This document shows, piece by piece, positions 1 through 45,760 of a stretch of DNA of 45,760 bases (the first letter of the stretch is position 1; every line of letters starts with the position of its first letter). The notes under the pieces were generated by a model. The model saw only the letters and a list, made by a program, of their open reading frames with translations. It searched no databases and had not been told where the DNA came from. The DNA is from Syntrophomonadaceae bacterium (GTDB lineage: Bacteria > Bacillota > Syntrophomonadia > Syntrophomonadales > Syntrophomonadaceae): assembly GCA_018432955.1 (NCBI GenBank), contig JAHDSE010000061.1, positions 1-45,760 of the forward strand, in the 5' to 3' direction. The translations under genes were made by a program, and so were the position numbers.

Positions 1-336
1 GGCCATTCCGAAATAAATCCAATTAGCATCCGAAAAAGCCAGAAAAATCCTGAGTATAACAGCACATAGCAACATAAAAACAACAGTTAATAATAATCTG
101 GTGGAAACAGAAAAGTTCTTTTCCAGTTCTTTGTTTATTATTTCTATTACTATAGTAATAGCTGCCGTTGCTATCAATATATAGGCTAAACTGGATATAT
201 CAAACCTGGAAAAAAATAAAGCAAAGGCCATAGTCTCAAATGAAATTACTACCCAGCCTATAAAAAACGAGTAAATAAATAGTAATAACGTAGGCCTTTC
301 TTCACCTTTTTCAATATTTAGAATTGAACTCAGCAT
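1..336 (-). CDS. Polytopic membrane transporter, N-terminal part (Npt/MFS-like), cut by window edge
   Basis: The frame is open from an ATG at 336 to the window edge, giving the first 112 residues of a larger protein. An AAAGGA ribosome binding site lies just upstream. After a short polar start (MLSSILNIEKGEERPT) come strongly hydrophobic segments at about residues 17-33, 50-66 and 82-102. The GEERP start followed by a helix ending in SFETMAFALF recalls the N-terminus of Npt1/Npt2-type nucleotide transporters or MFS-like proteins. That resemblance is from memory and rests on the first helices only. The rest of the gene is outside the window. That it is an integral membrane protein is firm; the transporter family is tentative. 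Confidence 0.6.
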   Translation of the reverse strand, partial: MLSSILNIEKGEERPTLLLFIYSFFIGWVVISFETMAFALFFSRFDISSLAYILIATAAITIVIEIINKELEKNFSVSTRLLLTVVFMLLCAVILRIFLAFSDANWIYFGMA

Positions 337-435
337 ATGTTTTTTCCTTTATCAAGTTATTGATACTGTTGAAATTTGCTCATAATTCTATAAAAAAGCC
401 ACATATTATTCATAGCATTAGCAGGAAACCTTAAA

Positions 436-461
436 ATCCTGCGGCTTTGCCTCAGGATAAC
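436..461 (-). repeat. Short hairpin repeat, copy 1
   Basis: On the minus strand it reads ATCCTGAGGCAAAGCCG followed by CAGGAT, with ATCCTG/CAGGAT able to pair. The 15-base core CCTGAGGCAAAGCCG plus AGGAT recurs at 11437-11493 on the opposite strand, so this is a dispersed short repeat rather than part of a gene. Confidence 0.6.
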
Positions 462-658
462 AGTACTAAAATTAACTGCCTAATGATATGAAAATGCTAA
501 TCATGCAAAAGCCTCACTGGTTTAATAAAAAATTTGGTTTAAAAACAATAATATGCAACAAACTATATTTCGCCAATTTTATACTGATTCCTGCATATAA
601 TTCATTGGAACCTGTTAATATTTTGTTCTTAAGCTAACGGCAAAAACAACATAAGAAA

Positions 659-686
659 AGCACTACCAATTAGATAAGATAGTGCT
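659..686 (-). terminator. Terminator of the 48-aa gene
   Basis: The arms AGCACTA (659-665) and TAGTGCT (680-686) pair. On the minus strand the hairpin is followed by a T-rich run. It lies 30 bases past the stop of the small gene at 716-862 and supports that gene being real. Confidence 0.55.
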
Positions 687-715
687 CTTATAACAATAGC
701 CTGCTATATCAAGTT

Positions 716-862
716 CTATTTTCCCAATTCCTCTGCCAGATCTTTGCTTTTCTCAGACAAAGTAAGTGCCAGATTTGCTGCATCTTTATTTTTGCCCAGA
801 ATCAGAGTGGAAGCCAGATCTGCCAAGAGGTTCTTTATTTCCATAAATAATTTGTTTACCAT
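716..862 (-). CDS. Tiny amphipathic protein, 48 aa, unknown function
   Basis: An ATG at 862 opens a 48-residue frame, MVNKLFMEIKNLL to AEELGK. The sequence is rich in Leu, Ala, Lys and Glu with heptad-like hydrophobic spacing, so it should be largely amphipathic helix. A GGGGGG stretch upstream can serve as ribosome binding site. A perfect TATAAT preceded 18 bases earlier by TTCAAT is a possible promoter, and a hairpin plus T-run follows the stop. The combination of promoter, start and terminator suggests a real monocistronic gene. I recognise no family, and expression is inferred. Confidence 0.5.
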   Translation of the reverse strand: MVNKLFMEIKNLLADLASTLILGKNKDAANLALTLSEKSKDLAEELGK

Positions 863-979
863 AAAGCATACCCCCCAATTCCCCAAAATGTCTATTATAA
901 GTATTTTGAGCTATTGTATTGAATTATTATACTATATCTTATTATACAAATATTTTCCCTTAATTAGTAGAAATATTTC

Positions 980-1738
980 TCATAAATATAAAGCTATCGG
1001 GCAGTGGTCTGAGCCCTGGACATTATCAAGTATCTCACAATCCAGAATATCCCCCAGCATTTCCTGTGATACATAAAAATAATCTATTCTCCAGCCCGCA
1101 TTTCTTTCCCGTGCTCGAGTACGATAACTCCACCATGAATACTGAATCTTATCGGGATAAAAGTGACGAAAAACATCAATATAGCCATAAGAAAGAAATT
1201 TATCCAGCATTTCTCTTTCTACAGGAAGAAAGCCAGAGGTTTTTTCGTTGGCTTTCGGATTTTTCAAGTCTATTTCATTATGAGCAGTATTGAAATCACC
1301 ACATATAATGAGTTTAGGCTGTGTTTTCCGCAATGTCTCACAAAATCTGATTACTTCTCTATAAAACTCAAGCTTATATTTTATTCTTTCCTCTCCCATC
1401 TGTCCATTGGGAAAATAGATATTCAAGAGACTAAAGTTCTCATGCTTGGTAATTATAACCCTGCCTTCAGTATCAAATTCCTCGAGGCCCAGGCCTTTCT
1501 CGCATGACAGAGCTTGCCCTTTTACAAAGGTGGCTACTCCACTATAACCTTTGCGCCGGGCAGGATTCCAGTAACTGCTGTAACCTTCAATACTCTTAAT
1601 GGAATCGTCCAATTGCTCCACACTGGCCTTGATTTCTTGTAAGCAAACAATATCCGCTGCCTCCTCTTTAAACCACTCTGGAAACCCTTTTTTATGTACT
1701 GCCCGGATACCATTTACATTCCAGGAAAATATTTTCAT
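980..1738 (-). CDS. xth: Exodeoxyribonuclease III (AP endonuclease)
   Basis: A 252-residue exonuclease III / AP endonuclease of the EEP (endonuclease-exonuclease-phosphatase) superfamily, which removes abasic sites and 3'-blocked ends in base-excision repair. Family motifs are visible: NVNGIR with the conserved Asn near residue 7, CLQEIK with the metal-binding Glu at 35, GDFN in the middle, the YSWWSYR signature, and SDHCPI with the catalytic Asp-His pair at about 244-245. Length matches the family. The ATG at 1738 is preferred because AAAGGAG lies 11 bases upstream; an in-frame TTG three codons earlier is too close to that site. It is separated from the upstream mrp gene by a repeat-filled spacer with terminator-like hairpins, so it is probably transcribed on its own. 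Confidence 0.95.
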   Translation of the reverse strand: MKIFSWNVNGIRAVHKKGFPEWFKEEAADIVCLQEIKASVEQLDDSIKSIEGYSSYWNPARRKGYSGVATFVKGQALSCEKGLGLEEFDTEGRVIITKHENFSLLNIYFPNGQMGEERIKYKLEFYREVIRFCETLRKTQPKLIICGDFNTAHNEIDLKNPKANEKTSGFLPVEREMLDKFLSYGYIDVFRHFYPDKIQYSWWSYRTRARERNAGWRIDYFYVSQEMLGDILDCEILDNVQGSDHCPIALYL

Positions 1739-1803
1739 TACAAACAACTCTCCTTTAATCTATTCCTCCACATAGAATAAAATTAAACCCTTAAATAAAA
1801 ATA

Positions 1804-1828
1804 GAGGTTGAAAGCAGCGCTCAACCTC
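1804..1828 (-). terminator. Terminator-like hairpin upstream of xth
   Basis: GAGGTTGA and TCAACCTC pair in an 8-bp stem. On the minus strand it is followed by TATTTTTATTT. It could stop read-through from mrp into xth. Confidence 0.5.
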
Positions 1829-1829
1829 C

Positions 1830-2009
1830 CAGACCGTCAAAAAGGCGAATCACAGCTCCTTGCCCTCCATGGCACTGCACTAGTCATCCATGGATGTTGC
1901 TTTGCATCATTACTCAAACACCGCTCAATCAACGTACCATGCGTGTACGTCTCAATCGCGGCGTTTAAGTAATTCCTTGACTTTCACCTTTTTTGCTCGC
2001 TCTGACGGC
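1830..2009 (+). repeat. MITE-like interspersed repeat, copy 1 (degenerate)
   Basis: It begins CAGACCGTCAAAAAGGCGAA and shares long blocks with 29897-30032 read on the other strand: ACAGCTCCTTGCC, TGCACTAGTC, CAATCAACGTACC, CTCAATCGC and AATTCCTTGAC. Relative to copy 2 it has about 40 extra bases after CTAGTC, and its right terminal repeat is scrambled (TTCACCTTTTTTG, then GCTCTGACGG). It has no coding capacity, so it looks like a non-autonomous element. Confidence 0.7.
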
Positions 2010-2022
2010 TTTTTAAAACAAG

Positions 2023-2051
2023 CAGAGATTAAAGCCAGGCTCTCAACCTCT
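2023..2051 (-). terminator. Possible terminator after mrp
   Basis: On the minus strand AGAGGTTGA pairs with TTAATCTCT, allowing G-U pairs, and a moderately T-rich stretch follows. It starts about 12 bases past the mrp stop codon. Its sequence resembles the hairpin at 1804-1828. Confidence 0.4.
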
Positions 2052-2063
2052 GCATATAAGCTT

Positions 2064-2903
2064 TTAAGGCAATTTTTCTACTATTATAGCCACAATCTTT
2101 TGCATATCTTCTGACTCGTAATCTTCTACATTACCCTGGTCAAGCAGTTCATTGAAAGGGGCATCCCATGGTAAAGCCCCCAGAAAATCAATTCCTGTTT
2201 CGCCAGCTACTTTTTCACCCTGGCTCTTGCCAAAAATCTCCAGCTTTTCATTGCAGTGCGGACAAACTGCATAACTCATGTTTTCAACCAGCCCTAAAAT
2301 GGGAATATCCATTTTTTGAGCCATTTTAATAGTCTTTTTTACCACCATAAATGCCAGATCCTGTGGAGAAGATACAATCACTATACCTTTAACCGGAAGT
2401 GATTGCATAACCGTAAGCGGCACGTCCCCGGTTCCCGGAGGCAAATCAACTATCATGTAATCGAGTTCCCGCCAATCCACTTCTCCCCAGAATTGATTAA
2501 CAGCTCCGGCCAGCAAAGGTCCTCTCCATATTACTGGATCATCTTCATTGGGCAGAAAGAAGTTTATTGACATAATCTTTATTCCCAGTTTACTTTCGGG
2601 AGGCAGCATTCCGTATTCACTGGCCATTACTTTGGGTTTATTTATTCCAAAAGCCTTGGGTTGACTGGGACCCGTAATGTCGGCATCCAGAACCCCGACA
2701 GCCTTTCCCTGTTTAACCAGGCTGCTGGCCAAGAGAGCAGTTACAGATGACTTTCCCACTCCTCCTTTTCCGCTCATTACCACGATAACATTGCGAACAT
2801 TATTAAATGCTCCCAAAAGACTCTTATCCTGTTCAACTCCGCACTGGCTGGGGTCCTGATTACAGCCTTCGCTGGAAGGACAGGTTTTACATTGCTCAGA
2901 CAT
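2064..2903 (-). CDS. mrp: Mrp/ApbC/NBP35-family Fe-S cluster carrier ATPase
   Basis: A 279-residue P-loop ATPase of the Mrp/ApbC/NBP35 family, which binds and transfers Fe-S clusters in the cytoplasm. An N-terminal cysteine cluster (C5, C8, C14, C21) precedes the deviant Walker A GKGGVGKSS at about 45-53. Further family marks are DADITGPS, the DLPPGTGD motif, and a CPHC pair at about residue 215 that would bridge a cluster between two subunits. The ATG at 2903 follows a SD-like AAGGAG. It lies downstream of the YaiI-like gene on the same strand. Such carriers suit this organism, whose window encodes many Fe-S proteins. Confidence 0.93.
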   Translation of the reverse strand: MSEQCKTCPSSEGCNQDPSQCGVEQDKSLLGAFNNVRNVIVVMSGKGGVGKSSVTALLASSLVKQGKAVGVLDADITGPSQPKAFGINKPKVMASEYGMLPPESKLGIKIMSINFFLPNEDDPVIWRGPLLAGAVNQFWGEVDWRELDYMIVDLPPGTGDVPLTVMQSLPVKGIVIVSSPQDLAFMVVKKTIKMAQKMDIPILGLVENMSYAVCPHCNEKLEIFGKSQGEKVAGETGIDFLGALPWDAPFNELLDQGNVEDYESEDMQKIVAIIVEKLP

Positions 2904-2983
2904 GGTTTTGCTCCTTTCGTTAATTACTAACTTATTTTATACACCTTCCATCAGCTTATTAGCAAGTAGAATCGTGCATATGT

Positions 2984-3421
2984 TCAAATTAATTTCTCGA
3001 TAAGCTCCGTGAAATTCCTAGTAAACCGCTGATCATCTTTTGCACTGCGTTTTCTGGGATTAATTGTCTTTAGCCCAACTTTCCTGGCTTTGTAATTCAA
3101 ATACCTTTGCATTAATAATCCATCAATATTTTCCATGGTATAGATTTTACCTGAGGGATTAATTGCCGCTGCCCCTTTCCCCAAAACCATGGATGCCAGA
3201 CCATAATCCTGAGTAACCACAATATCCCCGGCTTTACTCCTGTTGGCCACAGCAATATCAACAGCCTCAGCTCCGCCATCCACCATAATAATATCTGAGT
3301 AAGAGCTTCTGATATTATGACTGGGATTTGATATCATTATCACCTGTAAACTATAGTTCCCGGCTATATCTTCAATTATGTCCTTAACAGGACAGGCATC
3401 TGCATCCACCAATATTTTCAC
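2984..3421 (-). CDS. YaiI/YqxD-family protein (DUF188, UPF0178)
   Basis: A 145-residue protein matching the YaiI/YqxD family. The MKILVDADACPVK start, a VTQDYGLA motif in the middle and NPRKRSAKDDQRF near the C-terminus are characteristic. The conserved acidic residues recall PIN-like nucleases, but I know of no established activity. The gene is divergent from the ECF sigma operon and about 80 bases ahead of mrp on the same strand. Full length for the family. Family assignment is firm; function unknown. Confidence 0.88.
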   Translation of the reverse strand: MKILVDADACPVKDIIEDIAGNYSLQVIMISNPSHNIRSSYSDIIMVDGGAEAVDIAVANRSKAGDIVVTQDYGLASMVLGKGAAAINPSGKIYTMENIDGLLMQRYLNYKARKVGLKTINPRKRSAKDDQRFTRNFTELIEKLI

Positions 3422-3525
3422 AGCAATATACTCCAGAACTCCTTATTCTATTGCAAGTATACTAAATTATTTTTGTTTAGGAAATCAGCAGAATAAATTG
3501 TGTATTCAATTTTTGTTTTTTCTGG

Positions 3526-3552
3526 TGTAAGCTGTTTTTATGGATTGACGTA
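3526..3552 (+). promoter_or_regulatory. Candidate ECF-type promoter of the sigma/anti-sigma operon
   Basis: TGTAAGC (3526-3532) and CGTA (3549-3552) are separated by 16 bases, a layout like extracytoplasmic-function promoters of the SigW type. It lies directly upstream of the sigma gene, consistent with autoregulation. A start near 3558-3560 would fall upstream of the TTG at 3586 but leave the ATG at 3559 with no leader. The call rests on pattern only. Confidence 0.4.
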
Positions 3553-3585
3553 TTATTAATGAACGTAATTGAGGAGCTGGTAAAA

Positions 3586-4182
3586 TTGATTGGCGATGAA
3601 ATACTTGCGGCTCAGACTCTGGAGGGAGATCTATCAGCTTTTGAAGAACTGGTAAACCGTCACAAAAATTCTGTTTTCGCTATTGTATACAAAATGATAG
3701 GCCAATATCAAGAAGCAGAAGATGTCTGCCAGGAAGTTTTTATCACGGTCTATGAAAAGCTCTACCAGTTTGACAGAAATAAAAAATTTGGACCATGGCT
3801 CCATAGAATAGCTGTAAACGCTAGTATAAGCGCTCTACGCAAGAAAAAGAAGGTGATAAGTTTAAATTTTGATGAGGCCTATACCAGGCCTTATGAACCA
3901 TATCCTCAATTATATATGACCGATCCTCAATCAATGTTCGAAAAAAAAGAATTAAAAGCAGAGATTAATGCGGCCATAATGGAGTTGCCGGAAAACTATC
4001 GGGCTGTCATTATACTGCGTTATCAAATGGATTATAAAAACCAGGAAGTCGCCAGCATTCTTGGTGTCAGCAAAGAGAATGTTGAAGTAAGAGTACATCG
4101 TGCTCGTAATGCCCTGAGAAAAATTGTCTTAAAAAAATGGGAAGAAAGGGGGCTAAAAAATGAATTGCCAGCAAATAGATAA
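3586..4182 (+). CDS. ECF-family RNA polymerase sigma factor
   Basis: A group 4 sigma-70 factor of about 198 residues. Region 2 contains the typical AEDVCQEVFITVYEKL helix, and region 4 a helix-turn-helix with VASILGVSKENVEVRVHRAR. TTG at 3586 is chosen because GAGGAG lies 9 bases upstream and the resulting N-terminus (IGDEILAAQTLEGDLSAFEE) matches the usual ECF start; an ATG at 3559 has no visible ribosome binding site. The gene overlaps the anti-sigma gene by 23 bases, so the two are translationally linked. It should respond to an envelope signal relayed by that anti-sigma. Which regulon it serves cannot be read here. Confidence 0.92.
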   Translation: MIGDEILAAQTLEGDLSAFEELVNRHKNSVFAIVYKMIGQYQEAEDVCQEVFITVYEKLYQFDRNKKFGPWLHRIAVNASISALRKKKKVISLNFDEAYTRPYEPYPQLYMTDPQSMFEKKELKAEINAAIMELPENYRAVIILRYQMDYKNQEVASILGVSKENVEVRVHRARNALRKIVLKKWEERGLKNELPANR

Positions 4183-5332
4183 ATATATTTTCGGTTTTTG
4201 CGAACATATTTTGCCCCCTGAATTGGAAAGCAGAATTCAAGAGCACCTTGAAAAATGTCCAATATGCCGTAATAAGGTTGAATTCACCCTTCTCGAAAAC
4301 GAAGTCTTGCAAGATAATACAGATTTGCCTGTTTTGGATGCAAGTTTTACTTCTAATTTGCTGAATCATATCAAGTCCGAGTCAAACACACAACATATTT
4401 CACAAAAAGGTGGGCTTATAAAAAGATTCAGGATACCACAGGCTTTTTATATCCCGGCAATGGCTATAGTGATACTGCTATGTGCCCTATTAATACCTGC
4501 TCTTAGTGATCTACAATCCGATATTAAAATTGCCGATAAAACCAATAACTCGGATACCGGCAAGCCTGGCACTCATTATGACAGTATTCTTGTGGACACT
4601 GAGTCCTCAACAAGAGAAATGCAAAAAGATGCCCTCTTGGATGCCGGCGATAGTCCGCAACAAGGTCAGACTACTTTTGTTGCGGGAACTGAAGAAAACA
4701 ATACAACAACACCAACAGACAAAGAAGCCTCTTCAACAACAGCAAATAAGGTCTTAAAAAGCCCTGTCAATGAAGAAAGCATTGACCATAGGGAAATAAA
4801 TAAACCACCCGAACCCATGTCTGCAAACACTTCAACATACGTATATCCTGTTGAGCTCCCGGCTGATTTTCAGCTCCTGCAAATCATCAGTGGAATTGAT
4901 AATGAACTGAATTATGTTTTTCTGGATACCAGTTCAGAAGAAAAACTGTTAATCAATATTAGCCCATTGCAAACAGAAGCTCTCAGTGTTGCCAGTACAG
5001 ATAAAACTCTGGAAAAAGATGCTTTCAACTACCAGTCAATGGGCGAAGCAGAAGACTCGGCCAATAATCCTGTTTTCACAAGAGACCCTTCCCCTGAAGC
5101 ACAAAGCAGTTCACTTGAGGGACGTGGCCCTGCATTATCTTCGACAGGAAATTACGGCAACACAGAGGACCAAGTCTCCGCCCTGGAGATTTCCGCTAAT
5201 AATTCTATAAACTGGGACATTAATCTGGGGAAACAGTATTACAGAATATCTTTAAGTGCTGACTGTTCCCCGGAAAAACTGGCACAAATAGCCAAAATCA
5301 TAGAATTCAAGGAGGAAAACATACATGAATAA
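4160..5332 (+). CDS. Membrane-bound zinc-finger anti-sigma factor
   Basis: A 390-residue single-pass membrane protein. The N-terminal cytoplasmic part has the zinc-binding anti-sigma pattern C3...H29-x3-C33-x2-C36. A transmembrane helix spans roughly residues 95-116. It is followed by a long Ser/Thr/Glu-rich linker, presumably outside the cell, and a C-terminal domain at about 220-390 resembling DUF4367-type sensory domains (weak). The ATG overlaps the end of the sigma gene and has AAGGGGG upstream. Expected role: hold the sigma factor at the membrane until an envelope stress releases it. The anti-sigma role follows from the motif and the gene pair; the signal is unknown. Confidence 0.85.
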   Translation: MNCQQIDKYIFGFCEHILPPELESRIQEHLEKCPICRNKVEFTLLENEVLQDNTDLPVLDASFTSNLLNHIKSESNTQHISQKGGLIKRFRIPQAFYIPAMAIVILLCALLIPALSDLQSDIKIADKTNNSDTGKPGTHYDSILVDTESSTREMQKDALLDAGDSPQQGQTTFVAGTEENNTTTPTDKEASSTTANKVLKSPVNEESIDHREINKPPEPMSANTSTYVYPVELPADFQLLQIISGIDNELNYVFLDTSSEEKLLINISPLQTEALSVASTDKTLEKDAFNYQSMGEAEDSANNPVFTRDPSPEAQSSSLEGRGPALSSTGNYGNTEDQVSALEISANNSINWDINLGKQYYRISLSADCSPEKLAQIAKIIEFKEENIHE

Positions 5333-6086
5333 AGCAAAAAAGCTTTCATCCAAAATACTCTTATTAACGATAATGCTGGGGGTGTTCAGTCTCTCTGGTT
5401 TTTTCTTCAACGCGACTCCAATCCAAGCAACTGCTACACCATCTGATATCCCTACTCCCACACTTCTGGTAGCTGCCAGCAGCACAGTTACAGCAAGTCC
5501 TGACCAGGCCAGGGTTTCGATGGCAGTAGTATCTTATGACAGTAATTTAAGCCAGGCTCAGGAAAGTAATAACAGCAACACCCAGAAACTGATTGCAGCT
5601 ATAAAGAACACCGGGATTTCTGATGATAATATTAAGACCATCAACTATAGTGTTTACCCTCAGTATAACTATAGAGATACAGACAGTACTCCAGAAATTA
5701 TTGGCTACCAGGTACGAAATGAAATACTGCTTGTAGTCAATAAGATTGCCGAACTGGGATACATCCTGGATACTGCAGTCAAAGCAGGTGCCAACAATAT
5801 CAATTATATTAACTTCGAAAAAGCCAATACTGAGGCAGAACAGAATAGAGCCCTGGCCCAGGCAGTCCAGCGGGCTCATTCCAAAGCAGTAGCCATAGCC
5901 GCTGCCGCCGGGATGAGTTTGGGTAATATTGTCAGTATCAATGAAGGGGGAGTCACTACCTACATGCCCAGGAATCAGGTAAGTTTTGCGGAAAAAGACC
6001 TTCAAGGCTTAGGCAGCAGCGTCCCTATAAACCCCGGAGATTTAGAGATTACTGCCAGCATTTCCATTATGTATGAGCTGAAATAG
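5325..6086 (+). CDS. Secreted SIMPL-domain (DUF541) protein
   Basis: A 253-residue exported protein. Residues 1-35 form a signal peptide: a Lys-rich start, the hydrophobic core ILLLTIMLGVFSLSGFFF, and a possible cleavage after QATA. The rest is a SIMPL/DUF541 domain, recognisable from the VTASPDQARVSM start, YSVYPQYNY, GYQVRNEI, and a C-terminal NPGDLEITASISIMYEL. The start codon overlaps the anti-sigma stop by 8 bases and has GGAGG upstream, so it is the third gene of the operon. SIMPL proteins occur in envelope and stress contexts, but their molecular role is poorly defined. It may take part in the signal sensed by the anti-sigma factor; that is inference. Confidence 0.88.
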   Translation: MNKAKKLSSKILLLTIMLGVFSLSGFFFNATPIQATATPSDIPTPTLLVAASSTVTASPDQARVSMAVVSYDSNLSQAQESNNSNTQKLIAAIKNTGISDDNIKTINYSVYPQYNYRDTDSTPEIIGYQVRNEILLVVNKIAELGYILDTAVKAGANNINYINFEKANTEAEQNRALAQAVQRAHSKAVAIAAAAGMSLGNIVSINEGGVTTYMPRNQVSFAEKDLQGLGSSVPINPGDLEITASISIMYELK

Positions 6087-6112
6087 CTGATAAGTTCAGA
6101 AGGTTAATTAAT

Positions 6113-6148
6113 AATACCCCGGAATTATCGCTGTAATTCCGGGGTATT
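6113..6148. terminator. Bidirectional terminator between the SIMPL gene and fusA
   Basis: A perfect 15-bp stem, AATACCCCGGAATTA (6113-6127) with its complement (6134-6148), around a 6-base loop. It lies between two convergent genes and can act in both directions. Confidence 0.85.
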
Positions 6149-6173
6149 TATACAAAGAAAACTTTTCTCTTTA

Positions 6174-8195
6174 TCAAGAAGCAAAATGGCTCTCCTCGTA
6201 ATGGGAAAATTCCATGGTAAATCCAGCTCTTCCCTGAGTAAGTGAGCGCAATACTGTGGAATAACCAAACAATTCGGCCAGAGGCACAAATCCTTTTATC
6301 ACCTGAGCACTGTTGGACATCTCCATAGAGTCCAATCTTCCACGGCGATTGCTTATATTATTGATTATACTGCCGGTATATTCTTCTGGAGAATTAATTT
6401 CCAGGCTCATTACCGGCTCCAGTAATTTGGGTTCAGCCTTTTTCATGCATTCTTTGGCAGCCAGCATGGCAGCAGTCTTAAAAGCCATCTCAGAAGAATC
6501 CACTTCGTGGAAAGAACCATCCAGCAGGGTAGCTTTTACATTAACTACCGGATAACCCTTCAATACACCTTCTTGCAATGCCTGTTTGACACCTGCCTCA
6601 ACGGCAGGAATATACTCACGGGGAATAGCCCCGCCAACAATTTTACTTACAAATTCAAAGCCATCACCAGGTTCCAGGCTTAAAACAATATGCGCAAACT
6701 GTCCTTTTCCTCCTGTTTGTTTTACATAACGGGTAATATGTTCTGCCTTTCGGGTAATGGTTTCCTTGTATGCTACTTCAGGCTGGCCAATATTAAAATC
6801 AATATTGAACTCTTTAGCCAAACGTTCGGCAACAATCTCCAAATGTAATTCTCCCATACCCGAAATAAGAGTCTGCCCGGTTTCCTTGTTATAAACCGTC
6901 TTAAATGTCGGATCTTCAAAAGAAATTTTTGCCAGGGCTTCGGAGATCCTGTTTTGATCAGCCTGGGTTTTTGGCTCGATAGCAATTTGAATTACCGGTT
7001 CCGGGAAATCAATAGATTCCAGTAAAACCGGACTGGTCTCACTGCACAGAGTATCGCCTGTCCTGACATCTTTCAGGCCTATCAAAGCCACAATATCACC
7101 GGCAGCAACATTTTCAATTTCTTCCCGATGGTTGGCATGCATCCTGACCAGTCTGCCGACCCGTTCCTTTTTCTGAGTATTGCCGTTATAAACATAGCTG
7201 CCGGCTTTTAGGCTCCCGGAGTATATCCTGGCAAATACCAGTTTGCCGACATGGCGGTCACTGACAATCTTAAATACCAGTGCCGAGAAACTTTCCCCGA
7301 TATCAGGCGAAATTTCTATTGCTTCGTCAGTATCAAGTGACCTGGCCTCAGCTCTGTCAACATCCAGAGGTGAAGGCAAAAATTCCACAATTGAATCCAG
7401 CAAACTCTGGACTCCGATATTGCGGTAGGAACTTCCACAGATTACTGGAACCATACTGCCGTTTACAGTATTCTCCCTTATACTTCTTAAGAGCATTTCT
7501 TCCGGCAGCGGCTTCTCATCAAAATAGAGCTCCAATAGCCTTTCATTGCTTTCGGCAAGGCTCTCCACCATTAATAAGCGCCATTTATCAGCTTCTTCTG
7601 TATATTCTTCAGGTATTGCAACTTCTTTTACTTCATTTCCCAGGGTTCCAGAGAAAGTAAAGTATTTCATTTTTATCAAATCAATTATTCCTGAAAAAAC
7701 CTCGTCTTGATAAACAGGCAAAGTCAAAACCAACGGAACAGCCGCCAGGCGGTTTTTCATCTGGTCTACCACCTTGAACAAATCTGCCCCCACTGCATCC
7801 ATCTTGTTTACATAGGCAATCCGGGGAACCCGATATTTATCCGCCTGTCTCCATACGGTTTCAGACTGGGGTTCAACCCCTCCCCGAGCACAGAATATCA
7901 CTACCACACCATCCAGTATTCTGAGGCTCCGTTCAACTTCAGCAGTAAAGTCCACATGTCCCGGGGTATCAATGATATTAATTGTCCTGTCCTTCCACAG
8001 ACACCTGGTAGCCGCTGATGTGACTGTAATACCTCTTTCCTTCTCATATGGCAGGTAATCCATTACGCTTTCACCATCATGGGTCTCGCCTATTTTATAT
8101 GTTAAGCCGGTATAGTAGAGAATACGTTCCGTAGTAGTTGTTTTTCCGGCATCGATATGAGCAATAATGCCTATGTTTCTGATGTTTTCCAACAT
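6174..8195 (-). CDS. fusA: Elongation factor G (stand-alone EF-G paralogue type)
   Basis: A 673-residue translational GTPase. G1 is [10 protein letters not shown], the switch region has [12 protein letters not shown]3 is DTPGHVDF, and G4 is NKMD. Domains II-V follow, ending in the usual FSHYEE. It drives ribosomal translocation or a related step. The ATG at 8195 is chosen because AAAGGAG lies 10 bases upstream and the protein then begins [17 protein letters not shown]; the frame extends further upstream but without family similarity. It stands apart from any str operon genes (rpsL, rpsG, tuf), so it may be a second, specialised EF-G; that cannot be proven here. Its leader holds a strong sigma-A promoter and an attenuator-like hairpin. 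Confidence 0.93.
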
Positions 8196-8229
8196 AACCT
8201 TTCCACTCCTTTTTTTGACCATAAAATTA

Positions 8230-8291
8230 GCGGCACAATATAATGCCGCAAAAAAGGTGTTCCAATTAAAAACTAATATTAAAATAACACC
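8230..8291 (-). promoter_or_regulatory. Attenuator-like hairpins in the fusA leader
   Basis: On the minus strand GGTGTT (8286-8291) pairs with AACACC (8256-8261) and is directly followed by six T residues, like an intrinsic terminator inside the leader. A second hairpin, GCGGCA/TGCCGC (8230-8249), follows before the ribosome binding site. This could allow conditional read-through into the EF-G gene. No leader peptide is obvious. Confidence 0.45.
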
Positions 8292-8300
8292 CAAAGGTGA

Positions 8301-8329
8301 ATTATAATCTCTTAATAAGCTATTGTCAA
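8301..8329 (-). promoter_or_regulatory. Sigma-A promoter of fusA
   Basis: On the minus strand TTGACA (8324-8329) and TATAAT (8301-8306) are both perfect consensus, with a 17-base spacer. Transcription would begin near 8294, leaving a leader of about 100 bases. Confidence 0.85.
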
Positions 8330-8366
8330 GAAAAAAGGTATTCCGGTCTTTTGAGGAAAGCTCCAA

Positions 8367-8918
8367 CTATTTTATAAGAGGAGATATAGCCTTAAATTCA
8401 GGAGTACCGGATAGTTTCAGCAAATCAAACACAATAGTCTCCGTGTTGGACACAACTGCCCCCAGATCTTTCATCAAATCCAGGCCGTTTTCGTGGTTCT
8501 CATCAAAACGTGAGCAGACCGCATCCCTGCTTACATGAACCTTATACCCTGCATTGATCAGATCCCTGACCGTTTGGAATACACAAACATGGGTCTCGCT
8601 TCCGGCTACAATAACAGTCTTTTTTGACATATCTTTCAGTATTTCCAACAAGCCGCTGCCACAGGTCGAAAAACTTAGTTTTTCAATATACTTGAATTCC
8701 TGTGGAAGGTTTTCCTTAATAATATCCACTGTAGATCCCAGCCCCCGGGGATATTGTTCACTAACAATAACGGGAATTTCAATTTCTTTTGCCAGGGCTA
8801 GCAGCAAGTTGCTGTTTTTATATACTTTTTCCCTGTCTTTCATGCTATTCATCAATCTTTCCTGCAAATCAATCATAAGTATTACTATATCCTTACTCTC
8901 CAGATTATATTTGTTCAT
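8367..8918 (-). CDS. Isochorismatase-family cysteine hydrolase
   Basis: A 183-residue member of the isochorismatase-like hydrolases. The catalytic triad is readable: Asp17 in LMIDLQER, Lys in IEKLSFST, and the nucleophilic Cys in ETHVCVFQT. SEQYPRGLG and SRDAVCSR are also typical. Relatives act on isochorismate, nicotinamide, N-carbamoyl compounds and others, so the substrate is not predictable. ATG at 8918 has GGAGG 9 bases upstream and is preferred over the TTG just before it. The neighbours (EF-G downstream, dUTPase-like upstream, same strand) give no clear pathway; the strong fusA promoter overlaps its 3' end region. Confidence 0.88.
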   Translation of the reverse strand: MNKYNLESKDIVILMIDLQERLMNSMKDREKVYKNSNLLLALAKEIEIPVIVSEQYPRGLGSTVDIIKENLPQEFKYIEKLSFSTCGSGLLEILKDMSKKTVIVAGSETHVCVFQTVRDLINAGYKVHVSRDAVCSRFDENHENGLDLMKDLGAVVSNTETIVFDLLKLSGTPEFKAISPLIK

Positions 8919-8982
8919 CAAGGCATACCTCCAATCTATATCGGAATAACAATATTATAAGCTAAGACAGCGTTTTTCCGCT

Positions 8983-9372
8983 TCAATCCTCCAAATGGAA
9001 ATCAACCTTTATTACCGGGCTAAAAACCATCTGGGCCACCTTCTGTCCGGGAAAAATCCTTAATGGTTTATCGCTTACATTAAGCAATAATACACTGATT
9101 TCTCCAGTATGTTCCGCGTCAATGGTGGCAGGTGCATTGGCTACTACTATTCCTTTGCGAGCCATTCCGGCCCTGCTTCTAATTTGGGCTTCGTAACCCT
9201 GGGGTATTTTAATAGCAAAACCACAGGGGAAAGATTTTACCTCATTAGGGTAAAGAACCAGTTCCTCCCTGATTGCCAGGCTTATGTCACAACCGGCTGC
9301 TTCCCTGGTTTCATATTCGGGAATCCTGGCCCATTCAACAAGTTTCTTGAAATTAACTTCTATTTTATTCAA
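8983..9372 (-). CDS. dUTPase-like protein lacking C-terminal motif 5
   Basis: A 129-residue trimeric-dUTPase fold protein. Motif 1 is AGCDISLAI, motif 2 RSRAGMARKGI, motif 3 TIDAEHTGEI, and motif 4 PGQKVAQMVF. The chain ends at VDFHLED shortly after motif 4, so the glycine-rich motif 5 (usually RGxxGFGSTG), which closes over the nucleotide, is absent. In motif 3 the usual Tyr after the catalytic Asp is replaced (EHT). TTG at 9372 is chosen: AGGAGGGG lies 7 bases upstream and the product begins with NKIEVNFKKL. If active it would hydrolyse dUTP or a related nucleotide; the missing parts make that uncertain. Confidence 0.75.
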   Translation of the reverse strand: MNKIEVNFKKLVEWARIPEYETREAAGCDISLAIREELVLYPNEVKSFPCGFAIKIPQGYEAQIRSRAGMARKGIVVANAPATIDAEHTGEISVLLLNVSDKPLRIFPGQKVAQMVFSPVIKVDFHLED

Positions 9373-9610
9373 CTTTTGTCCCCTCCTGATCATTCTTTTT
9401 TTCAAAACCATCCTCTTCATTTTTGTATTACTATACCTTAAAAAAGAACTTCTAGACTTGCCCCACATACTCCTTTCCATTTGCTTAACTATTTAATGTG
9501 AAATCAAATATATCAAACTAATGACTTACTCTTTTCATTCTTTTACTATATAGTAGAAGAATAATTAAAGAACCTCAATACCAGCAGCAAAAAATAGAGA
9601 GGATGATAAT

Positions 9611-9835
9611 ATGCCATTTGTAAATATAAAAATTGCCCGGGGACGTACAATAGCACAGAAACAAGAACTGGTAGAAGTCCTGACCCGGGAAATGGTCCGA
9701 GTCCTGGAAGTTAAACCCGAATGGGTTACTATAGTAATAGACGAATACTCACGAGAAAACTGGGCAAGTGCCGGAGAATTACATTCACTCAAGTTTGGTT
9801 CAGGTTATGGATCTCAGGGAGTAGTAAAAGAATAG
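9611..9835 (+). CDS. 4-oxalocrotonate tautomerase family enzyme
   Basis: A 74-residue protein of the tautomerase superfamily. After removal of Met the chain starts with Pro (MPFVNIKIARGRT), the N-terminal proline being the catalytic base. The Lys-rich first helix (QKQELVEVLTREMVRVL) and the second beta strand with WVTIVIDEY are as in 4-OT subunits, which usually have 60-75 residues and form hexamers. GAGAGG lies 8 bases upstream of the ATG. It is alone between divergent or unrelated genes, with no aromatic-degradation genes near, so its physiological substrate is unknown. Confidence 0.9.
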   Translation: MPFVNIKIARGRTIAQKQELVEVLTREMVRVLEVKPEWVTIVIDEYSRENWASAGELHSLKFGSGYGSQGVVKE

Positions 9836-9901
9836 CCTTTTCCCATCTTCCACTCCTTACAGATATATTAAAAAACACGAGACACGCATGAAATAACTGA
9901 G

Positions 9902-9931
9902 GCATGAGAACTAAAGCCTTGGTTCTCATGC
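9902..9931. other. Perfect 10-bp stem-loop of unknown role
   Basis: GCATGAGAAC (9902-9911) pairs perfectly with GTTCTCATGC (9922-9931) around a 10-base loop. On neither strand is it followed by a T-run, so it is not a standard terminator although it lies after the tautomerase gene. Confidence 0.5.
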
Positions 9932-9981
9932 AAAAATACCCCCTTACCCCTCACCTGCTCTATTCAAGACTCCGTAGTAAA

Positions 9982-10010
9982 TTGACCCTTTTAGGCTTAT
10001 TCTCTATAAT
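9982..10010 (+). promoter_or_regulatory. Sigma-A promoter of the CCA-enzyme-like gene
   Basis: TTGACC (9982-9987), a 17-base spacer and TATAAT (10005-10010), placed about 45 bases ahead of the start at 10056. Confidence 0.8.
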
Positions 10011-10055
10011 GAGGCTAAGAATACCAACATATAATAATTCGAGGAGGGACAGCGT

Positions 10056-11378
10056 ATGAACATAAATATACCAGCCAATGTAGAAACAATACTGGATAAG
10101 CTTCATCACTCCAATTATAAGGCCTATATTTACGGTGCCTGTATAAGGGATATCCAACTGGGAAAAGAGCCTATCAATTGGGATATCTGCACAAATGCAC
10201 TCTCCAGTGATTTGATTGTTCTCTTCGATGAAAAAGATGGGTTCACTTCACTTCCGGCCTTGAAAGAATATGGTACAACCATAGTTATATATAATGGAGA
10301 AAGCTATAGAATCTCAACTTTTAAAACCGGAGAGGCCCGGAGGTTTTCTGATAAGCTGGAGGAAGATTTGCTCCATAATGATTTCACTATTAATTCAATT
10401 GCCTATAATCATCAGGAGGGTTTTATTGATCCCTATAACGGTATAGAGGATATAAAGCAAAAAATAATAAAATGTGCGGGGCAACCTCTTGACCGGATAA
10501 ATGAAGACGGTGTCCGTATGCTCAGAGCAGTTCGTTTTGAAGCTCAACTGGGCTTTTCTATCGATCAATCCTTGCTGGAGACAGTTTCTTTGTTAAAGGA
10601 TAAAATAATCAGTGCTGATCCCGAAAAAATTGTCAGCGAGTTAACCCAAATACTTCTAAGTGAAAAACCCTCCAAGAGCATCAGGAGATTACTGGAACTG
10701 GGTATGCTTGAACAGCTTATTCCTGAAATGATTCCTACTATTGGCTTTGATGTCCATAGTTCATACCATGACAAAGATGTTTTCGAACATACAATGGCAG
10801 TTCTTGATTACTGCATGCCCAATCTGGTATTAAGGCTCGCAGCCCTCCTGCACGATATAGATAAGCCGAATTGTCTGACTATCGATGCCGATGGTGAAGG
10901 TCACTGTTACGGTCATGCCAGTACCAGCAGCGACCTGTCCAGGACTATTTTGAGCAGACTTGGTTTTGACAGTCATACAACTGATTCTGTCTGTGCTCTA
11001 ATAAAAGAACATATGAATAATTACGAGAGTATTAGTGAACTCAGTATCAAAAGACTTATTCGCCGTATAGGGCCGGACAATATCGATAATCTATTTGATT
11101 TACAGCTTGCCAATATAAAAGGTTCTGAACTCTCAGGCAAAGACAGCAGCAGAATAAACAATATTCGCAATAAATGCTGGGAAGTCCTGTCCAGGAAAGA
11201 GCCTTTAACTACTAAAGACCTGGATATTGATGGTTATGATTTAATTGCTGCTGCTTATTCTCCGGGTACACAAATTGGAGAAATGCTGGAATACTTACTG
11301 GATAAGGTAATTGATAACCCGGCTCTCAACAGAAAGGATATTCTTCTGGAGCTACTGCAAAAGAATTTTAGACCATAA
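10056..11378 (+). CDS. CCA-adding enzyme / poly(A) polymerase family protein with HD domain, altered active site
   Basis: A 440-residue class II nucleotidyltransferase-family protein. The head domain is recognisable from YGACIRD (27-32), DFTINSIAYN and GVRMLRAVRFEAQLGF, followed by neck/body helices and an HD domain with EHT, LLHDIDKP and YGHA. Two hallmark positions deviate: the usual GGxVRD reads GACIRD, and the metal-binding DxD reads N41-W-D43, so the first catalytic Asp is Asn. The HD-domain metal ligands look intact. It may be a CCA enzyme with reduced polymerase function or one working mainly through its HD phosphohydrolase. A clear ribosome binding site (GAGGAGGG) precedes the ATG, and a strong promoter lies upstream. 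Confidence 0.8.
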   Translation: MNINIPANVETILDKLHHSNYKAYIYGACIRDIQLGKEPINWDICTNALSSDLIVLFDEKDGFTSLPALKEYGTTIVIYNGESYRISTFKTGEARRFSDKLEEDLLHNDFTINSIAYNHQEGFIDPYNGIEDIKQKIIKCAGQPLDRINEDGVRMLRAVRFEAQLGFSIDQSLLETVSLLKDKIISADPEKIVSELTQILLSEKPSKSIRRLLELGMLEQLIPEMIPTIGFDVHSSYHDKDVFEHTMAVLDYCMPNLVLRLAALLHDIDKPNCLTIDADGEGHCYGHASTSSDLSRTILSRLGFDSHTTDSVCALIKEHMNNYESISELSIKRLIRRIGPDNIDNLFDLQLANIKGSELSGKDSSRINNIRNKCWEVLSRKEPLTTKDLDIDGYDLIAAAYSPGTQIGEMLEYLLDKVIDNPALNRKDILLELLQKNFRP

Positions 11379-11436
11379 AATCTATGAGTTTTGCAGAATC
11401 AACTTTTTCCTGCGATTAAGCAGTAGTTTGGTAAAT

Positions 11437-11493
11437 GTCATCCTGAGGCAAAGCCGAAGGATCTTGGGTAGCTTCGCTCAGGCTCAGAATGAC
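11437..11493 (+). repeat. Short palindromic repeat, copy 2
   Basis: The 57-base element begins GTCATCCTGAGG and ends with the near-complement GCTCAGAATGAC (10 of 12 positions match). It shares the core CCTGAGGCAAAGCCG and AGGAT with 436-461. Related GTCATCCTGAG repeats are, from memory, widespread in bacterial intergenic DNA. Confidence 0.65.
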
Positions 11494-11568
11494 GGATTGG
11501 GATTTTCGAATTATGCAAGAGTCTTATCTATAAAGAGCTCAATAATTCATTTGATAGGAGGTACAAAA

Positions 11569-11892
11569 ATGCTGGCATCATTTTTATTGGAAAATATAGA
11601 AATAGAATCCCTGCCAGAAATTGAAGAATGTATTGAAAAACTGCAGGCCTTTGAAATAATTACTACCGGTCCCCAGGCCAGAGAACTAAAAGATGCCCTT
11701 TACCTTGGCAGTGAAGATTCTGCCCCCATTTCACCAGCTAAGCTGAGCGGATCCACTGTAATGCTGGTATTTGGCTTTACAACTGTTGGCTTACTTTCCC
11801 GTTCCCTTTTCCTGGGGTATAAGGTCTCAGCCCATAGTCAGGATAGCGATAAAGACCGGGTAATAATCAAATTTGAGCCGCCACAGAAATAA
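11569..11892 (+). CDS. Hypothetical protein, 107 aa
   Basis: The frame from ATG 11569 has a strong ribosome binding site (AGGAGG, 7 bases upstream); the open frame continues further upstream but runs through the repeat at 11437 and has no start signal. The N-terminal half is acidic and helical (LLENIEIESLPEIEECIEKL). The middle is hydrophobic (TVMLVFGFTTVGLLSRSLFLG), possibly one membrane segment at about residues 67-87. The C-terminus is polar. I recognise no family. It is followed by a good terminator and seems to be a single-gene unit. Confidence 0.65.
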   Translation: MLASFLLENIEIESLPEIEECIEKLQAFEIITTGPQARELKDALYLGSEDSAPISPAKLSGSTVMLVFGFTTVGLLSRSLFLGYKVSAHSQDSDKDRVIIKFEPPQK

Positions 11893-11905
11893 ATTTGGGC
11901 ACAAT

Positions 11906-11946
11906 AAAACTTACGGCACCTGGTATTGCTGAGTACCGTAAGTTTT
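11906..11946. terminator. Bidirectional terminator hairpin
   Basis: AAAACTTACGG (11906-11916) pairs with CCGTAAGTTTT (11936-11946), ending in a T-run on either strand. It separates two convergent hypothetical genes. Its loop contains GTATTGCTGAGT, also found in a hairpin at 17582. Confidence 0.75.
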
Positions 11947-11952
11947 TCTCAA

Positions 11953-12246
11953 TTAAAAACTTAAAAACAATGTAACACAAAGCAGCTCATCTCTTCTGAT
12001 TTCATACTGTGCCGGTTTATCCGCTGATGCTTCAACTGTTCTGCAAATTTCATAATCCTCGTTAATCAAGTAACCAAGCTCGCAAGCCTCCAGATATAGA
12101 CTTCCATCCTGCTCTTTGTCGACCTTTATGTTGTCGTATATCTGTGACTTACATGTCAGGCCTATCCCGTCAAAAAGATATATCCCTATTTCAGCTTTCT
12201 TGCTGCGATTGATATCCAGAATGAGTTCATCCATATTGATTTCCAC
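11953..12246 (-). CDS. Hypothetical protein, 97 aa
   Basis: An acidic protein with no recognised family (for example MDELILDINRSKKAEIGIYL and YLEACELGYLINEDYEICRT). No signal peptide or membrane segment is evident, and the alternating pattern suggests mostly beta structure. The start is uncertain: GTG at 12246 lies 5 bases past a GGGGGG site and is preferred; an ATG at 12216 and a longer upstream frame to 12276 are alternatives. It is convergent with the hypothetical gene at 11569 and shares its terminator. Confidence 0.55.
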   Translation of the reverse strand: MEINMDELILDINRSKKAEIGIYLFDGIGLTCKSQIYDNIKVDKEQDGSLYLEACELGYLINEDYEICRTVEASADKPAQYEIRRDELLCVTLFLSF

Positions 12247-12537
12247 TCTATCCCCCCTTTGCACAAAATTATTCAAAATCAGTAATTCAACATCAGCCTA
12301 TCTTTTCCCTGCAATAGTGAAGCAGTTCTTTGTTGTCCAAAGTCCTTTAGGTCCTTTAGCCCATAAGTTATCAAACTCTTCTAACAATGTAAAAATTTAT
12401 TTAGGATTATTATCCCATATTACTTGTCTTTAATTTATAATATAAAAATGAACTGGTATAGAAATGTATTATAAAACATGTAAATAAAAATCTCTGAGTT
12501 CCAGAAAAATTCATGATAATTCTATGGAGGTAGTATT

Positions 12538-13332
12538 GTGCAGTTTAAAGACAGACTTCAATATTTCAGGCTTAAAAAAGGTATCAGTGAAAAAGACCTG
12601 GGCGAAACCTTGAGCATTACAGAATCTTCTATTCGTTTATATGAACGCGGAAAATCATCGGTAAATCTTGAGCATCTTAACAAACTCGCTGATTTTTTTA
12701 AGGTATCTCCAAAATTATTGTTGGGAACTCTTTTCCCCGAACTTTCTCCAGAAGAAGCTGAAAACAGCTTCCATATCCTTCAGGAGTTTATTGAAATACG
12801 GCAAAGGGAGATTAGTATAGAATGCTCACCAGACCTGTCTAGCGCTACTGAAAAGAAACTTGAACAAAGCTCAGCAAATAGCAAAAGCCAACATCAAGAC
12901 TCCATCTGGCCTCTTGGCCCAGGTGCACAGGAAATGGTTCCCGTTCTCAGCAAAATTACTTCAGAGAATATATTAAAAAACGATCTTTTCCACAATACAG
13001 AATTCTGCTGGCCTTTGAGCAAGTCAATTGTCACTATGTATGGCTGCGAGCTCCCAGATTATTTCTATATGCGAATGGAAGGAGATGGTATGGAACCAAC
13101 TATTGCCGATCAGGATATCGTTCTGGTTAACAGGCAATTAGAAGTTGCCCATAATGAACTGGCAATTATACAGTATTTCAATGAAAACGCTACTGTAAGA
13201 CGAATAAGCTATTCTGAAGGAAGAATCGTTCTCTACCCTGACAATAAATCCTTTGCTAGTCAAACACTTGAAAAAAAAGATTGCCGGGTACTTGGCAAAG
13301 TACTCTGGAAAGCCTACTATGCCAGGCCCTAG
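12538..13332 (+). CDS. XRE-family regulator with an inactive S24/LexA-like domain
   Basis: A 264-residue regulator. Residues 1-60 are an XRE helix-turn-helix (LRYF-type start, EKDLGETLSITESSIRLYERGK). A variable linker follows, and residues 165-262 form a LexA/CI-like S24 fold. The S24 catalytic residues are replaced: the Ser of GDSMEP is Gly184 (GDGMEP), and the Lys of the ATVKR strand is Arg221 (ATVRR). It therefore should not self-cleave in the SOS manner and may sense another signal or simply dimerise. The GTG start has GGAGG 7 bases upstream. It probably forms an operon with the PilZ gene 18 bases downstream. Confidence 0.88.
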   Translation: MQFKDRLQYFRLKKGISEKDLGETLSITESSIRLYERGKSSVNLEHLNKLADFFKVSPKLLLGTLFPELSPEEAENSFHILQEFIEIRQREISIECSPDLSSATEKKLEQSSANSKSQHQDSIWPLGPGAQEMVPVLSKITSENILKNDLFHNTEFCWPLSKSIVTMYGCELPDYFYMRMEGDGMEPTIADQDIVLVNRQLEVAHNELAIIQYFNENATVRRISYSEGRIVLYPDNKSFASQTLEKKDCRVLGKVLWKAYYARP

Positions 13333-13350
13333 TTATTGGAGGAGTATATT

Positions 13351-14010
13351 ATGTCACAAACATATAAAAACCTTCTTGAGATAAACCAGCTTGTCGAACT
13401 GGAAGTATATATACATCAAAATGAACTCGATAATATTGAATCCTTTTCCAGTCGTATTGAAAATATAGCAGGAGATAATATTCTGGTAGCAGCTCCGTTC
13501 AGGCAAGGGACTCCAGTATCCTTCCCCCAGGGAAAAGAAATCAATATACGGGTTAGAAAAGATGGAATAACACATCTGCTTCATACTAAACTTATCAAAA
13601 GCCAAAAATACCCTCAGTATTTGTTTCTTTTATCCAAACCATTTAAAATATCCCGGCTTCAGATGCGAAGCTGGGTCAGGGTGGATGCTGAGCTACCGGT
13701 CAATTATAGAATGGCCGGATATCCAGTAGACTTTTTTCAAGGAAGCACCGTAGATATAAGCGCCGGAGGTATTGGACTGCGTTCGCAACACGAAATTGAT
13801 AAAGACACTCTCCTGGAGCTGGAAGTCGAGTTTCCGGATTCTTCTCTTCTGCAGACCACCGGTCTGGTCACCCGCTCTCTGCCAGAGAAAAAAGGATTTT
13901 ATATAATAGGAATCGAGTTCAAGGATCTATCAAGCAATGACCAGGAATGTGTAGTAAAATATGTTTTTCAAAAACAAAGAGAACAACTTCATAAGCGCGT
14001 ACTTAAATAA
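13351..14010 (+). CDS. YcgR-like PilZ-domain protein (c-di-GMP effector)
   Basis: A 219-residue two-domain protein. Residues 1-100 resemble the YcgR N-terminal (PilZN) domain. Residues 103-215 form a PilZ domain with the c-di-GMP-binding marks: basic residues in MRSWVRVDAELPV and the DISAGGIGL strand. YcgR-like proteins couple c-di-GMP to flagellar motor function or other surface behaviour. ATG at 13351 follows GGAGGAG; an in-frame TTG five codons earlier overlaps that site. It sits just behind the XRE-S24 gene, so the two are probably co-transcribed. No flagellar gene is in the window. Confidence 0.88.
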   Translation: MSQTYKNLLEINQLVELEVYIHQNELDNIESFSSRIENIAGDNILVAAPFRQGTPVSFPQGKEINIRVRKDGITHLLHTKLIKSQKYPQYLFLLSKPFKISRLQMRSWVRVDAELPVNYRMAGYPVDFFQGSTVDISAGGIGLRSQHEIDKDTLLELEVEFPDSSLLQTTGLVTRSLPEKKGFYIIGIEFKDLSSNDQECVVKYVFQKQREQLHKRVLK

Positions 14011-14167
14011 AGTCGCTGTTTAATTTCCATACTTGTCCACCAATAATTCCAGCACGATTAAATTCCTCTCTTTTTCACAATTATTTTTACAGGATATTCT
14101 TAAACAGTGTCGAATTGACTAATTAATATAAGACATAAGCACCGCAACTTTAGAAAGGAGAGGACCT

Positions 14168-14332
14168 ATGCCTTCAGTCCCACAGGTTATCTGTCCCCTC
14201 AGAAGTGTTGGCCGGGATACTGTTTACTGCAATACCAGCTGCGCCTGGTATATAAATGACCCAAAACAACCTGGATGTGCTCTCGCTCACATAGTATACT
14301 TACTGGCAAAACTCAACACAAAAATTCAGTAA
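14168..14332 (+). CDS. Cysteine-rich small protein, 54 aa
   Basis: ATG at 14168 with AAAGGAG upstream opens a 54-residue frame. Four cysteines (C9, C21, C25, C37) lie in a pattern that could bind a metal or Fe-S cluster: ICPLRS, YCNTSCAWY, GCALAHIVYLL. The C-terminal part looks like an amphipathic helix. Similar tiny CAWY-type proteins occur, from memory, in other anaerobic Firmicutes. No function is known to me. It is followed about 130 bases later by a plus-strand terminator. Confidence 0.6.
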   Translation: MPSVPQVICPLRSVGRDTVYCNTSCAWYINDPKQPGCALAHIVYLLAKLNTKIQ

Positions 14333-14463
14333 ATTTCCCCTTAAGTTTTTATATCTTCATCTGCTTCCTTTTATCAGGCTTGTTTGTTCTGTCTATTTAC
14401 AGGTTTTGTCTTTCAGGACCACTCTAAAAACTGTTATAATTGGCCTAGCACTTCTTCCATTTG

Positions 14464-14488
14464 GCCGTCTTTTGACGGCTGTTTTTTT
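14464..14488 (+). terminator. Intrinsic terminator
   Basis: GCCGTC, loop TTTT, GACGGC, then TGTTTTTTT. It ends transcription of the 54-aa gene and possibly the genes before it. Confidence 0.8.
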
Positions 14489-14510
14489 ACTCTGTTTTCT
14501 TTCACGAAAA

Positions 14511-14531
14511 AGCCGGAGACAAACTCCGGCT
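14511..14531 (-). terminator. Hairpin with minus-strand T-run
   Basis: AGCCGGAG pairs with CTCCGGCT around ACAAA. On the minus strand it is followed by TTTTTCG, so it could terminate leftward transcription, though I see no convincing minus-strand gene above it. Confidence 0.5.
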
Positions 14532-14664
14532 GCTGCTATTTTCTTTTGTCATATTTAAATAATTTTCCGAGATTCCTTGCTGAATCTTCGCTTGCACCAA
14601 AGAATATTTTGTTATTAAATACTCTTTAGAGATTGGATTCAAATTATGAAAAGAGGATAAAATC

Positions 14665-14787
14665 ATGAGTAAAAAAATCAGAAGCTTATGGATTAATAAT
14701 AAAGGCGCTTTTCTGCTGGCTCTTTTTACTCTGGCAATTGCTTTTTTGGTATTGCTGGTATTTCTCAAAGTCCTTAATTTATTATAA
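14665..14787 (+). CDS. Single-pass membrane peptide, 40 aa
   Basis: ATG at 14665, preceded by AGAGGAT, opens a 40-residue frame. A basic start (MSKKIRSLWINNKG) is followed by a hydrophobic helix at about residues 15-40 (AFLLALFTLAIAFLVLLVFL). It has the form of a small inner-membrane protein with the N-terminus in the cytoplasm. No homologue is recognised. It lies between a terminator and the tRNA-Leu promoter and would be transcribed alone. Confidence 0.45.
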   Translation: MSKKIRSLWINNKGAFLLALFTLAIAFLVLLVFLKVLNLL

Positions 14788-14840
14788 AAGAACTCTTTAA
14801 ATTCCAAGGCTTATAAGGTGACAAATAGATATTAAACAGC

Positions 14841-14870
14841 TTGACAATGAATGAAAGCATATACTATAAT
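14841..14870 (+). promoter_or_regulatory. Promoter of tRNA-Leu
   Basis: TTGACA (14841-14846), an 18-base spacer and TATAAT (14865-14870), 32 bases before the tRNA. Confidence 0.85.
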
Positions 14871-14902
14871 GTTTTTTGCTGAGACCAATAAAATTTAAAC
14901 AA

Positions 14903-14989
14903 GCGGCAGTGGCGGAATTGGCAGACGCGCTGGATTCAGGTTCCAGTGGTAGCAATATCGTGGAGGTTCAAGTCCTCTCTGCCGCACCA
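14903..14989 (+). tRNA. tRNA-Leu (anticodon CAG)
   Basis: An 87-base class II tRNA with an encoded CCA end. The acceptor arms GCGGCAG and CTGCCGC pair. The anticodon stem CTGGA/TCCAG encloses a loop with CAG. A variable arm and GGTTCAAGTCC T arm follow. Confidence 0.95.
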
Positions 14990-15294
14990 TAGAATAATAA
15001 TCCGAACTTTAGCCAAATAGGCAACAGGTTCGGATTTATTGTTAAAGCGACAAATAGACTATACTGCTATAGTTCGTTTTTTATTTTAAGGCATCCAAGG
15101 TATAATGAAATAAAAATATGAAAAGGATAATACAGAACCTGGGATCACCTTGGTGTCAAGCAAGTTCTACTCTGCATGCCATCCTGAAACGCACAAAGTC
15201 CAATTGCCAATCAGAGCATGCAAACAGGCTACAGCCGAATACCTGACTGGAAGCAAAGGCAATACCCAGATCGATCCCCTGAAAGGAGAAGAAA
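14990..15294 (+). other. Leader region of the amino-acid permease
   Basis: After the tRNA terminator this 305-base stretch contains a TATAAT at about 15102 without a good -35 element, then about 180 bases of untranslated leader. I looked for T-box and other riboswitch signatures and see none. Confidence 0.4.
14999..15036 (+). terminator. Terminator after tRNA-Leu
   Basis: AATCCGAAC (14999-15007) pairs with GTTCGGATT (15028-15036), followed by a moderately T-rich TATTGTT. Confidence 0.65.
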
Positions 15295-16410
15295 ATGAAA
15301 AATCAAAACCTAATTGGTTCACTCCTTTTTGCCGGAACTATAGTTGGAGCTGGAATACTGGGTTTGCCTTATGCTCTTTCTCAAAGCGGATTCATAGGTG
15401 GTACACTTATCTTCATAGTCGGAACATTTTTTGCTTATCTGAGTGCGGTTCACATAGGAACACTTGTATATTTGGAAGAAAGAGAGGTATCCCTTTATTC
15501 TGTTTGTCGAAGCCATCTGGGCGCCAAAGCCGGCTATCTGACCCTGGCGGGAATACTAATTTCCTGTTATGGTGCAATGATAGCTTATCCTCTGGCGATT
15601 GGGACCATTTTAAATTCTTTATTGAATATTCCTCCATACTTGAGTGTAGTTGTTTTTATAGCATTTATAAGCCTCCTCTTAACTCGCAATACCGGCACGA
15701 GCAATAAGTTTACTGCACTTGTCACTACTGTTCTCGTTCTTCTTCTCGTATGGGTTATGTTTCGATCCATACCGGCTATTGAAGCTAATAATTACCTGTT
15801 TTTCGAGCCCCGTGAAATATTCTCTGCCTGGGGAATAATCATTTTTGCTTTTTCCGGACACATTGTCATACCCTCTGTACTGTACTATATAAAAACAGAT
15901 ATGAAGCAAGGTCTTAGAGTTCTAAATATTGGTTTGTTCCTGGTAGCAGCACTTTATTTTTTCTTTTTTTTCGTCGCTATTGGAGTGATGGGCAAAAATG
16001 TAACACCTGTCGCCACCAACGGTTTAGCGGCCCATCTCAGTACAAGTGTTGCCTTTATTGGTCAGGTATTTGCCATTTTAGCCTTGTTGACTTCAGCCTT
16101 TGGTATTGGCATTTCATTGAAACTTACTTTTCAGGACATGTTTAAAATCAATTCCAAAGCAAATCTGGCGTTAATAATGCTTCCTGTCTTATTTCTTGAT
16201 ATCTATTTCAGTACCACCGGAAGAGATGCATTTATTAATGTTCTAAACTATGCCGGCGGAATTGGTTCTGCACTCTATGTGGGATTTATTCCAGCTCTTA
16301 TTGTTCAGAAATTAGCCAGGTTTCACCATTTTCCCTTTGGCGAAAAAGGCGCGATTTTGAGTTTAGTTTTCTACGGCCTCGCTATCTTATATACATTATT
16401 TATAAGCTGA
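15295..16410 (+). CDS. Amino-acid permease, hydroxy/aromatic amino-acid family
   Basis: A 371-residue membrane protein with about eleven hydrophobic segments. The first, SLLFAGTIVGAGILGLPYAL, is the signature of the hydroxy/aromatic amino-acid permease (HAAAP) group (TyrP, Mtr, SdaC relatives), which import amino acids with protons or sodium. The internal break in helix 1 (GTIVGAGILG) is where substrate binds in this fold. AAAGGAG precedes the ATG. Substrate (Trp, Tyr, Ser or Thr) cannot be told. It is a single gene, convergent with the radical SAM gene. Confidence 0.85.
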   Translation: MKNQNLIGSLLFAGTIVGAGILGLPYALSQSGFIGGTLIFIVGTFFAYLSAVHIGTLVYLEEREVSLYSVCRSHLGAKAGYLTLAGILISCYGAMIAYPLAIGTILNSLLNIPPYLSVVVFIAFISLLLTRNTGTSNKFTALVTTVLVLLLVWVMFRSIPAIEANNYLFFEPREIFSAWGIIIFAFSGHIVIPSVLYYIKTDMKQGLRVLNIGLFLVAALYFFFFFVAIGVMGKNVTPVATNGLAAHLSTSVAFIGQVFAILALLTSAFGIGISLKLTFQDMFKINSKANLALIMLPVLFLDIYFSTTGRDAFINVLNYAGGIGSALYVGFIPALIVQKLARFHHFPFGEKGAILSLVFYGLAILYTLFIS

Positions 16411-16449
16411 TAGACCGAAATAGAGAAACATTCTGACATCTATTCACCC

Positions 16450-17385
16450 TCACAGATCATGATATGATTTTCCCTGCCAGGTATTGAGTTTTACCAGCCT
16501 TTTATCTATTAGATTCAAAACCTCCCATTTATTCAGACTCCATCTTGGTTCAATCAAGAGATCACGCGGACTATCACCTGTCAGCCGGTGAATTACCATC
16601 TCTGGAGGTAAATATTTTAGAATATCAACCACGAGTTTAATGTATTCTTCTCTGCTGAGAAAATCCAGGGGCTTTTTTTCATGCATCTTCGCCAGAGGAG
16701 TGTTTTTCATCAGATGCAATAAATGGATCTTTAATCCCTGTATGGGTAATTTTGCCACAGCTTTCCCCGTAGCCAGCATGTCTTCACTGCTTTCTCCCGG
16801 TAAACCCAGAATAATATGGGCACAGGTTTCGATATTGTGTTCACGCAATTTATATAGTGAATCCAGAAATACATTATAGTCATAATGCAGATTCATCAGC
16901 AGGGCAGTTTTCTTATGTATTGACTGCAAGCCCAGTTCAACCCACAAATAAGATTTCTGATTTAATTCAGCCAGTAGTGCTATTACTTCATCAGGGAGAC
17001 AATCCGGTCGGGTGGCAATTGCTATTCCCAGCACTCCGTCTTGAGCCAGCGCATATTCATATAGTTCCCGCAGCCTGTTAACAGGTGCATAGGTATTGCT
17101 AAAAGCCTGAAAATACGCAATATACTTTCCATTAGCCCATTTCTGGTGCATCATTTCTTTTACCTGCATAAATTGCTCTTCAATATCCAGCTTTCGGTCA
17201 CCGGCAAAATCGCCTGATCCTTGTTCACTGCAGAAATAACAACCTTCACCGGAAAAGGTTCCATCACGATTGGGACAGGTGAACCCCGCATCCAGGGCTA
17301 TTTTGAATACCTTGTGACCGAATTTCTCCCTTAGATGGTAGTTTAGATTATGATAGCGTTTTTCGCCCCATTTATTCCCATTCAT
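16450..17385 (-). CDS. TIGR01212-type (YhcC) radical SAM protein
   Basis: A 311-residue radical SAM enzyme of the TIGR01212/YhcC family. The cluster-binding cysteines lie in CPNRDGTFSGEGCYFC, an expanded spacing typical of this family rather than CxxxCxxC. Other family marks are KFGHKVFKIALDAGFTCPN, YFQAFSNTYAP, IATRPDCLPD and LGLPGESSEDM. Proteins of this family are common in anaerobes; the reaction was long undefined, with a tRNA-related role suggested for some relatives, so I make no functional claim. It is convergent with the permease, and no strong terminator lies between them. Confidence 0.9.
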   Translation of the reverse strand: MNGNKWGEKRYHNLNYHLREKFGHKVFKIALDAGFTCPNRDGTFSGEGCYFCSEQGSGDFAGDRKLDIEEQFMQVKEMMHQKWANGKYIAYFQAFSNTYAPVNRLRELYEYALAQDGVLGIAIATRPDCLPDEVIALLAELNQKSYLWVELGLQSIHKKTALLMNLHYDYNVFLDSLYKLREHNIETCAHIILGLPGESSEDMLATGKAVAKLPIQGLKIHLLHLMKNTPLAKMHEKKPLDFLSREEYIKLVVDILKYLPPEMVIHRLTGDSPRDLLIEPRWSLNKWEVLNLIDKRLVKLNTWQGKSYHDL

Positions 17386-17750
17386 TAAATTCCTGCCCCC
17401 TCCTGATTGTTTTCAGCTAGTATGATATCATAAACAGAGTAAGCGTTAAAATTCACAGATAATACTTTTATTGATTCCAAATGAATAATTCACACTGATG
17501 CTCCCTGGAGTTCACTATTAAGGAAGCAGAGCAACGTAAATTCATTATGCATACGCGGACTTGAAAAGCTTAAAAATAAAGAGTCAGGCACCAGCACACT
17601 CTTCATCTGGCTTAGCAGAAATTTAGTATTGCTGAGTGCCTGACCACCATAATTCAAAATTCAAAATCAAGAATTAAAAATTATAACATATTCACTAATA
17701 TGCAAACAAATAAGGGTTTTGCAGTATTTTATTAAAAGGAGATGGATCAT
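17386..17750. other. Intergenic region with a palindromic element and AT-rich repeat
   Basis: A 365-base gap between divergent genes. It contains a long hairpin (17582-17651) and an AT-rich TTCAAAATTCAAAAT stretch (17650-17685) similar to those at 21311 and 25222. I find no gene in it. Confidence 0.5.
17582..17651. repeat. Palindromic repeat sharing a core with 11906-11946
   Basis: GTCAGGCAC and GTGCCTGAC close a hairpin of about 70 bases. Its right side contains GTATTGCTGAGT, the same 12 bases as in the loop of the terminator at 11906-11946. Both also share GGCACC on the left side, so this copy looks like the shorter one with about 30 inserted bases. Confidence 0.5.
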
Positions 17751-18284
17751 TTGCATGTCCAAAAAAAAGAATACCGTTTAGTAATCCTGCTGGTAATAGT
17801 AATCAGCATAATAGCCTTTTTCATTGCCCGGGCACGCCCTGAAATAAAGATAGTATATCCTGAACAGGATACGATACTCAGTCAGGAGGATTTCTCGGTT
17901 AATATCAATGGTCATGTATTGCAAGTAGGCAGTGAAAGCCGCGAAAAAGTTATAGAACTTTTGCCAGAGGGAAAAATGCTGGGCAGAAGCACTGTCTACC
18001 AGCTTGATAACCCATATTGCCTGCTGACCTTTACCAGAGATGAAGAGATCCTGATTAAGGTGCATATTGAAGACTCCGAAGTATCTACGCACCGTGGGAA
18101 CAAGGTAGGAGACTCCTTTCCCGAGATTCAAGAAAAATATGGAGAATACTTCACCTGTGTCAGTAAGACCGGTCAGGATGAAGATTTTGACGCTATCTAT
18201 GGGACTGATAATGAAAACAGTATTAGCTTTCAGGTCAGAGGGAATAGAGTAAGCAGGATAATACTGCAGAAAGAGCTTTCATGA
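17751..18284 (+). CDS. Hypothetical protein with N-terminal membrane anchor
   Basis: About 177 residues. A hydrophobic helix at roughly residues 8-27 (RLVILLVIVISIIAFFIA) acts as membrane anchor, followed by an extracytoplasmic beta-rich domain (IKIVYPEQDTILSQEDFSVN, GRSTVYQLDNPYCLLTFTRD). TTG at 17751 is chosen because AAAGGAG lies 9 bases upstream; the ATG at 17742 abuts that site. I recognise no family. It precedes the S-box operon but is separated from it by an intergenic region. Confidence 0.65.
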   Translation: MHVQKKEYRLVILLVIVISIIAFFIARARPEIKIVYPEQDTILSQEDFSVNINGHVLQVGSESREKVIELLPEGKMLGRSTVYQLDNPYCLLTFTRDEEILIKVHIEDSEVSTHRGNKVGDSFPEIQEKYGEYFTCVSKTGQDEDFDAIYGTDNENSISFQVRGNRVSRIILQKELS

Positions 18285-18353
18285 TAATATTGACTCAAAA
18301 TTAATACGAGTGATACTATTATATTAATGTTGACCTATCCACCCGACTAAATT

Positions 18354-18483
18354 CTCTTATCATGAGAGGCTGAGGGACTGGCCCTATGAAGCCCGGCAAC
18401 CAGCCAGGACTGGCACGGTGCTAATTCCTGCAGATGACAAGTCTGGCAGATAAGAGCAAGCTAATTGATTATCTTGCCTTTTT
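18354..18483 (+). promoter_or_regulatory. SAM-I riboswitch (S-box) with terminator
   Basis: The S-box core is clear: GAGGCTGAGGGACTGGCCC, ATGAAGCCCGGCAACC, GGTGCTAATTCCTGC and TCTGGCAGATAAG. P1 forms from CTCTTATC (18354-18361) and GATAAGAG (18449-18456), 8 perfect pairs. Just downstream GCAAG (18456-18460) pairs with CTTGC (18473-18477), followed by T residues, a terminator that overlaps the P1 3' strand. It should turn off the metNIQ operon when S-adenosylmethionine is plentiful. Confidence 0.95.
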
Positions 18484-18522
18484 GTTCCGGACAAAGAGGC
18501 ATTTTTATTGGAGGCAAAATGA

Positions 18523-19554
18523 TTGATAGAAATAAACAATTTGACTAAAGTATATCACACTTCAGCCCAGGACATTACAGCACTGGAAAATGTTACACTT
18601 TCGGTAAACAAGGGTGAAATATTCGGCATTATCGGATTGAGCGGTGCCGGGAAAAGCACCCTGATTCGCTGCATCAATATGTTGGAAAAACCGACTCAGG
18701 GCTCTATAATAGTAGACGGGCAGGATATCAGCTTATTTAACCGCCATGAGCTTCGAATAGCCAGACAAAAAATAGGAATGATTTTTCAGCATTTTAATCT
18801 CTTATCCTCGCGTACAGTTTTTGATAATATTCTGTTTCCCCTGGAGATCGCCCGGGTTCCTTCTTCAGAAGCAAGAAGGAAAGTAAATGAACTCCTGGAG
18901 CTGGTTGGATTAACAGACAAAGCCACGGGATATCCATCCCAACTCAGCGGCGGTCAGAAGCAAAGAGTAGGTATTGCTCGAGCACTGGCCAATGATCCCA
19001 AAGTTCTTCTATCTGATGAAGCAACTTCAGCACTTGATCCGGAAACCACAAGATCCATTCTAAGCCTTCTTAAGGATATTAATCGAAATCTTAATCTGAC
19101 TATAGTGCTCATTACCCATGACATGAATGTTATAAAACAGGTCTGTGACCGGGTAGCGGTAATTGCTGAATCCAGAATAGTGGAAATAAACGATGTCTTA
19201 AGCATTTTCTCAAACCCGCAAACCCCGACTTCTCAAAGTTTCCTTAACGCAATAATGAACAAGGATATTCCCGAAGGAATACTGCAACGAAGAAATACAG
19301 ATACTGCGGATACCATAAGTAAACTGATAAGGGTTTCTTTTATCGGTGCATCTGCCGGCGAACCACTTATTTCCTCGATGGTTCAAAAATATGAGGTCAA
19401 AGCCAATATATTGTATGGAAATATAGATCATGTAAAAGACACTCCTTTTGGCAATCTTACCATGGAATTAATCGGACAGCCTGTCTTGGTAAATGAAGCT
19501 ATGGACTTTCTCTTCGAAAATGGTCTGGAAATTGAGGTGCTGCAAAATGTTTGA
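18523..19554 (+). CDS. metN: Methionine ABC transporter, ATP-binding protein
   Basis: A 343-residue ABC ATPase. Walker A is GLSGAGKST, the signature LSGGQKQR, and Walker [14 protein letters not shown]. The C-terminal part, about residues 265-343, is the NIL domain typical of MetN that binds methionine for feedback inhibition. TTG at 18523 is used because GGAGG lies 8 bases upstream; an ATG just before is in a frame that stops quickly. It is the first gene of a SAM-riboswitch operon with metI and metQ, and its stop overlaps the metI start. Confidence 0.95.
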
Positions 19555-20263
19555 ACTGATTACCGCTTTTGATTTGAACAGTTTTTTTTCCAGCCATCTG
19601 GGGGAAAATGCCTGGATTCCAATGAAGGTACTGCTTTCAACCTGGGAATCTATTTATATGGTTTTTATCTCTACCTTTTTCAGTTATGTATTTGGATTAC
19701 CACTGGCCATTATACTGGTAACCACAGACAAGGGTCATATTATGGAAAATAACCCGGCAAACAAGATATTAGGCTCAATAGTCAATGCAGTCCGTTCTAT
19801 TCCTTTTATAATACTATTAATATTGATTATTCCTCTGACGCGTCTTATAGTGGGAACCTCTGTAGGCACAGTAGCTTCTATTGTGCCTTTGACCCTGGCA
19901 GCTATACCTTTTGTTGCGCGCCTGGTAGAAACTTCTTTAAAAGAAATTGACTGGGGACTGATAGAAGCAGCTCTCTCCATGGGGGCCAACGCCCGGCAAA
20001 TAATCAGCAAGGTATTAATTCCCGAAGCTGTTCCTTCCATAATTTTAGGGGTAGCCATTACCGCTATAAATCTGGTGGGATATTCAGCTATGGCAGGTGT
20101 GGTGGGAGGAGGTGGATTGGGTACACTGGCCTACACTTACGGCTTTCAGCGTTATCGAATGGATATTCTCTTGATAGCAGTATTCATTCTTATTGTTCTG
20201 GTACAGGGTATACAACTGGCAGGCGATAAAATATCCAACAAAATACTGGATAAGAGGAGGTAA
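19547..20263 (+). CDS. metI: Methionine ABC transporter, permease
   Basis: A 238-residue permease with about five membrane helices. The cytoplasmic coupling motif [22 protein letters not shown] is the EAA loop of ABC importers. The MetI-specific [14 protein letters not shown] follows. ATG at 19547 is chosen: GAGGTG lies upstream, and it overlaps the metN stop by 8 bases, indicating coupled translation. Together with MetN it forms the membrane channel for methionine. Confidence 0.95.
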
Positions 20264-20432
20264 TGTCTGAAAAAGTTACCGAATAACACATATAAGAAAA
20301 AAGGGTGTAACAAATCATCCATGTGATTTGTGATAACTGCTGTCCCTATGACCGTAGAAAACTAAAAAACAACTCAAGGCCAATGTTTATTACGTTTTGT
20401 GCTTGAGTGAAGGGAAAGGAATGATTTAAAAA
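20264..20432 (+). other. metI-metQ spacer with two hairpins
   Basis: The 169-base gap inside the operon holds ACAAATCA/TGATTTGT (20310-20331) and ACTCAAG/CTTGAGT (20372-20408). Neither has a T-run. They could affect mRNA processing so that the binding protein is made in excess, or mark a second promoter; not provable here. Confidence 0.4.
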
Positions 20433-21257
20433 ATGAAAAAGTCATTGTCAATTATTCTTATAGGCTGTTTACTAGTGATGCTTGGAGTGATCGCCGGATG
20501 TGGCGATAATACTAGTGAAAAAGGATCTGACGCCCCTGAAGCTGCCAAATTAGTTGTTGGTGCCATAGGTGAACCACATACATCAATGTTAAAAATGATA
20601 AAACCCGATCTCGCAGAGCAGGGAATAGAACTTGAGATTATGGATTTCACCGAATATCCACAGCTCAATCCCGCATTGCATGACGGGCAGATTGATGCCA
20701 ATTTCTTTCAGCACATTCCTTATTTGGAAGACTATATTGCCAATACCGGCAATGAACTGGTCTGGACCGTAAAAATCCATACCGAACCTATGCGTATCTA
20801 CTCCAATAGCATAGATAATGTGGAAGACCTGCCTGACGGTGCTTCCGTTGGTATTCCCAACGATCCCAGCAACAGCGGTAGAGCCCTTATGATACTGGAA
20901 AATGCTGGCTTGATTAAGCTGAAGGAAGATGCCGGTGTTACCGCTACAGAAAATGATATCATAGAAAACTCGAAAGAACTGAAAATACAAATGGCAGATG
21001 CAGCTATGCTTCCCAGAAACCTCGAAGATCTGGATATCTGCTGCATAAACACCAATTATGCTCTGGACTCCGGTCTGGACCCGGTAAAAGATGGCATTTT
21101 TGTGGAGCCTGGCGATTCTCCCTTTGCCAATATCCTGGTAGTAAGACCTGAAGATAAGGATGATGAAAACATCAAAAAGCTGGGGGATGCCTTACAATCT
21201 CCTGAAATAGCAGAATATCTTCAGGAAAACTATCCCAGTTGTGTACTGGCTTTCTAA
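20433..21257 (+). CDS. metQ: Methionine-binding lipoprotein
   Basis: A 274-residue substrate-binding lipoprotein of the NlpA/MetQ family. It starts with a lipoprotein signal peptide (MKKSLSIILIGCLLVMLGVIAGC) with lipobox VIAGC and Cys23 as the lipidated residue. Family marks include VGAIGEPHTSML, the FTEYPQLNPAL strand and DANFFQHIPYL. It captures methionine outside the membrane for MetNI. Third gene of the S-box operon, followed by a perfect terminator. Confidence 0.95.
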   Translation: MKKSLSIILIGCLLVMLGVIAGCGDNTSEKGSDAPEAAKLVVGAIGEPHTSMLKMIKPDLAEQGIELEIMDFTEYPQLNPALHDGQIDANFFQHIPYLEDYIANTGNELVWTVKIHTEPMRIYSNSIDNVEDLPDGASVGIPNDPSNSGRALMILENAGLIKLKEDAGVTATENDIIENSKELKIQMADAAMLPRNLEDLDICCINTNYALDSGLDPVKDGIFVEPGDSPFANILVVRPEDKDDENIKKLGDALQSPEIAEYLQENYPSCVLAF

Positions 21258-21270
21258 AGTATTTTTTCAA

Positions 21271-21301
21271 AAAAGCTGCAGGCTAACAGCCTGCAGCTTT
21301 T
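21271..21301 (+). terminator. Terminator of the metNIQ operon
   Basis: AAAAGCTGCAGGCT (21271-21284) pairs perfectly with AGCCTGCAGCTTTT (21288-21301) around a three-base loop. It can act on both strands. Confidence 0.9.
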
Positions 21302-21345
21302 CATTATCAGCAATTTAACATTTAAAATTCAAAACTCAAAATTAT

Positions 21346-22401
21346 TTAGACTGCCAGTTTTAATACTTCATTCACCGCTGTCCAGTCCTCTCTCAGTGAC
21401 TCAGTGCCCATAAGGGTACCGATATGCCCGCCTTCAGTCAAAATTTCCACCACATCCTCAGGCTGGGTGCTGATATAATTCTTTAGAGCAAAAGCCTGGG
21501 CCGGAGGTGTAATATGATCTTTTTTGCCTGCCATTATTATTACCGGACAAGTTATATTCCTGAGATCCACCGGACGGCTATCCAATTTGAATGCACCGGG
21601 TTTAGTAAGATTATTCTCCCTGAAAATATTTTTAATAATCTCCAGGTAGAAACGTCCCGGTAAATTCTGGGTATATTCATACCAATGCTCAAAATGAAGA
21701 AAGCGTTTGATATTCGCTTCATCTCCTTCTTCGATCCATTTCCACAAACGATAATACTTCCTGACAAAATGCTCTTCCGGCTGCATATTTTTAAAACCCT
21801 GCAGCATGTATTTTCCCTGCATAAGGCCATTTCCTGCAGCAACCATGTATTCAAATACCTCCATGGGCATTCTGGCATTTTCGATGATCTCCGAATGTTC
21901 TGCTTCAACATCGATAGGTGCAGCAGCAGTAACCAGAAAAGCTATCTTATCCTGGTACAGTGAAGTATAAATAGTAGCCTGCCATCCCCCCTGACACTGT
22001 CCCACAAGATGGATCTTATAAACGCCGGTTCTCCTCCTGACCTCGTCAACAGCTTCATCGGTTAATCTTATATAGTCTGCCATCCCCAGGTCCTTATACT
22101 CACGAGTAGCCGACAACCAATGGCAAACATAAACATCATAGCCATAACGTTGAAAAACCCTTACCAGGCTCTGTGCCGGAGAATAATCAGCCAGGTTTGA
22201 ATGATGCCCTGCCTGTGGAGGAAGAATCAGTACAGGTCTTTTGGCAGATGTATCCCTCTTGTTGGGAAAATGCCGCAAGCGCAAGGTCTGGTGTTCATAG
22301 ATTATATTATTGGGGGTAGCCCAATTGGGATGCGGGTCAGCTATCTCAGCAAGAATCTCCAAATATCTTTTCTGGGTTCGCATAAAATTATTAATATCCA
22401 A
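21346..22401 (-). CDS. PhaC-like alpha/beta hydrolase (class III PHA synthase-like)
   Basis: A 351-residue alpha/beta hydrolase with a cysteine nucleophile: GQCQGG with Cys136 matches the GxCxGG box of polyhydroxyalkanoate synthases, with Asp295 in GKKDHITPP and His326 in EGGHIGTLMG completing a triad spaced much as in class III PhaC. Length also fits class III. No PhaE partner is visible. It is the last gene of a minus-strand run with an acyl-CoA synthetase and an SGNH hydrolase, so it could make or transfer a hydroxyacyl chain rather than build bulk polymer. TTG start with AAGGAGG 8 bases upstream. Substrate not shown. Confidence 0.82.
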   Translation of the reverse strand: MDINNFMRTQKRYLEILAEIADPHPNWATPNNIIYEHQTLRLRHFPNKRDTSAKRPVLILPPQAGHHSNLADYSPAQSLVRVFQRYGYDVYVCHWLSATREYKDLGMADYIRLTDEAVDEVRRRTGVYKIHLVGQCQGGWQATIYTSLYQDKIAFLVTAAAPIDVEAEHSEIIENARMPMEVFEYMVAAGNGLMQGKYMLQGFKNMQPEEHFVRKYYRLWKWIEEGDEANIKRFLHFEHWYEYTQNLPGRFYLEIIKNIFRENNLTKPGAFKLDSRPVDLRNITCPVIIMAGKKDHITPPAQAFALKNYISTQPEDVVEILTEGGHIGTLMGTESLREDWTAVNEVLKLAV

Positions 22402-22472
22402 AAAGATACCTCCTTCGAATGAAATCTAGCAGGCTCATCTATAAGCCTGTGTAAAGATATGCTTATTTTTTC

Positions 22473-24239
22473 TTAAAACCTGATTCTGTGCTGGATAATA
22501 TCATCGTATATTTCCAGGTTAAGCGGCACATATGCATCTTTGCCCGGGTCCAGAAAATATAAAGGTTCCTTGATTCTTTGGGGATTAAAGCCTTCCTGCT
22601 GTAATTTATGTTTTATAATTCTGAATTCAAAGGGATCTACCCGTTTAAATATCCTCAGAAAAATAGGGCGCGCATGTGGAGGCATCCTCTTATTTATATG
22701 TTCAATAAAACCCTTCCAATCCATGGGCACATCCTCTATTAACTCCAGGGCTGCCATGCCGCAGCGCCCTTCCATCCCCGGGATTTTCACCCCATAAACA
22801 AATGATTCCTCAATACTGCCAAAAAACTTATTTATAACATCGCTTACCTGGTCAGCAGAAACTGTTTTGCTTTTCCATCTGTAGGTGTTTCCCAGGCGGT
22901 CAATAAAGGAAATATAATCCCCTTCATGAAGCTGTACCATGTCTCCTGTATTGAAATACCTGTCACCTTTAAAGATTATGTCCTTTAAAATCCTGGCTTC
23001 AGTCGCTTCAGGTTCATTGAGATAACCTGAAAACTCATTCAGTTCATTGATTTCAGCAATAAGAAGGCCGCTCTGTCCGGGCTTACATCTTATAGCCAAT
23101 CCATCTTCACCGCGAATTATCTTATCATTGATATGGTCATATTCTATAACTTCCCCCTGACGCATCCCATGAAGACTGAGGTTGCCACACATACCAGCAA
23201 TTTCACCTTCGTTAATAAAAGCGCCTATACCCTCTGTGGTTCCATACACTTCAATAATCCTTTTGATACCGAAACGCCGGCGAAGAGCCAACAGAACATC
23301 TCCGCGGGTACCGTTTCCCATTACAGTCTCCAGCGGATTATCAATATCATCAGGCTTTTCCTCACTTTCGCAAAGGTAACGCAGCATTTCTCCCACTGAC
23401 ATAAAAAAATTAACCCTATGTCTACGAATGTCATCCCAGAATTTACTTACAGAAAATTTTTCTTTTATTACCATGCTTCCCCCGGAAACCATCATGCTGG
23501 CAAAACACACATTTAAGCCAGGATTATAATATAGGGGGAGGCACATATACTGTATGGTTTCTGGGGTCATCTCTCCAACCATGGCCACTTGATTCCCGGT
23601 AAGCAACCACCTTTTGTGGAGAACAGGTATCAGCTTGCGTAAACCGGTACTTCCTGCTGTAGACATATAAGCCACAATATCATTGCTATTGATTTTAGCT
23701 GTAGTATCCGGGTTGGAATCAGCTGAAACTGCAATAAGAGGATTTAAGTCCTGCATATTTGCAGGAATATCCACCTGCCCCCCTTCGCTTTCAACAAAAA
23801 TCAATCCAGGAGATTTCAATCTGATAATATTTTCTATGCTATTGAATACACTTATTAATTCATGCCCCAAAATTATTGCTCTGGCTTCGCTAACGTTTAT
23901 GGCATGGGACAATCTTTCCCCCCGTAGTACATTGGTAATCAATGATACTATTACTCCCAGTTTACTCAAACCGCTTAGAGCAATAAGATATTCAGGTCGG
24001 TTTTCCATAAGAAGCGCTACTACGTCGCCCTTTTTTAATCCCTGTTGGGCAAAAAAGTTTGCATACTGGTTAGCCATGCGGTTAAACTGCTCATAAGAAA
24101 TAATCCGTTCACCAAAAATCAGGGCCGGGTGTTCAGGCTGCAAAATAGCCTGCCTCTCCAATTCTGAACCCAGAGAGAGCGGCTGTGGTTTCTTAAGCGC
24201 GAGAATTGTCTCCATGTATTTTTTTTCTCTTTCTTCCAT
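22473..24239 (-). CDS. FATP-type acyl-CoA synthetase (AMP-forming)
   Basis: A 588-residue adenylate-forming enzyme resembling FATP/long-chain acyl-CoA synthetases. YGTTEGIG (A5), NTGDMV (A7), the FIDRLGNTYRWKSKTVS hinge and the C-terminal catalytic Lys in IIKHKLQQEGF are present. The phosphate-binding loop is unusual: STAGSTGLRK instead of TSGTTGLPK. It should activate a fatty acid with ATP and CoA. ATG at 24239 follows GGGGGAG; a longer upstream frame lacks a ribosome binding site. It lies between an SGNH hydrolase and the PhaC-like gene, all on the same strand, suggesting a shared acyl-metabolism role. Confidence 0.88.
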   Translation of the reverse strand: MEEREKKYMETILALKKPQPLSLGSELERQAILQPEHPALIFGERIISYEQFNRMANQYANFFAQQGLKKGDVVALLMENRPEYLIALSGLSKLGVIVSLITNVLRGERLSHAINVSEARAIILGHELISVFNSIENIIRLKSPGLIFVESEGGQVDIPANMQDLNPLIAVSADSNPDTTAKINSNDIVAYMSTAGSTGLRKLIPVLHKRWLLTGNQVAMVGEMTPETIQYMCLPLYYNPGLNVCFASMMVSGGSMVIKEKFSVSKFWDDIRRHRVNFFMSVGEMLRYLCESEEKPDDIDNPLETVMGNGTRGDVLLALRRRFGIKRIIEVYGTTEGIGAFINEGEIAGMCGNLSLHGMRQGEVIEYDHINDKIIRGEDGLAIRCKPGQSGLLIAEINELNEFSGYLNEPEATEARILKDIIFKGDRYFNTGDMVQLHEGDYISFIDRLGNTYRWKSKTVSADQVSDVINKFFGSIEESFVYGVKIPGMEGRCGMAALELIEDVPMDWKGFIEHINKRMPPHARPIFLRIFKRVDPFEFRIIKHKLQQEGFNPQRIKEPLYFLDPGKDAYVPLNLEIYDDIIQHRIRF

Positions 24240-24311
24240 AATACTCCCCCATCTAAAGATTCTTTTCCTTATCATATTCTAGTACAACAATAGAAATGGT
24301 TTATTTGATAT

Positions 24312-24911
24312 TTAAAGCTTCCTGGGTTTCATAATCTCCTGGAGATTCCAGTCATCTGGATTATTGAAAATATTCAGATCAATCTGTCCAAACATGGCTT
24401 GATAACCTGCAATATCAGGATGACCGCCATCAGCCAAAAGGAGTTCTCCGCTTACTTTCCCCTGCTGATCATAAAAGGCCTTGGAAAAGTCTATAATCTG
24501 AATCTCTTTTTCAGCCGCATAGTCTTTCATCCAGGCCCTTAATCTTTGTAATAATCTTTCCCATTGCGGTACATCAACTGCTGTAGGCAGACCCAGGATT
24601 ACCGTAATTTTATTTTCCACTGCCTTTTCCACCATCTCGCGTATATTCCAGCTGATACGGTCAAAAGACTCGCCGCAAATAACATCATTAATTCCGCCCA
24701 TAATGATCAAATGACTGGGGTTATTTTGCAGTACCGCCCTTTCAAATCTCCGTAACATATCTGTTGTGGTATTACCATTAATACCTTTATTGATTACTTC
24801 CGCATCAATGACATCATCGAGCATCTTAACCCATGATGCCTGAGGCCCAAAAGGGAAACCCCAGGTAATGCTGTCACCCAGACAGACTATTTTCATTCTT
24901 TTCCCCACCAT
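24312..24911 (-). CDS. SGNH/GDSL-family hydrolase
   Basis: A 199-residue esterase/lipase-like protein. The four SGNH blocks are present: GDSITWGF with the nucleophilic Ser, the Gly block GINGNTT, GGINDV with the oxyanion Asn, and DGGHPD with the Asp-His pair. No signal peptide, so it is cytoplasmic. It could release acyl groups from lipids, thioesters or carbohydrates. ATG at 24911 follows GAGGAG by 6 bases; a second ATG five codons on is possible. First gene of a likely run with the acyl-CoA synthetase and the PhaC-like gene. Confidence 0.88.
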   Translation of the reverse strand: MVGKRMKIVCLGDSITWGFPFGPQASWVKMLDDVIDAEVINKGINGNTTTDMLRRFERAVLQNNPSHLIIMGGINDVICGESFDRISWNIREMVEKAVENKITVILGLPTAVDVPQWERLLQRLRAWMKDYAAEKEIQIIDFSKAFYDQQGKVSGELLLADGGHPDIAGYQAMFGQIDLNIFNNPDDWNLQEIMKPRKL

Positions 24912-25252
24912 AAATATCTCCTCAATATGACCTCTGTCATTTTTGAATTTTTATATCTGCACCGCCAGGGGTGCTCTAACAAGAACAAGGTGATTTGTCC
25001 ATAGTGGGGAAACTTGTGGGATTAAGCTTAGCGCAGGGAGATAAAGGCGATAGATACAGTGAATACATATATGATATATCGAGATTTCATCGATAAATAG
25101 CATTATTGCCTTTACTGTCGGTAAGACCGGGCCATGGCTAAGCTTAAGCACACGAGGTTCCCCACTATGGTAACGTTAAATCTTGCACTAAAGCCAGATT
25201 CATTTAACAGCAATTTTCTTACATAAATTTAAAATTTAAAATTGAACAATGT
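24912..25252. other. Intergenic region dominated by a large inverted repeat
   Basis: A 341-base gap between two minus-strand genes. About half is the inverted-repeat element at 24999-25170. An AT-rich stretch abuts the stop of the downstream gene. No coding frame is convincing. Confidence 0.5.
24999..25170. repeat. 172-bp element with 34-bp inverted terminal arms
   Basis: The arms 24999-25032 and 25137-25170 are inverted copies identical at 30 of 34 positions, beginning CCATAGTGGGGAA and ending TTAAGCTTAGC. The inner 104 bases partly continue the symmetry (ATAAAGGC against GCCTTTACT). It encodes no protein. It could be a small transposable remnant, a structured RNA or a strong mRNA hairpin. 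Confidence 0.75.
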
Positions 25253-28012
25253 CTATTGGGCAGCAGCCTCTTCCATCCGTTTAATTACATCATTAAGCTT
25301 ATTCAGGTTTTCTCCATAACCGGCCCAGTCTCCCTCCTTCAGGAGAGTATTCATCTTGTCATAGTATTGGCGAGCCATCCGGGCTAATTCTTCTATACTT
25401 TCATCAAGACCGCCAACACTGTCTTTATCAATATCGGTACCATCCTGAGCAGGCGCATCTCTTCTATCCTCTCCGAATAGTTTTATCAGAGCTTTATCAA
25501 GTGATGTCTCCATAACAATGTTATTCTCAAATGCGGCGATCACTCGCTTCAATTCCGGCAGCTTGCTCTGTTCTGCCTGCAAATACAGGGGTTCTACATA
25601 TAGCAAGGAATTATCCATAGGAATAACCAGGAGATTTCCCCGATAAACCCTGGCCCCTCTCTGATCCCACAAACTCAATTGCTGTGCAATAGTGGTATTC
25701 TGGTTTATCCGGGATTCAATCTGAGTCGGGCCAAATATGGTCTCCTGTTTGGGGAAATTAAAGACCAGAAGGTTCCCATAATTATCTCCATCCATACGGG
25801 CACACATCCAGGCTATCATGTTTTGCCTGCTTTTGGGAGTAAACGGCAGCATAAGAACATACTCGGTCTGTTCCTCTTCCGGCAAACGCATAACTATATA
25901 ATAGGGGTCCATAACCTGCTGTTGATCACCCACAACTTCCTGGGGTATCAGCCACAGGTCTTCCTTATTATAAAATACGTTGGGATCAGTCATATGAAAC
26001 GTTGTATACATCTCGGTTTGAATACTGAACATATCAACCGGGTACCTGACATGGTTCTTAATTCCCGCAGGCATTTCTGCCATAGGTTTATAGAGCCCCG
26101 GAAATATGCTGCTATAGGTTTTTATTATCGGGTCTGATTCATCCGCAATATAAAAATCCATTTCTCCGTTATAAGCATTGCAAACAACCTTCACCGAATT
26201 GCGGATATAGTTGTTGCCGGTGTTGTCAAACGGCTGGGAATAAGGATATTTGTTGGACAAAGTGTAAGCATCGAGGATCCAGTACAACTGCCCGTCATCA
26301 TTGATAACAATATAGGGGTCAGAGTCATAGCCCAGATAGGGAGCTATTTTTTGGATTCTTTCTCTTACATTTCTATTCATCAGGAGCTGGCTGTCATTGC
26401 TGATATCCGATGAGAGCATTATTTTATAATCCCTGAGAGCCCAGCTGAACAACAAACGTCGGGCAAAACTCTTTATCTTTATTCCTTCTTTGCCCTCATA
26501 ATTGGAATAAACATTCTGCTCTCCCATAGGATAGTCAAATTCCTCCTGTTCGGTATTAACCATAACATAGGAATTGGTTCTTTCGCCAAAATATATCTCC
26601 GGCCTTTCGATCTGCAGATCAGTAGAAAAGCGAGGAGGAATATCTTTAATGAAGAACTCCGGGAAACCTTCTTCGGCTATTTCATTTACGGGACTGACCA
26701 CCACACCATAACCATGTGTATACATCAAACGCTGATTAACCCAGGTCTTGGCACCGGCCCCCAGTTCCTCCTGGTCTATCTCCCTTGCGGAAAGCATAAC
26801 CTGTCGATATTCTCCATCAATTATATAGCGGTCTATGTCAACATCATTAAAAACATAATATGGGCGCAGTTGCTGCAGGTTTTTGTAGGTAGTTGTCAGC
26901 GGCTGCCAGTCCCAGAGTCTTATGTTATCAATGGTATTCTGGTTAGCATCTTTACTGATATCCAATTCATAATCAATTTTGAACTCTTTGTTTTCGGCCC
27001 GATCAAGAGCATAGGCTTCTCTGGTATACTTGATGGCTCTTTCTATATAGGGTTTCTCTTTGTTGAATTCATTGGGCTGAACTACCAGTTTTTGAATAAG
27101 ATTCGGATACACCGACCCCAGTATAATAGCAACTGCCATCCATATCCCAACACTGATCATTATCCACTTAAAGCGTTTTACAAAAATATTCGCCAGAATA
27201 GCCAGACATATTATCAAGGAAAGTATTAACAAAACCTTATATGATAACAGCTTGGCAAATAAATCGGAATAGGTGGCCCCATAAACGATTCCGTCCGGCG
27301 CAAAAAGGAGTTCGTAAGAGGCCAGTTTATACCCCCAGGCTTTCAGGGCAAATATTACCGCCAGCAAGACAGCCACGTGTCCTTTGGCAAAGCTGAACTG
27401 TCTCCAGTCTCCCAAAAGTATATCTGAGGAAGCATTAATAAGATATATTCCGCCAATGACCATTAAGAGAAGTATCAGGGCCATCATTACAACACTATAA
27501 ATGAATCTGTAAAAAGTCAAATTAAAAAAATAAAAACCAATATCCTTGCTAAAGACCGGGTCAACGTTTCCCACTGTAACCCGATTGATAAACTGTTGTA
27601 TCACGATCCAATTATCAGCGGCAATCGAGCTTACCATTAAAGCTGCCAGAGCACTGATTCCCAAAAAGATCCAGGTCGATGATTTCCCTCGCAGAAATTC
27701 CTTCCAGGGGGACTTGTTCTGGTTAAGATATATTATCTCACGGCCTTCATCATTTTCAGGAGGTCTATCCGTCTCAGGCCCCAGATTCCTCTTGCTTATT
27801 TGTAAGTTAACAAAGAAAAGCAGGAGAGTTAAGACAAAAGTTATCAAATATACTGCGACTTTGTTTAATAAAATAGTTGAAAAAACACCCTTGTAATTTA
27901 CTGAATCATACCAGAGCCAATCCGCATAAAGGGCAGCAAAAGCAGATAATAAACCCAGGGCTACCAGGAAAATCACTAATTTCAAGGTACCATTGTTTGA
28001 TTTTCGAGCCAC
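25253..28012 (-). CDS. UPF0182 family membrane protein (COG1615)
   Basis: A 919-residue protein of the UPF0182 family. The N-terminal third (about residues 10-315) has seven hydrophobic segments; the rest is a large presumably extracytoplasmic domain with family motifs such as [33 protein letters not shown] and [11 protein letters not shown]. The C-terminus is acidic and helical. The function of the family is unknown to me. GTG start at 28012 with AAGGAGG upstream. It forms a minus-strand run with the ABC_ATPase-family gene located above it. Confidence 0.9.
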
Positions 28013-28101
28013 CGAAAAAGACCTCCTTTTTAAATCTAATATAAAGAGATTAAAGTTAGTATAGCAGATATACCTTATTAAGGGCAGAAAAAGTAAAGAT
28101 A

Positions 28102-29808
28102 TTACTTGATTTTCAGGCTTCGCAGGCGATTAAGAGCAGCTGCCAATTCATGCCTTCTGGGTTTAGCTATTTCTCCCGGATGCTGCTCTCCTCTGAAAGG
28201 AGAAATCACTTCCAGATCCCGGTTGATGTCTTTCATTATAAGGTCGAGAATATCCTGCAAACTGCGTTGATTATCCACATATCGGCTTAAATAGCGCAAG
28301 CATTCCGCAATAGCCCTGGTCTGACTGGAATCAACTATTTGCTCCACCGCATCCAGTTCGATGTTCTCCCTGCCCAGAACTACAGTGTAAAGACCCCGGG
28401 CAGATACTTTTTTTCTATCAGTCCTGAGCATATTAAAACTCTCGCTTTTTATAATCCGCTTTTGCTCGAATTCGAGGTTTCCTTGCTGCTCGGAAACTCG
28501 CTGGCTGCCAAGCTCCCCGGCTACCCTTTGGGCCTCATCACTGACATCAAAAACCCGGTAGGAATCCAGCATTATAACCCGGTGAGCCACATCCAGATAA
28601 TCACCGGCACCGCCGATAACCAGTATCGAAGATATTTTCTTTTCCTCATATAACTGACCCACCCGGTCAATAAACGGAGTAATGGGTTCCTTGTCTTTGC
28701 TGACCAGCTTCTGCATTCTGGCATCCCTTATCATAAAATTAGTCGCGCTCGTATCTTCATCCAAAAGCAGCAGCTCTGTCCCTGCTTCAACAGCCTCCAT
28801 AATGTTGGCCGCCTGTGATGTACTGCCACTGGCATTTTCCGTAGAAAACTCCCTGGTATTCTGCCCGAAAGGAAGATTATCTATAAAACACCTTATATCA
28901 ACCTTTTCCACATTCCTGCCGTCTTCCGCCCTGATTTTAACAGCATTGTCAATAGTAATGACCCATTCCCTGCCATCGCCGGGAATATGATTATAAACAC
29001 CTCTTTCCAGAGCCTTCAGGAGGGTAGTTTTTCCGTGATAGCCGCCACCCACAATCAGGGTAATCCCTTCAGCTATGCCCATTCCCCTGATCGTCCCGTG
29101 ATGGAGGGTTTCCATAGCCACTTCCATGCTGCCCGGGCTCTGGAATTTGATGGCCTGCTTCTCCGGCATGGGCAAATTACTATTACCGCTCTTGCGGGGA
29201 AGAATAGAAGCATTACCGACAAAAGCCAGCAGACCCATGTCAGCCAATTTAGCTCTTATATATTCCTGGTCCTCAAAAAGAAAAACATGATCCTGAATTT
29301 CCTTTTCATTCAGTTTTTCATAATAAAGATAGTTGAGAGCCAAAGAGGGAATCTGCGAACACAACAATTCCTGAGCATCTTTCCCCTTTACTCTGCGCCC
29401 GCTCGCCGGCAAACCTACAGACAACCTGGCCTCGACAAAATCCGGACATATTTTCACTGCGGAACGTTTAATTATTTCCTGCCTTCCGGCATCAATGTAT
29501 AGCATCCCGCTCTTACCTGTTCCACTAAAACACCCATCAATGCCTTGGAGCCCCTCCCGTATTTTCCTGGCTATAATATCCTCCAGCGCTGTCAGTCTCA
29601 CGCCTTCAAACAAATAAGACGGAAACTTCGCCTTTTCCATGGGAACCCTTAGCCTGATTTTGCTGGGAGGCGCAAAAGGATCTGCCTGAACATGGTCAAT
29701 GAATAATAAATTACCCTGGAAACTGTAAGTGCCCTGTATATCTTTATATGCTTTATATCCTGCACCATTAATTTTAAGCAAATGTTTTTTTAATTCATCA
29801 ATAGTCAT
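28102..29808 (-). CDS. ABC_ATPase-domain protein (COG3044 type)
   Basis: A 568-residue cytoplasmic P-loop protein. Walker A is [11 protein letters not shown], Walker [15 protein letters not shown], in the middle of the chain, with [13 protein letters not shown] as the switch-like segment. The N-terminal region ([27 protein letters not shown]) and overall length match the ABC_ATPase (COG3044) family found across bacteria and plants. It has no transporter membrane part. Its activity is not established to my knowledge. ATG with AAAGGGG upstream. Neighbours: UPF0182 gene downstream and a small hypothetical gene upstream beyond a repeat. Confidence 0.9.
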
Positions 29809-29896
29809 CGTAAACCCCTTTAAAAGAAAATATTGCCCAATTTGCTGTTAGTATACCAAAATACCCCCATAATACTCAGCTTGTCAAATAAGCTGT

Positions 29897-30032
29897 CAGA
29901 CCGTCAAAAAAGATGAAGGTCAAGGAATTTACCAAACGCTGCGATTGAGGCGTACGCAGGGTACGTTGATTGGACTAGTGCAGCGCTGCCATGGATGGCA
30001 AGGAGCTGTTATTCACCTTTTTGGACGGTCTG
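29897..30032 (-). repeat. MITE-like interspersed repeat, copy 2 (intact ends)
   Basis: A 136-base element with terminal inverted repeats matching at 19 of 21 positions: the left end begins CAGACCGTCAAAAAAGATGA and the right end, read backwards, CAGACCGTCCAAAAAGGTGA. It shares most of its length with 1830-2009 in the opposite orientation. No coding capacity. I see no convincing target-site duplication. Confidence 0.75.
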
Positions 30033-30080
30033 AAGCCCTAAGATATTAATCTTAAGGCTATTCAACACTTATTAAATAAT

Positions 30081-30392
30081 CTAACGCATGTGCCGTTTTT
30101 TCTCCTGATAGCTATAATACTCCAGCGGATTTATCCCTTCGCTAAAGGTCAGTGCCCATTCCAGGCGGCTTATAATCTCTTCAGTACTTCCCTTTCCTGT
30201 ATAAATTAAAGGCTGACAGGGAAATTTCTCTATAAAGACGGCCAGGTCCAGAGCCATTTCTTCCAGCTCATTCAAGCCCTGCTCCATTCCTCTTTTATCT
30301 CCTTCTTTTAAGGTTTTTTTCAATTCCGAAATTTTTTCAATCATATCAGCAATAGTATCGTTGATTATTCCCGCAGGAAGGAAATTCCTCAT
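30081..30392 (-). CDS. Hypothetical helical protein, 103 aa
   Basis: An acidic, mostly helical protein (DTIADMIEKISELKKTLKEG, MEQGLNELEEMALDLAVFIE) that ends in a basic EKKRHMR tail. No membrane segment or signal peptide. Residues 10-55 could form a coiled coil. ATG at 30392 has GGGGAG 7 bases upstream. Family not recognised. It lies alone between the repeat element and the divergent alpha/beta hydrolase operon. Confidence 0.6.
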   Translation of the reverse strand: MRNFLPAGIINDTIADMIEKISELKKTLKEGDKRGMEQGLNELEEMALDLAVFIEKFPCQPLIYTGKGSTEEIISRLEWALTFSEGINPLEYYSYQEKKRHMR

Positions 30393-30635
30393 AAAACTAC
30401 TCCCCGGCCTATATTTATTTAAACTTTCGGCACTAATCCCTGATTACCTTTATTTCTCCAGAATCAGCATTTTATCTTTTCTTAGAAAATATCTAATATG
30501 TAACAGGACTAATTTTCCGCAGCACCGTGCACAGTTTTCCAATTAGGTTTATAATATAACAGTATTATTTTGATGCATGTGAAATCTTTACTAGTAATAT
30601 AGTAAATAATATAGCGAAAAAAACAGGAGATTGCT

Positions 30636-31403
30636 TTGTTTATAGAAATTAAGAATACCAAAATAAACTATATGGTATCCGGTGAAGGTAAAGACCTGGT
30701 TCTCCTGCACGGCTGGGGCGGGCAAATTGCCAGTTTCAAGCCTGTACACCAGTATTTCGAAAAGTATTTTCGCACTTATTCCGTTGACCTGCCCGGCTTT
30801 GGAGAAAGCGGACTGCCTCCCCGGCCCTGGGGTTCAGAAGATTATGCAGACATTATTTCTCAAATGTTCAGCCAGTTGGGAATTAATAACCCGATTCTTA
30901 TAGGCCATTCTTTCGGCGGTAAGATCTCTATAATCCTGGCCAGCAAACTGAAGGTCAATAAACTAATACTTGTAGACAGCGCAGGAATAAGGAGAAAAAA
31001 AGGGCCGGCTTATTATTTCAAAGTTTATTCATATAAAAGTGCCAAGAAAATCCTTTCCCTGCCATTCTTGAATTCCTGCTGCGGGAAAATGCTGGAAAAC
31101 TATAAAAGCAAATTGGGTTCAGCAGATTACCGCAACGCCCAGGGAGTAATGCAGCAAACCCTGGTCAGGGTGGTAAACGAAGATTTCAGACATTTGCTAC
31201 CTGAAATAAAGGCTTCCACCTTGATTTTCTGGGGAGAAAAGGATACTGATACACCTTTGTCAGATGGTCAATTAATGGAAAAATTGATTCCTGACTCGGG
31301 GCTGGTAGTATTTAAAAATGCCGCTCATTTCTCATACCTGGATAAACTGAATGATTTCCTTATCATAAGCAGTAATTTTCTGAAAAACGATATGGGGAGA
31401 TAA
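30636..31403 (+). CDS. Alpha/beta hydrolase
   Basis: A 255-residue alpha/beta-fold hydrolase. LLHGWGG forms the oxyanion region, GHSFGG carries the nucleophilic Ser, EKDTDTPL the Asp and NAAHFSYL the His. TTG at 30636 follows an AGGAG site. It is 4 bases ahead of the MurF-like gene and is clearly in one operon with it and ddl. A cell-wall-linked role, for example on an ester- or amide-linked precursor, is suggested by this context only. Confidence 0.85.
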   Translation: MFIEIKNTKINYMVSGEGKDLVLLHGWGGQIASFKPVHQYFEKYFRTYSVDLPGFGESGLPPRPWGSEDYADIISQMFSQLGINNPILIGHSFGGKISIILASKLKVNKLILVDSAGIRRKKGPAYYFKVYSYKSAKKILSLPFLNSCCGKMLENYKSKLGSADYRNAQGVMQQTLVRVVNEDFRHLLPEIKASTLIFWGEKDTDTPLSDGQLMEKLIPDSGLVVFKNAAHFSYLDKLNDFLIISSNFLKNDMGR

Positions 31404-31407
31404 AAAA

Positions 31408-32994
31408 ATGTTTATTTATATTGTCAGCCTGCTCGCATGGCTGGTCTATACTCTTTTCAAGGCCCAAAAGGATATCCATATTCTGCAATTAAACTCCTAT
31501 ATGCCTTCCCGTTACCTGCGATGGCAGGGATACAATTTTTTCAAGAATGTTGATATGAAAGAAGTCCTGCCCCTGCTGGCCATCGTTCTTCTGGCTCTGG
31601 GAAGCCCTTTTTATTCTCAGATACTATGGATATTTATATACCTCATGCTTATTATGCTCCTTTTACTCAGGAAAAAGAGGGAACCCCAGAAGAAAAAACT
31701 GGTTTATACTGCCAGGGTTAAAAGACTCTTTGTCACGACTATCCTGATCTTTACACTTTGTTTCTGGATATTTATGCTTTTCATTTATAAAACGCCCCTG
31801 GCAATTTATTTGATTCTATTTATTAGCACCATTTTTTCTTTTCTGATTATATTAATTGCCAATACAGTCAATGCTCCAATAGAAGCCTCCATAAACAGAT
31901 GGTATTATAACGATGCCCGGAAAATAATAAGTAATATACCAGACCTTAAAGTGATAGGTATTACCGGCAGCTATGGCAAGACCAGTACCAAGTATATCCT
32001 GAACAGTATTTTATCGGAAAGCTTTAATGTCTTGATGACCCCTGAAAGCTATAATACTACCATGGGAGTCACCATTACGGTAAGGACCATGTTGAAGCCA
32101 ACCCATCAGGTCTTGATTGCCGAAATGGGTGCCAAGAAAAGAGGCGATGTCAGAGAAATAGCGAGTCTGGTAAATCCAGAATATGCTATCCTTACAGCCA
32201 TAGGTGAACAACACCTGGAGACTTTTAAAGATTTGGAAAATATCAAAATGGCCAAGAACGAACTTATAGAAGCATTACCTAACAATGGTATGGCATTTTT
32301 AAACCTTGATGATAAAAATATTCAGGATTTGCCTCGAACTGCTGGAGTAAAATACTTTTATTATGGAATCAAGTCCGGGAATTTGCATTATTGGGCTGAG
32401 GATATCAGCTATGATGTCCGGGGTTCCAATTTCAAAGTATGCAAATATGACGGTACTGAGACAATCTTCCGGACAAAATTGCTGGGTTTGCATAACGTCT
32501 ATAATATACTGGCAGCCACGGCAGCAGCCAGTGAGCTGGGTATAGATTTGCATACTATTTCATATGCTGTTAGAAAAATCACCCCGGTTCCTCATCGTCT
32601 GGAGCTAAAAAAATCTGCCGGGGGACTTAGCATTATTGATGACGCTTTTAATTCCAATCCTACAGGTTCCCGGATGGCCCTGGATGTACTGGACAAAATT
32701 CAGGCCGTTAAAAAGATTCTGGTAACCCCCGGAATGGTTGAGCTCGGTCCCAGGGAACACGAATTTAATAAGGAATTCGGCATAAAGGCCAGCGGGATTT
32801 GTGATTACATTATCCTGGTTGGTCCAAGGCAAACAGCACCTATCCAGGAAGGTCTCAAAGAAATGGATTATCCGGCAAATCAGTATTATATAGCCAGAAA
32901 TCTGAATGAAGCTGTTAAGCACTTGAATTCCATTACTGTACCTGGCAGCATTGTACTGTTTGAAAACGATTTACTTGACAGCTATAATGAATAG
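31408..32994 (+). CDS. murF: Membrane-anchored MurF-like Mur ligase
   Basis: A 528-residue protein. Residues 1-150 form about five hydrophobic segments, and from about 180 a Mur-ligase core begins: P-loop GITGSYGKTSTK (184-195), then NTTMGVT, GAKKRGDV and the C-terminal domain with IDDAFNSNPTGSRMAL and GPREHEF. These match MurF-type ligases, which add D-Ala-D-Ala to the muropeptide precursor. The usual soluble N-terminal substrate domain is replaced by the membrane part, so substrate choice may differ. It sits between an alpha/beta hydrolase and D-Ala-D-Ala ligase, which supplies its dipeptide substrate. Confidence 0.85.
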   Translation: MFIYIVSLLAWLVYTLFKAQKDIHILQLNSYMPSRYLRWQGYNFFKNVDMKEVLPLLAIVLLALGSPFYSQILWIFIYLMLIMLLLLRKKREPQKKKLVYTARVKRLFVTTILIFTLCFWIFMLFIYKTPLAIYLILFISTIFSFLIILIANTVNAPIEASINRWYYNDARKIISNIPDLKVIGITGSYGKTSTKYILNSILSESFNVLMTPESYNTTMGVTITVRTMLKPTHQVLIAEMGAKKRGDVREIASLVNPEYAILTAIGEQHLETFKDLENIKMAKNELIEALPNNGMAFLNLDDKNIQDLPRTAGVKYFYYGIKSGNLHYWAEDISYDVRGSNFKVCKYDGTETIFRTKLLGLHNVYNILAATAAASELGIDLHTISYAVRKITPVPHRLELKKSAGGLSIIDDAFNSNPTGSRMALDVLDKIQAVKKILVTPGMVELGPREHEFNKEFGIKASGICDYIILVGPRQTAPIQEGLKEMDYPANQYYIARNLNEAVKHLNSITVPGSIVLFENDLLDSYNE

Positions 32995-33016
32995 AATAAG
33001 GGAGTGAGTGAATATT

Positions 33017-34186
33017 ATGAAAATAAATATCGGTGTTTTTTTCGGTGGCAGGTCTGTTGAGCACGAAGTATCAATCATTTCAGCCCTGCAAGCAATCCAT
33101 GCCATTGACAGTAATAAATACAATGTCATTCCTGTTTACATAAGCAAGGAAGGAATCTTTTATACAGGCGAAGCCCTGCTGGAAATTCAGAACTATGAGG
33201 ATATGAAAACACTATTGTCCAGAGCCAAGCGCATCAGTATTGTCAAAGACCTCAAAGAAACACTCATTTTTGAGTATCCTCCGGGTATTTTACGCAATAC
33301 TGCCCTTCACCGCCTGGACCTGGCTATCCCGGTAGTCCACGGCACAAACGTGGAAGACGGAACCCTGCAGGGCTATCTGGAATCCATTGATATTCCCTAT
33401 GCCGGTCCTGACGTACTCTCTTCAGCCATCGGCATGGATAAAATCATTTTTAAAAAAGTACTGAAAGAATCAGGCCTGCCTGTTCTGGATTATGTATGGT
33501 TTTATACCAAAGACTGGTTAAAAGACAGTGAGGCCATATACAAAAAAGTTGAAGCCCAGCTCAAGTATCCGCTGATTGTCAAACCGGCAAACCTGGGTTC
33601 CAGTGTAGGTATAACACCGGCAAACAACCGAACTGAGCTGGAAGAGGCTATTGAACTGGCCGGGAATTTTTCCAAAAAAATTCTTATAGAAGAAATGATA
33701 GTAAATCTGAGAGAAATCAACTGTTCCGTGCTGGGTGATTATGAAAAGGCCCGGGCATCGGTTTGTGAAGAACCCGTTAGCAGTGTAGATATTTTAAGCT
33801 ATCAGGACAAATATATGGGTAACAGCGGCAAGGGTATGGGCGGATCTTTGCGGAGATTGCCCGCAGACATACCAGCGGAAATGTCCAATTTAATACAGGA
33901 TCTGGCGGTAAAAACATTTCAGACCCTGGGCTGTGATGGAGTCTCCCGGATAGATTTTCTCATTGAAACGGAGAAGAATGAAGTATATGTAAATGAAATA
34001 AATACCATCCCCGGTTCCCTGTCCTTCTACCTCTGGGAAGCCTCCGGTCTTTCATTTTCGGACCTTATGGAGGAGCTTATTCAACTGGCTCTGAAGAAAC
34101 AGCGGGAAAGAGAGCAGCTGATATTCTCCTACGAGACCAATATCCTGTCCATGCACAGCAAGGGAAGCAAAGGGCCAAAGTCATAG
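33017..34186 (+). CDS. ddl: D-alanine--D-alanine ligase
   Basis: A 389-residue ATP-grasp enzyme. GGRSVEHEVS near the N-terminus, PVVHGTNVEDGTLQGYLE, LPLIVKPANLGSSVGI-type lysine strand, and the C-terminal NEINTIPGSLSFYLWEASG are Ddl marks. It makes the D-Ala-D-Ala dipeptide for peptidoglycan. ATG at 33017 is preferred; the GTG at 33008 is only 3 bases past the GGGAG site. The Tyr/Phe region that separates D-Ala from D-Lac ligases was not resolved. Last gene of the operon. Confidence 0.92.
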   Translation: MKINIGVFFGGRSVEHEVSIISALQAIHAIDSNKYNVIPVYISKEGIFYTGEALLEIQNYEDMKTLLSRAKRISIVKDLKETLIFEYPPGILRNTALHRLDLAIPVVHGTNVEDGTLQGYLESIDIPYAGPDVLSSAIGMDKIIFKKVLKESGLPVLDYVWFYTKDWLKDSEAIYKKVEAQLKYPLIVKPANLGSSVGITPANNRTELEEAIELAGNFSKKILIEEMIVNLREINCSVLGDYEKARASVCEEPVSSVDILSYQDKYMGNSGKGMGGSLRRLPADIPAEMSNLIQDLAVKTFQTLGCDGVSRIDFLIETEKNEVYVNEINTIPGSLSFYLWEASGLSFSDLMEELIQLALKKQREREQLIFSYETNILSMHSKGSKGPKS

Positions 34187-34230
34187 CAGCAAAGTGAAGC
34201 AAGATTAACAAAAAACTTCGCGATACAAAA

Positions 34231-34255
34231 AGAGTCAAGGAATACCCTTGACTCT
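34231..34255 (-). terminator. Terminator of the hypothetical gene 34289-34780
   Basis: AGAGTCAAGG (34231-34240) pairs with CCTTGACTCT (34246-34255). On the minus strand five T residues follow. On the plus strand, after ddl, no T-run follows. Confidence 0.75.
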
Positions 34256-34288
34256 CAGCCTGTCAAGAAAATTGACCTTAGTTGCTAA

Positions 34289-34780
34289 TCAATCCGGTTC
34301 GTAACTGAAATCCAGGTAAGTAATCAGCCATTTTTCAGGACCGTCAGTAAATTCACCTACCTTCAAGGTCCCGGTGTTGGAGTACGAATAACCCCCACTG
34401 GTATACCAATCAAACTTGACCTTGAACATAATATTTCCTTCTTCATCCTCGGACTCACGGCTCACCTCATATTTCTCTACCCAGGGACTGGAGAAGCCGG
34501 TAACCCAATTTGTGGATTCAAATTCCTCCAGGTATTCTTCCCGGAGTTCTTCATCCATCAGCGCATACTGCCAGGCTCCATTTCTGGTTTTGATTGCCTC
34601 TGCCCAGTCATAAGCAGCCGCCTCAGCCGTTTGAGGTGCCAGAGCATCTTCAAGAAGTTCTATTTGCCGCTGCTCCAGCCACTCCCGCTGCACAAAATGA
34701 TTTGCCAGAACAGCAATAACAGAAAGCAGCAACACTATTAAAACCGTCCAGAACACGTACTTCCTTTTAATACTTATCAT
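34289..34780 (-). CDS. Hypothetical membrane-anchored protein, 163 aa
   Basis: An N-terminal membrane anchor (KYVFWTVLIVLLLSVIAVLA, about residues 7-26) is followed by an acidic extracytoplasmic domain with DWAEAIKTRNGAWQYALMDE and a beta-rich end (YTSGGYSYSNTGTLKVGEF). The domain resembles small NTF2-like extracellular domains in style, but I cannot assign it. ATG at 34780 has GGGAGG 6 bases upstream; longer starts lack one. It is convergent with ddl and divergent from the sigma-54 regulator. Confidence 0.65.
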   Translation of the reverse strand: MISIKRKYVFWTVLIVLLLSVIAVLANHFVQREWLEQRQIELLEDALAPQTAEAAAYDWAEAIKTRNGAWQYALMDEELREEYLEEFESTNWVTGFSSPWVEKYEVSRESEDEEGNIMFKVKFDWYTSGGYSYSNTGTLKVGEFTDGPEKWLITYLDFSYEPD

Positions 34781-34915
34781 AGATACCCTCCCTTCCATAT
34801 CATAAATTACTTTTTCCATTACACTTTATGAGCATATCTTGCGCCTTAGAATTAATATTACAGCCTTTTATTTTGATTCTTTTGGCTAATCATCCCAGAA
34901 CGGCATTTTTAGTGT

Positions 34916-34927
34916 AAATGTACATTT
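34916..34927. promoter_or_regulatory. Palindrome upstream of the sigma-54 activator gene
   Basis: AAATGTACATTT is a perfect 12-base palindrome about 100 bases ahead of the regulator start, a possible operator. A weak -35/-10 pair (TTGTCG, 18 bases, TAATAT) lies downstream of it. Pattern only. Confidence 0.35.
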
Positions 34928-35023
34928 TTTCTCAAACATTGAGTATTGTCGATTTAACTCGAACTAAGTTAATATGTAAGAGTAAGCGAAATTAATCAAG
35001 CCGGTAATGATATAGGAGGAAAA

Positions 35024-37027
35024 ATGGTGAATACACAAAGGCTTGCTGGAGCATGGGAGAAATTCATTAAAACCGGAATTCTTGACGCTGATAAAGTGCG
35101 CCCGGTTATTGCAGAATCATGGCAGAGATGCCGGAAAGCTGACGTTAATCCCTATTGCAGCGGCAGCCGTCAAGTTCTGAAAGAACCTGAATTAACACAG
35201 TTGCTAAATAGAAAAAAGGACCTGATTGCTATTACCCGACCATTCATGGAAAATGTTTATAATTTTGTTGCCGGTTCTGGTTTTATAGTAATACTGTCCG
35301 ATGAAAACGGTAATATAATTGAAACCCTTGGAGATAAACACACACAAAAAATGGGCTTGGAAATAAATCTTATTCCAGGCAGCAGCTGGCTCGAAGAAGA
35401 AGCAGGTACAAACGGAGTGGGAACAGCCCTGGCTTTAGCAAAGCCGGTACAGGTATCCGGTGAAGAACATTATTGCCAGAAGATTCATACCTGGACCTGT
35501 TCAGCAGCTCCTATTTTTGACTGTAATGGTCAAATGGCAGGTATTTTGCAGATGTCAGGTCCTTCATATGCCAGTCATTTGCATACTCTGGGAATGGTAG
35601 TGGCAGCCGTTAAGGCCATAGAGGAACAACTGAGGGTACAGCAAAAAAACCGGGAATTGAAAGTGGTTTACAGCCGTATGAACAATATATTCAATACTAT
35701 GTCAGACGGGGTGATAATAGTTGACTCCAGAGGGATAATTCAACAGGTTAACCCTTCTGCAGAGGGTCTTCTGGAGAAATCCAGCCATAACATGGAAGGC
35801 CTCCATCTTGAAGAAGTGTTTCAGAATATACCCCGTATTAAAGAAATGATTTATTCGGGCAAATCATTTTCCAATACTGAAGTGCTGGCTGAATCGGGAA
35901 AAAGTAATATACATTGTCTGATCTCTGGAAAAGCAATACAGGATGACCGGGGATTTAATACCGGTGGCGCAATAATTATAAACCCGATAAACAAAATTAA
36001 AAAGCTGGTCAATCGTTTCAGCGGTGCCGAGGCCAGATTTAGCTTTACAGACATTCTGGGGAAAGCTCCGGTAATACAGGAAGCTGTCCGGGTAGCTTCT
36101 CTGGCTGCGGAAAACGACAGCAATGTACTCTTGGAAGGAGAAAGCGGTACTGGAAAAGAAGTATTCGCCCAGGCTATTCACAATCAGAGCAGACGCCAAA
36201 AGGGACCCTTTGTTGCCCTAAATTGCGCAGCTATACCGCGGGAACTGATGGGCAGTGAATTGTTCGGCTATGTGGAAGGGGCATTTACCGGAGCATACCG
36301 TGGAGGCCGGCCAGGTAAATTTGAGCTGGCCAGCGGAGGAACACTATTTCTGGATGAAATCGGGGATATGACTATGGGAAAACAGGGCTCCCTTTTACGC
36401 GCTATCCAGGAAAGGAAAATAGTGCGTATAGGTGACAATAAGGTCATACCAGTTGATGTGCGTATTATCTGTGCTACTAACAAGAGCCTGCACGCAGCAG
36501 TAGAAAAAGGTAATTTCCGGGAGGATCTATATTACCGCTTGAAGGTTATTTCCATCAACCTGCCTCCTCTGAGGAAACACCTCGAAGATATTCCCCTTTT
36601 ATTTGAATATTTCCTGGAAGAGATAAGTAAACGGCTGCAAATAAATATAAAGAAAATTGATCCCGATCTAATCCCGGCATTAAAAAACTATGATTGGCCC
36701 GGCAATGTCCGGGAATTACAAAATGTTATAGAAAGAATGGTTTGTATTGCCCGGGAAAATACCCTGCGTGCGAGTGACCTGCCTGTAGAGATTCTTTCCC
36801 ATAATAGCTTCAAGGAGCAGGATTCCGGAAAAACTAATAATAGTCGGGCTATCAGTATACGTAATGAAAGGGAAAAAAAGAAACAGGACCTGGCAGAAAT
36901 TGAGCAGCAGGAAATCATCAAACTGCTCGCTGAATCCGGCGGCAATATCAGTCAGGTTGCCAGAGAAATGGGTATTTCCCGCAATACCCTGTACAGGAAA
37001 ATTAAGCTTTATAATATTGCATTGTAA
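35024..37027 (+). CDS. Sigma-54-dependent transcriptional activator (AcoR-like)
   Basis: A 667-residue enhancer-binding protein. Residues 1-200 form an AcoR-like GAF sensor region (AESWQRCRKADVNPY, EEAGTNGVGTAL), 215-320 a PAS domain, about 340-575 the AAA+ domain with Walker A GESGTGKE, the sigma-54 contact loop GAFTGA and Walker B LFLDEIGD, and the C-terminus a Fis-type helix-turn-helix (ISQVAREMGISRNTLYRKI). No receiver domain, so it senses a small molecule itself. It lies directly upstream of a -24/-12 promoter and the AOR operon, which it presumably activates in response to an aldehyde or related metabolite. AGGAGG precedes the ATG. Confidence 0.92.
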   Translation: MVNTQRLAGAWEKFIKTGILDADKVRPVIAESWQRCRKADVNPYCSGSRQVLKEPELTQLLNRKKDLIAITRPFMENVYNFVAGSGFIVILSDENGNIIETLGDKHTQKMGLEINLIPGSSWLEEEAGTNGVGTALALAKPVQVSGEEHYCQKIHTWTCSAAPIFDCNGQMAGILQMSGPSYASHLHTLGMVVAAVKAIEEQLRVQQKNRELKVVYSRMNNIFNTMSDGVIIVDSRGIIQQVNPSAEGLLEKSSHNMEGLHLEEVFQNIPRIKEMIYSGKSFSNTEVLAESGKSNIHCLISGKAIQDDRGFNTGGAIIINPINKIKKLVNRFSGAEARFSFTDILGKAPVIQEAVRVASLAAENDSNVLLEGESGTGKEVFAQAIHNQSRRQKGPFVALNCAAIPRELMGSELFGYVEGAFTGAYRGGRPGKFELASGGTLFLDEIGDMTMGKQGSLLRAIQERKIVRIGDNKVIPVDVRIICATNKSLHAAVEKGNFREDLYYRLKVISINLPPLRKHLEDIPLLFEYFLEEISKRLQINIKKIDPDLIPALKNYDWPGNVRELQNVIERMVCIARENTLRASDLPVEILSHNSFKEQDSGKTNNSRAISIRNEREKKKQDLAEIEQQEIIKLLAESGGNISQVAREMGISRNTLYRKIKLYNIAL

Positions 37028-37066
37028 ACGAACAGAATTGTTCAATAGCTGTTATTTAATTGTCAC

Positions 37067-37111
37067 AGGACTGTAATGATGCATGACCATCAATGTTACA
37101 GTCCTTTTTTT
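37067..37111 (+). terminator. Terminator after the sigma-54 activator gene
   Basis: AGGACTGTAA (37067-37076) pairs with TTACAGTCCT (37096-37105), followed by seven T residues. It separates regulator transcription from the sigma-54 promoter. Confidence 0.85.
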
Positions 37112-37197
37112 ATTTTTTAAAAAGATATAGCGAAAATGATTGCTGTCACCTGGATATTTCGGGCTTATAAGGCCTTTCTGCAAATCAGCCTCCTTAT

Positions 37198-37213
37198 TGG
37201 CATGATAATTGCT
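37198..37213 (+). promoter_or_regulatory. Sigma-54 (-24/-12) promoter of the AOR operon
   Basis: TGGCATG, four bases, TTGCT: the GG at 37199-37200 and GC at 37211-37212 are 12 bases apart, as required for RpoN promoters. It is about 95 bases ahead of the ferredoxin-like gene and directly behind a sigma-54 activator gene. Confidence 0.85.
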
Positions 37214-37305
37214 GAAGTATATCTTCAATAAAAACTATATGTACTTCTTGAATACAGCAAAAGGAGGTGGACAACTGGTTTCATTATTATGGAGCCGGGA
37301 AAATT

Positions 37306-37785
37306 ATGGAAAAAATTTTAGTTGTACAACCCGAAAAATGTACTGGATGCCGAACATGTGAGCTGGTATGCTCATTTGTTCATACCGGGGAGTTTAACCC
37401 CCTTCGGTCCAGAATCACCGTATTTAATTTTGAGAAAGTAGGCCTGGCGACTCCGATTGTCTGTCAACAATGCAGTGTTGCCGCTTGCATGGAAGTCTGC
37501 CCGGTAGGTGCTATTACCCGGGATGAAGAAACCGGAGCCATGCTGGTCTCCCATGACAGGTGCCTGAGGTGCAAAATGTGTACTATTGCCTGCCCCTTTG
37601 GTGCTACCATCTACGATCCGGTCAGTGACATTATAAGTAAATGTGACCTATGTGGAGGAGACCCCCAGTGTGTTCAATACTGTCCATCTGGAGCTATCAC
37701 TTACCAGGATCCTATTAAGGCTAATCTGGCAAAACGCAAGAACTACGCTGAAAAACTAAGAGTGGTTTATGAGGAGGTGGTTTAA
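37306..37785 (+). CDS. Four-cluster ferredoxin-like subunit of the AOR complex
   Basis: A 159-residue protein with four cysteine groups: [35 protein letters not shown] and [14 protein letters not shown], enough for four [4Fe-4S] clusters in the HycB/DmsB-like arrangement. Such small subunits accompany tungsten AOR-type enzymes and pass electrons from them. ATG at 37306 is chosen for its typical N-terminus [12 protein letters not shown], although a strong AAAGGAGG lies further upstream at 37260-37267; an in-frame GTG there overlaps it. It ends 2 bases before the AOR gene, so both are translated together. Confidence 0.88.
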
Positions 37786-37787
37786 TC

Positions 37788-39593
37788 ATGTTTGCTTGGA
37801 TGGGGCAGATATTAAGAATTGATTTAAGCAGTGGCAAAGTAAGCAAAGAACGCCTGGATATGGCTATGCTGCGCGATTATATTGGTGCTCGCGGACTTGG
37901 CAGCAAGATTTTTGCCGATGAGGTAGCTCCCAATGTTGATCCCCTGGCTCCGGAAAATAAGGTTATTTTCATGACCGGTCCCCTTACCGGAACCCTGGCT
38001 ACTTCCGGAGGTCGATATAATGTAATCACCAAAGGTCCCCTGAACGGTACTATTGCCGCTTCCAATTCAGGAGGTACCTTTGGTCCTGAACTGAAATTCG
38101 CCGGTTATGATGGCATTATAATCGAAGGTAAATCCGAAAAACCTGTATATCTCTGGGTTAATGATGAACAGGTGGAAATCCGCAGTGCTGAAGAAGTCTG
38201 GGGTAAGAATGTAATTGATACTACTGATATGCTCAAAGCAGCTACTGATGAGGAGGCCAAGGTTGCCTGTATAGGTCCGGCAGGTGAAAACCTGGTCAAG
38301 TTCGCCGGTATTATGAACGAATATAACCGGGCCGCAGGGCGTTCAGGTGTAGGAGCAGTACTCGGTTCCAAGAAACTGAAAGCTGTTGTCGTTCGTGGGA
38401 CAGGCGGCATTAAGGTTGCCAGGCCGGATTTGTTCATGGAGACTGTTACCGATGCCCGCAACAAACTCAGAAACCACCCGGTTACCGGTCAGGGACTGGC
38501 AGCTTACGGAACCAATATCCTGGTAAATATTCTTAACGCTCATGGTGGTTTACCGGTTAACAATTTTAGTGAAGCCGCCATTTTTGCAGATGCCGAAAAA
38601 ATTTCCGGGGAATACCAGGCAGAGAAATACCTGGTGCGGAATAAAGGCTGTTTCGGCTGTACCATAGGCTGCGGGCGCGTAAGCAGGATAAGCAAAGGTA
38701 AATTCAAGGGCTCGGGAGAAGGTCCGGAATACGAAGCCACATGGGCTTTTGGTTCCAACCTGGGAATCAATAATTTTGAAGCCATATCAAAAGCGAATTA
38801 TCTCTGTAACGAACTGGGAATGGACCCCATTACTATGGGCGGTACCCTCAGCTGCGCAGTGGAGATGTATCAAAAGAATATTATTCCTTATACTGATGTT
38901 GAAGTTCCCCTCGCATGGGCAGACGGTGACATGCTGGTAGAAATGGTGAAAAAGACCGCTTACCGTGAAGGCTTTGGTAATGAACTGGCCGAAGGATCTT
39001 ACCGCCTGGCAGAAAAATACGGTCACCCGGAATTGTCGATGACTGCCAAAAAACAGGAACTCCCGGCATATGATCCCCGTGGTCAGCAGGGTATCGGCCT
39101 GGAATACGCTACCTCCAACCGGGGAGGCTGCCATGTCCGGGGCTATATGACTTCCCCTGAGATCCTTGGTATCCCGGAAAAAGTTGATCCAGATACTACA
39201 GATGGCAAACCGGGTTTATTAAAAATATTCCAGGACCTCACAGCGCTTTGCGATTCGTCAGGGATATGCCTGTTTACTACTTTTGCCATCGGTCTTCCTG
39301 AAATAGCTCAACAAATCAGAACCGCAACCGGGATTGACCTCAGTGACGAAGAATTCCTCCTGGCTGGAGAACGTATCTGGAACCTGGAACGGCTCTTCAA
39401 CCTGCAAGCCGGATTCAGTAAAAAAGATGATACTTTGCCCCCCAGACTCCTGCAAGAGCCTATGAAAGACGGTCCTCACAAAGGCCGGGTGCTTGAGCTG
39501 GACAAAATGCTTCCCGAGTATTACAAATTACGGGGTTGGGATGATGAGGGAATTCCAGGAGAAGAAAAGAAATCCCAGCTTGGTTTGGCTTAA
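37788..39593 (+). CDS. aor: Tungsten-containing aldehyde:ferredoxin oxidoreductase
   Basis: A 601-residue [11 protein letters not shown] and [19 protein letters not shown] are tungstopterin-binding motifs, and the cluster cysteines fall at C288, C291, C295 (CFGCTIGC) and C494 (SSGIC), the same numbers as I recall for the Pyrococcus furiosus enzyme. It oxidises aldehydes to acids, or reduces acids with low-potential ferredoxin. Spacing to the ferredoxin-like gene is 2 bases. Downstream NuoE/F/G-like genes suggest its electrons reach NAD and ferredoxin. Aldehyde range unknown. Strong SD (GAGGAGG) before the ATG. Confidence 0.95.
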
Positions 39594-39616
39594 AATACCA
39601 CGAACATCATTTCAGA

Positions 39617-39651
39617 GGCTGCTTGCCATTTCTCCAGGATGACAAGCAGCC
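39617..39651 (+). other. Intra-operon hairpin between aor and the NuoE-like gene
   Basis: GGCTGCTTG (39617-39625) pairs with CAAGCAGCC (39643-39651). No T-run follows, so it is more likely a processing or stability element that sets different levels for the two halves of the operon. Confidence 0.45.
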
Positions 39652-39672
39652 GGCTAAGGAGGCAGGCTGAAA

Positions 39673-40170
39673 ATGGCTGTGGATATAAATCAAATTCAAG
39701 AAAAGATTCATGTAATAATTTATGCTTATCCCGGTGAGAAACGCTATATCCTGGCTATGATGCAGGATTTACAGAAGATATGTAACTACTTGCCCCGGGA
39801 AGGCCTGGAGCTAATAGCAGAACATACGGGTGTAGCTTTTAGTGAAATATATTCCCTGGCTACCTTTTACAAGGCTTTCAGCCTGGTACCCAGAGGGAAA
39901 TACAATATCAAGGTTTGTGATGGCACCGCCTGTCATATTAAAGGCTCGGCGGTAATAATCGACCAGGTCTTTAACAGCCTGGGGATAAAACCGGGAGAAA
40001 CCACCGAGGACGGACTATTTTCACTGGAAACAGTTAATTGCCTGGGAGCCTGTGCAATTGCACCGGTGCTTATGGTTAATGAAAAAATATATCCCAAGGT
40101 AAGTTCATCGGGACTTTTGGATATTATCAAGGCTTATGGGGGGCATGTTCATGAAGATGGAAAATCATAA
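39673..40170 (+). CDS. NuoE-like thioredoxin-fold [2Fe-2S] subunit
   Basis: A 165-residue NuoE/HydC-like protein. The [2Fe-2S] cysteines are visible as [10 protein letters not shown] and CLGACAIAP. The N-terminal helices ([28 protein letters not shown]) are typical. It usually docks on the NuoF-like flavoprotein and shuttles electrons. ATG with AAGGAGG 10 bases upstream. Its 3' end overlaps the NuoF-like start, indicating tight coupling. Confidence 0.93.
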
Positions 40171-41953
40171 ATTCAGGAAAATACTGGTTTGCTGTGGAAC
40201 AGGCTGCCTGGCCAACGGCAGTATGGATGTCTTCCAGGCCTTAAAAGAGAACCTGGACCCTGATAGCGGGATAGAGGTCGAAACCTATGTCAAGGCTACA
40301 GGTTGCAATGGCTGGTGTGAACAGGGTCCACTCGTAAAGATAATGCCCGATGACATCACTTACTGCCATGTTAAGGCCTCTGATGTTAAGGAAGTAATTG
40401 AAAAAACCATAAAAAACGGTGAATTGATAAAAAGACTTCTCTATCGTGATCCCCAGAGCAAAAAACGGTTTAAGTCTCATCACGAGATAGATTTTTACAA
40501 AAAGCAGCATAAAATTGCCCTGCGCCATATCGGAGAAATTGATCCGGCTTCAATCAGTGATTATCTGTCCTGCGGCGGTTACCAGGCTCTGCAAAAAGCC
40601 GTTGGCATGCAGGCAGCAGAAATAGTAAGCCAGATAATAGATTCGGGCCTGCGGGGACGCGGCGGAGCGGGGTTCCCCACTGGTCTGAAATGGCAAAGCT
40701 GTGCCCGGCAGGAGAACTCACCCAAATATGTAATATGTAACGGTGATGAAGGTGACCCCGGGGCTTTTATGGACAGAAGCATAATGGAAGGTGACCCCCA
40801 CACAGTTATAGAGGGTATGATTATTTGTGCACTGGCCATCGGAGCCGAAAAAGGTTTTATTTATGTACGCGATGAATATGCCCTGGCTATCCAAAACCTG
40901 AAGCAGGCACTTGCCGATGCCCGTTCTTTTGGCTATCTGGGCGATGATATCATGGGCCGGGACTTTTTCTTTGATATTGAAATAGTACGGGGCGGCGGTG
41001 CCTTTGTATGTGGTGAAGAAACTGCCCTTATAGCTTCTATTGAAGGAAATATTGGGGAGCCCCGGGATAAATACGTTTTCCCCACAGAAAAAGGCTTATG
41101 GGGGAAGCCCACCGTTATAAACAATGTTGAAACCTGGGCCAATATTCCCGTGATAATCCTTGAAGGGGCTGAAAACTTTGCTTCAATAGGTACAGATCAT
41201 AGTAAAGGAACCAAGGTCTTTTCCCTGGTAGGTAAAGTGATGAATACCGGTCTGGTGGAAGTTCCCATGGGCACCACCCTGCGTGAAATCATCTATGATA
41301 TCGGTGGTGGAATTCTAAAAGGCAGGCAGTTCAAAGCCGTACAAACCGGCGGCCCTTCCGGAGGCTGCATACCTGCTGAACTCCTCGACCTGCCGGTTGA
41401 TTTTGAATCCCTTGCTGCTGCCGGGTCCATGATGGGTTCGGGGGGCCTGATCGTTATGGACGACCGCACCTGTATGGTTGAGGTTGCCCGCTATTACCTG
41501 AATTTCCTGGCAGGAGAATCCTGTGGAAAATGTGTTCCCTGCCGTGAAGGCATCAGGCGTATGCTGGAAATACTCACCCGTATATGTGAGGGCCAGGGAA
41601 AAGAAGGAGACCTGGAGCTTCTGGAAGAACTGGGAGAAACCCTGCAAATTGCTTCTCTGTGTGCCCTGGGTAAAACCGCTCCTAATCCCGTATTGTCAAC
41701 TATCAGGTATTTTCGTGATGAATACCTGGCCCATATCAGGGAGCACAGGTGTCCGGCCGGGGTATGCAGAAAACTCACCGAGTTTTATATAGACCCTGAG
41801 CTATGTAATGGATGCGGTTTATGTAAAAAGAATTGCCCGGTAAATGCCATTAGCGGTGAAAAAAAAGAACCCCATGTTATTTCTCAGGAGCTTTGTATCA
41901 GGTGTGGCGATTGTATCAATAACTGTCCTTTTCTCGCGGTAAAGGTTAAATAG
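40151..41953 (+). CDS. NuoF/HydB-like NADH-binding flavoprotein subunit
   Basis: A 600-residue fusion protein. Residues 1-110 form a thioredoxin-like [2Fe-2S] domain ([20 protein letters not shown]). Next comes the NuoF core with the NADH/FMN site: [52 protein letters not shown]. The N3-type cluster motif [11 protein letters not shown] follows, and two [4Fe-4S] clusters ([24 protein letters not shown]) end the chain, as in HydB of bifurcating hydrogenases. The start is uncertain: 40136, 40145, 40151 and 40157 are in frame, and 40151 is best spaced from GGGGGG. Confidence 0.93.
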
Positions 41954-41965
41954 GAGGGGTGGAAA

Positions 41966-42715
41966 ATGCAGATTATAATAGACGGGAAAAAAATCGATGC
42001 TGTTTATGGGGATACTATCCTGGAGACATGCCGGAAAGCAGATATCTATATCCCTACCCTCTGCTATCACGAAGCCTTTGGAGGGCAGGGTCGCTGTCGC
42101 CTGTGTATGGTAGAACTGGAAAAAGAGGGACAGAAGAAAATGGTCGCTGCCTGTACCTACCCCATAACAGAAAAAATAGAGGTGAGGACTTCCACCCCTC
42201 TTATAAAAAAGACCAGACGCAATATAATAATGTTGCTGTACAAACGTGCCCCCAACAGCCTCTTATTGCAAAAGCTTTTCCGCGAATATGAGTGCCAGGA
42301 TAATTCACTAAAGGAAGACCCGGCAGAGCGTTGTATCCTCTGCAATCTGTGTGTGCAAGCCTGTCAGGAAATAGGCAGCAATGCCATTTCCCTGATAATG
42401 AGAGGTACAGACAAAAGAGTAGCCAGTCCTTATGACGAAGCCTCAGAAGCCTGTACCGGCTGTGGCGCCTGTGCTCTGATCTGTCCCACTGCTGCCATAG
42501 AAATGGTGGAGGAAGGCAATAAACGAAGCATTTGGAACAAGACCTTTGAACTCCTGGCCTGTGAACGCTGCGGCAAACTCTATACTACAAAAGAGCAGTG
42601 GGAATTTACAGCGAAGAAAAACAACGCCTGCGCAAGTGATAGACAACTATGTGAAAGCTGCCGCAAAAAGGCTGTGGCTGAAAAGATCAAGGCTTACCAG
42701 GCAGCTGAGCATTAA
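41966..42715 (+). CDS. NuoG/HydA-N-like Fe-S subunit without catalytic domain
   Basis: A 249-residue electron-transfer protein. An N-terminal plant-type [2Fe-2S] domain (LC...CRLC...AAC, about residues 30-55) is followed by two [4Fe-4S] clusters (CILCNLCVQAC, CTGCGACALIC) and a C-terminal pair CERC...CESC that could bind zinc or another cluster. This is the Fe-S part of NuoG or HydA but without the H-cluster or molybdopterin domain. It would connect the NuoEF-like module to AOR through the ferredoxin-like subunit. AGGAGGGG precedes the ATG, 12 bases past the previous stop. Last gene of the operon. Confidence 0.9.
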   Translation: MQIIIDGKKIDAVYGDTILETCRKADIYIPTLCYHEAFGGQGRCRLCMVELEKEGQKKMVAACTYPITEKIEVRTSTPLIKKTRRNIIMLLYKRAPNSLLLQKLFREYECQDNSLKEDPAERCILCNLCVQACQEIGSNAISLIMRGTDKRVASPYDEASEACTGCGACALICPTAAIEMVEEGNKRSIWNKTFELLACERCGKLYTTKEQWEFTAKKNNACASDRQLCESCRKKAVAEKIKAYQAAEH

Positions 42716-42856
42716 TAAAGCTGTAAAATCTGTTCGCTTATCTGCGCCAGGAACGTTTTAAGAGCAAAGAAATTTTTTATTTTCCTTCACATCCGTGCAA
42801 ATCATTGCATTATGTTATTATAGTAGAAACACAAAGTGGAAAAGGAAGAATTCATT

Positions 42857-43396
42857 TTGCAGACAACAGCCATTAAATTCCCTTCCCTGTCTAAAGCAGA
42901 GATACAAAACATAGAAAAAGTGGCTCAATTTGTTTCCTGGTTCCTGGAAAACGATCCTGTGCTCAAATACTTCATAGATGAAAGCGCATATTCGATTTTC
43001 AACGAAGGCTTTCGACCGTTAGGCCAAGATCCCCCGGGAAAATCCCAGGAAGCAGCGGATGATTTTGAAAATCTGCAAAATTGGTTTGTTGAGCAAATTT
43101 TCAGGGATTTGAATGCTCTTGTCCATGCAAGCTCAACCGAATTCGAAAGCTTTATCGATCAATTGGATGGTATCTCTGTAGATGCCTTGCTGCAAGCCGG
43201 GGAAATTGCTATAAGATACAAGATTCTTCCCAGGAACTATTTGCGTAAAAGTGAAATCAGCAAAATATGCAGTAAAGACGAACAGGACAGATTTAAAATT
43301 AACCTGCTCACTGACAGAGTATTGGAAGCAGAAGTCAGAATTCTGGCCCAGCTCTTTCAGCAGTTCCATGGAAAATCATACTGTGTCAAAACTTAA
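42857..43396 (+). CDS. Hypothetical protein, about 179 aa
   Basis: A soluble, acidic, mostly helical protein with no recognised family (FVSWFLENDPVLKYFIDESA, FVEQIFRDLNALVHASSTEF). TTG at 42857 has AAAGGAAG 8 bases upstream and is preferred over the GTG at 42836, which has none. A terminator follows the stop. It is separated from the AOR operon by about 140 bases and has its own start region, so it is not clearly part of the operon. Confidence 0.6.
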   Translation: MQTTAIKFPSLSKAEIQNIEKVAQFVSWFLENDPVLKYFIDESAYSIFNEGFRPLGQDPPGKSQEAADDFENLQNWFVEQIFRDLNALVHASSTEFESFIDQLDGISVDALLQAGEIAIRYKILPRNYLRKSEISKICSKDEQDRFKINLLTDRVLEAEVRILAQLFQQFHGKSYCVKT

Positions 43397-43400
43397 ACTG

Positions 43401-43434
43401 AAGACTGATATAGCAGCTCTAATTTAGTCTTTTT
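43401..43434 (+). terminator. Terminator of the hypothetical gene before tRNA-Trp
   Basis: AAGACT (43401-43406) pairs with AGTCTT (43426-43431), extended by weak pairs, and followed by TTTTG. Confidence 0.6.
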
Positions 43435-43460
43435 GAGGAATCATAAGCGAGATTATTCTC

Positions 43461-43489
43461 TTGAACCTCTTATACTTTTATGATAAAAT
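43461..43489 (+). promoter_or_regulatory. Promoter of tRNA-Trp
   Basis: TTGAAC (43461-43466), a 17-base spacer and TAAAAT (43484-43489), 26 bases before the tRNA. Confidence 0.75.
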
Positions 43490-43515
43490 AATTCTTGCTG
43501 AAGAAAAGCAAACAA

Positions 43516-43591
43516 AGGGGAGTAGCTCAATTGGCAGAGCATCGGTCTCCAAAACCGAGGGCTGGGGGTTCAATTCCTCTCTCCCCTGCCA
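43516..43591 (+). tRNA. tRNA-Trp (anticodon CCA)
   Basis: A 76-base tRNA with encoded CCA end. Acceptor arms AGGGGAG and CTCCCCT pair, the discriminator base is G as usual for tRNA-Trp, and the anticodon stem CGGT/ACCG holds CTCCAAA with anticodon CCA. Confidence 0.95.
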
Positions 43592-43606
43592 CTAAGAACA
43601 CAGTAA

Positions 43607-43636
43607 AGCCGGAGTTTTTAAGCTCCGGCTTTTTTT
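43607..43636 (+). terminator. Terminator after tRNA-Trp
   Basis: AGCCGGAG (43607-43614) pairs with CTCCGGCT (43623-43630), followed by six T residues. Confidence 0.85.
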
Positions 43637-43767
43637 AAATAGTAGTATGGGGGACACTTGGGGAGCTTTATATTTCCATTTACTTTTTAACTCGATTTTT
43701 AGGGCTGAGGGAGCAGATAATAATAACGCCTGCTTGTTACACTTACACGGAACTATCGATACTCCCT

Positions 43768-44916
43768 TTAAATATTAGGTTGAAGACTTTTGATAGCAGC
43801 TTGAATATTGAATCCTTTGTTATTACTATCTCTACTGCCTCTTATCTGTCTATGTAAACTCATCAAAACATCATTAAAAAAGCTCAGATACGCACGTTGT
43901 TCAGAATCATCAAAAGGGATCTTCTGGGGATTGCCATCTTCAATTTCATATGTTGATACTACGTTTACTTCTAGTACATAATTACGTTGTTTAGAATTCA
44001 ATTCAATCTCAACCTGCTTTGGATTGTCTTTATGTTCAAATAGTATTCGTGCATATGAAAAGTAGAAACCATGATTAAGACATTTAATAACAAAAGGATT
44101 TGTAAGCAAAGAGTTTCCAGATAATAAGGCAGAATTTAATCCATGAAGTTCTTCCTCCTCAACATCTTTGGTATCTTCATTGTCTTGCAATTCCTCATTT
44201 TTCTCTATGGTAACTTTCAAATTTTTGACTTCTATTAATCTCCATTCATCAAAATCATTTCCGAAAAAATTTATAAAAAGTTGTATTTTTTCATTAGTGG
44301 TTAATCCTTCCAAATTAAGTTCACTTGTATTCATTTTAAACCCCGTTGTTTCTGTGAGATTTAAAGTTTTTAATAAGCCCCTAACCTTTTTAATATCGTT
44401 ATCATCACGATGATTAATATCGATATTCAGTTTACCTTCACTATTTTTCCTAATAGTCAAAGGAACTCTGCGCATTTCTTCATCAAGCAATTGTACCATT
44501 CCCGGTTTTTTTCGGGTATACGATATCACCACTTCCGCTTCATTTTCATTAGTTTTTTCTGTAATCGATTCTATATTTACATCTCTTTGTTCATTTGGTA
44601 AAATCTGAGCATATTTCATTGATTCAACAAATAAGGTCATTGAGGCCTCATTCTCTTCCTCTTGTCCGCAGTAGCTGATATCTGACACTTCAATTCGAAC
44701 TGATTTTTTGTAATTACGTTCAGCTTCTAGTAATTCAGAAATTTTGTTTATATCCTCTAATCCCCAAAAGAATAAAGGTACATAATCAGCTATTTGTTCA
44801 CTACTATTTGCATGTAAAATAATACCTCTTTCTTTATAAAATTTACGAACTTCCCGTAATGGTAATTTCAAAAATACTTGCTTTAATGAATTAGGTTCAG
44901 GGTATTTTTCAATCAT
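43768..44916 (-). CDS. Unassigned protein, 382 aa, partner of the nuclease-like gene
   Basis: A soluble acidic protein, not recognised. The N-terminus (SLKQVFLKLPLREVRKFYKE) is helical, the middle is rich in Glu, Asp and Asn with beta character (MVQLLDEEMRRVPLTIRKNS, NIDINHRDDNDIKKVRGLLK), and the C-terminus basic. No membrane segment or catalytic motif was identified. ATG has GGAGAG upstream and starts 17 bases after the stop of the nuclease-like gene, so the two form an operon. It is visibly more AT-rich than the AOR operon. Its coupling to a nuclease-like gene beside a tRNA suggests a defence or mobile-element role, unproven. Confidence 0.7.
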   Translation of the reverse strand: MIEKYPEPNSLKQVFLKLPLREVRKFYKERGIILHANSSEQIADYVPLFFWGLEDINKISELLEAERNYKKSVRIEVSDISYCGQEEENEASMTLFVESMKYAQILPNEQRDVNIESITEKTNENEAEVVISYTRKKPGMVQLLDEEMRRVPLTIRKNSEGKLNIDINHRDDNDIKKVRGLLKTLNLTETTGFKMNTSELNLEGLTTNEKIQLFINFFGNDFDEWRLIEVKNLKVTIEKNEELQDNEDTKDVEEEELHGLNSALLSGNSLLTNPFVIKCLNHGFYFSYARILFEHKDNPKQVEIELNSKQRNYVLEVNVVSTYEIEDGNPQKIPFDDSEQRAYLSFFNDVLMSLHRQIRGSRDSNNKGFNIQAAIKSLQPNI

Positions 44917-44933
44917 TTTTATACACTCTCCAG

Positions 44934-45760
44934 TTATACATTTAATAATAAGGGGGGAATTCCTGCATAAAAATCCATATACTTAACATCAACTTCAAGA
45001 CTCCTTTTTTGGCTTGCTAACTCTGCTTCTAATTGTCTTTTAAAATCTGCTACTGCATTTCTTACTTTCAATGGTTCTTCATATATGTAAAAGATAAAAT
45101 CATCAGCAGCTTCTAATTGATACTTTTTAAATGCTTCATACATAAATATAAGACTTTGTTGAGTGACCTTATCAAAAACAAAAACTATTGATTTCTTCTT
45201 ATATTTTTGGTCTCTATCAGTTTTTTCAGATCCTTCTGCTTGAACAAAAATATATTTCGAAAACATTTGAATCAATGAAAGTTGCCTATTAATCATTAAA
45301 TGTTTTCCATCCATACTTGGATAATAGAAATTCCATTTAAACCCTTGTTTTTCTAAATCTTGTAAAACCGATATTAACGAGCATAATCTTAAGATGTCAT
45401 AATTTGAAAGGATAAATGTCCGATAAGCAAGTCTCTTCTCTCTAATAATTAGTTTTGATAAGTACTCTTTAAATTTATTATGATCATAGTTATTATCATT
45501 ACACCATATGCATAACAATCCAGTGTTATATGGCACAAGTTCAAAATGCTTTAATTCTGGTGCTTGTGGGGCACATTCTAGTGAACTTAATATTTGATTA
45601 TTTAGCCAATTTTCTATTTCAGATTTATTAATGCCATTCCATGCCCTTGATTTCGATTCAACTATTACAGGTATTTCTCTATTTAAATATGGTTCATAAT
45701 AGGAAAACAAGCAGTCTATTCCGTGTCCTTGTCCCTTGCGTTCTTTCTTATGCCTTGTAC
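44934..45760 (-). CDS. PD-(D/E)XK nuclease-like protein, N-terminus cut by window edge
   Basis: The frame is open from the window edge to a stop at 44934, giving about 275 residues; a TTG at 45710 is only an internal codon. Near the visible start, GHGIDCLFSYY and then VIVESKSRAWNG give Asp...Glu-x-Lys, the core of PD-(D/E)XK nucleases (restriction enzymes, repair and anti-phage nucleases). The rest is helical and lysine-rich, with KKSIVFVFDKVTQQSL in the C-terminal part. It precedes the unassigned 382-aa gene by 17 bases. AT-rich compared with the rest of the window. A two-gene anti-phage system is possible, but no named system is claimed. Confidence 0.7.
   Translation of the reverse strand, partial: TRHKKERKGQGHGIDCLFSYYEPYLNREIPVIVESKSRAWNGINKSEIENWLNNQILSSLECAPQAPELKHFELVPYNTGLLCIWCNDNNYDHNKFKEYLSKLIIREKRLAYRTFILSNYDILRLCSLISVLQDLEKQGFKWNFYYPSMDGKHLMINRQLSLIQMFSKYIFVQAEGSEKTDRDQKYKKKSIVFVFDKVTQQSLIFMYEAFKKYQLEAADDFIFYIYEEPLKVRNAVADFKRQLEAELASQKRSLEVDVKYMDFYAGIPPLLLNV

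Follow-up and report, generated by a model that had tools for sequence, protein, structure and literature searches.

What is encoded in the AT-rich DNA that begins directly behind a tRNA-Trp gene at the end of a Syntrophomonadaceae contig, and could it be an anti-phage nuclease module? The window analysed here, a stretch of 45,760 nucleotides, is the whole of contig C50 from a genome which is 67% complete and split into 162 contigs.

The tRNA-Trp locus and its probable continuation on a second contig

The tRNA-Trp gene is intact, and the GC content falls from 41.6% over positions 1-43515 to 31.1% over positions 43636-45760, with all other 2125-bp stretches of the window being at 36% or above. 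The AT-rich segment carries 2 co-directional minus-strand ORFs of 382 and 274 codons, 17 nt apart, the second of which is cut at its 5' end by the window edge, that is, by the end of the contig. Thus, the compositional shift to the right of tRNA-Trp and the operonic pair with one gene truncated at the edge were both recovered as originally predicted. An 89-bp repeat, the accessory distribution (1 of 54 genomes of the family) and the composition all speak for the proposed integration at the 3' end of the tRNA. The genes are called here Hp2 (complete) and Hp1 (truncated), after the homologues described below.

Because the window corresponds to an entire contig, the continuation past position 45760, which the original prediction had proposed to obtain, was sought on the other contigs of the genome. 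A search for further copies with window positions 43400-45760 returned a single extra match, an 89-bp segment of contig C33 identical at all positions (Table 1), which covers the 3' half of tRNA-Trp, from within the anticodon loop, and the terminator. ARAGORN detected no tRNA in the C33 stretches, so that the second repeat is a partial copy, of the sort that an inserted element is expected to have at its distal attachment site. The earlier remark that the tRNA end has no visible exact repeat holds inside the window but not for the genome.

The end of C33 opens with the start of another minus-strand ORF, encoding the peptide MPEENNIIGERWTKETVALLSYLGWEQHGDSN, which supplies the N-terminal 32 aa of Hp1 (C33:2-97, minus) and aligns to positions 1-31 of an Hp1 profile, with the window ORF aligning from position 38 on. 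For the reading frames at the 2 contig ends to match, the length of the gap must be divisible by 3, and approximately 12 nt suits the homologues. We infer that C50 and C33 are adjacent and in frame with approximately 12 nt between them, a join drawn from the contig ends rather than from reads. Just 2 nt separate the Hp1 start from the stop of a complete 229-aa Hp3 homologue (C33:100-789, minus), and the resulting order is repeat, Hp2, Hp1, Hp3 (all minus), approximately 1 kb, and repeat. Together, the Hp1 N-terminus, the frame fit and the repeat on C33 define a cassette of approximately 4 kb, and, at the sequence level, the window pair is two-thirds of a three-gene cassette cut by the contig end.

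The approximately 1 kb between Hp3 and the second repeat is largely non-coding, its sole ORF being a 47-aa DUF1508 (YegP-like) one at C33 approximately 1310-1453 (minus). Upstream of the Hp3 gene, a 17-nt inverted repeat (94%; C33:858-895) overlaps promoter-like -35/-10 sites and is a possible operator. No integrase or integrase remnant was found inside the cassette. This absence and the mostly non-coding 1 kb would also suit an integrative element or prophage that was once larger and has decayed, leaving the 3 genes behind as cargo that is unexpressed or non-functional; however, neither Hp3 nor Hp2 is truncated, the Hp1 frame is open on either side of the gap, the putative catalytic residues are retained and the 2 repeats share 100% identity, and we regard decay as distinctly unlikely compared with a compact cassette.

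Table 1. Features of the tRNA-Trp locus in window coordinates.
Feature	Position	Strand	Basis
tRNA-Trp (CCA), integration target	43516..43591	+	ARAGORN
att-like repeat, exact 89/89 copy at G000:C33:1790-1878 (L003)	43547..43635	+	genome search
Terminator hairpin and T-run 3' of tRNA-Trp, within the repeat	43605..43635	+	sequence; scan lists the hairpin in the C33 copy
In-window part of the inserted cassette, 31% GC, continuing on C33:1-1789	43636..45760		sequence
Hp2 homologue, 382 aa, complete, ~27-29% identical to G421 Hp2	43768..44916	-	homology
Hp1 homologue, PD-(D/E)XK-type core; 274 aa, lacking ~36 residues at the N-terminus	44934..45758	-	homology, alignment
Putative catalytic Lys (VESK)	45651..45653	-	K in 16/16 outside GapS4a
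Putative catalytic Glu (VESK); the lineage with the order Hp1-Hp2-Hp3 has Asp here	45657..45659	-	alignment
Putative catalytic Asp (HGID)	45714..45716	-	D in 17/17 aligned homologues

Relatives of the three proteins

Pfam and NCBIfam yielded nothing useful for the window proteins, a PDB sequence search gave no matches, and pattern-based scans of genome and viral contigs with window Hp1 alone found no relatives; with the Hp1 alignment as the query, relatives were recovered in genome contigs and none in viral contigs. When plasmids were searched with tblastn, Natronorubrum proved to carry the two genes next to each other, and Hp1 was also detected in Halobacterium and Aliarcobacter; all 3 records have an adjoining third gene of approximately 230 aa that is a homologue of the C33 ORF. 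A Klebsiella P2-like prophage and an unannotated faecal contig came from phage records. By PADLOC, the 3 Klebsiella proteins are Hp1, Hp2 and Hp3 (E-values from 1e-158 to 1e-248). We identify them with Rst_3HP, a three-gene system from the P2 hotspot of E. coli that is reported to protect against phage P1 and was described as having "no clear predicted domain" (Rousset et al. 2022; PMC9122126).

Window Hp1 matches PHROG 7059 (E=3e-16), to which the Klebsiella prophage Hp1 belongs, and C33 Hp3 matches PHROG 5850 (E=1e-10), the family of the Klebsiella Hp3. Profiles likewise match window Hp1 and Hp2 and C33 Hp3, 3 homologues adjacent on one strand with approximately 12 nt between the contigs unseen; the profile alignments already included these 3 sequences, and the PHROG matches are independent of them. 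The 3 families occur together at every 3HP-type locus inspected, namely, in Klebsiella/E. coli P2-like prophages, Campylobacterota, Vibrio, Pseudomonas, Enterobacter, haloarchaea, a genome of the same phylum as the window (G421) and the faecal element. Homology between Hp2 and Hp3 was considered and ruled out by profile comparison. Given that the PADLOC Hp1/Hp2/Hp3 models match neither window Hp1 nor Hp2 at E<=1, nor C33 Hp3 at E<=0.001, we assign the locus to a second lineage related to Rst_3HP rather than to the curated models; by homology and gene content, the cassette is a divergent, so far unlisted second lineage of the Rst_3HP kind.

A further relationship leads to GAPS4, which originates from Gamma-Mobile-Trio elements. 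The NCBIfam model GapS4a matches the haloarchaeal and G421 Hp1 proteins (1e-12 to 5e-16), and GapS4b matches the Hp2 proteins of G421 (1e-10) and Klebsiella (7e-6), with these relatives scoring 25-59 bits against curated cut-offs of 270-300. By these matches, Hp1 and Hp2 are distant kin of the two-gene GAPS4. The one GAPS4 locus inspected, on a Pantoea plasmid (L105) where GapS4a and GapS4b score above the cut-off, consists of 2 genes with no Hp3 within 4 kb. In its GapS4a (4001-4927), a single sequence, SAK is aligned at the (E/D)xK of the 3HP nucleases, which would mean either that the acid has moved or that the active site is of another kind. The window pair might accordingly be read as a two-gene GAPS4 member, in which Hp1 and Hp2 need no further partner and the C33 gene is cargo unrelated to them, a possibility that draws on the GapS4a/GapS4b matches of relatives of both proteins and on the two-gene Pantoea locus. 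Yet the window proteins themselves miss both models, BLASTP gives no meaningful match between window Hp1 and GapS4a, every relative sampled from the lineage has an Hp3-like third gene alongside, and the Hp3 and Hp1 genes nearly abut; this reading thus appears very improbable. Instead, the locus is probably a compact, approximately 4-kb, integrase-less defence cassette at the tRNA-Trp 3' end, with the operon Hp3-Hp1-Hp2 belonging to a divergent Rst_3HP lineage distantly akin to GAPS4.

The putative nuclease and its partners

The D...ExK core noticed in the edge gene could be located and is conserved: the Asp is present in 17/17 Hp1 homologues, and an acid (E or D) and Lys in 16/16 of those other than GapS4a, so that the D, E/D and K are kept in all aligned 3HP-type Hp1 proteins across 2 domains of life. 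Loss of these residues, which would have spoken against a nuclease, was thus not seen. One E. coli Hp1 is independently named "PD-(D/E)XK nuclease domain-containing" by PGAP. Of the structure predictions proposed for both proteins, that of Hp1 gave a pLDDT of 77 and a pTM of 0.76 (AlphaFold2), the Hp2 model being poor (pTM 0.44). In the Hp1 model, the Asp precedes strand 16-22, ExK lies within strand 27-38, and helix 45-65 and strand 79-86 follow, an order that suits the alpha-beta-beta-beta-alpha-beta core of PD-(D/E)XK enzymes, with the first helix falling off the window and the structure searches being weak. Foldseek did not bear out this fold: against the PDB it retrieved no nuclease, the matches being unrelated (TM approximately 0.25), and against viral models it gave weak matches only, including several RPB5 proteins and one DUF2726 protein. 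RPB5 and DUF2726 proteins have a restriction-endonuclease-like fold. Hp1 is likely to be a PD-(D/E)XK nuclease, an assignment resting chiefly on the residues. The original idea of a two-gene anti-phage nuclease module is supported as to its kind, through the homology to Rst_3HP and GAPS4, but not as to the number of genes, which is 3.

For Hp2, Foldseek against the PDB returned low TM-scores, and in neither the Hp2 nor the Hp3 of this genome was a known antitoxin or DNA-binding fold detected. The Natronorubrum Hp2 carries a C-terminal helix-hairpin-helix (HhH) DNA-binding domain.

To the right of the second repeat, C33:1912-17365 (L003) encodes an HTH-ImmA/IrrE and a HigB-like protein (HigBA-like), followed by a DUF499 ATPase (HmaC), a DUF3800 protein, a DUF1156 methylase (HmaB), an SNF2 helicase (HmaA) and a SoFic-like Fic protein, forming a defence island with an apparently complete Hma system (HmaABC). 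The HigBA-like and Fic genes, the placement of the nuclease in a tightly coupled operon and the promoter-overlapping palindrome, which could be an autoregulatory site, would fit a toxin-antitoxin-like suicide module, in which triggered Hp1 degrades host DNA and Hp2 or Hp3 is the inhibitor. However, the neighbouring toxin-antitoxin genes lie outside the repeat and neither partner has a recognizable antitoxin fold, and we consider such a module unlikely.

Under the defence-cassette reading that we prefer, Hp1 would be a metal-dependent PD-(D/E)XK nuclease effector steered by Hp2 and Hp3; Hp2 may bind DNA, a partner or the trigger, as hinted at by the HhH domain of its Natronorubrum counterpart, and Hp3 could be a co-translated, obligate third subunit that sets the specificity or restrains the nuclease. 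Upon infection, the complex would cut the invading DNA or, as an abortive response, the host DNA; direct attack on the invading DNA is our first choice, albeit not on decisive evidence. Both the catalysis and the defence ascribed to the window copy are putative, anti-phage activity having been reported for the E. coli P2-hotspot system only. The conserved active site in divergent copies and the DNA-binding domain in one haloarchaeal Hp2 make the 3HP mechanism testable.

Distribution, mobility and comparison with known systems

Hp1 was found in 1/54 genomes of the family, 1/63 of the class and 2/398 of the sampled genomes of the phylum. A core housekeeping pair, which the original prediction had named as a finding that would contradict it, is ruled out by the family and class counts, and the genes are accessory. 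Close kin of the Klebsiella operon are present in 18/5426 complete E. coli genomes and at 24 viral-contig loci. In the Hp1 tree, a branch with 99/97 support splits off 10 members with the order Hp1-Hp2-Hp3, from enterobacterial prophages, Vibrio, Pseudomonas, Enterobacter plasmids and Campylobacterota; the order Hp3-Hp1-Hp2 is shared by the window, G421, 3 haloarchaea and the faecal element (L018/L067). The second active-site acid tracks this split, being D in the ten and E in the six. As the branches of the tree are long, it is uncertain exactly where in its group the window belongs. The faecal mobile element has several tyrosine recombinases, with the Hp3-Hp1-Hp2 operon directly upstream, and the Campylobacterota copies (L013) adjoin a BsuBI/PstI-type restriction endonuclease and methylase.

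Elements have integrated repeatedly at the 3' end of tRNA-Trp in Syntrophomonadaceae: partial 3' copies of the gene, with matches starting at about the same base, were found in 4 further genomes, G034 (L057), G047 (L058), G012 (L059) and G023 (L066). In G034 and G047, a tyrosine integrase adjoins tRNA-Trp, with phage-like cargo of approximately 11 kb and 13 kb, respectively. These elements use the same tRNA gene as the window cassette, with the same repeat start in the anticodon loop, but have an adjacent tyrosine integrase and phage-like genes, of which the cassette has neither. With no integrase in the cassette and homologues elsewhere in the genome (the 2 best near tRNA-Ala and tRNA-Leu), its transfer probably occurred in trans, through a tyrosine recombinase of the kind found in the tRNA-Trp elements of the family. 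A candidate empty site is seen in genome G019, where the TorD-like gene and tRNA-Trp are present and the cassette is missing, but this genome is too distant for a base-level comparison.

Like Rst_3HP, the cassette comprises 3 adjacent co-directional genes of the same 3 families and of similar lengths, in an accessory and mobile setting, with D...(E/D)xK kept in Hp1. It differs from Rst_3HP in gene order (Hp3-Hp1-Hp2 versus Hp1-Hp2-Hp3), in the motif (ExK versus DxK), in sequence (approximately 20-25% identity, with scores below the PADLOC models) and in location (a tRNA-Trp cassette versus the P2 cos-proximal hotspot). With GAPS4 (GapS4a and GapS4b, NF047933/NF047934), it shares a nuclease-like protein followed by an Hp2-like protein in the same order; by contrast, the inspected GAPS4 locus lacks Hp3, which every member of the Hp3-Hp1-Hp2 lineage has, and this lineage scores far under the curated cut-offs. 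The divergent copies extend 3HP to Archaea and to lineages missed by the PADLOC models, and tie it to GAPS4. It is conceivable, if still somewhat doubtful, that 3HP and GAPS4 form one cross-domain nuclease defence superfamily, in which the Hp3-Hp1-Hp2/ExK type would be a distinct subtype across Archaea and Bacteria, represented here by a minimal integrase-less cassette mobilised in trans via tRNA-Trp.
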